A DNA stretch of 64,000 nt from Byssovorax sp. (GTDB lineage: Bacteria; Myxococcota_A; Polyangia; Polyangiales; Polyangiaceae): contig JANYGI010000179.1 in assembly GCA_025362495.1 (NCBI GenBank), positions 1 through 64,000 on the forward strand, read 5' to 3'. Below are positions 1 to 64,000 of the stretch, one piece after another. The notes under the pieces were generated by a model, which worked only from the letters and a program-made list of their open reading frames with translations, made no database searches and was not told the DNA's origin. The position numbers were made by a program, and so were the translations under genes. How positions within the stretch are numbered: position 1 is the stretch's first letter; every line of letters starts with the position of its first letter.

Positions 1-1
1 C

Positions 2-817
<816 letters not shown>

Positions 818-1935
818 CCGCCGCTTGATCAGCCGCGCCCACCGGATCCGCGGGATCGCTTTCGCCGAGGGCCGGCCCATTGCCCGGATCGTTGCCTTCC
901 TGGCTGCGAGTGCCCGACCCGCTCTCGGCCGCGATCTGCTTGAGAATCCAGTCGTGAAGCAGGTCCACCCGGGCCAGGATCTCCGTCCCTCCGCCTCCGC
1001 CCGAGTTCACCGCGACGAGGGTGTGCGTACCGGGGATGAACACCGGACCACCCGAGTCGCCGTGCTCGATGACCTCGGACGCCATGTAATCGAACTGGTA
1101 GCCAGCGTCGGCCGCCGAGCTCACCTTGAGAGGCTTGCTCGCATAGAGCGCAGAGCTGGAGAGAGTACCGTTGTTGATCCGACCGACGTTGACCACGCGG
1201 GCGCCGTCAGCGAGGCCGGTGGTCGCGATCGTGGGGTAAGAAGCGAGGGTGATCGGCGTGTCGAGGAGGACGAGCGCCACATCGTGGGCGTCGGGATCGA
1301 CGCTGTCACTCCCGGAGCTCCAGTCGAAGGTCGTCGCGTTCTTCGTGAACGACCTCTGGCTGCCAGCGAACGGCGCCGTCACCGTCCACGAGTCGAAGCC
1401 ATGCACGCAGTGGCCAGCGGTGAGGACCACGCTCGGCGCGATCAGCGATCCCGAGCAGAGCGACCTGGGCTTCCCCCCGACCGTCATCGTCAACAGCACG
1501 GACTCTGGATAGTCGGTCGCGAGGGAGCCGCCTTTGATCGTCTGGGAATCGTCTCCGATGCGCTCCGGTTCATCCGAGTCGAAAGGCTGGACAGCGCAGG
1601 CGGGGAGCGCAGCGAAGAGGACGAAAAGTACGGCACACGACCGGCGACTCGACAACATGGACTCTCTCTTCTCCCGGCCGAGCCGCGGCAGGCGCGAGTG
1701 CCAGACACGATGAGGAACGCGGGATTCAGGGAATTGACGGATGGTAAAACGCCAACCGCAGTTTGGATGTCTATGTTGTAATCAGACGACCTCGGGCCAT
1801 CCAATTCCATTTTGCGAAGCAGCTCATTTTCATGGCAATGCACCGCACATCCTCGCTGGCGCGCGGGTACGAAAGCAGGCAATGAGGAGGAGAGTGGCAG
1901 TCTGGCTCACCGGGGAGGTGAGCTTTTCGAGCGGC

Positions 1936-2160
1936 TCAGCGTCGGCCGAAGCCAGCGAGCTTGGTTGTGGCGGCGACGACCTCGTCGCAATCGATGCAGC
2001 GGGTGACCCCGTCGACCAGCTCGAGCGTGCCGATCGAGCCGCACTCGGGGCATTTCGGCGCGAGGCGGCTGCGGCTCTCGGCGAGGCTCTGCGCGAGGTC
2101 TTTCTCGGCGGCGAGCTCGCGGCGGATCTCTTGGGTCATCCGGATTTCGTTGTCGCTCAT
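1936..2160 (-). CDS. Small zinc-ribbon protein
   Basis: A 74-residue protein starting MSDNEIRMTQ. Residues 5-32 are charged and helical. They are followed by CPECG and, 17 residues later, CIDCD, a four-Cys zinc-ribbon knuckle pair. There is no signal peptide, so it is cytoplasmic. Similar small ribbons are found as accessory or regulatory proteins, but I recognise no specific family. The frame stays open far upstream; this ATG is chosen because homology-like content begins here and the longer version would overlap the neighbouring lipoprotein gene. The function is unknown. Confidence 0.65.
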   Translation of the reverse strand: MSDNEIRMTQEIRRELAAEKDLAQSLAESRSRLAPKCPECGSIGTLELVDGVTRCIDCDEVVAATTKLAGFGRR

Positions 2161-2200
2161 GGCGCGGACGCTATCACGCCCGCGCCGTCGCAGCGCACGC

Positions 2201-3439
2201 TCAGAGCGGGGCGTCGCCGTCGTCGAGGACGCGATCCGTCGCGACGGCGAGCCACGACGTGTACGGCTTCCTGGCCTGGTGCTCCTCGAAATCGGCGATG
2301 CGCTGGAGCAGCGTCGCGGTGCGGTGGCCCTTGATCTGCTGCGGGAGGCTCTTGCCCTGATCGAGCCAGGCGCGGATGAAAATACTATTTTCATCGGTCG
2401 GGAAGGCGCTGACGTTGCGCGACCACCGCGCCCACACGCCCGGATCGAAGAGGTACTGCTCGACGTTCGACACGTAGAACGACGAGACGGTGAGGCCGCG
2501 CTTCCTGATCTCCGCGGCCACGCCCGGCATCGCGCGATCCCCCGCGAAGTCGCCCACGACCGGGATTACCCGGTCTTCCTTTTCCATGGTCTGCACGAAG
2601 CGGAAGGCGGGCTCGCTCGCGAGGAATCCGCTCTGGTTTCCGCCGGGATCCTTCTGCGTGAGGATCTCGCGCAGGGTCGGGTAGCGGCGGCCGGATTTCT
2701 GCTTCAGCTCGAAACGCATCTCGAGCTGGCCGTCGAGGAAGGAGCGATGCACGACCTCGAGCGTCTTCTTGTCGTCGGCGTCGAGGTGCAGGTAGTGCTC
2801 GACCCGGTCACGCAAAAGCGCGTGCGCAGCGGCAAATCCGGCTTTGTCCGGCGCGTTCTTCCCGGCGTGAGCGAGCACGGCGTCGATCCCCGCGGCCTCG
2901 CCCGGAGCGCCCGGAGCGTCGTATGGGCGCCCGAGGAGGAGCGCGACGAAGTGCGAGCGGCTCGTCGCCGTCTCGAAGATCGCCTTGTAAAGCAGGTGAA
3001 GGATCATGTTCTGCCGACGGATGTCGAGGATGAAGGCCACCTTCGGGCGCGTCAGGGCGATGTACGTGAAGCTCTGCTCCGGGCCGACTCCGACGTAGGC
3101 GCCGCCCGGCGAAGCAAGCCTGGCGAGGGGCCGGGCCACCTGCAGATACGAGGTCTCGTTGGAAATGGTGTTATCGGAGAAGAACGGCCCATCGGGCTCG
3201 GAGAGCGCCGTCACCATCGCTCCGAACGCCGAGCCCGCGGGCGCGGCAGGCGCCATCGCCGAGGTGAGCGGCGGCGCCGACGCGAGGAGCGGCGCCGGCA
3301 CCGATCCGAGGGGCGAGTGCGACGGCGGAGCGCCCGGCGTGACGGCGACTGAGGTCGCGGGATCCACCGGCGTGGGCGCCTGACCACAGGCGGTGAGCGC
3401 GAGGAGCAGCGGGGCAATCAGCAGGGCTCGGTTCTTCAT
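2201..3439 (-). CDS. Lipoprotein of the LIC_10091-like family
   Basis: About 412 residues. The signal peptide MKNRALLIAPLLLALTACG carries a lipobox, followed by a Pro/Ala/Ser-rich linker of about 55 residues. The globular part (GPFFSDNTISNETSYLQV onwards; GAYVGVGPEQSFTYIALTRP; FILDIRRQN; PVVGDFAGD; FYVSNVEQYL) matches what I know as the LIC_10091-type family of lipoproteins with a methyltransferase-like fold. I know of no proven activity. The start is placed at MKNR rather than six codons earlier, because the signal peptide begins there. The gene is divergent from the HEAT-repeat gene at 3529, so the short gap between them should hold both promoters. Confidence 0.8.
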   Translation of the reverse strand: MKNRALLIAPLLLALTACGQAPTPVDPATSVAVTPGAPPSHSPLGSVPAPLLASAPPLTSAMAPAAPAGSAFGAMVTALSEPDGPFFSDNTISNETSYLQVARPLARLASPGGAYVGVGPEQSFTYIALTRPKVAFILDIRRQNMILHLLYKAIFETATSRSHFVALLLGRPYDAPGAPGEAAGIDAVLAHAGKNAPDKAGFAAAHALLRDRVEHYLHLDADDKKTLEVVHRSFLDGQLEMRFELKQKSGRRYPTLREILTQKDPGGNQSGFLASEPAFRFVQTMEKEDRVIPVVGDFAGDRAMPGVAAEIRKRGLTVSSFYVSNVEQYLFDPGVWARWSRNVSAFPTDENSIFIRAWLDQGKSLPQQIKGHRTATLLQRIADFEEHQARKPYTSWLAVATDRVLDDGDAPL

Positions 3440-3528
3440 CGCTTCGGGGGACGACAACGCGGCGAGGCGCGCGCCGCATTCCTTTCCGGCGAGGGTGGCC
3501 CCGCGATCGATCGTGCTAAGCTCGCCGC

Positions 3529-6129
3529 GTGCGCCATTCCTCCACGATTTGCCGCTGGATCGCGCCTGTTCTCTTCGCCCTCGTGGCGGCGCCGAGCGGC
3601 GAGGCGGCGGCGTTCGTCTGGCCCAACGTGCCAGAGCAAGTCGAGAAGGCGCTGACCTCGGGGGACGTGAGCGAGCGGCGCCTCGCTGCCGGCCGGCTCG
3701 CGGATCTGCCGCCGGAGATCGCGCTGCGGCTGATCCCGCCGGCGCTCGGCGATCCCGACGTCGAGGTCCGGCTCCGCGTCGCGCAGGCGGCGATCGCGCG
3801 GCGGATGGCGAAGGCCGGCGACGCGGTGATCGGGTGGCTGAGCGAGAGCGATCCCCGGATCCGGCTCGCCGCGTGCGACGTGATCCGCGCAGCGCCCACC
3901 GATCGCAGCGTGATCGCTCTCGGCCGCGTGCTCGGCGATCCCGAGCCCCACGTGCGCCTCGCCGCCGCCGCCGCGATGGGCGGATCGGCGCTCCCCGAAG
4001 CCGTTTCGCCGCTGCTCGGGCACCTCGACGACGGCTCGCCCGAGGTGCGCGAAGAGGTCGCGCGGGCGCTCGGGCGCATCGGCGATCCGCGCGGCGTCGT
4101 CCCGCTGATCGGCAAGGTGCAAGACTCGGTGGCCGACGTGCGCAAAACGACGGCGCGGGCGCTGGGTGAGCTCGGCGATCTGCGGGCAGCAGGAGCGCTG
4201 ATGCTGGCGCTCCAAGATCCCTCGGCCGAGGTGCGGCTCGAGGCCGTGGGCGCGCTTGGCAAGCTGCGCTCCGACGAGGCGACGCCGGCGATCGCGCCGC
4301 TGATCGAGGCGTCCGCCGGCGAGGGCAACGGCGCGCCCGGCGGCGGGCGATCGTCGTCGGCGCAGGGCGCGGGCGCCGCCGAGGTGCGGGCCGCGGCGCT
4401 GCGCGCGCTCGGCCGCATCGGCTCCGAGGCAGCCGTGAAGATCCTCGTCGGCGCGCTCGCGAAGGACGATCCCTCCGCGGCGCGATCCCCGGTGCGCGAC
4501 GCCCTGGTGGCGGCAGGGAAGCCGTCCGAGGCCGCGCTGATCACCGCGCTCGGCAGCGGGACGTCGACGGCGACGGCCGCGGGCGCCGCGCTCGTCCTCG
4601 GCGCGCTGCGGTCCGACGAGGGCGCGAAGGCCATCGTCCGCGCGATGCAGCGAGGCACCGTGCCGCTCCGCGCCGGCGTGCGCGCCCTCGCGCAGATCGG
4701 CTCGCCCACGGCCCTCCCGACGGTGCTCGAGCTCTTCGACGATCCCGATCCGACGACGCGTAAAGACGCCATTCGCGCCGCGGCCTCGCTGCTCGATCCG
4801 GCGCAGATCGACGGGCGCGCGGTCGATCCCGCGAGCGCCTCGCTCCGCGACGCGAGCACGCCGATCGACGAGAAGATCGAGCTGGTCCGGCTGCTCGGCC
4901 GCACCGGGGCGCCGCGCGCCGAAGCGGTGCTCTTGCCGCTCGTGAGCGCGAAGCTGCCCGCGCTCCGGCTGGCGGTGATCGAGGCGCTCGGCAGCCTTCG
5001 TGTTCCGATGACACCAACTGCTGCAAAGGCTGCGAATCAAGGCAAATCAGAGGCGTCGCAGCTCGCCACCGCGCTGCTCGCGGCGCTCGACGACGAGTCG
5101 CCCGAGGTGCGCCTCGGCGCGGCGACGGCGCTCGCGCACGTGGGTGGATCCGCGGTCGCGGAAGAGCTGCTCCGGCGGCTCGCCGTGGCGGCGGAGCAGG
5201 ATCGGAGCGCGCTCGGGATCGCCATCTCGGGGACCCTCGCGCGCAGCGACGACGCCGCGCTCGCGGCGAAGGTGCGCGCGGCCTACGCGACCGCGCCCGA
5301 ATCGGCGCGCGACGCGCTGATCGAGGGGCTCGGTCGCATGCGCGGACCCGACGCAGGGCGCGCGCTCGAGGCGATCGCCGCCGGATCGATCGACGATCGC
5401 CGCAAGGTGGCCGAGGCGCTGGCGGGCCACGCGGAGATGGAGGCGTCGCTCCGCCGGCTGGTCGCCGACGTCGATCCCGGCGTGCGCGCCAACGCCGCCT
5501 GGTCGCTCGGGACGGTGGGCGCGAAGCCGAGCCTCGCTGCCCTCACGGCGCTCACGGGCGATCCCGACGTCGCCGTCGCCGGCAACGCCGCGGCGTCGCT
5601 CGGGCGCATCGCGGGGCGCACGGCGGCCGGCGGCGAGGTCGGGAAGACGCTGTGCTCGGCGCTCGGCGACGCGCGGCCGTACGTGCGCGCCAACGCGCTC
5701 CTCGGCCTCTCGATCGCCGGCGCGACGTGCGAGGCGAGCACCGCGTCGGATCTGCTCGGGCGCGATCCCTCGGAGTCGGTGCGCCTCGCGGCCGCCGATT
5801 ACCTCGCGCGGCGCGTGGTCGGAGCCGCCGCCGTCGACGCCGACAAGCGCGCGCTCCTGCGCTGCGCGAGCGAGGAGCGCGACGCCCGCGTGGCCGCTCG
5901 CTGCGCGCGCCCGGCGCCCGTCACCAAGTCCGACGCGAAGGTCGACGACATCGCCGTGTACGTGGTCCCCGAAGGGCGCCGCGCCCCCGAGCCGCGCGCG
6001 CCGTTCGCGCTGGTTCGCGCCGACGGGCTGATGCGGCTCGGCGTCGCGGATCGTCGCGGCGAGATATTCGAGACGGCGGCCCCGGCGGGCGTCATTCGCC
6101 TCGCCGTCCCCGCAGCGCTCGCGCGCTAG
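3529..6129 (+). CDS. Exported HEAT-repeat protein
   Basis: An 866-residue protein with a GTG start. The signal peptide (about residues 1-28, ending near GEAAAF) is followed by some 20 HEAT/PBS-lyase-type repeats. These are about 31 residues each and carry the recurring pattern DPxxxVRxxAAxALGxIG, for example around residues 78, 140, 170 and 205. The last ~60 residues are non-repetitive (VYVVPEGRRAPEPRAP). HEAT solenoids are protein-binding scaffolds; the presence of a signal peptide puts this one in the periplasm or on the surface. No partner can be named. The gene is uninterrupted, and the long antisense frames over it are codon-bias shadows. Confidence 0.85.
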   Translation: MRHSSTICRWIAPVLFALVAAPSGEAAAFVWPNVPEQVEKALTSGDVSERRLAAGRLADLPPEIALRLIPPALGDPDVEVRLRVAQAAIARRMAKAGDAVIGWLSESDPRIRLAACDVIRAAPTDRSVIALGRVLGDPEPHVRLAAAAAMGGSALPEAVSPLLGHLDDGSPEVREEVARALGRIGDPRGVVPLIGKVQDSVADVRKTTARALGELGDLRAAGALMLALQDPSAEVRLEAVGALGKLRSDEATPAIAPLIEASAGEGNGAPGGGRSSSAQGAGAAEVRAAALRALGRIGSEAAVKILVGALAKDDPSAARSPVRDALVAAGKPSEAALITALGSGTSTATAAGAALVLGALRSDEGAKAIVRAMQRGTVPLRAGVRALAQIGSPTALPTVLELFDDPDPTTRKDAIRAAASLLDPAQIDGRAVDPASASLRDASTPIDEKIELVRLLGRTGAPRAEAVLLPLVSAKLPALRLAVIEALGSLRVPMTPTAAKAANQGKSEASQLATALLAALDDESPEVRLGAATALAHVGGSAVAEELLRRLAVAAEQDRSALGIAISGTLARSDDAALAAKVRAAYATAPESARDALIEGLGRMRGPDAGRALEAIAAGSIDDRRKVAEALAGHAEMEASLRRLVADVDPGVRANAAWSLGTVGAKPSLAALTALTGDPDVAVAGNAAASLGRIAGRTAAGGEVGKTLCSALGDARPYVRANALLGLSIAGATCEASTASDLLGRDPSESVRLAAADYLARRVVGAAAVDADKRALLRCASEERDARVAARCARPAPVTKSDAKVDDIAVYVVPEGRRAPEPRAPFALVRADGLMRLGVADRRGEIFETAAPAGVIRLAVPAALAR

Positions 6130-6139
6130 TCAGCGCCGA

Positions 6140-7873
6140 TCAGCGGCGCTGGTGGCCCATGTCCTGGCGTGAGCGGGGCTTCACGGCGGGCCCCGATCGC
6201 AGCCGATCGATGCTCTCGGTCGACTCGCCATGGGCCGCGAGATCCGCGGCGGCGACCTCGATCGCGAGCTGGAAGATTTCGGTGCGGGCGAAGCGACCGG
6301 CGCGGCCCGTGGTGAGGCGCGGGAGCACGGCGACGATGCGCTTCATTCCGTCGGCGTAGCGGCGCGAGATCGCCAGGCGCTCGATCAGCGGCTCGAGGAA
6401 ATCGGCGACGGCGGCGGCGCGATCGCGCGCGCCCTCGCAGGCCTCTTTCATCGGCTCGAGGAGCAGCAGCGTCCAGAGCACGGTGTCGTCGAGCGGACCG
6501 CCCTCGTTGGTGCGGCGATCGATGTAGTCGAGCAGCCGCCACACGCGGCGCCCCGGCCCCTCTTCCTCGCCATCGTCGTAGAGCAGCGCCGAGAGCTCGG
6601 GGAGCAGCACGTCGAGCACGCCTGTCTCCCAGGCGAGGAAAATCGTCCGGCGTGCCTGGCCGCCGCGCAGGAGCCGCATGATCTCTTCCGAGAGGCGAGG
6701 CCGCGCGGCCAGCGCCAGCGCCTCGCGGCAGAAGACGATCGCGTCGTACACGTCGGGGGTGATGCCGAGGTCGAGGCGACCCGCGAATTTGAGGGCGCGG
6801 AGGATGCGCACCGGATCCTCGCGGAAGCGCGTCTCGGGATCTCCGATGGTGTGGACGACGCGGCGGCGCACGTCGTCCATGCCGCCGACCCAGTCGAGGA
6901 TCTGGTTGTGCTCGAGGTCGTAGAACAGCGCGTTGATCGTGAAATCGCGGCGATACGCGTCTTCCGGGGCCTCGCCGAAGACGTTGTCGCTTTTGATGAG
7001 CAGCTCGGCGCCGTCGTCGTCTTCCTTCGGGCTCTTCCGGAAGGTCGCGACCTCGATCACCTTGCCGCCCTGGAACAGCACGTGGACGAGGCGAAAGCGC
7101 CGGCCGATGATCCGCGAGTTGCGGAAGAGCTCGCGGACCTGCTCGGGCCGCGCGCTCGTGGCGACGTCGAAGTCTTTCGGGCGGCGATCGAGGAGCAGAT
7201 CGCGCACGCAGCCGCCGACGAGATACGCCTCGTAGCCGTGGCGAACGAGGCGGCGCAGGACCTTCTGCACGTCGGGATCGATGCGCGCTTCGTCGAGGGC
7301 CACGTCGTGGCGGCCGGGCTCGTTGCCGGCGTACGTCGGGCGAACGATGACGCCGCCGGGCGAGCTCGGGCTCGGGCTCGGCACGCGGTCGCGGTCCCGG
7401 TCGCGGTCGCCGCCGCGATCGCGATAGCGGGGACCGTCGTCGCGCGAGCGGTGGCGCGAGGAGGGGGCCTGCGCCTGCGCTTGGGCCGGGGCCACGCTGC
7501 GCGCCTTCAGCGCGGGCGGGGCGCCCTCGGCCGCCGTGTCGGGCGGGAGCGGCGACACGTCGTACGCGGGGAGGTCCGAGACCTCGTACTTCGGCAGGTC
7601 GGAGGTCTCGTACGACGGGAGGCCGTCAACGCGGGGGAACGAGGTCCGCGCCGAGCGACGGCGAGGAGACGGGGGCGGCGCGGCAGGCAGCGCCGCCGGG
7701 TCGGAGACGACAGGCAAGATGATGGGCTCGCTGTCCACAAGCGCGCCGACGAGCGGCACGATGGGGGACGAAAAGGGGCCTTCCGGCCGCGCGACGTCCA
7801 CATTGGCGTCGCCTGCGGCGGGAATTTCGTGATGGGGGATGGGGGCCTTACGACCCATAGGGCTCAACCGCAT
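6140..7873 (-). CDS. pcnB: Poly(A) polymerase / tRNA nucleotidyltransferase family protein (PcnB)
   Basis: A class II nucleotidyltransferase. Using the ATG at 7873 it has 577 residues. GGCVRDLLL (about 220-228) and the catalytic DFD (234-236) define the polymerase head. The RRDFTINALFYD and RILRALKFAGRLDL segments are typical of bacterial PcnB and CCA enzymes. It adds AMP to RNA 3' ends, giving poly(A) for mRNA decay or CCA on tRNA. The first ~190 residues are an extra low-complexity region with YETSDLPKYEVSDLPAYD-type repeats and an Arg-Asp dipeptide stretch (RDRGGDRDRDRDR), plausibly RNA- or protein-binding. The frame is open to 8059, but the upstream part has no ribosome site and an unnatural composition, so I place the start at MRLSPMG. 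PcnB versus CCA-adding activity cannot be told with certainty. Confidence 0.85.
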   Translation of the reverse strand: MRLSPMGRKAPIPHHEIPAAGDANVDVARPEGPFSSPIVPLVGALVDSEPIILPVVSDPAALPAAPPPSPRRRSARTSFPRVDGLPSYETSDLPKYEVSDLPAYDVSPLPPDTAAEGAPPALKARSVAPAQAQAQAPSSRHRSRDDGPRYRDRGGDRDRDRDRVPSPSPSSPGGVIVRPTYAGNEPGRHDVALDEARIDPDVQKVLRRLVRHGYEAYLVGGCVRDLLLDRRPKDFDVATSARPEQVRELFRNSRIIGRRFRLVHVLFQGGKVIEVATFRKSPKEDDDGAELLIKSDNVFGEAPEDAYRRDFTINALFYDLEHNQILDWVGGMDDVRRRVVHTIGDPETRFREDPVRILRALKFAGRLDLGITPDVYDAIVFCREALALAARPRLSEEIMRLLRGGQARRTIFLAWETGVLDVLLPELSALLYDDGEEEGPGRRVWRLLDYIDRRTNEGGPLDDTVLWTLLLLEPMKEACEGARDRAAAVADFLEPLIERLAISRRYADGMKRIVAVLPRLTTGRAGRFARTEIFQLAIEVAAADLAAHGESTESIDRLRSGPAVKPRSRQDMGHQRR

Positions 7874-7994
7874 GGAAGGACCCTGGGAGGGGTCTTCGGC
7901 TGGAAGTGGAAGCGGGGCCCGCGACCGCGGAGCCCCGGGAGGGGGACCGGCGTCGACTGGTTTGAACCAGCGTCGGCGCGTCACCCTCGGGAAA

Positions 7995-8015
7995 GGCGGA
8001 CCGAAAACGTCCGCC
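7995..8015 (-). other. Perfect hairpin in the pcnB leader
   Basis: A 7-bp stem (GGCGGAC/GTCCGCC) closes a 7-base loop about 120 bases ahead of the pcnB start. About 50 bases closer to the gene is a second inverted repeat, CTGG-TTCAAA-CCAG. The pair has a superficial tRNA look, but the cloverleaf does not close. It could be a transcript-level control element or nothing. Confidence 0.3.
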
Positions 8016-8283
8016 TGAGCTATGGAGGGGTGCGTAAACACCCTACTCCTCCAGCCCATCTAGCAGGGCGTTCCCGAAAGCGCAAAGACAACCTACGGCT
8101 CAGATGTTCATTCCTGCCGCTGCGGGCAGCGGCGGTCCGGATCCGCGCGGCGTCGCCGACGACCGGCCCCGGAAGGCGTGCTCGGTGGAGACGCCTGCGA
8201 GGGAGCCGGCGCGGGCGCGACGGGGCCGGGCCGTCGTCGCGCGGGGGCGCCGGCTCGACCGTCGCGGAGCCGCGATCGGTGGC

Positions 8284-8835
8284 CTACTTGTGCGTGGTGA
8301 TCACGCCGCAGCCGATCCGGCCGCCGGCGTTGCCGGACGGCTGGCCGCCGTCGTCCTGCTTCTCGTGAACGATGATCGACCGGCCGAGGAACGACGCGGG
8401 ATCACCCTCTTTCAGGTTCGCGCCGAGCACGACAACGTCGGTCGAGCCAGTGCCGTCAGGGCCGATATCGATGTTGCCGAGATCCCCGAGGTGGCGGTCC
8501 GCCGCCGGGGGCAGCGCGTGCGGGTGACCCTGGGGATTGAAATGGCCGCCCGCGCTGGACCCGTCGGGCGCGCTGCAATCGCCGTTCTCGTGCACGTGCG
8601 TCGCGACCTTGCCCGGCGGCGCGCCCGCGACCTGGACCTTCACCTGGACCCCACCGGGGACCTCGGTGAACGTGGCCGCCCCCGTCAGCTTCGAGCCGCT
8701 CTTCGCGGCCAGCGGAACATCGACGCTCATCGCCGAGCCGCCGTGCGTCGCGTCCGCAGGGGGTGAGGTCGTGCCTCCGCAGGCGACGAGCGCGAGCGGG
8801 GCAATCAGGACCAAGGCAGCACATTGACGCTTCAT
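8284..8835 (-). CDS. sodC: Cu/Zn superoxide dismutase, lipoprotein
   Basis: A 183-residue protein that converts superoxide to O2 and H2O2 in the periplasm or at the cell surface. The lipobox is at LVACG (Cys19). All metal ligands expected for the family are present: His80 and His82 (HVHENGDC), bridging His98 (GGHFNP), a His in GHPH, His115 and Asp118 (RHLGDLG), and His157 (IVHEKQDD). The structural disulfide pair Cys87/Cys176 (GCGV) is also kept. The length fits bacterial SodC. It is transcribed in the same direction as pcnB but 400 bases upstream of it, so probably independently. Confidence 0.95.
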   Translation of the reverse strand: MKRQCAALVLIAPLALVACGGTTSPPADATHGGSAMSVDVPLAAKSGSKLTGAATFTEVPGGVQVKVQVAGAPPGKVATHVHENGDCSAPDGSSAGGHFNPQGHPHALPPAADRHLGDLGNIDIGPDGTGSTDVVVLGANLKEGDPASFLGRSIIVHEKQDDGGQPSGNAGGRIGCGVITTHK

Positions 8836-9117
8836 CGGGGGGTCCCTCTATCGTTTCGTTCGAGCCGCTCTGAACCGAGCGGCGGTGTCCGGCGCGTGGA
8901 GCATGATCCAGGCCGCTCGCCTGGGCGCGACGTGCCCTGTGCTGTAACGTCGGCGCACGCTCGGCGGCGGCGAGGGCCGTCGAGGTCGCATCGGCCGACG
9001 GCGCCTTCACGCCACGGCGAGGCGCCGTGCACCGCGACCCGAGGCGCGCTTCACGACAGGCACGGTGATTGCCAATGCGCAGATTCGCGCATCCTCGACG
9101 AGATCCCCGATCACCCC

Positions 9118-9561
9118 ATGACCTCGCCGATCCTCGCCTTTCAGAGCACTGCAGAGCGCCTGATCCTCGACGCGGCGAAGGGGCGCAGGGACGCCGCAGA
9201 GATCGCCGACGCCGCAGAGCACGTATTTCAACGCCTGCACGATCACCTGGTCATGCTCATCGGGACGATCGGGTTCAGGACGTTGCTGGCGCGCTCGATC
9301 AAGCTCGCGAGGCCCGGGGCGCGAGCGCTCGAGCGGATCGAAGTGCGGCAAGAGGGCACGCTCGCAGGGCTCGCCGAGGCGCTCTCCCACGAGACGCCGG
9401 AGGAGGCCCTCGCCGCGCCGGCGATGTTGCTGGCCCGGTTCCTCGATCTGCTGGCGGCGTTCGTCGGGGATGACCTCGCGCGCCACCTCGTCGACGAGGC
9501 GACGCGGGCGCGGCCGGCGCTCGAACGTGGAGACGATCAGGGGAGCACGGAGGATCGATGA
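9118..9561 (+). CDS. Unknown protein co-translated with KaiC
   Basis: A 147-residue, mostly helical acidic protein (MTSPILAFQSTAERLILDAAK). It has no signal peptide, no membrane segment and no motif I recognise. Its stop overlaps the start of the KaiC gene by four bases (ATGA), so the two are translationally coupled. That placement suggests a partner or regulator of the KaiC-like protein. The frame is open upstream to 8824, but that part is of poor composition and the ATG at 9118 is the sensible start. Confidence 0.7.
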   Translation: MTSPILAFQSTAERLILDAAKGRRDAAEIADAAEHVFQRLHDHLVMLIGTIGFRTLLARSIKLARPGARALERIEVRQEGTLAGLAEALSHETPEEALAAPAMLLARFLDLLAAFVGDDLARHLVDEATRARPALERGDDQGSTEDR

Positions 9562-10529
9562 ACGGGAACAAGGTCATCATCGGTCGTCTCCCGTCGGGCG
9601 TCCCCGGGCTCGATACGGTGATGGGCGGCGCCGTCCCCGAGTATTCGTTCAACCTCATCGTCGGCGGACCGGGGACGGGCAAGACGACGCTCGCGCACCA
9701 GATCGCCTTCTCGTCGAGCACGCCCGAGCGACGGACGCTGTTCTTCACGGTGCTGGGCGAGTCGCCCCTCAAGATGCTGCGGTATCAGCAGCAATTCTCG
9801 TTCTTCGACGGCGCCAAGATTCCTGATCTCGTCCGCTTCGTCAACCTCGATGAAGAGGCTATGGAGAGCGGCTTCAGCGCCGTGCTGACCGCGATCGAGC
9901 GCGAGGTCGAGGCCTTCTCGCCGAGCGTGGTGATCATCGACTCGATCCGGACGCTGATCCCGAGCCCGTGGATCATCGATCGTCAGGCGCAGAGCTTCGT
10001 GCAGCGCCTCGCCTTGCTGCTGACGAGCCACCGCGCGACCACGTTCCTCATCGGCGAGTACACCGATGAAGAGGTCAGCACGAGCCCGCTCTTCGTGGTG
10101 GTGGACGGCATCCTCTGGCTCAGCCAGGTCGTCGAGCGCAACTCGGTGATCCGCAAGCTCCAGGTGATCAAGCTTCGCGGCCAGAGCCCGATGGGAGGCC
10201 TGCAGAGCCTCCGGATCTCGAATGATGGACTCGCGGTCTTCGCGCGCATGCCCGTCCCCTCCCCGCGATGCACGGGAACGTCACCCGGCCCCCGGGGCGG
10301 ACCTCCTCGGGGCTCGTCGAGCTCGATCGGATGCTGCACGGCGGGTTCCTCGTGGGCGATTCGATCCTCGTCGCCGGTCCCACGGGCACCGGCAAGACGC
10401 TGCTCAGCACCCAGTTCGTCGCGGCGGGCGTCGCCAGGGGCGAGACCGCCGTCATCGCCGTGTTCGAGGAGCAGCCCGGTCGTTACCTGGAGCGGGCGCG
10501 CAGCCTGGGGATCGATCTCGCGAAGATGA
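9558..10529 (+). CDS. KaiC-type ATPase, first (CI) domain; frame lost near base 10260
   Basis: RecA-fold KaiC family. Residues 1-235 form the CI domain: FNLIVGGPGTGKTTL (Walker A, about 36-43), LGESPLKML at the site of the catalytic Glu pair (only one Glu kept), and VVIIDSIRTL (Walker B). From about base 10260 this frame leaves the homology, and its remaining ~90 residues are out-of-frame translation of the second domain. The true continuation is one base back, in the frame of 10268-11035. KaiC proteins are ATP-driven hexamers that act as timers or signalling hubs. It starts at an ATG overlapping the preceding gene. The locus is either one kaiC with a one-base deletion in a C-rich stretch (GTCCCCTCCCCG, 10254-10265) or a sequencing error. 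Confidence 0.8.
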   Translation: MNGNKVIIGRLPSGVPGLDTVMGGAVPEYSFNLIVGGPGTGKTTLAHQIAFSSSTPERRTLFFTVLGESPLKMLRYQQQFSFFDGAKIPDLVRFVNLDEEAMESGFSAVLTAIEREVEAFSPSVVIIDSIRTLIPSPWIIDRQAQSFVQRLALLLTSHRATTFLIGEYTDEEVSTSPLFVVVDGILWLSQVVERNSVIRKLQVIKLRGQSPMGGLQSLRISNDGLAVFARMPVPSPRCTGTSPGPRGGPPRGSSSSIGCCTAGSSWAIRSSSPVPRAPARRCSAPSSSRRASPGARPPSSPCSRSSPVVTWSGRAAWGSISRR

Positions 10530-11035
10530 TCGCCGACGGGCGCGTGCGGATACTCTATCTGCGACCGGTCGATCTCTCGGTGGACGAGACGCTCCACGCC
10601 ATCCTCGCGCTGGTGGCCGAGGTGCGGGCCGAGCGCGTCGTCATCGACTTTCTCTCGGGCTTCGAGCTGGCCGTGGCCCCTTCGTTTCGCGAGGATTTTC
10701 GCGAGTCACTCTACCGGACGATCGCCACGCTCACGGCCACCGGGATCACCGTGATGATGACCGTGGAGGTGCTCCAGTCGTTCACCGATCTGCGCTTCAG
10801 CCCGCACGAGATCTCGTTCCTCGCCGATAACCTCATCATCCAGCGCTACGTCGAGATGGAGGGGCAGATCCGGCGCGTGCTCGCGGTGCTCAAGATGCGC
10901 GGGAGCGCCCACGACAACCACCTTCGACTCTACACCATCGCCAGCGATGGGATCAACATCGGTCCTTCGCTCGAGGGGTATCGCGGCATCCTCACGGGGA
11001 TTCCAGGCCGCGTCGTGAAGCGTGCAAAGAGGTGA
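10268..11035 (+). CDS. KaiC-type ATPase, second (CII) domain
   Basis: A 255-residue KaiC CII domain: SILVAGPTGTGKTLL (Walker A, about 36-44), the catalytic pair EE in VFEEQPGR (67-68), RVVIDFLSGFEL (Walker B), and the KaiC-typical C-terminal strand IIQRYVEMEGQIRRVLAVLKMRG. Where cyanobacterial KaiC has the phosphosites Ser431-Thr432 (ISTITD), this protein reads ISFLAD: Ser kept, Thr replaced by Phe. There is no proper ribosome site before the ATG at 10268, so it most likely belongs to the same polypeptide as the CI half. The gene ends six bases from the end of the facing histidine kinase gene. Confidence 0.8.
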   Translation: MHGNVTRPPGRTSSGLVELDRMLHGGFLVGDSILVAGPTGTGKTLLSTQFVAAGVARGETAVIAVFEEQPGRYLERARSLGIDLAKMIADGRVRILYLRPVDLSVDETLHAILALVAEVRAERVVIDFLSGFELAVAPSFREDFRESLYRTIATLTATGITVMMTVEVLQSFTDLRFSPHEISFLADNLIIQRYVEMEGQIRRVLAVLKMRGSAHDNHLRLYTIASDGINIGPSLEGYRGILTGIPGRVVKRAKR

Positions 11036-11041
11036 TTCGCC

Positions 11042-11839
11042 TCAGCCCATCTCCGCGCCGCCCTGGCGGTCCTGGTCCGGGCAGATCGGGAGCGTGACGT
11101 GAAGAGTGCTGCCGGCGCCGGGAGCGCTCTCCGCCCGGATGGTGCCCCCGTGGGCGAGGACGATGCCGCGGGCGATGAAGAGGCCGAGCCCCGAGCCAAG
11201 CTGGGCCGTCTGACGCGCCTGCCAGAAGCGATCGAAGACGCGCCCCAGGTCCTCGGCGGGGATCCCCGGGCCGGTGTCGTGGACCGAGAGGCGCACGTCG
11301 ACCTCGCCGCGCTCGACGTGGACGACGATGGAGCCGTGCTCGGGCGTGAATTTCACCGCGTTGCCGAGGAGGTTCGTCAGCACCTGCGTCATCCGATCGC
11401 GATCCATGAGCACGATCGCGCCCGCCGCCGCCGCGTCGATCACCGTCTCCAGCCGGATCGATTTCCGGGAGGCGAGAGGCAGCATCATCTCGACCACGTC
11501 GCGGATCAGCGGCGCGATCGCGCCCGGCTCGCGATCGACGAGGAAGCGGTCGGCCTCGATCTTCGCCGTGTCGATCAGATCGGCGAGCAGGTGCTGCATG
11601 TACCCCGCGGTGCGGCGGATCCGCGCCAGGTGCCCGGCCTCGTGCGGCGCGGCGCCCATGGCGCCCTTCTCGAGCAGCGCGAGGCTGAAGAGGATGGTCT
11701 GGAGCGGGCTGCGGAGATCGTGGGAGACGGTGGAGAGCAGCTCCTCGCGCGCCCGCGCCGCGCCGACGGCCTTCTGGTAGTGATCGACGCGCTCGATCGC
11801 GACCCCGATGCGGCCCCCGATCTCGTGGAGGGTGGTCAC
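11042..11839 (-). CDS. Histidine kinase, DHp and ATPase half
   Basis: About 265 residues, read from a GTG that overlaps the stop of the upstream PAS-GAF frame by four bases (GTGA). STVSHDLRSPLQTI contains the phospho-accepting His. The ATPase domain shows NLLGNAVKFTP (N box), HDTGPGIP (G1), VFDRFWQ (F box) and GSGLGLFIARGIVLAHGG (G2), all intact. The first ~20 residues (EIGGRIGVAIERVDHYQ) are the closing helix of a GAF domain whose body lies in the other frame. So this is either the C-terminal half of a frame-broken sensor kinase or a coupled separate subunit. Facing kaiC tail to tail, it is a candidate output partner, as SasA is for KaiC in cyanobacteria; that link is inference. Confidence 0.75.
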   Translation of the reverse strand: MTTLHEIGGRIGVAIERVDHYQKAVGAARAREELLSTVSHDLRSPLQTILFSLALLEKGAMGAAPHEAGHLARIRRTAGYMQHLLADLIDTAKIEADRFLVDREPGAIAPLIRDVVEMMLPLASRKSIRLETVIDAAAAGAIVLMDRDRMTQVLTNLLGNAVKFTPEHGSIVVHVERGEVDVRLSVHDTGPGIPAEDLGRVFDRFWQARQTAQLGSGLGLFIARGIVLAHGGTIRAESAPGAGSTLHVTLPICPDQDRQGGAEMG

Positions 11840-12720
11840 GTCTCGAGAGGATCGAGGGCGCCGCGGCGACGCAGCACCGTGAGCACGGCGACGAGCTGGT
11901 TGGGGCTCCGGAGCGGGATCGAGAGGCCCCCCGCGAAGCCCAGCGCGTGGATCTGCCGCGCCGTCGCGTCGTCGGCGGCGAGGCTGCGGGCGCGCAGGCG
12001 GGCGATCGCGTGCGCGGCGTCGGGCGAGAGCACGCGGGGCTCGAGCACCGAGCGCGCGGCGACGCCGGGCGCTTCGAGGAGCTCGATCGCGCACACGTCG
12101 ACGAGGCGGCCGACGAGCAGCCGCGCCACCCCCTGGCTCATCGCCGCGACGTCGAGCGAGGCGCCGAGCAGGCCGCCGGACTCGGCGATGATCGCCAGGC
12201 GATTGCGCGCGGACTCGGCCTCATCGACGAGCTCCTGCATGCGGACACCGGCGACGACGAGCCGCTCGTTGATCCGGCGAGTCTCCTCGGCGAGCTCGCG
12301 ACCGCGCTGGATCTCGCGGGCCTCGTCGGTGCGGTCACGCGCCTCGATCACCAGGCGCCGCGGCCCCTCGCCGTCGTCGAGCGTCGGCCACACGCAGAGC
12401 GTGACGACGCGCTCGCCGCGGCGCGAGTGGAGCCGCTCGAAGCTCGGCGATTGCCGCGCCGCGCCCGTCGCGTACACGTCGTCGAGCAGCGCGGCGCCGG
12501 CTCCGGGGGGCAGCTCGGGGAACACGTCGACGAACCGGCGGCTCACCGGCGATCGCGCGTCGTCTCCGCAGAGCAGCTCGACGAAGGCCGGGTTCGCGCC
12601 GAGCACGACGTGCAGCGGACCTTCCGTGACGAGCAGCGGAGTGGGTGATCGCTCGCCGAAGCAGCGGAGCGCGCGCAGAGCAATGGACGGAGGCTCACCC
12701 TCCTTCGGGGCACCATGCAT
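11836..12720 (-). CDS. PAS-GAF sensor half of the split histidine kinase
   Basis: A 294-residue protein with a PAS-like domain (about 20-140, PLLVTEGPLHVVLGANPAF), a helical linker (about 140-175) and a GAF domain (about 180-294, ending RRRGALDPLET). The GAF domain lacks its last helix, which is encoded one base out of frame in the next ORF. There is no signal peptide or membrane segment, so the sensor is cytoplasmic. The stop TGA sits in GTGA, the start of the kinase half, allowing re-initiation. Three readings are possible: genuine two-subunit kinase, -1 frameshift fusion, or one-base deletion. Confidence 0.7.
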   Translation of the reverse strand: MHGAPKEGEPPSIALRALRCFGERSPTPLLVTEGPLHVVLGANPAFVELLCGDDARSPVSRRFVDVFPELPPGAGAALLDDVYATGAARQSPSFERLHSRRGERVVTLCVWPTLDDGEGPRRLVIEARDRTDEAREIQRGRELAEETRRINERLVVAGVRMQELVDEAESARNRLAIIAESGGLLGASLDVAAMSQGVARLLVGRLVDVCAIELLEAPGVAARSVLEPRVLSPDAAHAIARLRARSLAADDATARQIHALGFAGGLSIPLRSPNQLVAVLTVLRRRGALDPLET

Positions 12721-12873
12721 GTGGCTCCGAATTCTGCCATGACGGGGCGAGCATCGGTATCGGCGGTGTCACCAGAATCGCTTTGATTCAAGGCGATCGA
12801 GCGCGACAGTGGCCGACCAGGGGCGCGTTCGCCGCCGCCCGAGCGAGCCAGTCGTCAAGGCCGCTCGACGGGC

Positions 12874-13764
12874 TCAGCCGGCGCCGGGGAGCGACGCTCG
12901 CAGCGCCATCCGGAAGGCCTCCATCGAGGAGAACCGCGACTCCGGGGCCTTCGCGAGGGCGCGTCGCACCACGGCGTCGAGCTCGCCCGAAGCCGTCGCC
13001 CCGAGGAGCGGCGGCGGCGGCGCGTGCGCGTGGCTCCGGGCGATCTCGGCGTACTCGCCGGTGAAGGGCGCGTGCCCGGCGAGCATCTCGTAGAGCACGA
13101 CGCCGAGCGAGTAGATGTCGGCGCGGGGATCGGCGGGGGCGCCGAGCGACTGCTCGGGGGCCATGTACTCGGGGGTGCCGACGACGCGCGGCGGTGCTTC
13201 TTCGGGATCGCCGGGGAGGTGCGAGAAGCCGAAATCGAGGACCTTCACCTGCTCGCGGCCGTCGGGCGCGTGCACGAGGAAGAGGTTCTCGGGCTTCACG
13301 TCGCGGTGAACGACGCCGGCCGCGTGCGCCGCGCCGAGCCCGAGCGCGGCGCCCTCGGCGATGCGCGCCGCGCGGGCCGCGCCGAGCGCGCCCACGAACG
13401 AGAGCGTGTCGGCGAGATCGAGGCCGACGAGCAGCTCCATCACGAAGAAGCGCGAGCGCTCGCCCTCCCCTTGCGTCGGCGCGCCCTCGATGGCGAGCAC
13501 GTTGGGGTGACGGATCCGCGCCGCGGCCACGGCCTCGCGATCGAAGCGCGCGCAGAGATCGGGATCGTCGCGGTGCTCGTCGCGCAGCACCTTGATCGCC
13601 ACGCGCGCTCGCGGCGCGAGGCGCCTCGGCGAGCGCCGCTCGTCGCCGACCTCGGCCAGGTACACCTGCCCGGTGCCGCCGCTGCCGAGGAGCTGGATCA
13701 CGCGGTAACGCCCGCCCACGACCGTGCCGACGAGGCGGGGCGGGGGGGCGGAGGACGTTCGCAT
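12874..13764 (-). CDS. Ser/Thr protein kinase (Hanks type)
   Basis: About 296 residues, essentially a lone kinase domain: GSGGTGQVYLAE glycine loop, VAIKVLRDEH with the ATP-binding Lys, HRDVKPEN catalytic loop, DFGFS metal-binding loop and GTPEYMAPEQ activation end. There is no membrane segment or sensor domain after residue 285, so it is a soluble short-form kinase. An insert after the glycine loop (GDERRSPRRLAPRA) lengthens the N-lobe. The start is placed at ATG 13764 (MRTSSAPPPR); a TTG three codons upstream is less likely. Such kinases are numerous in myxobacteria; no substrate can be assigned. Confidence 0.9.
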   Translation of the reverse strand: MRTSSAPPPRLVGTVVGGRYRVIQLLGSGGTGQVYLAEVGDERRSPRRLAPRARVAIKVLRDEHRDDPDLCARFDREAVAAARIRHPNVLAIEGAPTQGEGERSRFFVMELLVGLDLADTLSFVGALGAARAARIAEGAALGLGAAHAAGVVHRDVKPENLFLVHAPDGREQVKVLDFGFSHLPGDPEEAPPRVVGTPEYMAPEQSLGAPADPRADIYSLGVVLYEMLAGHAPFTGEYAEIARSHAHAPPPPLLGATASGELDAVVRRALAKAPESRFSSMEAFRMALRASLPGAG

Positions 13765-13841
13765 CGAGCGCAACTCCTAGCACCACCGCGGCGATTTCTC
13801 ATGGTCGTCGTGCGGCCGCGCCGCGACGCACCGGCGCAAGC

Positions 13842-14801
13842 TCAGGTCGGCGAGGGGCCCTCGAGCTCGGCGTCGACCTTCACGGTGAGGCCGCGCAGCG
13901 ACGGAAACGAGAGCCGCTCGGCGAGGGCCTGGATCGGATCGGCGGCGCCCCCGAGATCGTGCGCGTAGGCCCTGGCGATCGCGCGCGCGAGCTCGCGGCC
14001 ATCGCGGCCCGCGGCGCGCTGATCGCGGAGCGTCATCCCGCGCGCGCGCTTCGCGAGGCGCGCCCCGCCTTCGCCGAGCAGCAGCGGCACGTGCGCGAAC
14101 GCGGGCGGCGTCGCGCCGAGCAGGCGAGCGAGCAGCGCCTGTCGCGGCGCCGACGCGGCGAGATCGGCCCCGCGCACCACCTCGGTGATGCCCATCGTCA
14201 CGTCGTCGACGACGACGGCGAGCTGGTACGCGAAGACGCCGTCGCCGCGCCGCAGCACGAAATCGCCCGTGATTTCCGCGACATTTTCCTCGAGCCGACC
14301 GAGCACGGCGTCCTCGACGACGACCGTCGACGCGCGCCCCTCCGGCACGGCGAGGCGCACCGCGGGAGGCCGCCGGAACGCGCGCGACCGCATGCCGTGA
14401 GGGCGACACGTGCCCGGGTAGCGCGGCCCCTCGTCGCCCGCGTGCGGCGCGCTCGCGGCCCGCGCGATCTCGGCCCGCGAGCAGTCGCACAGGTACACGT
14501 GATCGCGCGACGCGAGCCGGTCTACCGCATCCGCGTAGAGCGCGACCCGCTCCGATTGCACGTAGGGCGAGGCCGGCCCGCCGACGTCCGGCCCCTCGTC
14601 CCACGCGACGCCGAGCCAGCGTAGATCGTCGAGGATCGCCGCGCGCGCCGCGGGGATCACCCGATCACCATCCAGGTCTTCCATGCGGAGCACGAGGCGC
14701 CCGCCGCGCGCCCGCGCCGCCGCAGCGCAGAAGAGCGCGGCGGCCGCGCTGCCGAGGTGGAGATCGCCGGTGGGCGAGGGAGCGAAGCGACCGCGGTACA
14801 T
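13842..14801 (-). CDS. gluQ: Glutamyl-Q tRNA(Asp) synthetase
   Basis: A 319-residue protein, the length of GluQ enzymes rather than full glutamyl-tRNA synthetase: the catalytic half without the anticodon-binding domain. It starts MYRGRFAPSPTGDLHLG, containing the HIGH-type motif (HLGS). The Zn ligands are YLCDC and YPGTC. The KMSKS loop is degenerate (ARLAKR), as in GluQ. It attaches glutamate to queuosine 34 of tRNA-Asp. The start ATG at 14801 is chosen because homology begins at once; the frame stays open far upstream but overlaps the next gene. Confidence 0.92.
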   Translation of the reverse strand: MYRGRFAPSPTGDLHLGSAAAALFCAAAARARGGRLVLRMEDLDGDRVIPAARAAILDDLRWLGVAWDEGPDVGGPASPYVQSERVALYADAVDRLASRDHVYLCDCSRAEIARAASAPHAGDEGPRYPGTCRPHGMRSRAFRRPPAVRLAVPEGRASTVVVEDAVLGRLEENVAEITGDFVLRRGDGVFAYQLAVVVDDVTMGITEVVRGADLAASAPRQALLARLLGATPPAFAHVPLLLGEGGARLAKRARGMTLRDQRAAGRDGRELARAIARAYAHDLGGAADPIQALAERLSFPSLRGLTVKVDAELEGPSPT

Positions 14802-14824
14802 CCGCGGCGGAGCATAGTGCCGAT

Positions 14825-15286
14825 TCAGGCGGTGAGGCGCGGCCCGGGCGCCGCGAACACCCGCTTCCACACCGGGTAGCTCCAGAGCAGGAACACCAGG
14901 TTGGTGGTGATCGCGCGGGCCAGCACGGCGGTGGCGGGGACCAGCGGGAACGCGCTCGCGACGCCGTGGTAGAGCGCCGCGTTGAGCACCAGCGCGACGG
15001 CCTCGGCGGCGACGAAGAGCGCCGCCTGACGCCGCAGATCCCCGCCGCGCGCGCGGAAGGCAAAGTGCTTGTTGCCGAAGAACTGCACGACGGCGCCGAC
15101 GAGCAGCGCCGGCACGTTCGCGGCCTTCGGCGACGCGTGGAGCACGCCCGTCGCGAAGGCGATCACCGTGAGATCGGCGAGCGTCGCCGCGCCGCCGGTG
15201 AGCGCCGAGCGGGCGAAGGTGGTGAAGCGCGTGAGCGCGGGGGCCTTGGCGGACGGCGTAGGCTGCATCGTGGACACCATGTCCAT
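14825..15286 (-). CDS. GtrA-family membrane protein
   Basis: A 153-residue protein with four predicted membrane helices (about 28-48, 55-72, 88-106, 118-138). It shows the GtrA pattern: FARSALTGGAATLADLTVIA at the N-terminus, QFFGNKHFAFR before the third helix, and TNLVFLLWSYPVWKRVF at the end. GtrA proteins help move lipid-linked sugars or act in cell-surface polysaccharide assembly. It lies 23 bases upstream of gluQ in the same direction, so possibly one transcript. The start could be ATG 15286 or 15280. Confidence 0.85.
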   Translation of the reverse strand: MDMVSTMQPTPSAKAPALTRFTTFARSALTGGAATLADLTVIAFATGVLHASPKAANVPALLVGAVVQFFGNKHFAFRARGGDLRRQAALFVAAEAVALVLNAALYHGVASAFPLVPATAVLARAITTNLVFLLWSYPVWKRVFAAPGPRLTA

Positions 15287-15460
15287 CGAGCTGTGCAAGC
15301 CCCGTGACGAGGGCGTTCCATTCGAGCGAACGCCTGGAATCGACGCTTGCCCAAGATTCGACGGTCCCGGGCCGCGAGCGCCGCTTCGCGCTGCGCGCCC
15401 GTGTTCGCACGGCGAATCGGGTTGAGCCGCAGCCACGAGACGGCCAAGGTGACGCCCGAG

Positions 15461-16483
15461 ATGCCCCAGGACGAGCCCCTCGCCTCCCCCGCCTCCGCCT
15501 CCGTCGAGAGCTCGATGACCGACGACGACGGAGGCGGGCCGCCGGGCTCCGACGCGCCCGAGCCGTTCCGGTGGAAGCTCAACTTGGTGCTGTTCCTCGC
15601 GACGGTGGCCTCGGTGTTCCTCACGGGCGCGCGCTACGCCGACGAAGGGCCGGGCCCCGCCGGGTGGCGCGACACGCTGCGATCGCTCCCGAGCGGCTGG
15701 TCGTTCGCCGTGCCGCTGCTCGCCATCCTGCTCACGCACGAGTTCGGCCACTACATCGCCGCGCGCATCCACAAAGTCGACGCCTCGCTGCCGTTCTTCA
15801 TCCCCCTGCCGCGCTTCAGCCCCTTCGGCACGATGGGCGCGATCATCTCGATGCGCGGGCGCATCCGCTCGCGCGACGCCCTGCTCGACATCGGCGCCTC
15901 GGGCCCGCTCGCCGGCCTCGTCGTGGCCTTGCCGGTGCTGATCGTCGGGCTCGCCCACTCCCACGTTGGCCCCGCGGTGGCACACGGCACCCAGGAAGGA
16001 CAAAGCCTGCTCTACATCGCCTTGAAGCGGATCGTCCTCGGGCCCATCCCCGACGGACAGGACGTCTTCCTCGGGCCGATGGCCTTCGCCGGGTGGACTG
16101 GCCTCTTCATCACCGCCCTCAACCTGATCCCGATTGGCCAGCTCGACGGCGGCCACATCGCCTATGCCCTCTTCGGGCTGCGGCAGAACCGGTTCGCGCG
16201 CGTGCTCCACGCCTCGCTCCTCGGCATGTTCGTGCTCAACTTCGTGCGCTTCATGATCCCGATCGCCAGGGCGCACGCGTGGAGTCAGTCGGGGCAGGCC
16301 TTCGGGAACGCCCTGCCCTGGCTGGTCTGGTACGGGATGCTTCACCTGATCATGCGCGGCGGTGGCCGGGACCACCCGCCGACCGAGCCGGGCGAGCTGA
16401 GCCCGGTGCGCAAGGCGATCGCGCTGTTCTCGCTGGTGCTGTTCGTGCTGCTCTTCATGCCCACGCCGATGGCGCAGTACTGA
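15461..16483 (+). CDS. Site-2 protease family membrane metalloprotease (M50)
   Basis: About 340 residues. A Pro/Ala/Ser-rich cytoplasmic N-terminus of about 45 residues is followed by multiple membrane helices. The Zn motif HEFGH lies in LLTHEFGHYIAARIHK and the third ligand Asp in NLIPIGQLDGGHI, both hallmarks of site-2 proteases. The FMPTPMAQY C-terminus follows a last helix. These enzymes cut membrane-bound anti-sigma factors and other proteins inside the bilayer. The start is taken at ATG 15461, since residues encoded upstream are basic and non-homologous. The gene is divergent from gtrA. Confidence 0.88.
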   Translation: MPQDEPLASPASASVESSMTDDDGGGPPGSDAPEPFRWKLNLVLFLATVASVFLTGARYADEGPGPAGWRDTLRSLPSGWSFAVPLLAILLTHEFGHYIAARIHKVDASLPFFIPLPRFSPFGTMGAIISMRGRIRSRDALLDIGASGPLAGLVVALPVLIVGLAHSHVGPAVAHGTQEGQSLLYIALKRIVLGPIPDGQDVFLGPMAFAGWTGLFITALNLIPIGQLDGGHIAYALFGLRQNRFARVLHASLLGMFVLNFVRFMIPIARAHAWSQSGQAFGNALPWLVWYGMLHLIMRGGGRDHPPTEPGELSPVRKAIALFSLVLFVLLFMPTPMAQY

Positions 16484-16561
16484 GGCGGAAGACTCGCGAC
16501 GTTCGTGGGTTCCACGAAGAGGACGTGAGCCATTTCAGGGCGCGTGTCCCCGCCGGGTCAA

Positions 16562-17676
16562 TCACGGCGAGGCGACATGGTCCTTGGGCAGGCTCACCAG
16601 CCGGCAGGAGCCGCCGTCGTCGGACGGGTCGCAAACCTGGAAGAAATAGACGTACTCGTCCCCGACGATGAGCCCAGCGGTCGTCTCCTCGAAGATGCCG
16701 TGGACTTTCCCCTTCGCGTCGGTCGCGGCCATCTTCACCGGCTCTCCTCCGGACGTCGGAAAGCGCACCAGTGCGCCCGTCAATGTGCCGTCCTGGTTGG
16801 GCAATGCGATGTTGGCGTAGAGGGTCGCGCCGTCGAGCGCCGTCGACACCGGGAAGCCGCTGAGCAAGAGCTCTGGAGTCGACCCGGGTTGCTTCGAGAT
16901 GCGATAAATGGCTGGATCGAGCGAGGTCGGCGGCCGAGCGCCGAAGTAAATCGACGTGGCGTCTGCCAGAGGGCGCGCGCTGCCGTCGCCGAGAAGGTGG
17001 TGAGCACGGCGGGTGGGTCGCCGTTCAAGGGCACCGTGAGCAGATCCTGGGATCGCTGCACCAGCGCGGTGTCGCCGTCTTCGCCGATGTCGTAAACGAA
17101 CGTGTCCGCGGACGACGGCAGTAGCTCGCTCGGAGTGCCGTTGAAGAGGGGCGTGATCAGGATCGGCGCGGGCATCTTCTGCTGCTCGGAAGAGAGGATA
17201 TCGAAGCCAATCACCGTCCACAGCGGGATAGTGGGGAAGGTCGCGGCCGTCGTCAGCGCGCCTCCGGTCTTCGGCATGCGCCGGATCTCGCCCTGCTTTG
17301 ACCACACGAGGGTGTCACCCGACACGAGGATCCGGCTACCTCCGCTGCCGGCCGGGGTGAGCGCCTCGGGAGCTCCGGCCTTCATCGAGACCCGCCAGAT
17401 GCGGCCCTCCGAGAAGTAGTAGAGGTGATCGTGATCCGCCGTGAGGGCGAAGGCGTTCACGTCGCCCGCTCCAGGGCTCGACGGCGCGAGCCGCGCGAGC
17501 GGGACGGCCTCCGGCGTGAGGCGCTTGCAGTCCGGCACGCGCGGCGTGTCGCAGGCCACCCCGTCACACGTGGCGGCCACCTCCCCCGGCGAAGAGCGGG
17601 CGCCGCAGCCCGCGGAGGTCAACAGCAAACGCGTCGACCCGGGCCGAGCGCCGCGCTCGCCGTGAATCAAAGGCAT
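16562..17676 (-). pseudogene. Propeller-like lipoprotein gene with a frame change near 16985
   Basis: The first part (17676 to about 16985, stopping at 16780 in its own frame) encodes a short signal with LLLTSAGCG and repeats such as DHDHLYYFSEGRIWRVSMKA and DTLVWSKQGEIRRMPKTGG. The pattern, with Tyr/Trp followed by ground-state 'kxGg' turns, is typical of beta-propeller lipoproteins of myxobacteria. From about 16985 the homologous frame shifts by one base and continues ADATSIYFGAR...YRISKQPG...YVYFFQVCDP to the stop at 16562. The junction lies in an alternating GCGCGC stretch. If the base is restored, the product is a ~370-residue exported protein; no specific ligand can be named. Real lesion versus sequencing indel is undecided. 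Confidence 0.65.
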
Positions 17677-17850
17677 TTTCCGGGCGCAAGCAGGGCGTTG
17701 AACCTCACCCTTCTTTCACGATCACCATCCTGCACGGAAGAGCCTGCGGCCAACCGGGCACCTCCGAATACGACCGTTCCGACGCAACGACACGCCGTGC
17801 ACGTCCCCGCTGGCGTGACCGTCGCATTGGTCCCGGTCGGAGGCTACACC

Positions 17851-18402
17851 ATGTTCAAGACCCTGCTCCTCGGAGTGCTAGCTTGTGGCGCGATGCTGAC
17901 TGGCTGTGCCGCCGACACGACGCCGCTCGACACGTCCGCTCCGGGCTCGGTGAAGGAGCCGGCCGATTCCGTCGTACCGACCTTCGAGGTGCGGCTCGGC
18001 GGCACGATGAGCCAGGAAGACGTCATCACGGCGATCCTCGCAGCGGGCCATGATCAGCTCGTCACTGCATGCGCCGCGGATCCAGGAGCGTCGATTCGCG
18101 TCGTCAGCCCGCTGGCCGCGGGCGACGTGACCGAGCTCGCCTGCTCCACGGCGCTGGCTGACGGGTCGACGAGCCAGGCCGGCGCCCCACTCACGACCGA
18201 GAGAGAGTCGACCGGGCAAACGCAGCAGAAGATCGGCCCCATCAGCCTCGTGGCCTGCGGCCTCTTCGCGGCGGGCAGCTTCCTCTTCCTGAACGAAGTC
18301 TTGTGTCCTCGCGCGACGTCACCGCAAGACCGAGAGAATTGCGCTCACGTCGGCAACTTCGGAGGCGCCGCCATCACCATCCTGTGCGCCATCCCGTTCT
18401 GA
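17851..18402 (+). CDS. Lipoprotein of unknown function
   Basis: A 183-residue protein. The signal peptide MFKTLLLGVLACGAMLTGCA has a clear lipobox (LTGC). Two Cys in the middle (VTACAAD, ELACST) and four near the end (VACGLF, VLCPRA, ENCAHV, ILCAIPF) could form disulfides. A hydrophobic stretch lies at about 140-155 (LVACGLFAAGSFLFL). No family is recognised. GGAGG lies nine bases before the ATG. It is followed 10 bases later by a small membrane-protein gene, probably one operon. Confidence 0.75.
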   Translation: MFKTLLLGVLACGAMLTGCAADTTPLDTSAPGSVKEPADSVVPTFEVRLGGTMSQEDVITAILAAGHDQLVTACAADPGASIRVVSPLAAGDVTELACSTALADGSTSQAGAPLTTERESTGQTQQKIGPISLVACGLFAAGSFLFLNEVLCPRATSPQDRENCAHVGNFGGAAITILCAIPF

Positions 18403-18412
18403 AAGGGCGAAC

Positions 18413-18640
18413 GTGAAGATCATCCCGAAGCCGCTCCGCGTGACTGGCATCATCCTTTGCGGGCTGATGCTGCTCGTGCCTCCCGGCATGTGCTTCACGG
18501 GCGCCCAGCCGCGGTGGATGGAGCTGGCGCACCTGATCAGCATCCTATCCCCGCTGCCGTTTCTCGTCCTGGTCGCGCTGTGCATCGACGAGGGGCGAGA
18601 GAGGGAGCGGGAGCGCGCGGAGGAGGAGAAGCGCGGTTAG
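18413..18640 (+). CDS. Small two-helix membrane protein
   Basis: A 75-residue protein with a GTG start preceded by AAAGGGCG. Two membrane helices (about 10-30 and 38-58) are followed by a highly charged tail (EGRERERERAEEEKRG). There are no known motifs. Its position 10 bases behind the lipoprotein gene suggests they act together. Confidence 0.65.
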   Translation: MKIIPKPLRVTGIILCGLMLLVPPGMCFTGAQPRWMELAHLISILSPLPFLVLVALCIDEGRERERERAEEEKRG

Positions 18641-18848
18641 CAGCCGGTCCTGCGACAAGGTACTACCTGAGCCCGCATCGACCAAACGGCAGCGCCTGAT
18701 GCTCGAACGATGTCACCCTGCCGGCCCATCATTGCGATTGCAGATGCATGTCGTTCGAGGATCGCGCGCGACTACCTGCGCCTCGAACCACGAGCCTTCT
18801 TTGGCGTTTGTTGACATGACCGAAATCCTTCGGCTGCGAGGACGCCCC

Positions 18849-19412
18849 TCAAGGCGACGCCGCGGCCAGCTTCGCGAGGGCCGCATAGAAGTCGATCACC
18901 GGCGCCAGCATCGACTTCAGCTTGTCGCTGCTCTTCGCCATGACCTTGGCGATTGCGTAGGTCTCCTTCATCGGATCGCGCACCAGCGCGCGCAGGTGAA
19001 GCACGGTGTCCGAGATGCCGCTGAGATTCGCGGCATCGTCGATGAGCTTTGCGAGGATCTCGGCGCGCTGCACGCGATCGCGCATCAACGGGGTCTCGAC
19101 CTGCGTCGGGTCGACTCCCTCGTCGAGATCGGCCAGGCCCTCGAAGAACTTCGGGAACGCTTCTATGATGGAGATGAGGCTGAGGAACTGCGGGCCCTCC
19201 CCGTTCCAGATCCGACCGGTGGAGTACTTGCGCTCTTCCTCGGTCATCACGTGGAGACCGGGGAACAGCGCGACGGCCTGCTGCATGAACCCGTGAGCCT
19301 GCGCGACGCGGCGCTCCAGCTCGTCGAGCGGCATATCAATCACGCTGGTCCATACCGGCGCGGCGGTCGCGTGGGCCTTATCGGACGTGTGGGTCTTCTT
19401 ATCGTTCGGCAT
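18849..19412 (-). CDS. Hypothetical helical protein
   Basis: A 187-residue, largely helical cytoplasmic protein (MPNDKKTHTSDKAHATAAPV). A disordered N-terminus of about 20 residues precedes PVWTSVIDMPLDELERRV. No motif is recognised. A strong GGGAGG lies nine bases before the ATG at 19412, which decides the start over an ATG 13 codons upstream. The lack of a signal peptide and the strong ribosome site suggest an abundant cytoplasmic protein. The gene stands alone. Confidence 0.7.
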   Translation of the reverse strand: MPNDKKTHTSDKAHATAAPVWTSVIDMPLDELERRVAQAHGFMQQAVALFPGLHVMTEEERKYSTGRIWNGEGPQFLSLISIIEAFPKFFEGLADLDEGVDPTQVETPLMRDRVQRAEILAKLIDDAANLSGISDTVLHLRALVRDPMKETYAIAKVMAKSSDKLKSMLAPVIDFYAALAKLAAASP

Positions 19413-19704
19413 CGTAGTGGTTCCTCCCTGAACCCCCGTGGTCTCGAACACATCACGGGTCGACAGATGCCGTCAAGGACGATTTTGCTGCTCCCATTAC
19501 ATCTCCCCTTTCACCCGTCGACCGTGCGCTTCTGGTGCGCGGGCGCGCTCCGACTCCGGGCCTCCGCCCATCGAGATGGAGATCATGAAACGACGGTGAG
19601 CCTTCCGGCCGTGCCTGCGCCGACTGATGTCGGGGGAAAAATTAGCTCGCGCCGTGGGTTTCCGTGGAAGCAGGCTCGCGGTCGCGGTACGGCAAACGGG
19701 CCTC

Positions 19705-20679
19705 ATGAAGCAGCGAAACGAGCTCGGCGATCTGCGCATCGCCGACGTGGTGACGTTCCTGGCGGTGCGGCGGTATGGGTCAGTGAGCGCGGCGGCGCGG
19801 GAGCTCGAGGTCACGCCGTCGCAGGTCAGCAAGGCGATTGATCGGCTCAGCGACGAGCTGGGCAAGCGGCTGCTGGTGCGAACGGGGCGCGGGGTCGCGC
19901 TCACCGAAGATGCGGAGCGGCTCGCGCCGACGATGGCGGAGATCGTCGGCCGGCTCGCGCGGATGCGGGGGGAGCTGGATCCGGCGCCGGAGCTCACGGT
20001 CGCGGCGCCATCGTATCTCATCGATCACTTTCTCTCGCCCATCGCCCTGGCCCTTCCGCGCTTCCGGGTGCGCGGGCTCCGGCTCGGGCCGTCGCAGATG
20101 CGGGCTCACGCGACCGAGCGGCTCTTCGCCGTCGCCATCACCATCGGGAGCGCGGGGCTCTCCGACGCCTGGCTGAGCGAGAGCGTAGGTGAGCTCCGCA
20201 AAGGCCTCTTCGCCAGCCCGCGCCTGGCGCAGCGCCTCCGGCCCTTCCCGGTGCCGCCGGAGCGGCTCTCGGCTCTGCCGTTCGTGAGCCCGATTGTCCT
20301 CGTCAACGGGCAGACGGTCCCGGCGACCGACGATTGCCCGCTCGGCCGCGGGGAGCGGCGCCTCGGCCACGAAGCCGAGAGCTTCGGGCTCGCGCTCGAT
20401 CTGGCGGCGCACACCGATCAGCTCGCGTTCGGGCCCGTCATCGCGTCACGCGGCCTGGTCGCGCGGGGGATGCTCGAAGAAGTACCCGTCGTGGGGTGGA
20501 GCGTCTCCGATCCGCTCCAGGTCGCCTGTCACCGCGATCACGCGCTGGCGAGCGTGCAGAAGAGCGTCGTCCGCGCGGTGGCGCGCGTGCTCGCAGGGCC
20601 AGACGAGGCGACGCCGATCGCGGCCGAGGCCGCCGTCACGAGCCCGCGCGCCGCCCTCCGCCGCGCGAAGAAACGCTGA
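19705..20679 (+). CDS. LysR-family transcriptional regulator
   Basis: A 324-residue protein. The winged HTH occupies residues 8-66: FLAVRRYGSVSAAARELEVTPSQVSKAIDRLSDELGKRLLVRTGRGVALTEDAERL spread over that span is the standard LysR layout. The effector domain follows (TVAAPSYLIDHFL; PFVSPIVLVNG). The tail is Ala/Arg-rich. The gene it controls is not evident: no divergent gene shares its promoter except the hypothetical gene at 18849-19412. The ATG at 19705 is chosen because the LysR N-terminus begins right after it. Confidence 0.9.
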   Translation: MKQRNELGDLRIADVVTFLAVRRYGSVSAAARELEVTPSQVSKAIDRLSDELGKRLLVRTGRGVALTEDAERLAPTMAEIVGRLARMRGELDPAPELTVAAPSYLIDHFLSPIALALPRFRVRGLRLGPSQMRAHATERLFAVAITIGSAGLSDAWLSESVGELRKGLFASPRLAQRLRPFPVPPERLSALPFVSPIVLVNGQTVPATDDCPLGRGERRLGHEAESFGLALDLAAHTDQLAFGPVIASRGLVARGMLEEVPVVGWSVSDPLQVACHRDHALASVQKSVVRAVARVLAGPDEATPIAAEAAVTSPRAALRRAKKR

Positions 20680-20721
20680 TTTTCCCCGTGGAAAACGCCT
20701 GGTTTTCTTGCCAGGAAAACC
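20680..20721 (+). terminator. Tandem AT-rich hairpins after the LysR gene
   Basis: Immediately after the TGA come TTTTCC-CCGT-GGAAAA (20680-20695) and, five bases on, GGTTTTC-TTGCCAG-GAAAACC (20701-20721). Both are perfect stems and unusually AT-rich for this genome. No long T-run follows, so they are not classic Rho-independent terminators, but their position fits 3'-end formation or mRNA protection. Confidence 0.45.
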
Positions 20722-20859
20722 TCCTGTCGCGAATGGAGGGTGACGGAGCGGCCCCGGATCGACGTACGAAGGGCGTCCCCACGACCGCCTGCGCCCGCGC
20801 GCTCGACGGTCCCTGTCTGCCGCGCACTGGACACCCTGGTCGCGAGCTTCGGAGCACGC

Positions 20860-21516
20860 ATGAAGACGTCGATCACCCTCGGTCTGGCACTCACTGGCAT
20901 CCTTTCGCTGAGCGCGTGCAGCAGCAGCGGCACCACCGGCGCGGGCGGCGGCACCGGCGCGGGCGGCGGGACGAGCACCGGCACCACCGGCGCCGGCAAC
21001 GGCATGATCGGCGACGGCTGCACCGCGACGGCCGATTGCCAGGCCGGCGCCGACTGCGCCACCACCGATCCCGGCGGACAGTGCGTGAAGGCGTGCGCGG
21101 CCCAGGCCGACTGCCCCGCCGGCAGCACCTGCACCGACGAGAAGAAGTGTTACAAGACCTGCACGGCGGCGGCCGATTGCCCGCGCGACGGCTACGCGTG
21201 CGTCGACTCGACGACGGTGACGATGACCGCCGTGAAGACCTGCGACATCAAGCCTCTCGGCGGCATCGGCGACGCCTGCGCGGCGACGGCCGACTGCGAG
21301 AAGGGCGACGACTGCGCCACCACCGATCCCGGCGGTCAGTGCGTGAAGGCATGCGCGGCCCAGGCCGACTGCCCCGCGGGCAGCACCTGCACCGACGAGA
21401 AGAAGTGTTACAAGTCCTGCGCTGTCGCGGCGGACTGCTCGCGCATGGGCTACGCCTGCGTCATGGCGATGAACATCGGCGCCATGGCCACCATGGTCTG
21501 CGACATCGCCCCCTGA
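20860..21516 (+). CDS. Cysteine-rich lipoprotein with internal duplication
   Basis: A 218-residue protein. The signal peptide has lipobox LSACS and is followed by a Gly/Thr linker and two 86-residue modules. Each carries about ten Cys in the order GDxCxATADC, CATTDPGGQCVKAC, ADCPAGSTCTDEKKCYK, ADC, YACV and a closing CDI, suggesting disulfide-stabilised domains. Such Cys-rich, Dickkopf-like modules are frequent in Polyangiales secreted proteins. The ligand is unknown. It was probably made by a recent tandem duplication, since the two halves are nearly identical at the DNA level. Confidence 0.8.
   Translation: MKTSITLGLALTGILSLSACSSSGTTGAGGGTGAGGGTSTGTTGAGNGMIGDGCTATADCQAGADCATTDPGGQCVKACAAQADCPAGSTCTDEKKCYKTCTAAADCPRDGYACVDSTTVTMTAVKTCDIKPLGGIGDACAATADCEKGDDCATTDPGGQCVKACAAQADCPAGSTCTDEKKCYKSCAVAADCSRMGYACVMAMNIGAMATMVCDIAP
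21001..21516 (+). repeat. 258-bp tandem duplication inside the Cys-rich lipoprotein gene
   Basis: Copy 1 (21001-21258) and copy 2 (21259-21516) are in register at 258 bp (86 codons). The stretch from GCCACCACCGATCCCGG to AAGAAGTGTTACAAG is almost base-for-base identical in both. The second copy differs mainly in its last third. Confidence 0.85.
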
Positions 21517-21788
21517 AGCAGGGCGCCTGCGGCTCGATCCGAGGTCGACGCAAGGCCGCTCGCCGTCGTCGCGTCGTCGAGGCCGACAGTGGCTGTGCTC
21601 GGTATCGCGACCCCGCTCGCGCCCTGGTGGGCGCGGGCGTGGCAGTCCATACCGCACCTGCGGAAACCGCCATGGCGGAACGTGACCGAATCGAGGGCTG
21701 CGCGTCGCGGGCTCCCGCGCGAGCGACGAGGTCGTGGCGCGAGAGGGCCTGTCGCCGGACAGGCCCCCTCGCCTCACGCCGGACCGCG

Positions 21789-22124
21789 CTAGCCGTTGCC
21801 GCCGGCGGCGATGAACTCCGAGAACTTGCCGTCTTTGACGGTGAATTGCCACGTGGTGCCGTAGACCTGGCCCGTCCAGAAGCCGGTGCCGCCCGACTTG
21901 TCCACCACGGCTTCGTTCCCGTTCGCCACCAAGCGCAGCCGCGCTTGCCAGGCCCAGCCGCCCGAGTTCATCACGTAGAGCCCGACGCTGTGATCGCCGT
22001 CCTGGAAGGCCCGGACCGCCGTCCGGGACTCGCCGAGACCCGCGTCCATCGCCACGTGGCCGTCGATGAACAGCTTGGCGTCGTCGTCGCACGGTCCGAG
22101 CTCGATCTTGAGGGATGCACTCAT
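21789..22124 (-). CDS. Small beta-rich hypothetical protein
   Basis: A 111-residue protein without signal peptide (MSASLKIELGPCDDDAKLFI). Alternating hydrophobic strands, Trp/Tyr-rich turns (GGWAWQARL, TGFWTGQVYG) and few charged helices suggest a small beta-sandwich, perhaps a binding protein. A strong AGGAG lies nine bases before the ATG. No family is recognised. It is transcribed divergently from the sigma-like ORF at 22322. Confidence 0.65.
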   Translation of the reverse strand: MSASLKIELGPCDDDAKLFIDGHVAMDAGLGESRTAVRAFQDGDHSVGLYVMNSGGWAWQARLRLVANGNEAVVDKSGGTGFWTGQVYGTTWQFTVKDGKFSEFIAAGGNG

Positions 22125-22321
22125 GATTCTTCTCCTGTTCGAGGTTGGGTTCGAGCCTCGATAATCCCGCGGAGCGCTCCGAGCGCCGCGGCAGGCTTCG
22201 AGGTTCTTCTTGCTGCTCGGTTGGTTTCCGCGGCTCGACGGTGTGACGCGGAATCGATCGCTCTCGCGGGCCGGCGCGCGCAGCTTCCGCGCCCTCGGCG
22301 CGCGTGGTACCTTCGGGCGCG

Positions 22322-22564
22322 ATGCCCGAGGCCGCTGTCAGCGTCGAGCGCGAGGAGATCGAAGCGAGCATCCACACGGCCCTGTCCGCGGGTGATCCCG
22401 ATCGGGCCGTGACGGCGCTCCTCCAGGGGTACGGCCCCGAGGTCCTGCGCTTCCTCGCGGCGCGCCACCGCGACGAGGACGAGGCCGCCGAGGTGTTCTC
22501 GAAGTTCGCCGAGGCGGTGTGGACCGCTGCCGGTTCAGCGCGGATGACGAGCCACGCCTGGTGA
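22322..22564 (+). CDS. Truncated ECF sigma factor-like ORF
   Basis: An 80-residue ORF whose residues 20-60 (ALLQGYGPEVLRFLAARHRDEDEAAEVFSKFAEAVW, read across that span) match region 2 of ECF sigma factors up to the first DNA-contacting helix. Regions 2.3-4 are absent, so it cannot act as a sigma factor. No other frame restores the lost part. It ends in TGA overlapping the GTG of the next ORF (GTGA). Either a decayed sigma factor fused upstream of another gene or a short regulatory leader peptide. Confidence 0.5.
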   Translation: MPEAAVSVEREEIEASIHTALSAGDPDRAVTALLQGYGPEVLRFLAARHRDEDEAAEVFSKFAEAVWTAAGSARMTSHAW

Positions 22565-23860
22565 TCACGCGCGACACGATCGATCGCCTCGAAGCAGCCG
22601 GGTGGTCGCCCGCCTCCACGCTCGACGCCGACGAGCTCATCGACGCCTGGATCGCGCGCGCGCGCTCGGTCGCCGAGGCCGGCCGCCTCGGCCTCGCGGT
22701 GGCGACGCTCGCCCGGGGGCTCGCCGCGATCCGCGCCGCCACGCCGCCGGACGCCGCGCACCTCGCGCGCGTGCTCGGGCTCTGGGTCGAGGTCGCGCTC
22801 GCGGACGGCGCGCCCCGGGCCCTCGACCGCGCGCTCTACGAGATCGCCCGAACAGGCCCGATCTGCCCGGAAATCGAGCAGATCGCGGTGCTCGTGCGGG
22901 CGGCCCTCGCCGTGGGCGCGTGGACGGGGCGGGCCCTCGATCTGGCCTCCTCGGCGCGTCCGTTCGCCGACCCCGGGCTCGAGAGCTGGCGCCACGCGCT
23001 CCGCGTGACGACGGCGCGGCGCAGCTCGCTGGAGGACGAAGAGGCGGTGATCGCCGAGCTCGCCGCGTGGCCTGCGACGTCGCCGGATCCCGTGGCGGAG
23101 GGCGGCCTACGCCGGGTGGCTCGGACGCCTCCGCTACCGCCAGGGCCGCTACGACGAGGCCGCCGCGCTGCACGCGCGCGCGGTCGCGTCGCCGCTGTGG
23201 AGCACGGCGCGCGCCGCGGCGCTGACGAGCGCGGCGCGCGCCGTGATGGAGTCGTTTCGCTTCGACGAGGCGGCCGCCGCGGCGGACGAGGCCCTCGTCC
23301 TCTCGCGCGCCAGCCGCCATGCGATCGGCTGCGCCCAGTCCGAGGTGACGGCGCGGATGATCGCCTACCGCCGCGCGACGCCGCTGCGCGCCGATCTCGG
23401 CTGGATCGACGCGCTGGCGGAGCTCAACGTCGCCGCGCTGGAGGCGCTGACCTGCACGACCGAGGCCTCGTTCGCCTTTCGCGCCGGCGACGTCGAGCTC
23501 GCCCGCGACCTCGCGCTCCGGGCGCAGCGCACCTGGGCCGCGGTGGGCGAACGCGCGGGCGGCCTGCTGCTGGTCTCGGCGCTGGCGATCGCCTGCACAC
23601 CGGGGGGCTGCTCACCGGACGAGGCCGCCGCGCTCGGGCGACGAGCACTCGAATGCTCCACGCCCGGTGTCGGCGTGCAGGCGCTCGGTCTGCTGGCGCC
23701 CTGGCTCGACGCCGGGGCGCTCGACGCTGCGCGCGTGGCCGCGCTCGCCGCCCAGGTGCCTTTGCAGCACTGGCACCTACGGATTGACATCCTCTCCGTC
23801 GACGAGGCGTTGAGTCGACTGCGGCACGCGCACGCCCGGATCAGGTGCAGCGCGCCTTGA
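22561..23860 (+). pseudogene. TPR-like helical-repeat gene with a frame change near 23100
   Basis: From GTG 22561 the product starts MITRDTIDRLEAAGW and runs as Ala/Leu-rich paired helices to PVAEG at about 23100. There one extra base shifts the frame. The homology-like text resumes as AYAGWLGRLRYRQGRYDEAAALH, a clear TPR, and continues to the stop at 23860. Joined, the product would be about 430 residues of TPR-like repeats, a scaffold or sensor module often linked to sigma factors and kinases in myxobacteria. The probable lesion is one surplus G in GAGGGCGGCC. The 3' end overlaps the facing gene by 20 bases. Confidence 0.6.
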
Positions 23861-24296
23861 CCTGCTGGTAGTGCGTGCCCTCCTGGAGGTTCGCGGGCGC
23901 GCGCACCGCGGGCGTGGCGTCGAAGTACCGCATGCGCGTCGTCACGTCCTGCTGCTCGCCGCTGGCGTTGTCCGGGCTGGGCCAGGTGTAGCCGGCGCGC
24001 CCCGGCGCGGACTCGTCCGCCCTCGCTTCGCCGTAGCCCGTGACGGTCGACCGGTAGAGCTGCCACATCTCGGTGGAGTCGTTGGTGCTGTTTCCTGCCA
24101 CGTAGACCCAACCGACCTCGCGACCGTTCTGGAGCAGCTGATAGCGCGCAAACTGCGTGGGATCGCCCTTGAACTGGATGATCTGATCGTACTCGCCGTG
24201 GGGGCCGCCGGGGCCGTGCGGACCGCCGTCGTCCGTCCCTCCGTGCTCGCCTGGCTCCGCCGAAACGCTCTTGTCCTTCGCGGGAATGAAACCCAT
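23841..24296 (-). CDS. Hypothetical soluble protein
   Basis: A 151-residue protein without signal peptide (MGFIPAKDKSVSAEPGEHGG). A His/Gly/Pro-rich N-terminal stretch (about 18-36) precedes a beta-rich region (YDQIIQFKGD, ARYQLLQNGREVGWVYVAG, YRSTVTGYGEARAD). A very good GGGAGG lies before the ATG. No family is recognised. In composition and ribosome site it resembles the gene at 21789; both could be secreted by a leaderless route or be cytoplasmic binding proteins. Confidence 0.65.
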   Translation of the reverse strand: MGFIPAKDKSVSAEPGEHGGTDDGGPHGPGGPHGEYDQIIQFKGDPTQFARYQLLQNGREVGWVYVAGNSTNDSTEMWQLYRSTVTGYGEARADESAPGRAGYTWPSPDNASGEQQDVTTRMRYFDATPAVRAPANLQEGTHYQQVKARCT

Positions 24297-24472
24297 GATG
24301 TTTTCCTCCCGAGGTGACCAGCGGCGAGCCCCCGTCGGTGGTGCCGTGGGCCGCCGTCGTCGATCCTCGATGACGCCTGAGGTGATTGCCGCTCGCCGGC
24401 GATGTGATGCACGCGCGCACCTGCCAGTGTGCCGATCGCCCTACCGCACCTCGCCGGAGCGGGGCAACGGGG

Positions 24473-24973
24473 TTACGCGCCAGCCTTCACCGCGCCAAAC
24501 TTCACCTTCAGCGCCTCGCACACCGGCTTCGGGGCGTAGTGGCTCACGTCGCCGCCGTGACTGGCAATTTCGCGCACGAGCGAGGCCGAGACGAAGCCGT
24601 ATTGCGTGCGCGTCGGCAGAAAGATGGTGTCGATCTTCGGCACCATGTCGGCGTTGGCGTGCGCTATCTGCAGCTCGTACTCGAAGTCCGTCACCGCGCG
24701 TAAACCACGCACGATGAGGCGCGCCCCGATGCTCTCGCAATATTGGATGAGCAGGCCGTCGAACGAGTCGATCCGCACGTTGGAGAAGCCCTTCGTCACC
24801 TCGGTCAGGAGATCGATGCGCTCCTGGAACGAGAAGAAGGCCTTCTTGGTCGGGTGGCGGCCGACGGCGATGATCACCTGATCGAAGAGGTTCCCGGCGC
24901 GCTCGATCAGATCGAGGTGGCCGAGCGTGACCGGATCGAAGCTCCCGGCGTAGACCGCAATCAGGTCGCGCAT
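24473..24973 (-). CDS. coaD: Phosphopantetheine adenylyltransferase
   Basis: A 166-residue protein, the usual CoaD length. It makes dephospho-CoA from 4'-phosphopantetheine and ATP in CoA synthesis. The nucleotidyltransferase motif is in YAGSFDPVTLGHLDLI (TxGH); RLIVRGLRAVTDFEYELQIA and FVSASLVREIASHGGDV are the other conserved segments. It lies 12 bases downstream of the retropepsin-like lipoprotein gene and may share its transcript. Confidence 0.96.
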   Translation of the reverse strand: MRDLIAVYAGSFDPVTLGHLDLIERAGNLFDQVIIAVGRHPTKKAFFSFQERIDLLTEVTKGFSNVRIDSFDGLLIQYCESIGARLIVRGLRAVTDFEYELQIAHANADMVPKIDTIFLPTRTQYGFVSASLVREIASHGGDVSHYAPKPVCEALKVKFGAVKAGA

Positions 24974-24985
24974 GGCTCGTCTCGT

Positions 24986-26380
<1,395 letters not shown>

Positions 26381-26387
26381 GGTGGGT

Positions 26388-27272
26388 TCACTTGCCGCCG
26401 GGGCGCGCTTTCGGGCTGTCGAGCTCGGCGGGTTCAATCGCCAGAATGCGGTCGGACCGGAGCTCCCGGCGGCTTCGGGCGGGCAGGAGATAGCCGAGAA
26501 CCCGCGGTGGGTCGAGGTCCGTTCGCACCCCGGTGATCCGCACCGTCAAGTCTTCCGTACCGCGACGCGCGGGGCGGTAGCGGATCCTCACGGGGACCTC
26601 GCCCTCGAGCGCGCGCAGCGCCGCCGCGATGACGTCGGGCCGCGCGTGGCGCTCGCCGATGCGGACATGCCAGAGATCGCGCGCGGTCGCCGGCGCGAGC
26701 ACCGTGATCACCCGATCGAACACGGCGCGCAGCGCCTGCACGTCGTCGCCGGCGCGATGCGCGCGCTCGCGCTTGATCCCCAGCTCGTCGCAGAGCGCGG
26801 AGAGCCGGTGGCTCGGCAGCGCGAAGGCGCGGCGCGAGAGCGTGAGCGTGTCGAGGTAGTGCTCGATCATCCGCGGCCGCCCCGCCCGCGCGAGCTCGGC
26901 TTCGAGGAACGCGACGTCCCATGCGGCCGCGTGCGCGACCACGACCGCGCCGTCGAGGATGCGCTCGATCCTCTCCGAAAGGTCGGGAAATAAAGGCGCA
27001 GACTCCAGATCGGCCGGCTCGATTCCATGGATCTGCGCGTTGCCGAACGTGCCGCAGTCGGGGCGAACGAGCGACGTCAGCGTGTCTTCCACGACGCCGC
27101 CGCGCACCCGCTCGGCGCAGATCTCGATCACCCGATCGGTCGCGGGGCGGAGCCCGGTCATCTCCAGATCGAGGAACACCAGCGGGGCCTCGCCGAGGGG
27201 CAAATCCCAGGGCGGGCCCGCCGGCGGCGGCGTCGCCCCGCGGCCTGATTCCAGGGGCGAAGGCGTCTTCAC
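26388..27272 (-). CDS. DnaQ-type 3'-5' exonuclease with WYL-like C-terminal domain
   Basis: About 294 residues. The DEDDh exonuclease domain (about 28-190) shows FLDLEMTG (Asp, Glu), VVAHAAAWDVAFLEAEL (Asp) and HRAGDDVQAL (His, Asp). The C-terminal part (about 215-285: GEVPVRIRYRP, VLGYLLPARSRRELRSDRI) has the layout of a WYL domain, which binds nucleic acid or nucleotides and regulates many defence-linked proteins. GTG 27272 overlaps the stop of the upstream SDR gene by four bases. The fusion is unusual; it could be a regulated exonuclease in repair or RNA turnover. The exonuclease call is firm, the WYL call moderate. Confidence 0.8.
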   Translation of the reverse strand: MKTPSPLESGRGATPPPAGPPWDLPLGEAPLVFLDLEMTGLRPATDRVIEICAERVRGGVVEDTLTSLVRPDCGTFGNAQIHGIEPADLESAPLFPDLSERIERILDGAVVVAHAAAWDVAFLEAELARAGRPRMIEHYLDTLTLSRRAFALPSHRLSALCDELGIKRERAHRAGDDVQALRAVFDRVITVLAPATARDLWHVRIGERHARPDVIAAALRALEGEVPVRIRYRPARRGTEDLTVRITGVRTDLDPPRVLGYLLPARSRRELRSDRILAIEPAELDSPKARPGGK

Positions 27273-28129
27273 CCGCCCTTCTTCTGCCCGCTGCGCATGG
27301 CGGCGATGAGGGGCTTCACGGCCGCGGGATCGGCCATCGCGAGCTGGTTGAACTCGCCCGCTCCGGCGAGCCACTCGCCGCCGTCGATCGTGACGGTGTC
27401 GCCGGTGATGTAGCCCGAGTAGTCGCTGACGAGGTAGACCGCGAGGTTGGCGAGCTCCTCGTGCTCGCCGAAGCGCTTGAGCGGGATCTTGTTCTTCGCG
27501 GCCTCGGCCATCTCGGGCGTGGGGAGCAGCGCCGCCCACGCGCCCTCGGTCGGGAAAGGCCCCGGGGCGATGCCGTTGACGCGGATCTTGTACTTGGCCC
27601 ACTCGACGGCGAGCGAGCGCGTCATCGCCAGCACGCCGGCCTTGGCCGCGGCGCTCGGGACGACGAAGCCGCTGCCCGTCCACGCGTACGACGTGAGGAT
27701 GTTGAGCATCGTCCCGCCCTTCCCCGAGGCGATCATCTTCCGCCCCGCCGCGAGCGTGCAGTGAAACGACCCCTGCAGGACAATCCCGATCACGGTCGCG
27801 AAGGCGTTGGGCGTGAGGTCCTCGGTGGGACAGAGGAAGTTGCCCGCCGCGTTGTTGACGAGGATGTCGACGCTGCCGAGGTCTTCCTCGGCGCGGTCCA
27901 TCATCGCCTCGACCTCCTCGAATTTCCGCACGTCGCAGGCCACGGCGATGGCCTTCGCGCCCCGCTCGCGGACGCGCTCGGCCGCCGACTCGACGTGCTC
28001 GAGGCTGCGGCTGGCGATGACGAGATTGGCCCCGAGATCGGCGAACTTGAGGGCCATGGAGAGGCCGAGCCCCGTCCCACCGCCGGTCACGATCGCCGTG
28101 CGCCCTTCCAGACATCGTTCCTTGAACAT
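27269..28129 (-). CDS. 2,4-dienoyl-CoA reductase-like SDR
   Basis: About 286 residues of a short-chain dehydrogenase. TGGGTGLGLSMA binds NADPH and NNAAGNF follows. The catalytic region NILTSYAWTG...PSAAAKAGV lacks the usual YxxxK Tyr, as do the mammalian and plant-type 2,4-dienoyl-CoA reductases, to which it looks closest. Those reduce conjugated double bonds in beta-oxidation of polyunsaturated fatty acids. YITGDTVTIDGGEWL is the conserved SDR end. The start may be MFKERCLEG (28129) or an earlier codon up to 28177; I prefer the former since homology starts there. Translationally coupled to the exonuclease gene. Confidence 0.85.
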   Translation of the reverse strand: MFKERCLEGRTAIVTGGGTGLGLSMALKFADLGANLVIASRSLEHVESAAERVRERGAKAIAVACDVRKFEEVEAMMDRAEEDLGSVDILVNNAAGNFLCPTEDLTPNAFATVIGIVLQGSFHCTLAAGRKMIASGKGGTMLNILTSYAWTGSGFVVPSAAAKAGVLAMTRSLAVEWAKYKIRVNGIAPGPFPTEGAWAALLPTPEMAEAAKNKIPLKRFGEHEELANLAVYLVSDYSGYITGDTVTIDGGEWLAGAGEFNQLAMADPAAVKPLIAAMRSGQKKGG

Positions 28130-28232
28130 GAAGGCTGTCGTACCCGAGCTTGGCTCCGGCTCAAAGTCCACCCGCATCGAACCGCCCCACGGGGACGTGC
28201 GAAGGGGTCCGATCCGTTGCTACACTGCGCCC

Positions 28233-29021
28233 GTGCCAAGGGGTTCTGGTTCAGAAGGGCCGCGCGGTCCGCGCGATGTCGACGACGCTCCCGCCGGGAA
28301 ATCGCGCGCGGCGCCGTCTTCCGCGCGCCCCGGCAGCGTCGCAATCCTGCCGGGCCAGGCCGCTTCGAGCGCGCCCGGTGGCTCGCAGGCAGCTCCGGAG
28401 AACGGCGCGACCGAGCCTCACGAAGCGGCTGCGACGGCTCGCCGTCAGCGTGATCCCCTGGAGCTACCGGTCCTGGTGGTCAATCGCTTCTTCCAGCCAG
28501 TCCAGATCACCTCGGCTCGCCGCGCCTTTTTGCTGCTCTACGGCGGCTCGGCGCAGGCCATCGACGACGACGGCGATCTCCACGATTTCCCGGCCTGGCG
28601 GCAGCTCCCCGTCCGTGAGCACGACGACGGTCTGCCGATCCTTTCCGGCTCGCTCCGCGTCCCGCGCGTGCTTCACCTCCGCCGCTACGAGCGCATGCGG
28701 CGCCAGCCGGTGCGCCTCAACCGCAAGAACCTGATGCTGCGCGACGCGCATCAGTGCCAGTACTGCGCGCGCCGCCCCCCGGTGCGCGAGCTCAACATCG
28801 ATCATGTGCTCCCGCGCTCCCGCGGCGGCGAGGCCTCGTGGGAGAACCTCGTGACCGCCTGCCGCGTCTGCAACCTCCGCAAGGGCCGGCGCACGCCGGA
28901 CGAAGCCGCGATGCACCTGCTCAAGGTCCCGGGGCCGCCGCGCTGGACGACGGCGATGGAGCTCTTGCTGGGCGCGCCGGATCCCTTCGAGGAGTGGGGG
29001 CCTTTCCTGAAGACGGGGTGA
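28233..29021 (+). CDS. HNH endonuclease
   Basis: The conserved part (about residues 75-250) begins LPVLVVNRFFQPVQITSARR and includes the HNH core: CQYC, NIDHVLPRSRGG with the catalytic His, ENLVTACRVCN with the metal-binding Asn and the second Cys pair, then LRKGRRTP. This compact HNH type is widespread in bacteria and its cellular role is not known. About 70 residues of disordered Gly/Ala/Pro-rich sequence precede it. The start is uncertain: GTG 28233 follows a TACACT that could be a -10 box, but the gene may start further in. It is divergent from the SDR gene. Confidence 0.8.
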   Translation: MPRGSGSEGPRGPRDVDDAPAGKSRAAPSSARPGSVAILPGQAASSAPGGSQAAPENGATEPHEAAATARRQRDPLELPVLVVNRFFQPVQITSARRAFLLLYGGSAQAIDDDGDLHDFPAWRQLPVREHDDGLPILSGSLRVPRVLHLRRYERMRRQPVRLNRKNLMLRDAHQCQYCARRPPVRELNIDHVLPRSRGGEASWENLVTACRVCNLRKGRRTPDEAAMHLLKVPGPPRWTTAMELLLGAPDPFEEWGPFLKTG

Positions 29022-29029
29022 CCAAGTGG

Positions 29030-29435
29030 TCACTCCATGGGCTGGAGCTTGACCGTCGCGGGGATGTCCGTGCGTGACTCGTGGTCGACCTGCACGCTGA
29101 TTGACGTCGTGCCGGGACCGACGCCGAAGAGCACGAACGAGCGATCATCGAGCGAGGTCTCGACGGCGAGCACCTTCTGGTTCTTCGGGACCAGATTCAG
29201 CACGACGTCGGAGTCCATCTTGTCGCCGCTGGTGTCGAAGGGGGTGGCGGTGATGCCGACCGCGATGCCCACCGGCAATTCGACGTTCGTCGGATCGACC
29301 GAGACCGCGAGCGGAGGGAGGGTGTCGATCTTGATCTCGAGATGATCAAAACCCGGCGCGCACCCCGCGAGCCCCGCGGCGAGGAGACCGAGGATCGCGA
29401 GAGCCGCCGCGGAGCCGAGATCACGAGTCTTCACT
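29030..29435 (-). CDS. Lipoprotein with Ig-like (BIG2-like) fold
   Basis: A 134-residue protein with lipobox LAGCA. The body is beta-rich (PPLAVSVDPTNVELPVGIAV, FVLFGVGPGTTSISVQVD), resembling bacterial Ig-like repeats with the G-x-G-T-T-x-I-x-V signature. GTG 29435 overlaps the stop of the preceding gene (GTGA) and has GGGAGG eight bases upstream. Probably a surface partner of the lipoprotein encoded just upstream, which carries a similar signature. Confidence 0.7.
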
Positions 29436-30219
29436 TGCCACCTCCCGCGCCGCCGGCGCCTGTCGTCGTCGTGCCGCTGCCGCTGCCGCTGCCGCTGCCG
29501 CTGGAGCTGGAGCCGCCCGCACCCGAGCTGCTGCTGGTCGTCATCGGGACGCCCTGCTTGACCGTCACCAGGACTGCCATCTTCAGGCCGCTCCGGAGGC
29601 TCACCTCCACGGTCGCCGTCCCGGCCGCGATCCCCGCCAGGATGACGCTGTTCCTGGCGCTGGCCATGTTCACCGCGACGATCGACGGGTCCGACGAGGC
29701 CCACGTATAGGCCAGCGCTCCGCCGAGCCGGGCGTCGAGGCGGTCGCGCGGCGAGACAGCGAGAGCGGCTGCGACGCCGGTCGTCATTTCGAGGGTCTTG
29801 ATCGACTCCGCCAGGCTCTCCCCCAGGACGTCGAGGTGATCGACGTCGACGCCGCGGAGATGAACGAAGTCCGCGACCACACCGCCGTTGTTCTTCGCGA
29901 GCATCGCGGCGATCCCGGGGATACGGAACGCGAAGGTGCCCGCGGTGCTGGAGATCATCACGTCGGAGGCCGGCTGCACCTGCACCAGGCCAGCCCCGCT
30001 GTCGCCAGCGTACTCGAGATCGAACGCGCCGCCCACCGCCAGCAGATCGGGAATCACCGCCTTGCCGACGATGCCGTCGCACGTGGGATCACTGGAGTCG
30101 ACGCAGAGGTACGCAAAGCGACCATTGCTGAGCTCCCCCGTCGAGGCGTCGGTCACTGGACACCCGGTGAGGACGAGCAGCCCCGCGGCGGGGAGCAAGA
30201 GCAGAAGTTTTCGGATCAT
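29431..30219 (-). CDS. Lipoprotein with Ig-like repeat and Gly/Ser tail
   Basis: About 262 residues. Start MIRKLLLLLP with AAGGAG eight bases upstream; lipobox LTGC. Residues ~185-235 (DPSIVAVNMASA, ILAGIAAGTATVEVSLRSG) resemble a BIG2 Ig-like domain. The C-terminus is a GSGSGSGSG/TTTTGAGGAGGGK tail encoded by a hexanucleotide repeat. Four-base overlap with the following lipoprotein gene shows a two-gene operon. Role unknown; probably a cell-surface structural or adhesive protein. Confidence 0.7.
   Translation of the reverse strand: MIRKLLLLLPAAGLLVLTGCPVTDASTGELSNGRFAYLCVDSSDPTCDGIVGKAVIPDLLAVGGAFDLEYAGDSGAGLVQVQPASDVMISSTAGTFAFRIPGIAAMLAKNNGGVVADFVHLRGVDVDHLDVLGESLAESIKTLEMTTGVAAALAVSPRDRLDARLGGALAYTWASSDPSIVAVNMASARNSVILAGIAAGTATVEVSLRSGLKMAVLVTVKQGVPMTTSSSSGAGGSSSSGSGSGSGSGTTTTGAGGAGGGK
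29471..29500. repeat. (CCGCTG)5 hexanucleotide repeat
   Basis: Five perfect copies of CCGCTG inside the lipoprotein gene, encoding Gly-Ser pairs on the minus strand. In-frame, so length change would alter linker length without frameshift. Confidence 0.85.
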
Positions 30220-30345
30220 CTCGGTCTCCTTCGAAGAAAGCGTTCGCCGGGGCCCACGCAAGAGGCGGACCAGGCCTGGCCATCGTGAACACTACTCGAA
30301 AGGCTGTCGCTGTGAAGATCCGCTCCGCCGCGCACGACACCGCGG

Positions 30346-30867
30346 TCAGGGGGCGCGGGGCTCGTCCGCCGGGGCCGGGCGGGCCGCGACCTCGCCGTGG
30401 ATGGCGTAGATACCGATGTTGCCGCTGTTGCGGAGGAGCTCGTCGAGGAGCGAGCCATACACGAAGTCTCGCCAGCGAGGATGGGTCGGCTTGCCGACGA
30501 TGATCTGGGTGATGTTCTCGCGGCGCGCGAAGTCGATCATCGACCGGGAGACGCGCTCACCCTGGAGGCGCACGGGCGTCCCGCCGAGCGACGCGGCCAG
30601 CTCGAGGTGCTGATCGACGTGATCGCGCTCGACCTCGGGCAGCTCACGGAACGCCGCCGTCTCGACGAACACGGCAAACCACGGTGCGAGGAGCCCGCTC
30701 GCCATGCGCCGCGCAGCGCGGATGAGACCGGAAGAGAACGGCCCCGGGCCGACACAGACGGCGATTCGCTCGCCGACTGCCCACGTCGCCGCGATACCCT
30801 GCGTGGACGGGTCGGCGGCACGCGCCTCGCCTTGGGGGACCACCTCGCCGTGAATCTGGACAGACAT
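30346..30867 (-). CDS. Stand-alone universal stress protein of KdpD type
   Basis: A 173-residue protein. Residues ~32-158 match the USP domain found between the sensor and membrane parts of KdpD: ERIAVCVGPGPFSSGLIRAA, FVETAAFREL, ITQIIVGKPTHPRWRDFVYG, LLRNSGNIGIYAI. The KdpD USP domain helps sense ionic conditions or bind c-di-AMP; here it is freed from KdpD. The N-terminal 25 residues are not conserved. It precedes no membrane segment and ends Pro/Ala-rich. Near the H-less kinase at 30912, with which it shares direction (44-base gap). It may modulate the split Kdp regulators at 43-49 kb. Confidence 0.8.
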   Translation of the reverse strand: MSVQIHGEVVPQGEARAADPSTQGIAATWAVGERIAVCVGPGPFSSGLIRAARRMASGLLAPWFAVFVETAAFRELPEVERDHVDQHLELAASLGGTPVRLQGERVSRSMIDFARRENITQIIVGKPTHPRWRDFVYGSLLDELLRNSGNIGIYAIHGEVAARPAPADEPRAP

Positions 30868-30911
30868 GGTATTTCCCTTCGACCGCGGAGCGGAGAGGCG
30901 CGGCGTCCGCC

Positions 30912-31652
30912 TCAGGAGGGCAGCGGGAGCCACAGAGTCACGCTCGTCCCGCGGTCGCCGAGCTCGGTGCTGCTCTTGATCACCATGCCTCCGCCGTGCG
31001 CGGCGACCACGTCGTGCACCAGTCGAAGCGCGATGCCCGCGGCCAGGCCGGTATCGGGATCTTCCTCGAGGAGCCAGCGCCGGACGCCGGGCGGCATGCC
31101 GTCGCCGTCGTCCTCGACATGAATGCTGATCATGCCCTGAGCGGCCTTGTGCGCCAGCCGCACGACGATCTGACAGCCGGGCAGGGTCACGGTGCCGCGC
31201 CGCACGTGGCGGAGCGCGTTGCCCACGAGCACCGTGGCGGCCCAGGCGATCTTGTCTCCATCGATCGAGATGCGTTGGGGGAGCTCGTCCGCGACCTCGA
31301 CGCGGAGCGATACCTGGGCGGCGTCGGCCTGCACCATCAGGGGCTGGAGCGCGCGCCTCACCACCGCTTCGATCGAGACCTCGACCGGGCGAAGCGGGAT
31401 GGCCTCGACGGCGATCAGCGTGAAGGAGGGCAGTCCCGGGCCGTCCGGCGGGAGCCTGGTCCGACGCACCACCGAGCCCGCGAACGGGCGCGAGAGGCCG
31501 CGAATGAAGGCCCGCGCCGCGACGAGGACGGCCGCGGGTACCCCCGCGCAGTCGTCGATCCGGCGCCGCACCCACGCCACCGGCGCGCCGCCCTCGACGG
31601 CGGTCACCACGCCATCTCCGCCAAGCATCACCAGCCAATCCGTGTCGTCCAT
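30912..31652 (-). CDS. Histidine-kinase-like ATPase protein without a DHp His
   Basis: A 246-residue soluble protein. The N-terminal ~95 residues resemble a small PAS domain (MDDTDWLVMLGGDGVVTAVE). The C-terminal HATPase domain has KIAWAATVLVGNALRHV (N box with Asn kept), EDDGDGMPPGV (G1) and TGLAAGIALRLVHDVVAAHGG (G2). No H box with a phospho-accepting His is visible between them. It may bind or hydrolyse ATP as a signalling partner of another kinase or act as a phosphatase. In the same direction as, and 44 bases upstream of, the USP gene. Confidence 0.75.
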   Translation of the reverse strand: MDDTDWLVMLGGDGVVTAVEGGAPVAWVRRRIDDCAGVPAAVLVAARAFIRGLSRPFAGSVVRRTRLPPDGPGLPSFTLIAVEAIPLRPVEVSIEAVVRRALQPLMVQADAAQVSLRVEVADELPQRISIDGDKIAWAATVLVGNALRHVRRGTVTLPGCQIVVRLAHKAAQGMISIHVEDDGDGMPPGVRRWLLEEDPDTGLAAGIALRLVHDVVAAHGGGMVIKSSTELGDRGTSVTLWLPLPS

Positions 31653-31929
31653 GGGAGATCTCCTGACGGATCATCAGCAGGATCGGTGCCACTCCGATGT
31701 CCGCAGGATCAGGGCCTCTCGCGCGTGGCTCTGGGCAAAAAGCCCGATCAATCGTGCACGCACGCCCGAGCTGCGTCGGCGCTCCGGCGAGCGCGGCGCC
31801 GGTGCTGCTCATTCACCGCCCGGCGCGGCGCCGGAGCACGGCAGTCGGGCGAGCGCCACCACGGCGGTCTGCCACGCGCGGGTTGCGGTCGATAGTCATT
31901 GTGTTAAAAAGTCCTGCCGGAGGTGCTTC

Positions 31930-32613
31930 ATGCTTTCATCTTGCTCGACGGCGGGCGTCTTTGCCGCGCTGCTCGCCATTTCCACGGCGGGCTGCTCGGA
32001 CTCCCAGCGGCCCTATTCACCCACGGACGACAGCGGGGTGCTGCGCTCGATCCAGGAAGGCTATTGCGCCAGCCACTCGATCGTCAACGTGACGCTCGCG
32101 CCAGGCACCTACCACTGGGAAGACCCGCTGCATCTGCTCACGTCCGCCGAGGGGTTCGGCCCGCGATCACTGAGCCTCACCGTCGCGGACAGCATCTCAC
32201 CCTCCGCCTCGGAGTCGAGCACCTACACCCCTTCGAACTCCGAGATCTCCAGCTCCGTGGGCTACGATCTCAGCGCGACGTTCGAGCTCGACGCCTCGAC
32301 GTCCGTGCTCGTGCCGTTCGGCGGCTACGCGCGCGTGCAGGCCTTCGCCAGCTTCGCGATGACCACCTGGGATATCGTCGGCACCAACTGCATTGGCGCC
32401 GTCGACGGCGGGACCGGGGTATCGTTCAAGCCGGTCGGCGTCTATTTCAAGACCTGTGAAGCCCTCGACTGCTCGCTCGGCGGCGGCGTCATCGGAGGCG
32501 GAGCCGGCGGCGGACCCATGCTGAGCGGGCCGCCTCCGAGCGGCGCGAGCGGCGCGGGCGGCGCGGGCGGCGGGACGAACACCAGCGGCGCGACCGGCGC
32601 CGGCGGCGCATGA
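31930..32613 (+). CDS. Lipoprotein of unknown function
   Basis: About 227 residues; signal MLSSCSTAGVFAALLAISTAGCS with lipobox. The body has Thr/Ser-rich beta segments (YTPSNSEISSSVGYDLSATF) and ends with a Gly/Ala/Ser tail (SGASGAGGAGGGTNTSGATG). A perfect GGAGGTG lies four to ten bases before the ATG. First of three plus-strand exported-protein genes (31930-34254) that could be one transcript. No family recognised. Confidence 0.7.
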   Translation: MLSSCSTAGVFAALLAISTAGCSDSQRPYSPTDDSGVLRSIQEGYCASHSIVNVTLAPGTYHWEDPLHLLTSAEGFGPRSLSLTVADSISPSASESSTYTPSNSEISSSVGYDLSATFELDASTSVLVPFGGYARVQAFASFAMTTWDIVGTNCIGAVDGGTGVSFKPVGVYFKTCEALDCSLGGGVIGGGAGGGPMLSGPPPSGASGAGGAGGGTNTSGATGAGGA

Positions 32614-32668
32614 AGCGAAGGAGCGACGGACCGGGTGAGTCGCGGCTTCCTTCTCGAAAGGCATCTTC

Positions 32669-33745
32669 ATGAAGTCCCTGGTGCGCCGGCTCGACATTGC
32701 CGTCCTCGTCGCCGCTGGCGCGGCGCTGCTCGCGTGCACGGGGCGCCCCGAGAGCGGGCCCGAGTCCGGGCGCGTCACTCCCGCGCTCGGAGCGGACACG
32801 CAGCGATTGACGGCCGGCGACTGGAAGGTGATCGGCGCCGGCGACTTCAACCTCGACGGCTCGGCCGACGTGCTCTGGGCCAACCCGGTGAAGAGCGCGA
32901 TGGCCGTCTGGCTGATGCGCGGGACTCACCTGCTCTTGCCTGGGCCCGCTATCCCGGGTCCGCTCGGGGCCGGCTGGAGCGCGCTCACGCCGGCCGACTT
33001 CAACTTCGACGGACTGGCGGACGTGCCCTGGAGCAACGCCGGCACGAGCACGATGGAGACCTGGCTCCTGGCGGGGCCTCACCTGCTCTTGCCAGGGCCG
33101 GAGATCCCCGGGCCCGTCGGTGAGGGATGGAGCGCGGTGACCGCGGCGGACTTCAACCTCGATGGCTTTGCCGACATGCTCTGGTACAACGCCGGGACGA
33201 ATCGAATGGCCGTGTGGCTCATGGCAGGGACACGGCTCCTCCAGGCCGGCCCCGAGCTGCCCGCGCCGCCGGGGCCGGGGTGGATCGTCTCCACGGCGGC
33301 GGACTTCAACTACGATGGCATGGCCGATGTGCTCTTCAACAACCCGACGAGCAACGAGATGTCAGTGTGGTTGATGAGCGGGACCGAGCTCCTCGCGCCG
33401 GGCCCGGTGATCCCCGGGCCGAGCGGCGCCGGCTGGAGCGCGGTCACGGCAGCAGACTTCAACCTCGACGGCATGGCCGACGTGATCTGGACCAACTCCG
33501 CACATGGCTCGATGGCCGTGTGGCTGATGAACGGGCCGCTGCTCCGCCACCCCGGCCCCGAGCTCCCGGGGCCGATCGGCGCTGGCTGGAGCGTCGCTTA
33601 CGCGGCTGACTTCAACTTCGACGGGATGGCCGACGCGATCTGGCAGAACGCTGCTCCCACCCGGATGGCGGTCTGGCTGATGAGCGGGACTCACCTGCTC
33701 TTGCCGGGCCCCGAGATCCCGGGCCCGGCCGATCTCGGCCCCTGA
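32669..33745 (+). CDS. FG-GAP/VCBS-type repeat lipoprotein
   Basis: A 358-residue protein; lipobox LLACT after a short signal. Six repeats of about 46-48 residues follow, each with a calcium-type loop D-F-N-x-D-G-x-A-D (DFNLDGSADVLW, DFNFDGLADVPW, and so on), then a MAVWLM-like strand and LLLPGPEIPGP linker. This is the layout of a six- or seven-bladed FG-GAP propeller, usually a cell-surface adhesin or carbohydrate-binding scaffold. The last repeat is truncated after the linker, so the blade count is six as seen. Ca2+ binding is inferred from the loops. Confidence 0.85.
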   Translation: MKSLVRRLDIAVLVAAGAALLACTGRPESGPESGRVTPALGADTQRLTAGDWKVIGAGDFNLDGSADVLWANPVKSAMAVWLMRGTHLLLPGPAIPGPLGAGWSALTPADFNFDGLADVPWSNAGTSTMETWLLAGPHLLLPGPEIPGPVGEGWSAVTAADFNLDGFADMLWYNAGTNRMAVWLMAGTRLLQAGPELPAPPGPGWIVSTAADFNYDGMADVLFNNPTSNEMSVWLMSGTELLAPGPVIPGPSGAGWSAVTAADFNLDGMADVIWTNSAHGSMAVWLMNGPLLRHPGPELPGPIGAGWSVAYAADFNFDGMADAIWQNAAPTRMAVWLMSGTHLLLPGPEIPGPADLGP

Positions 33746-33807
33746 GATCGCCCGGGCGAGGTCGATCTCGGGCCCGCGCTTTCACCTGTTCTTGCTTGAA
33801 GGGGATC

Positions 33808-34254
33808 ATGAATAGGCACATGTCGATGGCTCTTCTCGCGGTGATGCTCACCTCCAGCGCGGCCCTGGCGCTGACGGAGGGAGCCCCCCGCGCGGTCGCG
33901 GTGTCCGGCGGTCGGGCGGGGACCGCGACCTTCATCTACCTACGCGACTACGATGGTCCCACGGGATCGTGCGCTTACGTCATGCTCTGGGAGAGCCCGT
34001 TTCCAGGGGCGCGCGACGCGGAGTGCGTCGTGCGGGAGCTCAAGATGATCGGGCAAACGAGCTGCCTGCACAACCGCCTCGTCGACGTCGTCACCAGCGT
34101 GAGCAGCGTCCTCGGCTGCTGGGGCTTCGACCAGTATGGCCTGGTGGATCACGTGAAGCTCGTCCTGGGAGAGAGCGATGTCTCCCCCACCCTGAGCGGC
34201 CTCGCGATCTTCGAGGCGTTCCCGTTCTTGCCCCAGGCGATCAGCATCGAGTGA
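33808..34254 (+). CDS. Small exported protein with disulfide potential
   Basis: A 148-residue protein; signal peptide MNRHMSMALLAVMLTSSAALA, cleaved after ALA. Mature part has four Cys (GSCAYV, AECVVR, TSCLHN, LGCWGF), probably two disulfides. ATG 33808 has AAGGGG upstream and is preferred to the TTG at 33796. No family recognised; expressed with the FG-GAP protein gene. Confidence 0.65.
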   Translation: MNRHMSMALLAVMLTSSAALALTEGAPRAVAVSGGRAGTATFIYLRDYDGPTGSCAYVMLWESPFPGARDAECVVRELKMIGQTSCLHNRLVDVVTSVSSVLGCWGFDQYGLVDHVKLVLGESDVSPTLSGLAIFEAFPFLPQAISIE

Positions 34255-34290
34255 GGGTCAGGGCGCGCGCAATCCAGGCTCGACAGCCAC

Positions 34291-35688
34291 CTACAGCCGG
34301 AAGTTCGCGGCCACCGTCAAGAGGAGCTGACCCCGGCGAACGTCGGGCACGAAGGTGTCCGTCGCCGTGTCCCGGAAGCCATCCGGCGAGGTCGTCCCGT
34401 TCGGTCCCGCGAAGAATGGCTCGCTGGCGTAGCGGCCCATCACCTCGGCGCGGATCCCGAAGTAGTCTCTCGGCATGAACTCGAGCGTGCCAGTCAGGCC
34501 GGTGATCCAGAAGGGCTTACCGGGGGCCGTGTCGAACCCGGGCGGCGGAAACTGGAGCATGTAGCGGCCGGGCTCGCTCAGCGCCTCGGCGCGGAGCGAG
34601 AGGGCGAACAGATCCCGGTGAAACCAGATCCGATGGGCGATCGACGTCCCGAGGAAGTACGATTTACCGGGGCCGGGCAGCGTGCCTCCTCCCTCGAAGC
34701 CCGCGTGGTTGTTGATGGTGAACGCGGCCTTGGAGATCCCGTTCGACTCCGGCGCGTTGTAGTACCGGACCAGGACGCTGTGATCGCTGTGGAAGCGCAC
34801 CCGGTCCGGCTGACCGCGGGTGTCGGTGCCGACATAGGTGTTGAGGGTCAGGCCGAGCGCCTCGCTCGGCGCCCAGCGGAAGGCGACGCCGCCGGAAGGA
34901 GCGTAGTTCCACTTGCCGTAGCTCTGGAATCCGTTCATCAGCCAGGGCTCGATCTTCACGTTCTCCTTCGGGAAGTACTGCACGCGCACCCCCTGGAAGT
35001 AGAACGGCGTGAAGTCGCAGACCATCGATCGGTTGTAATTCCAGTTCTCGGCCAGCAGGTAGCTCTCGAGGCCGATGTACGACATGAAGATGCCGGCCTC
35101 GACGTTGAGGCCGTGGTCGACGTCGAAGTGATATCCCAGCGTCGCCTCGCGGATGTAGCTCAGATCGACGGCGCTGAGGCTGCGACCGCGCGCGACGGTG
35201 CCGTCCAGATCCTGGATGATGTTGAGCATCGATCCGTACTGGAGAGAGATGCGCCCGATCACGTTCTTGAAGTTCCACTCCAGCCCGATGCTGGCGAGGT
35301 TGATCTGGAGCTCGTTGTGGCGCCCGACCGCCGCGGAGCCCGTCAGCGTGTCGTCCTTGGGGTGGTTGAACGAGTAAGAGTAGTTGACGTCGAGGTAGAT
35401 GCTCGGCGTGATCACGCTGGAGACGCTGAGCGGGAACGACTTCTGTCGACTCTGCCCGTTCTGCCAGGTGAAGTCACCGACGCTGAAGGGAGCCGCCCTC
35501 GGATCCTCGGACGGCGAAGGCTTCTTCTCCTCGGCTGGCTTCGGCTCGGCCGGCGGCGCGGGAGCGGCCGGCGGCGCCGCGACCGGGGCGGGCGCCGTCG
35601 GCTCGCCCTGGGCGCGAGCGAGGCGCGCCGAAGCCAGGACAAGGAGAGAGGCGAACACCGAGCAACAGATACGGTGGGTGGTGCGCAT
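34291..35688 (-). CDS. Outer-membrane beta-barrel porin (BBP2/OmpL-like)
   Basis: About 465 residues. Signal peptide ending ARLARAQ; Pro/Ala/Glu linker (about 28-65); then amphipathic strands throughout (SIYLDVNYSYSFNHPKD, GLNVEAGIFMSYIGLESY, GVRVQYFPKENVKIEPWLMNG) ending in LLLTVAANFRL with the terminal aromatic-x pattern weakened. This matches the putative porin family BBP2 (OmpL-like). Strong AAGGAG before ATG 35688. A homologue follows upstream at 35798, showing a duplicated pair. Substrate unknown; proximity to Kdp hints at ion or solute passage, inference only. Confidence 0.82.
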   Translation of the reverse strand: MRTTHRICCSVFASLLVLASARLARAQGEPTAPAPVAAPPAAPAPPAEPKPAEEKKPSPSEDPRAAPFSVGDFTWQNGQSRQKSFPLSVSSVITPSIYLDVNYSYSFNHPKDDTLTGSAAVGRHNELQINLASIGLEWNFKNVIGRISLQYGSMLNIIQDLDGTVARGRSLSAVDLSYIREATLGYHFDVDHGLNVEAGIFMSYIGLESYLLAENWNYNRSMVCDFTPFYFQGVRVQYFPKENVKIEPWLMNGFQSYGKWNYAPSGGVAFRWAPSEALGLTLNTYVGTDTRGQPDRVRFHSDHSVLVRYYNAPESNGISKAAFTINNHAGFEGGGTLPGPGKSYFLGTSIAHRIWFHRDLFALSLRAEALSEPGRYMLQFPPPGFDTAPGKPFWITGLTGTLEFMPRDYFGIRAEVMGRYASEPFFAGPNGTTSPDGFRDTATDTFVPDVRRGQLLLTVAANFRL

Positions 35689-35797
35689 GATGAGAGCTCC
35701 TTCAAGCAGACACCGGGAGCCACGCGGCCGCGCCGATGCCACGGTCGTTCGGATCAGTGTCGGCGTCCCTGAACCCTCATCAGCAGCAGAGTCCAGC

Positions 35798-37372
35798 TCA
35801 GAGCTTGAGGAGCAGCGCGAACGTCAGCCGGTCCTCGCTCTTGGCGAGATCGGGCGACCAGCCGTCGACGGCCGAGCCAGGCGATCCCTGGTTGCCGCCG
35901 GGCGGAGTCACGCCGCCCGCGCCGGTGAAGTAAGGCACGCTCGCGGCTCGATGGTTGAACTCCGCGCGGAAGGTGACGAACTCCCGGGGCATGTAGTCGG
36001 CCGTCAGCTGCATGTCCCAGGCCTTGTAGGTGTCGCCGGGGTTGGCCGTGAAGTACGGTGTTCCGGAGAGCGCCGTGGCGCCGTTGATCGGCGGCAGGAG
36101 CACCAGATACCGGCCAGGGTTGGTGATGGCGCCGCCGCCGACGGTCGCGGCGATCTTGTCCCCCGCGAACCAGAGCCGCATGTAGGCCATGAACCCCAGG
36201 AAGAACTGCGATTTGCACTCCACGGCGGGGACGCCCACGGCGGGGTTGCCGTCGCCGAACTCGCAGCCCGCGTCGAGCGTGAGCGACGCGGCGGCCTTGC
36301 TCAGCGCGCCGCCCGGGTTGTCGTAGTACTTCACCATGATGCTGTCGTCGGTGTGGATCCGCTTGCGGCCGGGCACGCCGAGCGTGTCCGTCCCGAAGTA
36401 CTGGTTGCCGAGGAGCGCCACCGATCCGGTGGGTCGATACTGTATCTGGAGTCCGAGCCCGGGAGTCTGGTTGAACTTCCCGTACGACTGCCATCCATTG
36501 ACGAGCCACCCCTCGATCTTGAGCTTGTCGCTCGGGAACACCTGGACGCGCACCCCGTTGAAGAACCACGGCGTGTTCGACGACACGTACGAGGGCTGAT
36601 AGGTCCAGTTGTCGAAGTTGTAGTAGCTCCAGAGCCCGACGTACGACATGAAGATACCCGCCTGGACGTTGATGCCGTTCATCACGTCGAAGTGATATCC
36701 ACCGTACGCCTCGGAGATGTACCGGTACGCGTCAGCCAGGTTCCACTCGCCGCGGCCGGTGCTCGCGTCGTTGCGGGGCGTGGTCTGCGAGTACATCCCG
36801 AACTGGGTCATCAGGCGCGCCTGGACGTTCTTGTAGCTGAAATCGCCGCCGATCCCGAGCTGCGTGAGCTGGAATTCACCGTGCCGGAACACCTCGCTGG
36901 AGCCGGAGATGGTGTTGTCCTTGGGGTTGTTGAAGCTGTGATGATAGGCCGTGTCGACGCGGAGCTCGCCCGTGAAAGGACCCCACTTGAGGGGCCTGTC
37001 GCTCGATCCGGCGTTGCCAGGCAGCCAGGCGAAGTCGGCGAAGGCGAACGGATCCGCCGCGGCAGGTGGCGCCGCGTCGGGCTTCTTCTCCTCGACGGAC
37101 GCGGGCGCGGGAGTGGCCTTGCTCTGCGCGGCGGCGGCCTCGAGATCGGCAATGCGCTTCGCCAGACGATTCACCACCTCCGGATCGACCCCGACCGGCG
37201 CGGGAGGCGCTGCGACGGGCGGCGGCGCTGCCACCGCGGGCGGCTCGACCGCGGGCGAAGGCGGCGCGGCGACGGGCGGCGCTCCCTGGGCGCGGGCCAT
37301 GGAAGCAGAAGAGATCAGGAGCAGGAACCCGACGGCTGACAGGCAGGGACGACTCACGAGGGAAGATCGCAT
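35798..37372 (-). CDS. Outer-membrane beta-barrel porin (BBP2/OmpL-like), paralogue
   Basis: A 524-residue paralogue of the neighbouring porin. Signal peptide to SMARAQ, then a Pro/Ala linker and a short coiled-coil-like segment (VNRLAKRIADLEAAAAQSK, about 73-91) as in trimeric porins, then the barrel. Matching landmarks: YHHSFNNPKDNT, GYHFDVMNGINVQAGIFMSY, GVRVQVFPSDKLKIEGWLVN, AEFNHRAAS. The C-terminus LTFALLLKL ends in a hydrophobic strand. The coiled coil is absent from the other copy. ATG 37372 is chosen because the signal peptide starts there. Confidence 0.85.
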   Translation of the reverse strand: MRSSLVSRPCLSAVGFLLLISSASMARAQGAPPVAAPPSPAVEPPAVAAPPPVAAPPAPVGVDPEVVNRLAKRIADLEAAAAQSKATPAPASVEEKKPDAAPPAAADPFAFADFAWLPGNAGSSDRPLKWGPFTGELRVDTAYHHSFNNPKDNTISGSSEVFRHGEFQLTQLGIGGDFSYKNVQARLMTQFGMYSQTTPRNDASTGRGEWNLADAYRYISEAYGGYHFDVMNGINVQAGIFMSYVGLWSYYNFDNWTYQPSYVSSNTPWFFNGVRVQVFPSDKLKIEGWLVNGWQSYGKFNQTPGLGLQIQYRPTGSVALLGNQYFGTDTLGVPGRKRIHTDDSIMVKYYDNPGGALSKAAASLTLDAGCEFGDGNPAVGVPAVECKSQFFLGFMAYMRLWFAGDKIAATVGGGAITNPGRYLVLLPPINGATALSGTPYFTANPGDTYKAWDMQLTADYMPREFVTFRAEFNHRAASVPYFTGAGGVTPPGGNQGSPGSAVDGWSPDLAKSEDRLTFALLLKL

Positions 37373-37637
37373 GATGCGTGCCTTGGAGCACGTTCCGGGC
37401 CACACACGAATGGACACGAAAACGCCTCGACGGGCGCGTATCGGCCACAACGACCATGCGAGCTTGCACGCCTCCAGCGCCTCCAGCGTGCGACGGTACA
37501 TGCCTTGTTCGCTGGCTCGCTGGATCGAGCCTCGCGCAACCGGCGCGCCCGCGCACGCAACCCTCCGGGCGCCAGAATTCGTTCGATGCGAGCCGGGTCC
37601 GGCATGACAGCTGCAAGCCACTCCGCAGGAGCAGTCC

Positions 37638-38057
37638 ATGAAGATCGCCTTTTTCCTCACGCCAAAAGCGCAGGTTGCGTGGGTATCCACCACATCGACG
37701 GTGCGTCAGGCCATCGAGAAGATGGAGCACTACCGGTACACGGCGGTGCCTCTCCTGACGCCGGAGGGACGGTACGACGGGACGCTCACCGAGGGTGACC
37801 TGCTCTGGTATCTGAAGCAGAACCCACACGTGAGCTTCGCCGACACAGAGTACGTGGCCCTCGCCGCGGTCACGCGGAGGCTCGTGGTCAAGCCGATCGC
37901 GTTCGACGCGGAGATCGAGGCGCTGTTCGCGCTCGCCCTCGACCAGAACTTCGTGCCTGTGCTCGACGATCGAGGGGTGTTCATCGGCATCGTGCGGCGC
38001 CGATCCATTCTCACGTTCCTCCACGAAAAGCTGGCCGGCCTGCTGCGGGCCGGATGA
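37638..38057 (+). CDS. CBS-domain protein
   Basis: A 139-residue protein consisting of a CBS pair (Bateman module): residues ~8-60 (STVRQAIEKMEHYRYTAVPLLTPEGRYDGTLTEGDLLW, read across) and ~80-135 (FDAEIEALFALALDQNFVPVLDDRGVFIGIVRRRSIL). Such modules sense adenine nucleotides or c-di-AMP and often regulate channels and transporters. Sits between the porin genes and kdpC, the latter facing it, so a link to potassium uptake is plausible but inferred. ATG preceded by AGGAGCAGTCC. Confidence 0.85.
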   Translation: MKIAFFLTPKAQVAWVSTTSTVRQAIEKMEHYRYTAVPLLTPEGRYDGTLTEGDLLWYLKQNPHVSFADTEYVALAAVTRRLVVKPIAFDAEIEALFALALDQNFVPVLDDRGVFIGIVRRRSILTFLHEKLAGLLRAG

Positions 38058-38105
38058 ACGTGCGCTGGCGCCGCGCCGCGAGGAGATCGCTTTGCGGCGC
38101 GCCGA

Positions 38106-38759
38106 TCAAGGCACGATGGCGGGGGCGGGGGCAGCGGACGGAGCAGCGGCAGGCAAGCCGGGGACCGCGGTGGCGGGCGCCGGCTTCTTCGCGTCGAGCG
38201 CGAGGTCGAGCTCGAGCACGTTGACCCGCGCCTCGCCGAGGATCCCGAGCGTCGGAGACTCGGTGTTTGCGGCGACGAGCGCGAGCACCTCGTCTTCGCG
38301 CATCCCGCGAGCCTTCGCGACCCGGGGGACCTGGATCCGCGCGGCGGCGATCGACACGTGCGGATCGAGCCCGCTACCGCTCTTCGTCACGAGATCCACC
38401 GGGATGGGGCCAGTGACGCCGGTCGCGCGGAGCAAGGCAATCCGCGCCGCGACCTCGTCCTTCAGCGCGGGGTTGAGAGGACCATAGTTGCTGCCGCCGG
38501 AGACGAGCACCGAGGTCGCCGCGTCGACGCTCGCCGCCGAGGGACGGCCCCAGAAATACTCCGCGTGCGCCTCGGGCTTGTCGAACGTCTGGCCGAGGAG
38601 GGACGAGCCAACCACCTTGCCATCCTTCACGATCAGGCTCCCGTCGGCCTTTTGCGGGAACAGCGCGGCCGAGGCGGCCGTGACGACGGCCGGGTAGAGG
38701 CCGCAGCAGAGGAACAGCAGAATGGCAGTGATCACGAGGCAGGGACGGAGAGTCTTCAT
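38106..38759 (-). CDS. kdpC: Potassium-transporting ATPase subunit C
   Basis: A 217-residue protein with one N-terminal membrane helix (about 8-30) and the conserved periplasmic segments GSSLLGQTF, YFWGRPSA, GGSNYGPLNPALKD, LVTKSGSGLDPHVS and A..QVPRVAKARG. KdpC stabilises the KdpA-KdpB complex and raises affinity for K+/ATP. The tail is Ala/Pro-rich. Four bases separate it from kdpB. Confidence 0.96.
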   Translation of the reverse strand: MKTLRPCLVITAILLFLCCGLYPAVVTAASAALFPQKADGSLIVKDGKVVGSSLLGQTFDKPEAHAEYFWGRPSAASVDAATSVLVSGGSNYGPLNPALKDEVAARIALLRATGVTGPIPVDLVTKSGSGLDPHVSIAAARIQVPRVAKARGMREDEVLALVAANTESPTLGILGEARVNVLELDLALDAKKPAPATAVPGLPAAAPSAAPAPAIVP

Positions 38760-38763
38760 GGCA

Positions 38764-40875
38764 TCACCCGAGGTTGAGGCCGCGCACGGCGAGATCGATG
38801 AGCTTGATGGCGACGAAGGGCGCGAGCACCCCGCCGAGGCCGTAGACGACGAGGTTCCGGCGGAGGAGCGCCGCGGCGCCGAGAGGCCGATACTTCACGC
38901 CCCGCAGGGCGAGAGGGATCAGCGCGATGATCACCAGAGCATTGAAGATGACGGCCGAGAGAATGGCGCTCTGCGGGCTCCCGAGGCGCATGACGTTGAG
39001 CGCCCAGAACGCCGAGGTCTGCGGCTTGCCGGCGGTGGCCTGGAAGGCGAGCAGGCCAGTGAAGATCGCGGGGAGGATGGAGAAGTACTTGGCGATGTCG
39101 TTGGCGATCGAGAACGTCGTCAGCGATCCTCGGGTCATCAAGAGCTGCTTGCCGATCTCCACGATCTCGATGAGCTTGGTCGGATCGGAGTCGAGATCGA
39201 CCATGTTTCCCGCTTCTTTTGCGGCCTGCGTGCCGGTGTTCATCGCCACGCCGACGTCGGCGCGGGCGAGCGCGGGAGCATCGTTGGTGCCGTCACCGGT
39301 CATGGCCACGAGGCGGCCGCCCTCCTGCATCTTGTGAATGAAAGCCAGCTTGGCCTCGGGCGTCGCCTCGGCGAGGAAGTCGTCGACGCCGGCCTCGGCC
39401 GCGATGGTCTGCGCGGTGAGGGGGTTATCGCCGGTGATCATCACCGTCTTGATCCCCATGGCCTTGAGCCGCTCGAAGCGCTCGCGCATGCCCGGCTTCA
39501 CGGTGTCCTTGAGGTAGACCACGCCGAGCACGCGGGCTCCATCGGTCACGACGAGCGGCGTACCGCCCTTGCCGGCGATGCCATCGACGATGGGCTGCAA
39601 GGTATCGGGGATGGCGCCGCCGAGGGCCTTCACGTGGGCGATCACCGCGTCGCTCGCGCCCTTGCGGACGACGCGGTCTCCGGCGTCGATACCGCTCATC
39701 CGGGTGCGCGCGGTGAAGGGCACGAAGACCGCGCCCGGCGGCAGCGCGAACTCGGCACCACCCTTCTTCGTGAGCTCGACGATGCTCTTGCCCTCCGGGG
39801 TCTCGTCGGCGAGCGAACCGAGGCACGCGGCCTCGGCGAGGACGGCCGCGTCGACGCCGGGAACGACGATGAGCTCCGCCGCTTGCCGGTTTCCGTAGGT
39901 GATCGTGCCCGTCTTGTCGAGCATGAGCACGTCGATGTCGCCCGCGGCCTCGACGGCGCGACCGGAGGTGGCGAGCACGTTGTGCTGCACCAGGCGATCC
40001 ATCCCGGCGATGCCGATGGCGGAGAGGAGACCGCCAATCGTGGTCGGGATCAGACAGACCAGCAGCGCGACGAGGACGCCCACGCCGAGGCTGCCGCCGA
40101 AGAAGCGCGCCAGGGGCTCGAGCGTGGCGACGGCGACGAGGAAGATGAGAGTCAGCGCCGCGAGGAGGATCGTCAAGGCGATCTCGTTGGGCGTCTTCTG
40201 CCGCTCCGCGCCCTCGACCAGGGCGATCATCCGATCGATGAAGCCCGAGCCGGGATCCTGGGCGACCTCGATCTTGAGCCAGTCGGAGAGCACCCGGGTC
40301 CCGCCGGTGACTGCGCTGCGATCGCCGCCGGCCTCGCGGACGACAGGAGCGCTTTCACCGGTTATCGCGCTCTCGTCGACCGAGGCGATACCCTCGATGA
40401 TCTCGCCGTCGGCGGGGATGAGCTCGCCAGCCGGGACGACGACGACGTCGCCGCGGCGGAGGTCCGTCGCAGATACCGTGTCTCCTGCGCCGACCACATA
40501 GCCCGGCGTGAGTGGCTTCGCGTCGCCGGCGCCGCGGATGCGGACCGCCGTGGTGGTGGTGCGCATCTTCCGCAGCGTCGCCGCCTGGGCCTTGCCGCGA
40601 CCCTCGGCCATGGCCTCGGCGAAGTTCGCGAACAGCACGGTGAACCACAGCCAGACGATGAGCTGGAGCTGGAACTTGACGTCGACCGGCGCGCCCCGCG
40701 CCAGATCGTAGACGAAGAGTACGCTCACCAGGAGAGAGCCAATCTCGACCACGAACATGACGGGGTTCTTCGCCATCGTCCGCGGGTTCAGCTTCTTCAG
40801 AGCGTCGAGCGCGGCGGGGCGGAGGATCGCGGGATCCCAGAGCGATTTGGACTTGTGAACAGAGTGCTTGGCCAT
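38764..40875 (-). CDS. kdpB: Potassium-transporting P-type ATPase subunit B
   Basis: A 703-residue P-type ATPase catalytic subunit. TGES (172-175) in the actuator domain, CLIPTT in the fourth membrane helix, DKTGT (320-324) with the phosphorylated Asp320, and [10 protein letters not shown]. Uses ATP to drive K+ through KdpA at micromolar K+. All residues known to be needed are present, including the TGES Ser that is phosphorylated for inhibition in E. coli. 70 bases separate it from kdpA. Confidence 0.97.
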
Positions 40876-40945
40876 GACAGGGTGCCTCGGACGCGGGGAG
40901 TGGGCCCTTGCCCTCAGGCGAGGGCGCGTGCCCTCGCCGTGGGAA

Positions 40946-42706
40946 TCAGTGAAGCTGGAAGTGCTCGACGATCGGGCCGAGCGAGAGGGCGGGGAAGAAC
41001 GTCAACGCGCCCACGACGATGATCACGGCGACGAGCAGGCCGGTGAACAGAGGACCGGAGACCGGGAAGCTCCCGGGGCCCGGCGGGACGCGCTTCTTCT
41101 TCGCCATGTTGCCAGCGATCGCCAGCACCGCGACGATGAGCGGGAAGCGCCCGAAGAACATGCCAATCCCGAGGAAGAGCGAGTAGAACGTGGGGTGATC
41201 GGCCGAGTACGCGGTGAGCCCGGCGAACGCGCTCCCGTTGTTTCCCGCGGCGGAGCTGAAGGCATAGAGCACCTCGCTGAGGCCGTGCGGGGCCGGCTTC
41301 CAGGTCGTGCCGGCGACATCGGCAGCGGCGGTGTTGAGGATCCCGGCGCGCCCGACCTCGGTCGCTACGCCCGCCGCGGTGAAGATCAAGATCAGGAACG
41401 CAGGGATCAGGATGTAGATCGAGGCCAGCCGGATATCGCGGCTGTCGAGCTTCTTGCCGAGGTACTCGGGGGTGCGCCCGACCATCAGGCCGGCGAGAAA
41501 CACCGCGATGAGCACGTAGATGAGCACGCCGTACATGCCGGCGCCTACGCCGCCGAACACCACCTCGCCGAGCTGGATGTTGAGCATCGGGACGAGGCCG
41601 CCGAGGGGCGTGAAGCTGTCGTGCATGCCGTTGACGGCGCCGCACGAGGCGTCGGTGGTGACCCCGGCGAACAGGGCTGTCCCGTCGATGCCGAAGCGCA
41701 CCTCCTTGCCTTCCATGTTGCCCGAAGGATCGATGGCGCTGGCGACCGCATTGGCCCCCTCGTGCCAGAGCACGGGGTTCCCCTGGTGCTCGAAGTGGGC
41801 AATCGTGACGATGCCGGCGATCGCGATCATCGTCATCGCCGCGAAGACCGCCCAGCCGTGGAGGCGGTTCTTGACCATCTCTCCGAGCGTCACGCAGAGC
41901 GCCGCGGGGATGGCGAAGATCGAGAAGATCTGGACGAAGTTGGAGAGCGGCGTCGGGTTCTCCCACGGGTGAGCGCTGTTGGCGTTGAAGTACCCACCTC
42001 CGTTGGTCCCGAGCATCTTGATCGCCTCTTGCGAGGCCACGGGGCCGCGGAGGATCGCCTGGGTCGCGCCGTCGAGCGTCGTCCACGACGCCGGGCCGGC
42101 CCAGGTCTGGATCACGCCCTGCGAGACCAGGAAGAGGGCATAGACGACGCACATCGGCAAGAGCACGTAGAGGTGCACGCGGACGAGATCGACCCAGAAA
42201 TTACCGAGCTTGTCGGTCTCGGCGCGCGAGATGCCGCGGATGAGCGCGATGGCGACGCAGATGCCGACTCCGGCAGAGAAGAAGTTGTGCGACGTGAGCG
42301 CGACGGCCTGCGACAGGTAGCTCATCGTCGACTCGCCGGCGTAGCTCTGCCAGTTGGTGTTGGTCGTGAAGCTGGTCGCGGTGTTGAACGCCAGCCACGG
42401 CGCGACGCCGGGCAGGTGCGTGGGATTGCCGGGCAAGGCGGCCTGGGCGCGGAGGATCACGTGGGTCACGAGCTGCGTCAGGACCGAGAACGCCAGCGTC
42501 GCCAGCGCGTACTCTTTCCAGGTGTGCTCTCGCGTGGAGTCGACGCCCGCGGCGCGGTAGATCAGGCGCTCGACCGGCCCGAGGACGCGCCCCGTCGTGG
42601 TGGCTTCTCCGGTGAAGACCCGCGTGATGAAGCGGCCGAGCGGGACGGTGGCGAGCGCGATCAGGCCGAAGAAGACGAGCAGCAGTATCCCCAGACTGGC
42701 AGACAT
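40946..42706 (-). CDS. kdpA: Potassium-transporting ATPase subunit A
   Basis: A 586-residue channel-like subunit of the SKT family with ten membrane helices and four selectivity-filter segments: [12 protein letters not shown] (about 111-122), [15 protein letters not shown] (about 233-247), [14 protein letters not shown] and [14 protein letters not shown]. Takes K+ from the periplasm. Starts two bases after the kdpF stop. The length is close to the usual 560-590. Confidence 0.97.
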
Positions 42707-42708
42707 GG

Positions 42709-42798
42709 TCAGAACCTCTCCGGGCGAGCCAGGACGTAGAAGAGATAGGCAGCGAGGCCTATGCTGGCAGCCAGGCCGAGGAGCGTATCGAGTGCCAT
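42709..42798 (-). CDS. kdpF: Potassium-transporting ATPase subunit F
   Basis: A 29-residue single-helix peptide (MALDTLLGLAASIGLAAYLF...RPERF). The helix followed by a Y-x-L-x-x-P-E-R-F end is the KdpF signature. KdpF is thought to stabilise the complex. Ends two bases before kdpA. Confidence 0.88.
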   Translation of the reverse strand: MALDTLLGLAASIGLAAYLFYVLARPERF

Positions 42799-42803
42799 GA
42801 GGC

Positions 42804-42887
42804 TCACAGCCTTTCGAGGACCCGGACGAATCCGGCCGCGAGGCCGAACAAGCCCAGAGTCAGTGCGACAATCCAGATATCGAGCAT
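42804..42887 (-). CDS. 27-residue membrane peptide ahead of kdpF
   Basis: A tiny ORF (MLDIWIVALTLG...VRVLERL) with one hydrophobic helix and a basic end, five bases ahead of kdpF. It has AAGGAA at 42896-42901, eight bases before its ATG. It resembles small conserved ORFs seen upstream of kdpF in other bacteria and looks like a relative of KdpF. Role unknown; likely a second Kdp accessory peptide. Confidence 0.65.
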   Translation of the reverse strand: MLDIWIVALTLGLFGLAAGFVRVLERL

Positions 42888-42921
42888 GGGATGTGTTCCT
42901 TCCCGAACGTGGAGAGCGCCA

Positions 42922-42938
42922 AGCAGGAGTCGAGCCAA
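42922..42938 (-). promoter_or_regulatory. Sigma-54 promoter candidate for the kdp operon
   Basis: TTGGCTCGACTCCTGCT on the minus strand fits YTGGCACGRNNNTTGCW at all but two positions, with the obligatory GG (42936-42935) and GC (42924-42923) exactly ten bases apart. A start near 42911 would give a 24-base leader holding the AAGGAA ribosome site. Sigma-54 use agrees with the NtrC-type activator encoded at 46251-47615. Confidence 0.6.
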
Positions 42939-43011
42939 GAGGGGTAATTGGCCGGGAGACGCGGGCGGAGGCGCCAGCACATGCACCAGCGCACGTCGCG
43001 AATCTGCGCGG

Positions 43012-43029
43012 TCGTGCAGCGGCGCACGA
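43012..43029. promoter_or_regulatory. 18-bp dyad, candidate activator site (UAS)
   Basis: TCGTGC-AGCGGC-GCACGA, perfect 6-bp arms around a 6-bp spacer. It is centred about 110 bases upstream of the predicted kdp start and about 75 from the predicted start of the divergent gene. A third GCACG half-site is at 42991. Position and symmetry suit an NtrC-type enhancer site. Confidence 0.45.
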
Positions 43030-43068
43030 GGTCCGCGATGGACCCACAAAAACCGCGGTGATCCGGGG

Positions 43069-43085
43069 TCGGCACTGTTCCTGCT
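43069..43085 (+). promoter_or_regulatory. Second, divergent sigma-54 promoter candidate
   Basis: TCGGCACTGTTCCTGCT has GG (43071-43072) and GC (43083-43084) ten bases apart and matches TGGCAC but for the first T. The predicted start (about 43096) leaves a leader of only five bases before ATG 43101, so either this promoter is false or the gene starts later, for example at ATG 43218. Confidence 0.35.
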
Positions 43086-43100
43086 GAGAGCGCGTCCATC

Positions 43101-43421
43101 ATGGACGCGATCAACCTCGATGGCGCTGAGGCTCCCCGCTCGTACAGCCCTTATCGGATCGTCGCCGACGCGGCGCCGGACGACGAGCACGCTTTGCGCA
43201 GCGACGCGGATCCGGCGATGATCTTCGCGTCCGTGGCGCTCTTCGTCGCCTCGCTCATCCGTCTCGGACCACCGTTTGCGGGCCATGAGGCCTTCGGGGT
43301 GGAGCCGACGCTCGCGCTCGGCGCAACGCTGCTCTGCGCCTGGGGCGCGCTGCGCGAGGTCTACTTTCGAGTCCAGGATCGCCGCGCGGGAATGATGGTA
43401 CGCTCGCGATCCCTCGATTGA
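43101..43421 (+). CDS. Small membrane protein heading the regulatory operon
   Basis: A 106-residue protein; two membrane helices (about 40-58 and 68-86) and a basic tail. The N-terminal 38 residues are hydrophilic and acidic; the true start may be ATG 43218, right at the first helix. No family recognised. Lies 13 bases before the KdpD-like gene, so it may feed it a membrane signal. Confidence 0.6.
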   Translation: MDAINLDGAEAPRSYSPYRIVADAAPDDEHALRSDADPAMIFASVALFVASLIRLGPPFAGHEAFGVEPTLALGATLLCAWGALREVYFRVQDRRAGMMVRSRSLD

Positions 43422-43434
43422 GGGCCATGCCGCC

Positions 43435-44622
43435 GTGACTGACGATCCGCTCGTTCGCGTGTCTCCGATCGCCTCGGGTCGACTCAAGGTCTATCTGGGC
43501 ATGGCCGCCGGCGTCGGGAAGACGGTGGCCATGCTGCGCGAGGGCAAGCGCCTGCAGGCCGACGGGATCGACGTGGTCTGTGGCGTGGTCGAGACCCACG
43601 GTCGGAGCGAGACGATGTCCGAGCTCGAGGGGCTCACGGTGATCCCGCGGCGAACGATTGCCTACCGCGGCGTGCCGCTCACCGAGCTGGATCTCGAGGC
43701 GGTGCTCGCGCGCCGGCCCGACGTGGCGCTCATCGACGAGCTGGCCCACACCAACGTGCCCGGGAGCCGCCACGAGAAGCGGTATCAGGACGTCGACGCG
43801 CTCCTCGACGGCGGCATCGACGTGATCGGCACGCTCAACGTGCAGCACCTGGAGAGCCTCCACGATCTCGTGCTCCGCGAGACCGACGTCGACGTGCGCG
43901 AGCGCGTGCCCGATCGGTTCCTCCACCGCGCCGAGGAGATCGTGGTGATCGATCTGCCGCCGGAGGATCTGCAAGAGCGGCTGCGGCAGGGGAAGATCTA
44001 CGCGCCGCAGCGGGTCGAGCGGGCGCTCGGCGGGTTCTTTCGCCTCGACAACCTCACCGCGCTCCGGCAGCTCGCGCTGCGCGAGGTCGCCAACGCGGTC
44101 GAGCTCCGCGCTCGCTCGCAGGTGCAGGCCACGCGGCCCGACGAGGAGAAGACCGCCGCGCCGCCGGTGATCCGCGGGATCGCCGACGCCGAGCGCGTGC
44201 TGGTGTGCATGTCGTCGATCCCCACGGCGACGCGGCGGCTCCTCCGGCGCGGCGCGCGGCTCGCGGGGGGCCTCAACAGCACCTGGTTCGTCGCTTACGT
44301 GCGCACGCCGGGCGAGACGCCGCAACGGATCGACACCGCGGCGCTGCGCTCGCTCGCCGACAACATCACGCTCGCGAAAGAGCTCGGCGCGGAGGTCGTG
44401 CGCCTCGAGGGGACCGACGTCGCCGAGGCGCTGGCGCGCTTCGCCCGCGAGCGCCGGATCACCCACGCCGTGTTCGGTCGGACGCGCCGGCCCGCGTGGC
44501 ACGAGCGCATCCGCGGCTCGGTGCTCGACCGCTTCATGCGCCTCGCGCCGAGCGTCGACGTGCTCGTGGTGGGGATCGAGCCCGGGGCCGATCCCGACGC
44601 GTCGGGCGAGGGCGCGTCATGA
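43435..44622 (+). CDS. kdpD: KdpD sensor and USP domains, without kinase half
   Basis: A 395-residue protein. Residues 17-230 are the KdpD sensor domain with its Walker-like GMAAGVGKT (22-30) and LIDELAHTNVPGSRHEKRYQD (99-119). Residues ~250-385 form a USP domain (RVLVCMSSIPTATRRLLRRG, HAVFGRTRRPAWHERIRGSV, DVLVVGIE). The four membrane helices, GAF and histidine-kinase domains of full KdpD (about 900 residues) are missing. It ends in a TGA overlapping the next start by four bases (ATGA), so the missing functions are likely supplied by the following genes. GTG start with weak GAGGG. Confidence 0.88.
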   Translation: MTDDPLVRVSPIASGRLKVYLGMAAGVGKTVAMLREGKRLQADGIDVVCGVVETHGRSETMSELEGLTVIPRRTIAYRGVPLTELDLEAVLARRPDVALIDELAHTNVPGSRHEKRYQDVDALLDGGIDVIGTLNVQHLESLHDLVLRETDVDVRERVPDRFLHRAEEIVVIDLPPEDLQERLRQGKIYAPQRVERALGGFFRLDNLTALRQLALREVANAVELRARSQVQATRPDEEKTAAPPVIRGIADAERVLVCMSSIPTATRRLLRRGARLAGGLNSTWFVAYVRTPGETPQRIDTAALRSLADNITLAKELGAEVVRLEGTDVAEALARFARERRITHAVFGRTRRPAWHERIRGSVLDRFMRLAPSVDVLVVGIEPGADPDASGEGAS

Positions 44623-45593
44623 GCCGGCGGCTCCTGGTGATCGAGCCCGACGTGGGCAGCCGCGCGATGATGGAGCGCGCGCTGGCGACCCTCGGTTTCG
44701 TGGCAGAAACAACTGCCACGGTTCACGACGCGCGCGCGTGCCTCGACGCGGGCGCGATCGAGGTGGCGATCGTCGACGAGCTCGCGGGCGGGCGCGGGCT
44801 GCTCGACGAGGTGCGGTGGCTGCGCGCGCGGCACCCGTCGTTGCCGGTGATCGTGACGGGCACGCGGCTCGCGAAGCCCACGCTGGAAGAGATGCTGCGC
44901 GTCGGCGCGGCCGAGGCGCTGCGCAAGCCGTTCACGCCGACCGAGCTGCGCGAGGCGGTGGCCCGCGCCGTCGCCCGCGCCGGCGCGCTCCACCCGGAGG
45001 CGCTGGAGTACGCCGCGGCCCTCGGGATCGCGCGCGAGGCGATCGCCGCGGGGCGCCCTGGCGCGGCCGCGCCGGCCCTCGCGCGCGCCCAGGCCGCGTC
45101 GCCGCTCGACGCGGAAGCGATGGCGATGCGCGCGCTGCTGGCCGAGCTCGACGGTCGCGACGCCGACGCCGATCGCGGCTACCGCGCGGCGATCGCGCTC
45201 CGTCAGGACGAGGACGGCGTGCCGCCCGATCCGTTCGAGGGGCTGGCTCGCCTCGCCGCCTACGACGGCGCGCGGCCGACCGTGGGGTTCACGGAAGCCC
45301 GCAAATCACAGTCGATCTGGCTCGTCACTGATCCCATCCACGAGCTCGCGGGAGGGCCGCCCGGCGGCGAGGCGCGGGGCATCGTGCTGATTCCGCTCGG
45401 CCTCCCGACGAGCGGCACGGGCGCTCTCTACCTGCGTGAAGGCCCTGGCCCGCGCGCGTTCGCGCTGATGGCCGGCGCGGCGCGCGAGGGGGCGGTGGCG
45501 GCCGCGAGCGCGCGGCTCGGCGGCGGCAAGCTCCTCGGCGGCGAGGCGACGCGGCAGCGGATCGATCTCGAGCGCGCCGAGGCGCTGCGATGA
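44619..45593 (+). CDS. Receiver-domain protein with unknown C-terminal part
   Basis: A 324-residue protein. Receiver domain about 1-118: acidic cluster IEPD, phospho-acceptor Asp in AIVDELAGG (about 53), Lys in LRKPF. About 130-210 is helical with TPR-like turns; the end (about 215-324) has GIVLIPLGLPTSGTGALYLREG, GAF-like. No DNA-binding domain, so it is not KdpE; perhaps an intermediate or scaffold in a phosphorelay. Overlaps both neighbours by four bases. Confidence 0.75.
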   Translation: MSRRLLVIEPDVGSRAMMERALATLGFVAETTATVHDARACLDAGAIEVAIVDELAGGRGLLDEVRWLRARHPSLPVIVTGTRLAKPTLEEMLRVGAAEALRKPFTPTELREAVARAVARAGALHPEALEYAAALGIAREAIAAGRPGAAAPALARAQAASPLDAEAMAMRALLAELDGRDADADRGYRAAIALRQDEDGVPPDPFEGLARLAAYDGARPTVGFTEARKSQSIWLVTDPIHELAGGPPGGEARGIVLIPLGLPTSGTGALYLREGPGPRAFALMAGAAREGAVAAASARLGGGKLLGGEATRQRIDLERAEALR

Positions 45594-46276
45594 AGCGCCG
45601 TGAACCGCCGGCCGCCGCGGCCACGCTCGATCTCGCGCACGCGCTCCGCACCCCGCTGACGTCGCTCTCGCTCGGCCTCGGGCTGCTCGACGAGGGCGCC
45701 CTCGGGCCGCTCACGGCGACCCAGCGCGACGTGGTGCGCGCGCTCGTCGCCGACGCGGCGCGCCTCGCCATCCTCGTCGACGGGGACCTCCAGACCGATC
45801 GCCTCGGCGTCTACGCCGGGCCCATCGATCGCGTGCCGCTCGATCTCGCCGAGCTGCTCCGCGCGGCCGCTCTGCCGATCGCCGCGCAGGCCGCGGACAA
45901 GGGGGTTCACCTCGCGTCCACGCTGGCACCCAGCGTTGACGTCGTCGTCGATCCGGTCAAGCTCGCGTGGGTGGCGACCAGCCTGCTCGGCAGCGCGCTC
46001 CGCCACTCGCCCCCGGGCGCGACGATCGAGCTCGAGCTCGGCTTCGACGACGGCGAGGCGCGGTTCGTCGTCCACGATCGGGGGCCGGGCCTCTCGGCCG
46101 AGGCCGCCGCGAGGATCTTCGATCGCGCGGCCGGGCGAGGGCTATTCCTCGCCCGCGAGATTGTGGAAGCCCATGGGGGTAGCATCGCGGTGCGGTCGAT
46201 CGAAGGTCAGGGCTCATCGTTCGAGGTGAGGCTGCCAAGAGCCGGGAGAGATGGGCGAAATGGGCAAGAAGGGTGA
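45590..46276 (+). CDS. Short histidine kinase
   Basis: A 228-residue soluble kinase core. DLAHALRTPLTSL has the phospho-accepting His17; the HATPase domain has KLAWVATSLLGSALRHS, where the N-box Asn that binds Mg-ATP is Ser, DRGPGLSAEA (G1) and GRGLFLAREIVEAHGG (G2). No sensor domain: input must come from the KdpD-like protein. The N-box change may weaken kinase activity. Four-base overlap with the gene before, 26-base overlap with the sigma-54 activator after. Confidence 0.85.
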   Translation: MKRREPPAAAATLDLAHALRTPLTSLSLGLGLLDEGALGPLTATQRDVVRALVADAARLAILVDGDLQTDRLGVYAGPIDRVPLDLAELLRAAALPIAAQAADKGVHLASTLAPSVDVVVDPVKLAWVATSLLGSALRHSPPGATIELELGFDDGEARFVVHDRGPGLSAEAAARIFDRAAGRGLFLAREIVEAHGGSIAVRSIEGQGSSFEVRLPRAGRDGRNGQEG

Positions 46277-47615
46277 TGTTCGGGTCCTCGTCGTCGATGA
46301 CGAGGAGAGCATCCGGCGGATGCTGCGGCTCTGCCTCGAGGGCGCTGGCTACCGGGTGACGCTCGCGCCGAGCGGCGAGGCGGCCGTCGCAGCTGCGAAG
46401 CGCGCGCCGCCGGATCTGGCGCTCGTCGATCTCCGCCTCGGCGGCATGGACGGCATCGCCGTCACCCGCGCGCTCGCGCAGGAGGTGCCGACGACGGCGG
46501 TGGTGATCATGACGGCCTACGCCACCATCGACAACGCCGTCGACGCCATGCGCGCGGGCGCGACCGACTACCTGCCGAAGCCCTTCACGCCGGCGCAGGT
46601 GCTGCACGCGGTGCGAAAGTCCGTGGAGTCGGCGCGGCTGCGATCCGATCTCGCCGAGCTCAAGGGGACGACGGCGCGCGGCGTACGCCCGCGCTTCGAG
46701 ACGAAGAGCGCCGCGCTCCGCGAAGCGCTGACGGTCGCGGGGCGCGTGGCGATGACCGACGCGACGGTGCTCCTGCTCGGCGAGACCGGGACCGGCAAGG
46801 GCGTGCTCGCGCGGCACATCCACAGCCTCTCGCCCCGGAGCGAGCGCCCGTTCGTCACCGTCAACTGCGCGGTGATCTCGCCGACGCTGATCGAGAACGA
46901 GCTCTTCGGCCACGCGCGCGGCGCGTTCACCGGGGCCGAGGGCGCGCGCGTCGGGCACGTCGAGGCGGCGGGCACGGGCACGCTCTTCCTCGACGAGGTC
47001 GGCGATCTGCCGCGCGAGGCGCAGGGCAAGCTCCTGCGGCTGCTCGAGGAGCACGAGTACGTGCGCGTCGGCGACACCGAGGCGCGCCGCGCCGACGCCC
47101 GCGTCATCGCCGCGACCCACCGCGATCTCCGCGCCGCCGTGGCCGCCGGATCGTTCCGCGAAGACTTGTTTTACCGGCTCGACGTCGTCTCGCTGCGGAT
47201 GCCGTCGCTGCGCGATCGCCGCGAGGACATCGCCGATCTCGCCGCGACGATCGTCGAGGATCTCTCCGCGCAGCACCGCCGCGACGCGCTCCGGCTGACC
47301 GAGCCGACGATCGCCGCGCTGATGGCCTACGGGTGGCCCGGCAACCTGCGCGAGCTCGTCAACGTGCTCGAGCGCGCGGTGATCCTCTCGACGGGGAGCG
47401 AGATCACCCCGGATCTCCTGCCGGAAGAGCTGCGATCGTTCGCGCCGACGCGCGCGCCGGTGAGCGACGAGGGCGAGTCGCTCGAGGCCGCCGAGCGCCG
47501 CCACATCGCCGCGGTGCTCGCCCGCCATGCCACGCTCGACTCGGCCGCCAAGGCGCTGGGCGTCGACCCGTCCACCCTCTATCGCAAGCGCGAACGCTAC
47601 GGGCTCAAAGGATGA
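46251..47615 (+). CDS. NtrC-type sigma-54-dependent response regulator
   Basis: A 454-residue activator. Receiver about 9-120 with Asp60 in VDLRLGG and Lys in PKPFT; AAA+ domain about 145-380 with GETGTGKG (177-184), the sigma-54 contact loop GAFTGA (224-229), TLFLDEVGDL (Walker B) and VIAATHRDL; Fis-type HTH about 420-453 (LDSAAKALGVDPSTLYRKRE). It should remodel sigma-54 RNA polymerase at promoters with upstream sites. Targets likely include the kdp promoter at 42922-42938. ATG overlaps the upstream kinase gene; its own end overlaps the next by four bases. Confidence 0.93.
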   Translation: MGEMGKKGDVRVLVVDDEESIRRMLRLCLEGAGYRVTLAPSGEAAVAAAKRAPPDLALVDLRLGGMDGIAVTRALAQEVPTTAVVIMTAYATIDNAVDAMRAGATDYLPKPFTPAQVLHAVRKSVESARLRSDLAELKGTTARGVRPRFETKSAALREALTVAGRVAMTDATVLLLGETGTGKGVLARHIHSLSPRSERPFVTVNCAVISPTLIENELFGHARGAFTGAEGARVGHVEAAGTGTLFLDEVGDLPREAQGKLLRLLEEHEYVRVGDTEARRADARVIAATHRDLRAAVAAGSFREDLFYRLDVVSLRMPSLRDRREDIADLAATIVEDLSAQHRRDALRLTEPTIAALMAYGWPGNLRELVNVLERAVILSTGSEITPDLLPEELRSFAPTRAPVSDEGESLEAAERRHIAAVLARHATLDSAAKALGVDPSTLYRKRERYGLKG

Positions 47616-49459
47616 AGCGCTTCCGCAGCTCGCTCCGCACGCGGCTCCGCCTCGGCCTCGGCGCGATGGTGCTGGCGCTGGCGGTCCTCTCGGTCGCCGC
47701 GGTGCTCTCGCTCGATCGCCTCGGCGGCGCCGTCGCCACGATCCTCCGCGAGAACTACGCGTCGGTCATCCTCTGCGAGCAGATGAAAGAGGCGCTCGAG
47801 CGCCAGGACTCCGCGGCGCTGTTCGCGGCCGTCGGCCACGAGGGCATCGCCGATCCGATGCTCGACGAGAACCGCCGCAGCTTCGAGGTCGCGTTCACGC
47901 GCGAGTCCGACAACCTCACCGTGCCCGGCGAGGCCGAGCTGGTGCGCGAGATCGGCGAGCTCTACCGCGAGTACGTCACCACCGTCGACCGCGTGTTCAG
48001 GAGCCCGAAAGAGGGTCGATCCGACGCCTATTTTCGCGAGCTCCTGCCCCGCTTCACCACGATCAAGGATCGCGTTCAGAACGTGCTCCGCCTCAACCAG
48101 AGCAGCATGGAGAACGCCGATCAGGCCGCCAAGCAGCTCGCTCGACGCACGGTGCGCACCGCCATCCTCGTCAGCGTGTCGGCGGTGCTGTTCGCGCTGT
48201 GGTTCGCTTGGCGCCTGCCGCGCTCGATCACGCGGCCGATCGAGGGGCTCACGCGCTCGGCGCGGGCCGTCGGCGAGGGCAACCTCGACGTGGTGGTCGA
48301 GGAGCCCGACGTGACCGAGCTCGCGGCCCTCGCGCTCGCCTTCACGCGGATGACGGCCCGCCTGCGCGCGTACCGCGAGAGCTCGCTCGGCGAGCTGCTC
48401 GCGGCGAAGGATCTCGCGCGATCGACGCTCGAGTGCATGCTCGATCCCGTCGTGGTCTGGGGCCGTGACGGCGCCGCGCTGCTCGCGAACGAGGCCGCCA
48501 CGCAGGCCTTCGGCATCGAGGCCGGCACGGCGGACGAGCTGCGATCTTCGGGCCGCCCCGTCCCCGAGGCCATCACCATCGCGCGCGACGAGGTCTTCGC
48601 GACGGGCCTCCCGGTGCTCCCGCGGAGCCTCGCCGAGGCCATGCCGCGGCACGCTCCCGGGGGTGATCGTCACTACCTGGTGCGCGCCGCGCCGCTGCGA
48701 TCCGCGCCCGGCGAGCCCGCCGGCGCGATCGTCGTCGCGCAGGACGTCACCCGCTTCCGCCGCATCGACGAGCTCAAGAGCGATCTGGTCGCGACGGTGA
48801 GCCACGAGTTCAAGACGCCGCTCACCTCGCTCCGGATGGCGACGCACCTGCTGCTCGAGCCCGGCATGGGCGAGCTCTCCGACGCGCAGCGCGAGATCGT
48901 CACCACCGCCCGCGACGACACCGAGCGCCTCCGCGCCATGGTCGAGGATCTGCTCGACGTCGTGCGGATCGAGGCCGAGGCCGGCGCGCTCCATCGCGTC
49001 GCGGTCGAGCCATTCGGGCTGCTCTGCGAGGTGGCCGACGCGCACCGTACCGTGGCGCGCGACAAGGGCGTGATCATCGAGGTCGCGTCCGTCGACGCGC
49101 CGGGGCTGGTCAGCCTCGATCCGGAGCGGGTGGCGATCGCGCTCGCCAACCTCGTGGCGAACGCCATCCGTCACACGCCCGCGGGCGGCGTGATCAAGCT
49201 CGCCGCGACGCGCGACCGGGCCGCGCTCCGCGTGGTGGTGACCGATACCGGCGATGGCATCGATCCCGCGTTTCTACCGCGTATTTTCGAGCGTTCGGTC
49301 TCGCTCGGCGAGCCGGCGAAGGGCGAGCCGCCGCGACACGGCCTCGGCCTGGCGATCGCCAAGGAGATCGCCGTGCAGCACGGCGGCGAGATCCTCGCGG
49401 CGAGCGAGCAGGGCCACGGCAGCGTGTTCACGCTGGTGATCCCGCTCGTAGAAAACTGA
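47612..49459 (+). CDS. Membrane histidine kinase with HAMP and PAS
   Basis: A 615-residue kinase. TM helices at about 13-35 and 188-208 enclose a helical periplasmic domain of about 150 residues; HAMP about 208-262; PAS about 272-385; DHp with VATVSHEFKTPLTSL; ATPase with NLVANAIRHTP, TDTGDGID, IFERSVSL and GLGLAIAKEIAVQHGG. Resembles NtrB/KinB-type kinases that pair with NtrC regulators. Coupled to the sigma-54 activator (ATGA), its probable cognate regulator. It may sense turgor or ions across the inner membrane; inference. Confidence 0.93.
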   Translation: MKRFRSSLRTRLRLGLGAMVLALAVLSVAAVLSLDRLGGAVATILRENYASVILCEQMKEALERQDSAALFAAVGHEGIADPMLDENRRSFEVAFTRESDNLTVPGEAELVREIGELYREYVTTVDRVFRSPKEGRSDAYFRELLPRFTTIKDRVQNVLRLNQSSMENADQAAKQLARRTVRTAILVSVSAVLFALWFAWRLPRSITRPIEGLTRSARAVGEGNLDVVVEEPDVTELAALALAFTRMTARLRAYRESSLGELLAAKDLARSTLECMLDPVVVWGRDGAALLANEAATQAFGIEAGTADELRSSGRPVPEAITIARDEVFATGLPVLPRSLAEAMPRHAPGGDRHYLVRAAPLRSAPGEPAGAIVVAQDVTRFRRIDELKSDLVATVSHEFKTPLTSLRMATHLLLEPGMGELSDAQREIVTTARDDTERLRAMVEDLLDVVRIEAEAGALHRVAVEPFGLLCEVADAHRTVARDKGVIIEVASVDAPGLVSLDPERVAIALANLVANAIRHTPAGGVIKLAATRDRAALRVVVTDTGDGIDPAFLPRIFERSVSLGEPAKGEPPRHGLGLAIAKEIAVQHGGEILAASEQGHGSVFTLVIPLVEN

Positions 49460-49541
49460 GCTAGCGCATTTTTGAGCAAGCTCATTTTTCCCGGTGCTCC
49501 GCCCGCGCCGATCACCCCCTCGGCGCCGGCTGAGCGGGCGG

Positions 49542-50006
49542 TCACTCCACGGCGCGACGCGGGCGAACCTCCAGGGAGACGGCGACTTCGGCGCGGCTCC
49601 CCGCCGCGCTCGAGAAGCGCTGCTCCGCCACGATCCGCTCGATGCAGAGGCGCGCCCGCTCGTCCTTGAGCGTCGTCTTCGATCCCTCGACCAGCGTGCC
49701 CACGGCCCCGTCGTGCTCGAGCGGAAACGAGATCGCCACGACGCCCGGCGCCGTCTTGTCGTCGACGCACTCGAGCAGGCTCGTCTCGGCGTCGCGCAGC
49801 ACCGAGCGCACGCCCTGCGAATCGATGGTCGGATCGGTCGCGAGATCGCTCACCACCACGCGCATCGTCGGCCCCGACGGGCTCGCGGGCCGCGCCGGGA
49901 CGGGCACCGACACCGGGCCTTCGTCGCGTCGATCCTTGCCACACCCGCTGATCACGAGCGCGAGGCATGCTCCGGCGACCACGCCGACCCGGGCCGCGCG
50001 CCTCAT
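49542..50006 (-). CDS. Lipoprotein with TonB-like C-terminal fold
   Basis: A 154-residue protein; lipobox ISGCG. VVSDLATDPTIDSQGVRSVL and ECVDDKTAPGVVAISFPLEHDGAV, then CIERIVAEQRF, resemble the AgmX/PglI or TonB-like C-terminal domains common in myxobacterial lipoproteins. ATG 50006 overlaps the upstream gene's end by four bases. Confidence 0.65.
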   Translation of the reverse strand: MRRAARVGVVAGACLALVISGCGKDRRDEGPVSVPVPARPASPSGPTMRVVVSDLATDPTIDSQGVRSVLRDAETSLLECVDDKTAPGVVAISFPLEHDGAVGTLVEGSKTTLKDERARLCIERIVAEQRFSSAAGSRAEVAVSLEVRPRRAVE

Positions 50007-50548
50007 TGCCCGACCACCAGCTGCCCCTGATCGTCGCAGTACGCGACGGCGGACCAGCTCTTCCCGTTCGCTTGCATCGGATCCTGAATGCACAGGTAGA
50101 AGTCGGTGCAGCCGGACAGACAGACTGTCTCCGCGCACGCGGAGTCCGTCACGGCGACGGGGCAATCCGGGGCCTCGAGATCAGGCTGACAGCCAATCGC
50201 TTCGCCGGCGTGCGAGAGCATGACCGGCGTGCAGGCCGCATCCGCTTCCGCGCCGCCGTCGACAGGATGCACGCCGCCGTCACCACCGGCGTCGCCGCCT
50301 TTGCCGCCGTCCGCCGAGCAGTCGACCGCCAGCGTCCATTTTCCCTCGACGCAGTCGTAGAGGCCCGCGCAGATCGACTCGTCGCAGGTGCCGCCGCGAC
50401 CGAGTGGACAGCCGTTCGCGGGGATCTCGCCGCACAGCTTCAGCGGATCGCCGTCGTTGCAGCCCGCGGCGTGCAGCGTGGCGAAGGCCGGCGCAGAGGC
50501 TGCGACGACCGCGACGACCGCGGCGCGAACCAAGCGCATCGCTCTCAT
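50003..50548 (-). CDS. Cys-rich secreted protein
   Basis: A 181-residue protein; signal peptide to about residue 25 (APAFATLHA). About 16 Cys spread over the mature part (KLCGEIPANGCPLG, CDESICAGLYDC, CAETVCLSGCTDFYLC) imply several disulfides. The middle is a Gly/Asp-rich linker. Co-transcribed with the lipoprotein downstream. Family not recognised; the pattern is frequent in Polyangiales secreted proteins. Confidence 0.7.
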   Translation of the reverse strand: MRAMRLVRAAVVAVVAASAPAFATLHAAGCNDGDPLKLCGEIPANGCPLGRGGTCDESICAGLYDCVEGKWTLAVDCSADGGKGGDAGGDGGVHPVDGGAEADAACTPVMLSHAGEAIGCQPDLEAPDCPVAVTDSACAETVCLSGCTDFYLCIQDPMQANGKSWSAVAYCDDQGQLVVGQ

Positions 50549-50674
50549 CGGCGAACGTCTAGCACGAGCGGCGAGAGGGCGGCTCACGGGGTTTCCACGT
50601 GGCGCGTTCCACGTTTCCGGAGCGTCGCCGCTTTCGCCGCGCGGGCGGCGGCAAACACGATTACCATCCGCGGC

Positions 50675-51289
50675 ATGCGTGCTTGTGCCACCGCCAATGC
50701 CGTCCTCGCGGGGCTCGCGCTCGGAGCCTTCGGCTTCGCCGCGTGCTCCAGCGGACAGGCCCCCTCCCCGCCCGCGACCCCGACCTCGGAGACCACCGTC
50801 ACGACGGTCGCCCCGCTCTTCGCGCCCCCTCCGCCGACGCCCGAGGCCAGGCTCAAGGCCGCGCCGCACTCGACCGCGGACTGCAAGCAGGTGCTGAGCG
50901 ACATCACCAACGCCGTGCCCGACGGCGGCGTCGTGATGAACAACGCGATGACCGCGGGTGACGCGGGCCACAGCGATCGCTTCCAGTCGGTCGCCGACCT
51001 GATCAAATCGAAGAACGACGGCTACCGCTGCTGCTTCGATCTCTGGGCGCGCAAGCACCCCGAGGCCGCCGGGAAAGAGCTCCCGATCAAGGTGCAGTGG
51101 AACCTCAAGCCCGACGGCACGCTCGACAGCGCCGAGGTCGACAAGTCCGCGAGCCAGCTCGACGAGCCCGAGGTGTCGAGCTGCATGGTCGACATCTCGA
51201 AGACGCTCACGTACCCTCCGTCGCCGAGCGGCAAGCTCACCAAGTTCACCTACGTCTTCCAGTTCAAGGTCCGTCACCAGGCTCCGTGA
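50675..51289 (+). CDS. Lipoprotein with AgmX/TonB-like C-terminal domain
   Basis: A 204-residue protein; lipobox FAACS; Pro/Thr linker; C-terminal domain about 100-204 with CCFDLWARKHPEAAGKEL, VQWNLKPDGTLDSAEVDKS and LTYPPSPSGKLTKFTYVFQF, the AgmX/PglI pattern. Ends with TGA overlapping the GTG of the next gene (GTGA), so the two are coupled. Confidence 0.75.
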   Translation: MRACATANAVLAGLALGAFGFAACSSGQAPSPPATPTSETTVTTVAPLFAPPPPTPEARLKAAPHSTADCKQVLSDITNAVPDGGVVMNNAMTAGDAGHSDRFQSVADLIKSKNDGYRCCFDLWARKHPEAAGKELPIKVQWNLKPDGTLDSAEVDKSASQLDEPEVSSCMVDISKTLTYPPSPSGKLTKFTYVFQFKVRHQAP

Positions 51290-52929
51290 GCACCGACACG
51301 CGCTTCCCGATGGCGCCCGGGCACCCGCCGGAAGCCGCGCCGCCGCCGCCGCAGAACGACGGCGCGGCCGGACACAACGCCTACGCCGAGCTCCTCCGCG
51401 ACACGCGCGGGCTGCGCCGCGAGCAGCAGCAGGCGCGCGAGGCGTGGTACGCGCGCCTCGCCGCCGACAAGAAAGAAGACGCCCTCTTCGAGCTCGAGAT
51501 CCTGCTGAAGGGCGTCGCCTGCTTCGCCAACCCGCGCAATCACCCGGGCAACGGGCGCCGCAAGACCATCGTCAGCCTCGATTTTCGCGAGCACCTCGGG
51601 CTCGCGCGCGACGGCATGGCGCGCATCGTCCAGCTCGCGCGGACCATGCTCGGCGATCGCGATCGGGCCTTCGTTTTCCAGCGTTACCTGGAGACGGTGC
51701 TGCCTGAAGACACCGCGCGCACCCGGCTCCTCAACGCGACGATGGACCAGGACACGCCCGAGACGAGCCTCGTCGTCCTCCGGCACGGCTTCACCAATTT
51801 GATCGAGGTCGGCACCGGCCTGCTCCGCCTGACGCGGCTCAACTTCCGCCTGTTCTACGCGCACCTCGCCACGGGCATGCGCGAGGTCGCCCAGAGCGCC
51901 TTCTTCAACCCGCTCTCGGCGCTGGAGTTTCGCCCCGAGTTCGATCGCATCAGCTCGACCCAGGTGCTCGAGCTGATCCAGAGCGTCCCCGGCGAGCAGG
52001 CCCACCGCCTGATCGCGCTCACGTTCCTCTCGCTCTTCCGCATGCTGCGCTACCTGCGGCTCGTCGACAGCATCGCGCTCGATCACTCGGATCGCCGCGT
52101 CGGCGGCCGCGCGTACCTGGTCTGCGCGGTCCTCCGCAGCGACGCGCGCGCGCTCTCGAACTACCTCCGCCGCCGCGCCGGCGCGCTGCTCGCCGACAGC
52201 TACGAGCGCGATCTCTTCCGTGTGCCAGCCGCGGACCTCGGAGGCCGCTACGACGATCTCCACTCCGAGGGCCACCGCCTCGTGGCGATCAAGGGCGCGC
52301 TCGCCGGCCTCGCCGCGAATTTGCGCCTCGAGATGCGCCGCGCGTTCGAGCACGATCTCCCGCCCGCCGACGCCGCCACGCCCGAGCACGAGCTCCGCGG
52401 TCGCCTCCGGCTCGTGACCACGAACCTCCGCCCCGCGCTCCAGAACGCGATCCTCTTCCTCGGCAAATCGCTCGGCGTGAAGCTCGAAGAGGGGCGCGTC
52501 TTCGACGATCAGGCCGTCCGCCGCGCCACGAGCGAGCGCCTCCGCCGCGACGTGTGGATGTTCGCCCAGATCGCGCGGGCGTTCGCCAGCAAGGCGCGCC
52601 ACGCCGATCAGGCCGCCGACAGCTGGGGAGCGCTCCAGAGCTTCGCCTTCGTGCGCGAGTTCCTCTCGTACTTCCGGGCCATGGGGTATCCCCTGCTCCG
52701 CTCCTCGGACTACGGTGAGGTCGACGCCTTCATGGCCGCGATGAGCGGCCTCGGCGACACGGATCTGCTCGATCCGCAGCGCCTCGAGGCCGCGGCGCGC
52801 GAGTGCGAGGCCTTCTTCACGTACCTCACGCAGCTCTTCGAGCAGATCTCCAAGCGCGACGAGCTCGTCGGCGTGGCGTTCGATCGACGCGAGGCCGCGC
52901 GGGCTCTCCGGCTCTACCTCGGGAGCTGA
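51286..52929 (+). CDS. Large protein of unknown function
   Basis: A 547-residue protein from GTG 51286. First 30 residues Pro/Ala-rich, the rest almost all helix, with well-conserved-looking aromatic/charged blocks (FEITLL-like FELEILLKGVACFANPRN; RAFVFQRYLETVLPED; LIALTFLSLFRMLRYLRL; FAFVREFLSYFRAMGYPLLR). No signal peptide, membrane segment or known motif. Coupled to the upstream AgmX-like lipoprotein gene. A cytoplasmic scaffold or regulator is possible but unproven. Confidence 0.75.
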   Translation: MSTDTRFPMAPGHPPEAAPPPPQNDGAAGHNAYAELLRDTRGLRREQQQAREAWYARLAADKKEDALFELEILLKGVACFANPRNHPGNGRRKTIVSLDFREHLGLARDGMARIVQLARTMLGDRDRAFVFQRYLETVLPEDTARTRLLNATMDQDTPETSLVVLRHGFTNLIEVGTGLLRLTRLNFRLFYAHLATGMREVAQSAFFNPLSALEFRPEFDRISSTQVLELIQSVPGEQAHRLIALTFLSLFRMLRYLRLVDSIALDHSDRRVGGRAYLVCAVLRSDARALSNYLRRRAGALLADSYERDLFRVPAADLGGRYDDLHSEGHRLVAIKGALAGLAANLRLEMRRAFEHDLPPADAATPEHELRGRLRLVTTNLRPALQNAILFLGKSLGVKLEEGRVFDDQAVRRATSERLRRDVWMFAQIARAFASKARHADQAADSWGALQSFAFVREFLSYFRAMGYPLLRSSDYGEVDAFMAAMSGLGDTDLLDPQRLEAAARECEAFFTYLTQLFEQISKRDELVGVAFDRREAARALRLYLGS

Positions 52930-52992
52930 GAGAGTCGCGTCGACCTGGCGATCGCCGGATCGCGCTGGATCCCTTCATTCACCGAACGATCG

Positions 52993-55014
52993 TCACTCCC
53001 AGAGGGCGTCGGGGTTCATCGTCAGCGGGACGGCGTCGCTGGACGCGGCGGGGCAGCTCGTGCGGAAGCCGGCCGCGCACGCGAGCTCGCCGAGCACCCG
53101 GGCGCGCGCTGGATCCATCGGGGCGCCGACGCCTTTGTCGGTCAGCAGCGCGAGGTGCGCGCAGGCGATGCCGATGCGGTTCGCGCAGGCTACGTCGAGC
53201 ATCTTCGCGGCCATCGCCTCGTCGCGGTAGGTCCCGAGCCCGTCGATCTGCAGGCGCGCGTGGTTGACGCAGGCGCTCGGCTCGCCCTGCACGCAGGCCG
53301 TCTCGTACTGGTCGGCCGCGAGGCGCAGATCGTGGGCCCCGCTGGCGTTCGCCTGGCGCAGCAGCGCGCTCATCGCGCAGCCTCGCGCGCTGCCCTTCCC
53401 GCACGCGGCCTCGAACGTCGCCGCCGCCTCGGCGGGCTTGCGGCGCGCGCCCGTCCCGTAGAGCAGCGCCGCGCCGAGCTCGAGGCACGCCGCGCCGGCG
53501 GGATCCGCGTCACACGCCGCGCGGCACGAGGCGTAGCTGCCGGCCGAGCACAGCGGAACGGGGCTGTATTCACCGGCCATCTCGCGCAGCGCGGTGATCG
53601 CCGCGCACGCCGGCGTGTCCCCGTCCTGCTCGCAGGCGACGTGGAGCGCGACCAGCGCCCGCGCTCGACTCCGCAGCGCCGCGGGATCCTCGTTCACATG
53701 ATCGCCGAGCACCGCGCAGCCGCTGCGGCCGATCTCGCACGCGTTGATGAACAGATCGAAGGCGCGGGCGCGGTCGGCCTTCACGACGGTGCCGGACCAG
53801 TACCGCGCGCCCAGCGCCTCGCAGCCGCCGCCGTCGCCGAGCTCGCACGCGCGACGGTAGGCCGCCATCGATCCGGCCTCGTCCCGTAGCTTCTCCGGCG
53901 CGTCGTGGAGCGCGAGCCCGAGATCGGCGCACGCCTCGGCGCTGCCCTTCGCGCAGAGGCTCGTGTCGAGCGACAGGGCTTTTTTCGGATCTTTCGGCGA
54001 GCCGACGCCATCACGAACCGCCCGGGCGCCGAGCGCGCATGCGTCGAGCCGACCGAGCACGCAGGCCCTGGTGAGCGCGCCGAAGGCCCCGCGCGGATCG
54101 GGCCGCCCGCGCTTGCCGTCCGGCTCGATCCCGCGCGCGAGGGTCGCCCCGAGGACCATGCACGCCCCCGCCTCGCCGAGCTTGCAGCGCACCTTGCACG
54201 CGGTCGGCATCACCTCGGTGCACTCGCTGGCCGGATCATCCACGGCCCCGGGCCCGCCGCGGCGGCCTCGCGCGGGGAGCACCGGCGGCTTCATTCCATG
54301 GGCCGCGGCCTCGGCGCAGCCGCCCCAGCCCGGCTCCAGATCGATCCCATCGCGACGCAGGATGCGAAACTCGACGCGCCGATCACCGTCCTCGACCGTC
54401 GCGCTCTTCGCGGCGCCGTCCACCGGACAGTACGAGCCGTAGCCCGACGCGCGGAGCCGCTCGCGGCTCACGCCCTTCGCGACGATGGCGCGCATCACCG
54501 AGACGGCGCGCCGCATGGTCAAGCGCGTGTTCTCGGCCGCCGTGCCGCTGTTGTCCGCGTGCCCGGCCAGCTCGAGGATCTCGATCTCGGGCGCATCTTC
54601 GAGCACCTGGGCAATGCTCGCGACGAGCGGCATCGACGCGGGATCGATGGCGTCGGAGCTGCACGCGAAGCGGATCTCTTCATCGATCTGGATCTGCCCG
54701 TGCGCCACCGTCACGCTCCGGTGCGGCGAGCGCCCCCAGCGCGCCGCGAGCTTCGCCGGATCGAGCTCGTTCGGGCACCCGTCCAGCGGGTGCTCGCCGA
54801 GCTGATCTTCGAGCTGCGTAGGGCAGAGATCGTAGGCGTCGCCGATGCCGTCGCCGTCGCGATCGGTCGGATCGAACTCACCACCTCGCGCGCGGATCAC
54901 GGTCGTGGGATCCAGGGGCAACGACGCGGGCGCGACCGCCGCGGGCAGCGGCGGCGCCGCGCAGCTCGCCGCGACGAGGAGAAGCAACGGGATCGGCAGC
55001 AACGGAGCGCGCAT
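52993..55014 (-). CDS. OmpA-domain and Sel1-repeat lipoprotein
   Basis: A 673-residue protein. Lipobox VAASC; a TSP3/OmpA-linker calcium motif DPTDRDGDGIGDAYDLCP (about 48-65); OmpA domain about 95-220 (LELAGHADNSGTAAENTRL, RASGYGSYCPV) that should bind peptidoglycan; then about twelve Sel1-like repeats of about 36 residues, each with a Cys pair (ACALGARAVRDG, GSAEACADLGLAL, GEPSACVNHARLQIDG). Sel1 repeats bind proteins. Such OmpA-Sel1 fusions anchor complexes to the wall. ATG 55014 is chosen at the signal peptide. Confidence 0.85.
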   Translation of the reverse strand: MRAPLLPIPLLLLVAASCAAPPLPAAVAPASLPLDPTTVIRARGGEFDPTDRDGDGIGDAYDLCPTQLEDQLGEHPLDGCPNELDPAKLAARWGRSPHRSVTVAHGQIQIDEEIRFACSSDAIDPASMPLVASIAQVLEDAPEIEILELAGHADNSGTAAENTRLTMRRAVSVMRAIVAKGVSRERLRASGYGSYCPVDGAAKSATVEDGDRRVEFRILRRDGIDLEPGWGGCAEAAAHGMKPPVLPARGRRGGPGAVDDPASECTEVMPTACKVRCKLGEAGACMVLGATLARGIEPDGKRGRPDPRGAFGALTRACVLGRLDACALGARAVRDGVGSPKDPKKALSLDTSLCAKGSAEACADLGLALHDAPEKLRDEAGSMAAYRRACELGDGGGCEALGARYWSGTVVKADRARAFDLFINACEIGRSGCAVLGDHVNEDPAALRSRARALVALHVACEQDGDTPACAAITALREMAGEYSPVPLCSAGSYASCRAACDADPAGAACLELGAALLYGTGARRKPAEAAATFEAACGKGSARGCAMSALLRQANASGAHDLRLAADQYETACVQGEPSACVNHARLQIDGLGTYRDEAMAAKMLDVACANRIGIACAHLALLTDKGVGAPMDPARARVLGELACAAGFRTSCPAASSDAVPLTMNPDALWE

Positions 55015-55144
55015 GTTCCTGGCTCCTGAACGCGGGCCCCCGGAGGACACGACCGGGTGCAGCGTGGACGAGATCCTCTACGGCGGCCCCGGCGCGACCC
55101 TGAGTGCGACTGCCCACGAGAGTCATGATCTTCGATCAGACCGA

Positions 55145-55612
55145 CTACGACAGCGGCGCCGGCGCGGCCTCGTCGAGCCCGAAGCGGTGCCGCGCCACGG
55201 CGCGTACGCCGATCCAGCTCGCGTAGCCGATCGGCCCGAACAGGAGCGTGAGCACCAGGCACGGCACGGTGGCGAGGTGCGGCACGCCGAGCCGGCGCGC
55301 ATCGCGAGCGATCCACGCGCCGACGAAGAGATCGAACACGAGAAAATGGATCCAGCAGCCGACCGCCGTGCGCGGCGAGGCGAAGATCGCCAGCACCCCC
55401 GCGACGCTCCAGAAGCTCCCCCCGGTGGGTCCGCGAGGATCGAAGAAGATGCAGGCGACGTAGAGCGGGACGAGGGCCAGCGCCGGCACGGGCGAGTGGG
55501 CGAAGACGCGCGTCGCCCGGGCCTTCGGCGCGACGATCAGGAGCAGCCACGGCCCGAGCACGACGGCGTTTGCAGCGACAAAGATCGCCTCGTCGACGCG
55601 GTCAGGGATCAT
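55145..55612 (-). CDS. ABA4-like (DUF4281) membrane protein
   Basis: A 155-residue protein with four membrane helices. HFLVFDLFVGAWIARDARRLGVPH is the ABA4-like signature and LFGPIGYASWIG the last helix. In plants ABA4 is needed for neoxanthin; the bacterial proteins' role is unknown, perhaps linked to carotenoids. No carotenoid genes are in the window. Confidence 0.8.
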   Translation of the reverse strand: MIPDRVDEAIFVAANAVVLGPWLLLIVAPKARATRVFAHSPVPALALVPLYVACIFFDPRGPTGGSFWSVAGVLAIFASPRTAVGCWIHFLVFDLFVGAWIARDARRLGVPHLATVPCLVLTLLFGPIGYASWIGVRAVARHRFGLDEAAPAPLS

Positions 55613-55698
55613 CGCCCGAGGGTACCAGTCCGCCGTTCATGCACGCGACGAAGGAATGAGCGCGGCCCGAAGCCCCCTCGTGCCCGCGAATCGCCGGC

Positions 55699-56919
55699 TC
55701 ACGACGACGCGGCGACGGGCTCGGGCTGCATGCCAATCACCACGCCGACGAGGGCCACGCTGCCCGCCGCGACGCCGTATTGCCAGAGCCACCCGTGCTC
55801 GATCAGCAGGCCCGCCACCGGCGCCCCGACGATCTGCGCGATGCTCGACAGCGACTGACTGACGCCGAGCGCCGCGCCCTGCTCGTCGCGGCCGACGCTC
55901 TTCGTGAGCAGCGTCGTCAGCGCCGGGCGCGTCACCGCCACGCCGAAGCCCGAGATCGCCACGAGCACCAGGAGCACCGATATCCCGTGGGCCAGGCCGA
56001 GGAAGCAGTAGCCAATCGCCATGGTGACGAAGCCCGAGAGCGCGAGCTTCGCCTCGCCGTAGCGCTTCACCAGCCGACCGATGATGCCACCCTGGATGAA
56101 GCCGCCGACCAGCCCCGAGAAGGCATAGACCCAGCCCACGTTCTCGACGTTGAAGCCGAAGCGTCGGTTGAGAAAGAGCGCGAGGCCGCCGATCAGCGTC
56201 GAGAATGAGAGCGTGAAGGCGAAGAACTCGAGCAGCCGGCGGCGAGGCAGCGGGCGCGAGAAGAACTTCTCGAACGCGAGCGATCGGCTGCCCGCGGGCG
56301 GCGGCGCGGGCCGCGGCGCTCCCGAGGCTCCCGACACCGCCGGCTCGGCGACGCCGTCTTCGTCGGGGCGAATCGGGTTCTTCGGGAGCAGCGTCGCCGT
56401 GAGCACGATCGAGAGCAGCGAGAGGCTCGCGGCGGCGAAGGCCGGCGTCGCGTATCCGAAGCGATGCGCGAGGATGCCGGAGATCGCCGGACCGATGAGG
56501 AACCCTGATCCGAAGGCGATCCCGATCAGCGCGAAGGCTCGTGTCCGGTTCTCGGGACGCGTCACGTCGCTGATGTACGCCTGGGCGATCGTGAGGTTAC
56601 CGGCGGTGAGCCCGTCGAGGATGCGACCCAGGAACAGCATCCACAGCGTGTTGGCGAAGCCGATGGTCAGGAACCCGAGGAACGTCCCCGCCTGGCTGAC
56701 GAGCAGCACCGGCTTGCGGCCGACGCGGTCCGAGATCCGCCCCAGGATCGGCCCCGAGATCAGCTGACAGAAGCCGTACGACGCGATCAAGAGCCCCACC
56801 GTGAAGGGCGTGCCGCCGAAGTGCTCCGTGTAGAAGGGCAGCAGCGGGAGCATCAACGTCAGGCCGAGGACGTCGACGAAGACCGTCAGGAATATCGGGA
56901 GAAGCGGAGATCGGAGCAT
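55699..56919 (-). CDS. MFS transporter, TetA-like
   Basis: A 406-residue, 12-helix transporter. GRISDRVGRKPVLL is the MFS loop-2-3 signature; GLTAGNLTIAQAYISDVT is typical of the DHA1/TetA branch; a Pro/Ala-rich loop of about 40 residues joins the two halves. Probably exports a drug or metabolite by proton antiport. ATG 56919 starts the first helix. The hydroxylase gene lies 59 bases upstream in the same direction. Confidence 0.88.
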   Translation of the reverse strand: MLRSPLLPIFLTVFVDVLGLTLMLPLLPFYTEHFGGTPFTVGLLIASYGFCQLISGPILGRISDRVGRKPVLLVSQAGTFLGFLTIGFANTLWMLFLGRILDGLTAGNLTIAQAYISDVTRPENRTRAFALIGIAFGSGFLIGPAISGILAHRFGYATPAFAAASLSLLSIVLTATLLPKNPIRPDEDGVAEPAVSGASGAPRPAPPPAGSRSLAFEKFFSRPLPRRRLLEFFAFTLSFSTLIGGLALFLNRRFGFNVENVGWVYAFSGLVGGFIQGGIIGRLVKRYGEAKLALSGFVTMAIGYCFLGLAHGISVLLVLVAISGFGVAVTRPALTTLLTKSVGRDEQGAALGVSQSLSSIAQIVGAPVAGLLIEHGWLWQYGVAAGSVALVGVVIGMQPEPVAASS

Positions 56920-56977
56920 GGGAGCCGGCCCTGGCTCTACCACGAAGCGCCGGGGCGCGGACCGCAGAAGGAGCCTC

Positions 56978-57841
56978 TCAGCTCGATCGCGCGGGCGCGG
57001 CCTCGGCGGGCTGCCATCCGGGACCGCGGAACACGTACCCGAAGGCCTCGGCGATCGATCGCGAGCGCGCGAGGTCGCGCCCGATCGCCGCGTATTCGTG
57101 GAAGGCGATGCGGAGCGGGTTGTAGGTCGCGATGTTCTTCGTCAAGCCGAAGACCACCCGCTCGCCCTCGTCCTCGAACGAGCCGAAGAGGCGATCCCAC
57201 ACGATGAGGATCCCGCCGTAGTTCTTGTCGAGATAGCACGGGTTCGAGCCGTGATGAACGCGGTGGTGCGACGGCGTGTTGAGCACCAGCTCGATCGCCC
57301 GCGGCAGCTTGCCCACGTACTCGGTGTGAATGCCGAACTGATAGACGAGGTTGAGCCCGCCCGCGAAGAGGATCATCCACGGGTGCACGCCGACGAGCGC
57401 GAGCGGCGGGTAGAGCGCGATGCCGAGGAACGGTGTCCACGGCTGGCGCAGCGCCGTCGAGAGGTTGTAGGCGCGGCTCGAGTGGTGATTGACGTGGCAG
57501 GCCCAGAAGAGCCGGACCTCGTGCTCGATGCGGTGATGCCAGTAGAAGCCGAAGTCCCAGCCGATCATGGCCGCGCTCCACCCGAGCACCCCTTCGCCGA
57601 GATCGACGAAGCGATGCCGCCAGAGCACCACGGCGAGGAGGTACGTCGCGAGGTTGATCAGCGCCACGAACGGCACCGATCCCAGGCCCATCGCCAGGCT
57701 AGCGAGGGTATCGCGCCAGTTGCCGTACCCGAGCAGATCTCCGCCTCGCCGCTGCGCGCGCCGCAGGATCGCCCACTCGGCCAGCATCGACACGACGTAG
57801 AACGGGATGGCGTACAGGGTGGGATCGGGCGTCGTGGGCAC
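56978..57841 (-). CDS. Sterol desaturase/fatty acid hydroxylase family protein
   Basis: A 287-residue membrane di-iron enzyme. The three His clusters are HHRIEHE, HVNHHSS and HRVHHG; GWDFGFYWHHRIEHEVR and YLDKNYGGILIVWDRLFGSF are typical for the sterol desaturase family. Hydroxylates or desaturates a lipid; many Polyangiales make sterols or modified lipids, but the substrate cannot be read. Possibly co-transcribed with the MFS transporter downstream. Confidence 0.9.
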   Translation of the reverse strand: MPTTPDPTLYAIPFYVVSMLAEWAILRRAQRRGGDLLGYGNWRDTLASLAMGLGSVPFVALINLATYLLAVVLWRHRFVDLGEGVLGWSAAMIGWDFGFYWHHRIEHEVRLFWACHVNHHSSRAYNLSTALRQPWTPFLGIALYPPLALVGVHPWMILFAGGLNLVYQFGIHTEYVGKLPRAIELVLNTPSHHRVHHGSNPCYLDKNYGGILIVWDRLFGSFEDEGERVVFGLTKNIATYNPLRIAFHEYAAIGRDLARSRSIAEAFGYVFRGPGWQPAEAAPARSS

Positions 57842-57918
57842 GCGCGCCAGCGTACCGCCTCACGCCGCCGACGGCCCGACGAATTGCGTGGCCGAGGCGC
57901 CTCGTTCGGCCTCGCGGG

Positions 57919-58232
57919 TCAGCCAGCGTAGCTGCCCAGCGTGATGCCATTGGCCGCCCGCACCACCGACTCTCGCGGCGGCGGCCCCTCCTGGCTCTGC
58001 AGCGCCAGGCCTGGTTCAGCGCCCCGAAATCGCGCATCCGCTCCTCGTAGCGCGCGAACGCCGTCCGGTGCTCTCCGCCCGCGGCCGCGAGCTCGCCGGC
58101 GAGCACACAGGCGCCCACGAGCGCGAGGCTCGTGCCCTGTCCCGACAGCGGCGAGCTGCAGTATCCGGCGTCGCCGATCAGCGCGACTCGCCCGCTCGAC
58201 CAGCACGGCAGGTGGATCTGGCTCATCGAGTC
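57919..58232 (-). pseudogene. C-terminal remnant of a FAD-dependent monooxygenase
   Basis: About 105 codons remain. SMSQIHLPCWSSGRVALIGDAGYCSSPLSGQGTS (read across) is the GD motif of PHBH-type FAD monooxygenases, followed by ALVGACVLAGEL and YEERMRDFGALNQA in one frame; after about 58010 the homology continues one base away as LALQSQEGPPPRESVVRAANGITLGSYAG to the stop. The N-terminal FAD-binding part is absent; the helicase gene starts 90 bases upstream. A truncated, frameshifted relic. Confidence 0.7.
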
Positions 58233-58322
58233 AGTTCGGCCTCGGGCCGCTGCGCGACGGCCTCGCGCTGCTGATCGAGCGCGCCCGGCGGCTTCACGAG
58301 CGCGCTCCGCTATAGTCCGCGC

Positions 58323-61300
58323 TTGCCGCCGAAGAAGGTCACTCCCAGCGCCGCGCTCGCGGGCTTCCATGCGCCGGTGCGCGCCTGGTTCGAGGCCTCG
58401 TTCCCGGCGCCGACGCCCGCGCAGATCAAGGGCTGGCCGCCGATCCTCGCGGGCTCGTCGGCGCTCCTCTTCGCGCCGACCGGCTCGGGCAAGACGCTCG
58501 CGGCGTTCCTCGCCGGCATCGACCGGGTGATGTTCTCGCCCGAGCCGCACAGATCGGAGCGATGCCGGATCCTCTACATTTCCCCTCTGAAAGCGCTCGC
58601 GGCCGACGTCGAGCGCAACCTGCGCGGGCCGCTCGCCGGCATCGCCCGCGTGGCCGAGGAGAGCGGCGTCGCCTTCCGGATCCCGAGCGTCGCGATCCGC
58701 TCGGGCGACACGCCCACGAGCGAGCGCGCGCGCATCGCCCGCACACCGCCCGACATTCTCATCACCACGCCCGAGTCGCTCTACCTGCTGCTCACCTCGC
58801 AGGCGCGCTCGATCCTCGCATCGATCGACACGGTGATCGTCGACGAGATCCACTCGCTCGTCCCCACCAAGCGCGGCGCGCACCTCTTCCTGTCGCTCGA
58901 GCGCCTCGAGGCGCTGCGGCCCCCGGGCGCGCGGCCGCTGCAGCGCATCGGCCTCTCGGCGACGCAGCGCCCGCTCGACGAGGTCGCGCGCTTGCTCGGC
59001 GGAGGCGAGATCGTCGGCGTCGGCGGGGGCGGGACGTTCGCGCCGCGCCCGGTCACGATCGTTGACGGCGGAGCGAAGAAAGCCTGGGATTTACGGGTCG
59101 AAATGCCGATCGAGGACCTGAGCCGGATCGGTCAAATCGAGGCCGAGAGCGGGCCTCCGAAGCGCGGCTCGCGCAAGGCGCCGCCGAAGCGCACCTCGAT
59201 CTGGCCGTCGATCCACCCGCGCCTCGTCGAGCTGATCCGCGCCCACACCTCGACGATGATCTTCGCCAACAGCCGCCGCCTCGCCGAGCGGCTGGCCTCG
59301 GCGATCAACGAGGCGGCGGGCGAAGAGATCGCCCTCGCGCACCACGGCTCGGTCGCGCGCGAGCGCCGCCTCGAGATCGAAGAGCGCCTCAAGAAGGGCG
59401 ATCTCCCGGCCATCGTCGCCACCTCGTCGCTCGAGCTCGGCATCGACATCGGCGCGGTCGATCTCGTCGTGCAGATCGAGGCGCCGCCCTCGGTCGCGTC
59501 GGGTCTGCAGCGCATCGGCCGCGCCGGCCACTCGGTCGGCGCCGTCTCGCGCGGGATCATCTTCCCCAAGTACCGCGGCGATCTCCTCGCGGCCGCGGCC
59601 GTCACCGCGCGGATGATGACGGGCACCGTCGAGGAGACGTTCTACCCGCGGAACCCGCTCGACATCCTCGCCCAGCAGATCGTGGCGATCGCCAGCGACG
59701 CCGAGATCGGCGTCGACGCCCTCTTCGCGCTGGTGCGCCGCGCCGCGCCCTTCGCCGAGCTCCCGCGTGGATCGTTCGAGGGCGTGCTCGACATGCTCTC
59801 GGGTCGCTACCCGTCGGACGAGTTCGCCGAGCTGCGCCCGCGCCTCACCTGGGATCGCAACGAGGGCACGATCAAGGCGCGCGACGGCGCCAAGCGCATC
59901 GCGATCATCAACGGCGGCACCATCCCCGATCGCGGCCTCTACGGCGTGTACCTCAGCTCCGAGGAGACCCGCGGGAGCCGCCGCGTCGGCGAGCTCGACG
60001 AGGAGATGGTCTTCGAAGCGCGCCCGGGCGAGGTCTTCCTCCTCGGCGCGTCGTCGTGGCGCATCGACGAGATCACCCACGATCGCGTGCTCGTGAGCCC
60101 CGCGCCCGGGCAGCCCGGGAAGATGCCCTTCTGGCACGGCGACAGGCCCGGGCGCCCGCCCGAGCTCGGCCGCGCCGTCGGCGCCCTGGCGCGCGAGCTT
60201 CTGGCGATGCCGCTCCGCGACGCGGAAAAACGCCTGCAGAACGATCACGGTCTCGATCTGCTCGCGGCGCAGAACCTCACCCGCTACCTCGCCGATCAGG
60301 CCGCCGCGACGGGCGACGTCCCGAGCGATCGCGCGGTGATCCTCGAGCGCTGCCTCGACGAGCTCGGCGACTACCGCGTCTGCGTGCTCTCGCCCTTCGG
60401 CGCTCGCGTCCACGCGCCGTGGTGCACCGCCGTCCTCGGCCGCCTTCGCGCGGCGATCGACGGCGCGATCGAGGGCGTGTGGTCCGACGACGGCATGGTC
60501 TTCCGCCTCCCCGGCGCCGACGAGCCACCGGCGATCGAGCCATTTTTGCCGCGCGCGGACGAGATCGAGGACCTCGTGGTCCGCAACCTGGGCGCGTCGT
60601 CGATCTTCGCGGCGCGCTTCCGCGAGAACGCCGGCCGCGCGCTGCTGCTCCCGAAGCGCCGCCCCGGCCAGCGCTCGCCGCTCTGGTCCACGCGCAAGAA
60701 GGCCGCCGACTTGCTCGCCGTCGCCTCGCGCTTCCAGTCGTTCCCGCTGATCCTCGAGACCTACCGCGAGTGCCTGCGCGACGTGTTCGATCTGCCCGGC
60801 CTCGTCGACATTCTCCGGCAGATCGAGGCGAAATCGATCCGCGTCCTCACCGTCGACTCGCGCGCCCCGTCGCCCTTCGCGGCGTCGCTCCTGTTCTCGT
60901 ACGTGGCGAGCTTCATCTACGACGGCGACGCCCCGGTGGCCGAGCGCCGCGCCCACGCGCTCTCGATCGACACCGCCGAGCTGCGCGAGCTCCTCGGCGA
61001 GGCCAACCTCTCGGAGCTGCTCGATCCCGAGGCGATCACCGAGGCGGCGCTCACGCTCCAGCGCCTCGACGGCCGGCGATCTGCCGAGAGCCCCGACGGC
61101 CTCCACGATCTCCTGCTCTCGCTCGGCGATCTCTCCGAGGCCGAGATTCAAAGGCGATCCACACCACCCGAGCAGGCGCCGAGCTGGATCGCCAGGCTCG
61201 CGCGCGAGCAGCGGATCGTCCCCGTCACCGTCGCGAACGAGCCCCGCTTCATCGCCGCGGAGGACGCCGCGCGCCTCCGCGACGCGCTCGGGACGACGCT

Positions 61301-62846
61301 GCCCTCGGGCCTGCCCGCGGCCCTGCTCGAGCCGGTCGCGGATCCGCTCGGCGATCTGGTCGCGCGCTACGCCCGCACCCACGCGCCGTTCCTGATCGAC
61401 GATCTCGCGGCGCGCCTCGGCCTCGGCGTCGCCGTCGCGCGCCAGACGCTCGATCGCCTCGCGGGCGCAGGTCGGGTGATCACCGCCGTGATCACCCCGG
61501 GCCGCCGCGCTCCCGAGTGGTGCGACGCCGAGGTGATGCGCTCGCTCAAGCGTCGCTCGCTCGCGAAGCTTCGCCGCGAGGTCGAGCCGGTGGAGCCCGC
61601 GGCGCTCGGCCGCTTCCTGCTCGAATGGCACGGCCTGCGTCGCCCGCGCGCCGGCGCCGACGGGTTGCTCACCGTCGTCGAGCAGCTCCAGGGAGCGCCG
61701 CTCCCCGCCTCCGTCCTCGAGGACTCGATCCTGCCCGCGCGCGTCGCCCACTACCGCCGCGGCGATCTCGATCACCTCTCTGCGGCCGGCGAGATCGTGT
61801 GGATGGGGATCGAGACGCTGGGCCCGAAAGACGGGCGAATCGCGCTGTTTCTCGCGGATCAGGCGCCGCTCCTCGCCCCGGTGCGCGAGCCCGCGGGCGG
61901 CGCGCTGCAGGCCCGCCTCCGCGCCCTCTTGCAGCAGCGAGGCGCGCTGTTCTTCTCGGACCTCGTCGCCGCGACCGCGGTGTTTTCGCACGAGCTCCTC
62001 GGCGCTCTGTGGGACCTCGTGTGGGCCGGCGAGGTCACCAACGACACCCTCGCGCCGCTCCGCAGCCTCCGCGCCGGTGAAGGCACGACCTCGACGAAGC
62101 GCGCTTCGATCCGCGGTCGATCCGCGTTTCAACCGCGCCGCCACGGGCCGCCCGGGAGCGAGGGTCGCTGGTCGCTGATCGCGCGCCCGGGCCTCGCGCC
62201 AGTCTCCGAGACCAGCCGCCGCACGGCCCTCACCCGCGCGCTGCTCGATCGCCACGGCGTGCTCACGCGCGAGGCCGTCGCCGCCGAGGGCCTCGAGGGC
62301 GGGTTCACCTCGATCTACGACGTGCTCAAGGCGATGGAGCAGTCGGCGCGCGTGCGCCGCGGCTACTTCGTGGCCGGCCTCGGCGCGACGCAGTTCGCCC
62401 TGCCCGGCGCCGACGATCGCCTGCGCGCGTGCCGCGATCCGCAGGACGATTCCCGCGTCCAGGTGCTCGCCGCGACCGATCCCGCAAACCCCTACGGCGC
62501 CGCGCTCCCCTGGCCCGAGGACGGCCGCGAGGGCGCCCGCCCGCAGCGCGCCGCCGGAGCGCAGGTGTTCCTCCTCGACGGCCGCCTGATTGGCTATCTC
62601 GGCCGCACCGAGAAAGATCTCCTGACGTTCCTCCCCGACAATTTCAGCGCCACGAGCCGCAGCGCGAAGGCCCTCGCGCAGGGCCTCGCCGCGCTCGTCG
62701 ACGATCACGCGCGCCGCACGCTGATCCTCGGCCGGATCGACGGCGACGATCCCGACCGATCCCCGCTCGGGCCGCACCTCGTCGCCGCGGGGTTCTCGCC
62801 GAGCAGCAAGGGCTGGTTCAAGCGCGGCGCGACGCGGCGAACGTGA
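58323..62846 (+). CDS. lhr: Lhr-type DEAD/DEAH helicase
   Basis: A 1507-residue helicase. APTGSGKT (Walker A, about 53-60), TTPESL, VDEIHSL (Walker B DEIH), SATQ (motif III), a second RecA domain with IATSSLELGIDIGAVDLVVQ and QRIGRAGH, then the Lhr winged-helix and C-terminal region (WEGPRSLDRLL-like, DxLP). Bacterial Lhr translocates on ssDNA 3'-5' and takes part in repair; a Nei-type glycosylase often accompanies it but none is seen here. Length equals full Lhr. The start is TTG 58323, after TATAGT at 58312-58317 that could be a -10 box. Confidence 0.9.
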   Translation: MPPKKVTPSAALAGFHAPVRAWFEASFPAPTPAQIKGWPPILAGSSALLFAPTGSGKTLAAFLAGIDRVMFSPEPHRSERCRILYISPLKALAADVERNLRGPLAGIARVAEESGVAFRIPSVAIRSGDTPTSERARIARTPPDILITTPESLYLLLTSQARSILASIDTVIVDEIHSLVPTKRGAHLFLSLERLEALRPPGARPLQRIGLSATQRPLDEVARLLGGGEIVGVGGGGTFAPRPVTIVDGGAKKAWDLRVEMPIEDLSRIGQIEAESGPPKRGSRKAPPKRTSIWPSIHPRLVELIRAHTSTMIFANSRRLAERLASAINEAAGEEIALAHHGSVARERRLEIEERLKKGDLPAIVATSSLELGIDIGAVDLVVQIEAPPSVASGLQRIGRAGHSVGAVSRGIIFPKYRGDLLAAAAVTARMMTGTVEETFYPRNPLDILAQQIVAIASDAEIGVDALFALVRRAAPFAELPRGSFEGVLDMLSGRYPSDEFAELRPRLTWDRNEGTIKARDGAKRIAIINGGTIPDRGLYGVYLSSEETRGSRRVGELDEEMVFEARPGEVFLLGASSWRIDEITHDRVLVSPAPGQPGKMPFWHGDRPGRPPELGRAVGALARELLAMPLRDAEKRLQNDHGLDLLAAQNLTRYLADQAAATGDVPSDRAVILERCLDELGDYRVCVLSPFGARVHAPWCTAVLGRLRAAIDGAIEGVWSDDGMVFRLPGADEPPAIEPFLPRADEIEDLVVRNLGASSIFAARFRENAGRALLLPKRRPGQRSPLWSTRKKAADLLAVASRFQSFPLILETYRECLRDVFDLPGLVDILRQIEAKSIRVLTVDSRAPSPFAASLLFSYVASFIYDGDAPVAERRAHALSIDTAELRELLGEANLSELLDPEAITEAALTLQRLDGRRSAESPDGLHDLLLSLGDLSEAEIQRRSTPPEQAPSWIARLAREQRIVPVTVANEPRFIAAEDAARLRDALGTTLPSGLPAALLEPVADPLGDLVARYARTHAPFLIDDLAARLGLGVAVARQTLDRLAGAGRVITAVITPGRRAPEWCDAEVMRSLKRRSLAKLRREVEPVEPAALGRFLLEWHGLRRPRAGADGLLTVVEQLQGAPLPASVLEDSILPARVAHYRRGDLDHLSAAGEIVWMGIETLGPKDGRIALFLADQAPLLAPVREPAGGALQARLRALLQQRGALFFSDLVAATAVFSHELLGALWDLVWAGEVTNDTLAPLRSLRAGEGTTSTKRASIRGRSAFQPRRHGPPGSEGRWSLIARPGLAPVSETSRRTALTRALLDRHGVLTREAVAAEGLEGGFTSIYDVLKAMEQSARVRRGYFVAGLGATQFALPGADDRLRACRDPQDDSRVQVLAATDPANPYGAALPWPEDGREGARPQRAAGAQVFLLDGRLIGYLGRTEKDLLTFLPDNFSATSRSAKALAQGLAALVDDHARRTLILGRIDGDDPDRSPLGPHLVAAGFSPSSKGWFKRGATRRT

Positions 62847-62899
62847 CGCCCGCCGGATCCGTTGGCACGCCCGGGCTCACCTTGTTATGGGCGTCGTCC

Positions 62900-63586
62900 A
62901 TGAATCGCACGCTCGATGTGGCCACCTCGGCGATGGCGACGCTGGTCCGGCTCGCCGCAGGAGCAAAGGTCGGGTCGCCCGGCACCCAGCCCGCGAAGCC
63001 GCTCGAGCTCTACGAATTCGAGGCCTGCCCCTATTGCCGCAAGGTGCGCGAGGCGCTCTCGTGGTTCGATCTCGACGCGATGATCTACCCCTGTCCGCGC
63101 GGCGGCCGCTTCCGCGCCGAGGTCAAGGCCAGGGGCGGAAAGCTGCAATTCCCCTTCCTGGTCGATCCCAACACCGGCACGGAGATGTACGAGTCGGCCG
63201 ACATCATTCAGTATCTCGCCGACACCTACCGCGACGGGAGAGTGCCTCTCTCCCTCGGCCCGCTGACGATCGTGAGCGGGAGCCTGGCCGCCGCCGTTCG
63301 CGCCGGAAAGGGCCGCAAGGTGCGCCCCTCGCGCCCGCCGGCGCAGCCGCTCGAGCTCTGGAGCTACGAGGCGTCGGTGTACTCGCGGCTCGCCCGCGAG
63401 GCGCTGAACGATCTGGAGATCCCGTATCTGCTCCACAACGTGGCGGTGAAGAGCGCGAAGCGCGCGGCCTTCACGGCCCGCTCCGGCAAGATGATGGTGC
63501 CTTATCTCGCCGACCCGAACACCGGGAAAGAGATGCCCGAGTCGGCCGACATCGTCGCGTACCTAGAGTCCACGTACGGCGCCTGA
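62900..63586 (+). CDS. Protein with two GST N-terminal (thioredoxin-fold) domains in tandem
   Basis: A 228-residue protein. Domain 1 (about 36-110): ELYEFEACPYCRKVREAL with CPYC (43-46) and the cis-Pro segment FPFLVDPNTGTEMYESADII. Domain 2 (about 151-226): ELWSYEASVYSRLAREAL with the Cys pair replaced (SVYS, 159-162) and VPYLADPNTGKEMPESADIV. The first may be a glutaredoxin-like redox unit, the second a structural or binding copy. No GST C-terminal helical domain. Resembles plant/cyanobacterial GST_N-repeat proteins. It lies 53 bases downstream of the helicase gene. Confidence 0.85.
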   Translation: MNRTLDVATSAMATLVRLAAGAKVGSPGTQPAKPLELYEFEACPYCRKVREALSWFDLDAMIYPCPRGGRFRAEVKARGGKLQFPFLVDPNTGTEMYESADIIQYLADTYRDGRVPLSLGPLTIVSGSLAAAVRAGKGRKVRPSRPPAQPLELWSYEASVYSRLAREALNDLEIPYLLHNVAVKSAKRAAFTARSGKMMVPYLADPNTGKEMPESADIVAYLESTYGA

Positions 63587-63650
63587 TCTCGCCGCGGCGA
63601 ATCGACCCGACTTCGGCTATAGTCCCGGATCCCCGACCAGGAGCTTCCCA

Positions 63651-64000
63651 TGACTTCCTTGCGCCCCTCCGTCCTCGTCCTGCTTCTCACCGCGTCCGCC
63701 GCCTGCTCGGCCAGCAACGGCACCGGCGTCCTCGGCACCGGGACCGGCAGCGGCGGCTCCGGCGGCGCCTCCAGCACCGGGGCGACAGGGGCGGCCGTCT
63801 CCACCGGCGAAGGCGTCGGCGGCAGCTTCACCACCGGCGTGGGCGGCGGCGGGACGGGCGGCTCGACGCCCCTCATCGCCGAGGTCTGGGGCCAGAGCCC
63901 GGACACGCTGTACAAGCTCGATCCGACGAACAACGCCGTCACCACCATCGGCAAGTTCAAGGGCTGCGACGGCGGCATCATCGACATCGCCCTCGACAAG
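63651..64000 (+). CDS. Lipoprotein, 3' end cut by the window
   Basis: Start ATG 63651 with AGGAG eight bases upstream. Signal MTSLRPSVLVLLLTASAACS with lipobox, then a Gly/Ser/Thr linker (about 22-80), then a globular start IAEVWGQSPDTLYKLDPTNN and GKFKGCDGGIIDIALDK, reminiscent of a beta-propeller with a 'xLDPxT' blade. The frame is open to the end of the window. Promoter hint: TATAGT at 63619-63624. Confidence 0.75.

Follow-up and report, generated by a model that had tools for sequence, protein, structure and literature searches.

Comparative analysis showed that a small helical protein of 147 residues, P147, precedes or overlaps the gene of a distinct clade of two-domain KaiC proteins in nine phyla and evolves in step with it. 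The partnership of P147 and kaiC is wider than the window (the whole 64 kb stretch of contig C115 that was analyzed, from a genome assembly of 10.8 Mb in 240 contigs that is about 97% complete), while the convergent layout of three genes found there, with a histidine kinase (HK) facing kaiC, is local. From these comparisons we lean towards the view that P147 is a dedicated regulator that forms, together with its KaiC, the core of a KaiA/KaiB-independent KaiC module. The features of the window locus are:

9118-9561, plus strand: P147, 147-residue helical protein (ORF; relatives in profiles A1/A4; AlphaFold2 pLDDT 90.2)
9558-9561, plus strand: ATGA, TGA stop of P147 overlapping the ATG of kaiC (read directly)
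9558-10250, plus strand: CI domain of kaiC (PF06745, E 5.7e-23); the ORF continues out of frame to 10529
9756-9761, plus strand: CI catalytic-Glu pair, here Gly-Glu (residues 77-78, S. elongatus KaiC numbering; alignment)
9774-9794, plus strand: clade motif MLRYQQQ (translation; exact in 74 of 79 clade members)
10245-10256, plus strand: frame break in the CI-CII linker (ORF translations, homology, codon model)
10256-11035, plus strand: CII domain of kaiC in a second frame (PF06745, E 4e-40; homology from about 10256; own ATG at 10268)
10814-10819, plus strand: Ser-Phe at the Ser431/Thr432 sites of CII (alignments)
11042-11841, minus strand: HisKA and HATPase_c part of the HK (E 1.9e-12 and 6.5e-30; ORF 11042-12094)
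11836-12720, minus strand: sensor part of the HK in another frame, PAS (PAS_4, E 1.6e-5) and probably GAF-like

The 147-residue protein, which the initial annotation had described as coupled to kaiC, is encoded directly before it on the same strand, and the ATGA overlap suggests that the two genes are translationally coupled. The annotation of kaiC as one gene at 9558-11035 held for the family of its product but not for its reading frame: both domains score above the PF06745 cut-off and the equivalents of K52, D145, K294 and D378 are kept, so that the product is a two-domain KaiC, but it is encoded in two frames and not in one ORF. The facing kinase was recovered on the opposite strand, its stop lying 6 nt from that of kaiC, but this gene is also split into two frames, and neither break had been noticed before. 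The GAF-like domain of its sensor part is a probable assignment, the single match behind it being a sub-threshold one to Autoind_bind. The flanking genes (window 3529-16483) encode a HEAT-repeat protein, a poly(A) polymerase/CCA-adding-type enzyme and a Cu/Zn superoxide dismutase, and further a Ser/Thr kinase, a Glu/Gln tRNA synthetase-like protein and an M50 peptidase.

P147 had been described as a protein of unknown kind, and the family searches agreed with this. No NCBIfam family was matched, Pfam returned just DinB_2 with an E value of 0.23, below its cut-off, and the window protein matched neither the KaiA nor the KaiB families. When 72 relatives were scanned singly, one Pfam match (E 0.001) and matches of single relatives to two NCBIfam models (E 0.001 and 0.005) were obtained, all of them mutually unrelated, and none of the 72 matched KaiA (PF07688) at E 0.01. 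The P147 profile gave no match to PDB sequences at E 10. An AlphaFold2 model, computed from 24 sequences (pTM 0.82, pLDDT as listed above), has helices at residues 9-19, 26-67, 69-73, 85-89, 94-116 and 118-130. A Foldseek search with this model yielded no usable match (best E 1.9), which does not prove a new fold, and with VIA-align a best Z of 3.9 was reached among unrelated helical proteins, with no KaiA chain among the matches listed. Over 72 sequences G117 is invariant, and G49, G52, R59, L111, L112, L120 and W129 are found in at least 90%; window P147 has Thr in the W129 column and is therefore a divergent member of the family. One relative, L050, which carries a run of N and a break in P147, was left out of the P147 alignment A1. 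Judged by sequence, P147 is the founder of an unnamed protein family.

A search for P147 across the class (289 genomes, window genome included) gave 26 matches in 23 genomes, of which 23, counting the window, precede kaiC, two (L042 and L048) have no kaiC nearby and one (L059; E 7.8e-4, no KaiC) was rejected as a chance match. Extension to the phylum (377 genomes) added four matches (L072-L075) and the divergent L076, all before kaiC; since only ten candidates were scored per genome and known genomes were missed, the resulting 11 of 377 is not a frequency. Two further candidates, L077 and L078, were rejected because of their scores (E 6e-4 and 8e-4) and the lack of KaiC in either, and L069 (E 7e-4) was taken as a chance match.

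The reverse test started from KaiC. An alignment of KaiC alone was scanned through the contigs of GTDB genomes, at least 553 stretches with a relative were obtained and the best 80 were kept. A P147 homologue lies upstream of kaiC on the same strand in 79 of these best 80 (E 2e-13 or better), which answers in the affirmative whether the small protein accompanies this type of kaiC, as the initial annotation had proposed to check. The contig of the eightieth locus, L152, begins 55 bases before kaiC. Seven of the 80 loci were known before (six from the P147 profile and one from the class search), which leaves 72 of 73 when they are removed. The KaiC sequences used as query had been taken from P147 loci, and the count covers the best 80 of at least 553 stretches, with remoter members outside its scope. 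In the 79 loci with P147 the two genes overlap in 34, by exactly 4 nt in 21 of these, while 31 are spaced by 0-20 nt, 12 by 21-70 nt and two by 164 and 540 nt. Relatives show the same two genes at similarly short distances, which makes the arrangement in the window more than chance.

By the titles of their records, the best 80 loci are spread over nine phyla: Myxococcota, Acidobacteriota, Chloroflexota, Planctomycetota, Pseudomonadota, Gemmatimonadota, Verrucomicrobiota, Armatimonadota and Binatota, the phylum names being in part our own assignment. Four of these phyla include records not marked as metagenome-assembled genomes, or MAGs (Corallococcus and Polyangium; Zavarzinella and Paludisphaera; Edaphobacter and Silvibacterium; Variovorax and Janthinobacterium). 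MAG bins may combine several organisms: the record of L121 bears the title Betaproteobacteria but clusters with Acidobacteriaceae. Across 75 loci the tree distances of P147 follow those of KaiC with a correlation of r 0.89, and the highest value of 1000 shuffles was 0.19. Two tandem copies of P147 before one kaiC were observed twice (G578:C24, 27769-28819; G591:C12, 209380-210652). In L042 (8194-12987) P147 stands without kaiC, divergent from a CheB-CheR-PAS-HK gene.

The specificity of the pairing was analyzed in whole genomes. For 20 of the best 80 loci the genomes were searched for PF06745 and P147, and the 83 strongest PF06745 rows (E 1.5e-21 or better) were used, weaker rows (E 1.4e-12 and worse) being dropped as partial. 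These 83 rows correspond to 41 two-domain KaiC genes and one single domain. P147 is located upstream of 21 of the 41 and absent from the other 20; no P147 was detected in the available upstream sequence of these 20 other KaiC genes or of the second KaiC of the window genome (best E 0.2). The same 20 genomes gave 26 P147 matches, 23 inside KaiC operons, among them two second tandem copies, and three outside. In an IQ-TREE phylogeny of 42 rows a branch with 100/99 support separates 20 P147-KaiC from 21 KaiC without P147, thereby including 20 of the 21 P147-paired proteins, and the CII domain of the window is placed on the P147-KaiC side. An [ML]LRYQQ-like stretch is present in 20 of 20 P147-KaiC versus 0 of 21 others. 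When 25 class genomes were searched for the DNA pattern of KMLRYQQQ, the five positives were five of the eight genomes with a P147 match, versus none of the 17 without one; of the other three P147 genomes two carry an orphan P147 and in G268 the KaiC motif is a variant.

Residues were compared in an alignment with a PDB KaiC sequence as reference, in which the 79 clade members are the best 80 loci less L111, whose KaiC is too short. Gly77, Glu78, Glu318 and Phe432 are shared by all 79; position 431 varies, with Ser in 53 members, as in the window, and Ala in 26. None of the 21 other KaiC has Gly77 or Phe432, yet 16 of them lack Glu77 and 20 lack Thr432. Non-cyanobacterial KaiC outside the clade often lacks Glu77 and Thr432 too, and what is specific to the clade is just the Gly and the Phe at these sites. 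The stretch 104-125, the B-loop of CI on which KaiB docks, is shortened from 22 to 15 residues in all 79 members and in the window; among the 21 others, 5 have this shorter form. Together, Gly77, Phe432, the shortened CI loop and usually MLRYQQQ provide a sequence rule that separates the P147-KaiC clade from clock-type KaiC, and the window carries all marks of the clade, including the upstream P147. The KaiC proteins of L036, L043, L051, L072 and L074 have a C-terminal extension of about 60 residues that by eye looks winged-helix-like.

The window genome contains a second kaiC operon (L010, 5726-9232, contig C218), composed of a receiver gene, kaiC and a GAF-HK gene. The receiver gene overlaps kaiC by 4 nt and thereby occupies the upstream slot that is taken by P147 in the window, which suggests that in the wider group this slot holds an input to KaiC.

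The kinase proved to be a less constant neighbor than P147. A HisKA-type HK is encoded within 2.5 kb downstream of kaiC in 45 of the 64 loci whose downstream sequence extends for 2 kb or more, the nearest one always on the same strand. As a control, the upstream stretch contains an HK in 9 of 54 loci, and 384 kb of the window genome yielded 9 HK hits; with the upstream rate as expectation and the relatedness of the loci ignored, a binomial test gives a P of about 3e-21. Of the three-gene co-occurrence proposed before, the near-constant P147-kaiC pair was confirmed, while the kinase occurs in part of the loci and then downstream on the same strand. Convergence, previously taken as a feature of the module, turned out to be local: of the 26 Myxococcota loci that were fetched with 1.3 kb or more of downstream sequence, 21 have a same-strand HK, two a convergent one and three none downstream. 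Both convergent loci belong to one genome, and in two of the three loci without a downstream HK (L036 and L051) an HK is found on the far side of P147. In ten downstream kinases that were scanned, HisKA was detected in ten, HATPase_c in nine (the tenth is cut), PAS-family domains in nine and a receiver in five; the kinase of L171 has an N-terminus without PAS match, and that of the window carries PAS_4. Of the 19 loci without such a downstream HisKA-type HK 18 were listed, with two HWE or HisKA_2 kinases, one receiver gene and one heme oxygenase with bacteriophytochrome, and in many of the 18 there was no recognizable signaling gene. The heme oxygenase and bacteriophytochrome genes of L154 (5946-8533) represent a possible light input beside P147-KaiC. 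As the HK is frequent but varied and not obligatory, P147 and KaiC are regarded as the core and the HK as a companion.

In cyanobacteria KaiC is the clock ATPase. The protein of S. elongatus passes through a phosphorylation cycle at Ser431 and Thr432, KaiB docks on the B-loop of CI and KaiA on the A-loop of CII. The KaiC of the window resembles that of the S. elongatus KaiABC system in its two domains, the Lys of both Walker A and the Asp of both Walker B motifs, Glu78 and Glu318, and differs from it in Phe432, Gly77, the shortened KaiB-docking loop, the presence of P147 beside kaiC and the lack of KaiA and KaiB matches. As the initial annotation had assumed, neither KaiA (PF07688) nor KaiB (PF07689) was matched in the window genome. 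Of 40 genomes drawn from the best 80 P147-KaiC loci, 33 gave no KaiB match; in six of the seven KaiB-bearing genomes KaiB lies on the contig of another KaiC without P147, the seventh being G583. Gly77, Phe432 and the shortened CI loop imply that the Ser431/Thr432 clock cannot run as known in P147-KaiC, which is probably also unable to dock KaiB.

Operons of kaiC and HK without KaiB were already described, together with three kaiC contexts (PMC3164672, in its accessible portion). The 'second' and 'third' contexts of that report are similar to the loci analyzed here, with kaiC near or before an HK, no KaiB and, in the third, few phosphosites. P147 is unnamed in the same portion, although a legend entry 'HP, hypothetical protein' may mean that it was drawn there uncommented, and 9 of the 10 kinases scanned here differ in having PAS N-termini. 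In its kaiC-Nt_HK group, an HK with a KaiB-like N-terminal domain follows kaiC (PMC3164672); no KaiB match was obtained at E 0.001 in the ten kinases, a comparison made without the published consensus. Myxobacterial KaiCs are reported to lack KaiA and the B-loop, with KaiB in few cases and at most one phosphosite in the majority, and the report calls for modulators 'yet to be identified' (accessible part of PMC11832031). The KaiC analyzed here is similar in the lack of KaiA, in a B-loop that departs from the canonical one and in the small number of phosphosites, whereas a partner gene is not described in that part of the report. KaiC1 and KaiC2 of Methylorubrum extorquens provide another parallel as non-cyanobacterial KaiC that tune a stress response, with temperature-dependent UV resistance (PMC12573494, as far as accessible). 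As an upstream partner P147 is not described in the literature searched, which included the accessible portions of PMC5520375, PMC12573494 and PMC10173096 and was mostly outside subscription journals and bioRxiv.

If P147 is a dedicated regulator, this helical protein, made together with KaiC, would bind the KaiC ring and set its ATPase activity or assembly state. The residues peculiar to the clade sit in CI, where MLRYQQQ-FF lies beside the altered catalytic-Glu pair and the shortened KaiB-docking loop, and P147 would therefore most likely bind there. The sensor HK would then read or set the state of KaiC. With Phe432, the role of KaiC would be that of a switch driven by ATPase activity, or of an energy/stress sensor, rather than that of a Ser431/Thr432 phosphorylation clock. 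Counter-evidence comes from P147 genes without a nearby kaiC (L042, L048, and the three matches outside KaiC operons in the 20 genomes), from the 19 of 64 loci without downstream HK and from the window copy itself, which is frame-broken as assembled. The main rival, which we consider unlikely, is a folding or assembly chaperone that aids the ring or covers CI during synthesis and has no part in signaling. A coupled upstream position and strict pairing suit such a chaperone equally well, as does a small helical protein without known fold match, but the well-studied KaiC proteins are not known to depend on a helper of this kind, and the tandem copies in G578 and G591 and the orphans, one of them beside a CheB-CheR-PAS-HK gene, look more like regulation. 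A genuine timer or clock in which P147 stands in for KaiA or KaiB appears improbable, although KaiC is the clock ATPase of cyanobacteria, Ser431 is retained in two thirds of the clade and the downstream genes of L154 include a bacteriophytochrome. A single Ser431 site sufficed for rhythm in work cited by PMC11832031 (accessible part). Phe432 in every member, Ala431 in 26 of 79, the shortened KaiB-docking loop and the lack of a KaiA or KaiB family match for P147 speak against a clock. Of two hallmarks of the KaiABC oscillator, KaiA plus KaiB gave no match in the window genome, and the phosphorylatable pair Ser431 and Thr432 is replaced by Ser and Phe in the window KaiC. The timing module suggested by the initial annotation thus received no support from the sequence.

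Returning to P147 as a regulator, we put forward more tentatively that it represents a third class of KaiC regulator, distinct from KaiA and KaiB, and that P147-KaiC(-HK) is a switch or timer set by ATPase activity, lacking a two-site phosphorylation cycle and widespread in at least nine phyla, mostly in non-photosynthetic bacteria. According to the accessible parts of the respective reports, the function of myxobacterial kaiC has not yet been studied (PMC11832031) and a timing function of such KaiC is still to be shown (PMC3164672). A near-obligate coupled partner offers a handle on the role of KaiC in bacteria without KaiA and KaiB. Many soil bacteria have this KaiC, and its pairing with P147 points to an unrecognized control of KaiC. 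The two-protein system is open to purification, ATPase assays and structure determination, and the gene of the partner is accessible to deletion in cultivable hosts, for instance Corallococcus or Variovorax.

In the window copy of kaiC, the frame of ORF 9558-10529 carries CI and the frame of ORF 10268-11035 carries CII. Similarity to KaiC in the latter frame extends back to about 10256, which places a one-base frame change near 10245-10256, in the CI-CII linker. The kinase is divided between a PAS ORF (11836-12720) and a HisKA/HATPase ORF (11042-12094); at its break a TGA stop overlaps a GTG, and a coupled two-gene pair joined by this GTGA overlap is possible. Among the best 80 of at least 553 KaiC stretches, 79 have one kaiC frame of at least 440 aa, the sole exception being L111 (the record of L049), in which the ORF stops after 376 codons; the kaiC of L037 is likewise frameshifted, at a different place. 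It is conceivable, if rather unlikely, that the module in the window is a decaying pseudogene that lost the frames of kaiC and HK and left P147 alone intact. Two adjacent genes are broken where nearly all kaiC relatives read in one frame, and the kinases of L038 and L045, which match both halves of the window HK and are not its close kin, are single open frames. In addition, P147 has a scattered distribution, with matches in 2 of 59 genomes, window genome counted, and is kept without kaiC in two family members. Against decay, the Walker motifs are retained in both parts of kaiC, and similar switches were found elsewhere in the assembly. In 384 kb, made up of the window and 320 kb from elsewhere in its genome, a home-made codon model flagged 14 frame switches, seven of them inside the window and the kaiC break among these; switches at the ends or starts of stretches had been left out, as had those with a stop no more than 60 nt behind them, which are ordinary gene overlaps, so that the HK break, which a stop follows by chance, was uncounted. 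Homology was consulted for the kaiC and HK breaks alone. Since frame switches recur across the assembly, decay and an indel from sequencing or assembly are equally likely, and the contig may be error-prone. Production of the window KaiC as separate CI and CII chains, or by programmed frameshifting, is hardly credible: CII has its own ATG at 10268, but the CI frame ends only at 10529, well beyond the CII start, and the single ORF in 79 of the best 80 relatives led us to reject two chains. Programmed frameshifting was rejected likewise, as no canonical slippery heptamer was seen by eye and the relatives are single-frame. Other frameshift-like switches in the window are located at about 211, 825, 16960, 23106, 23776 and 58005.
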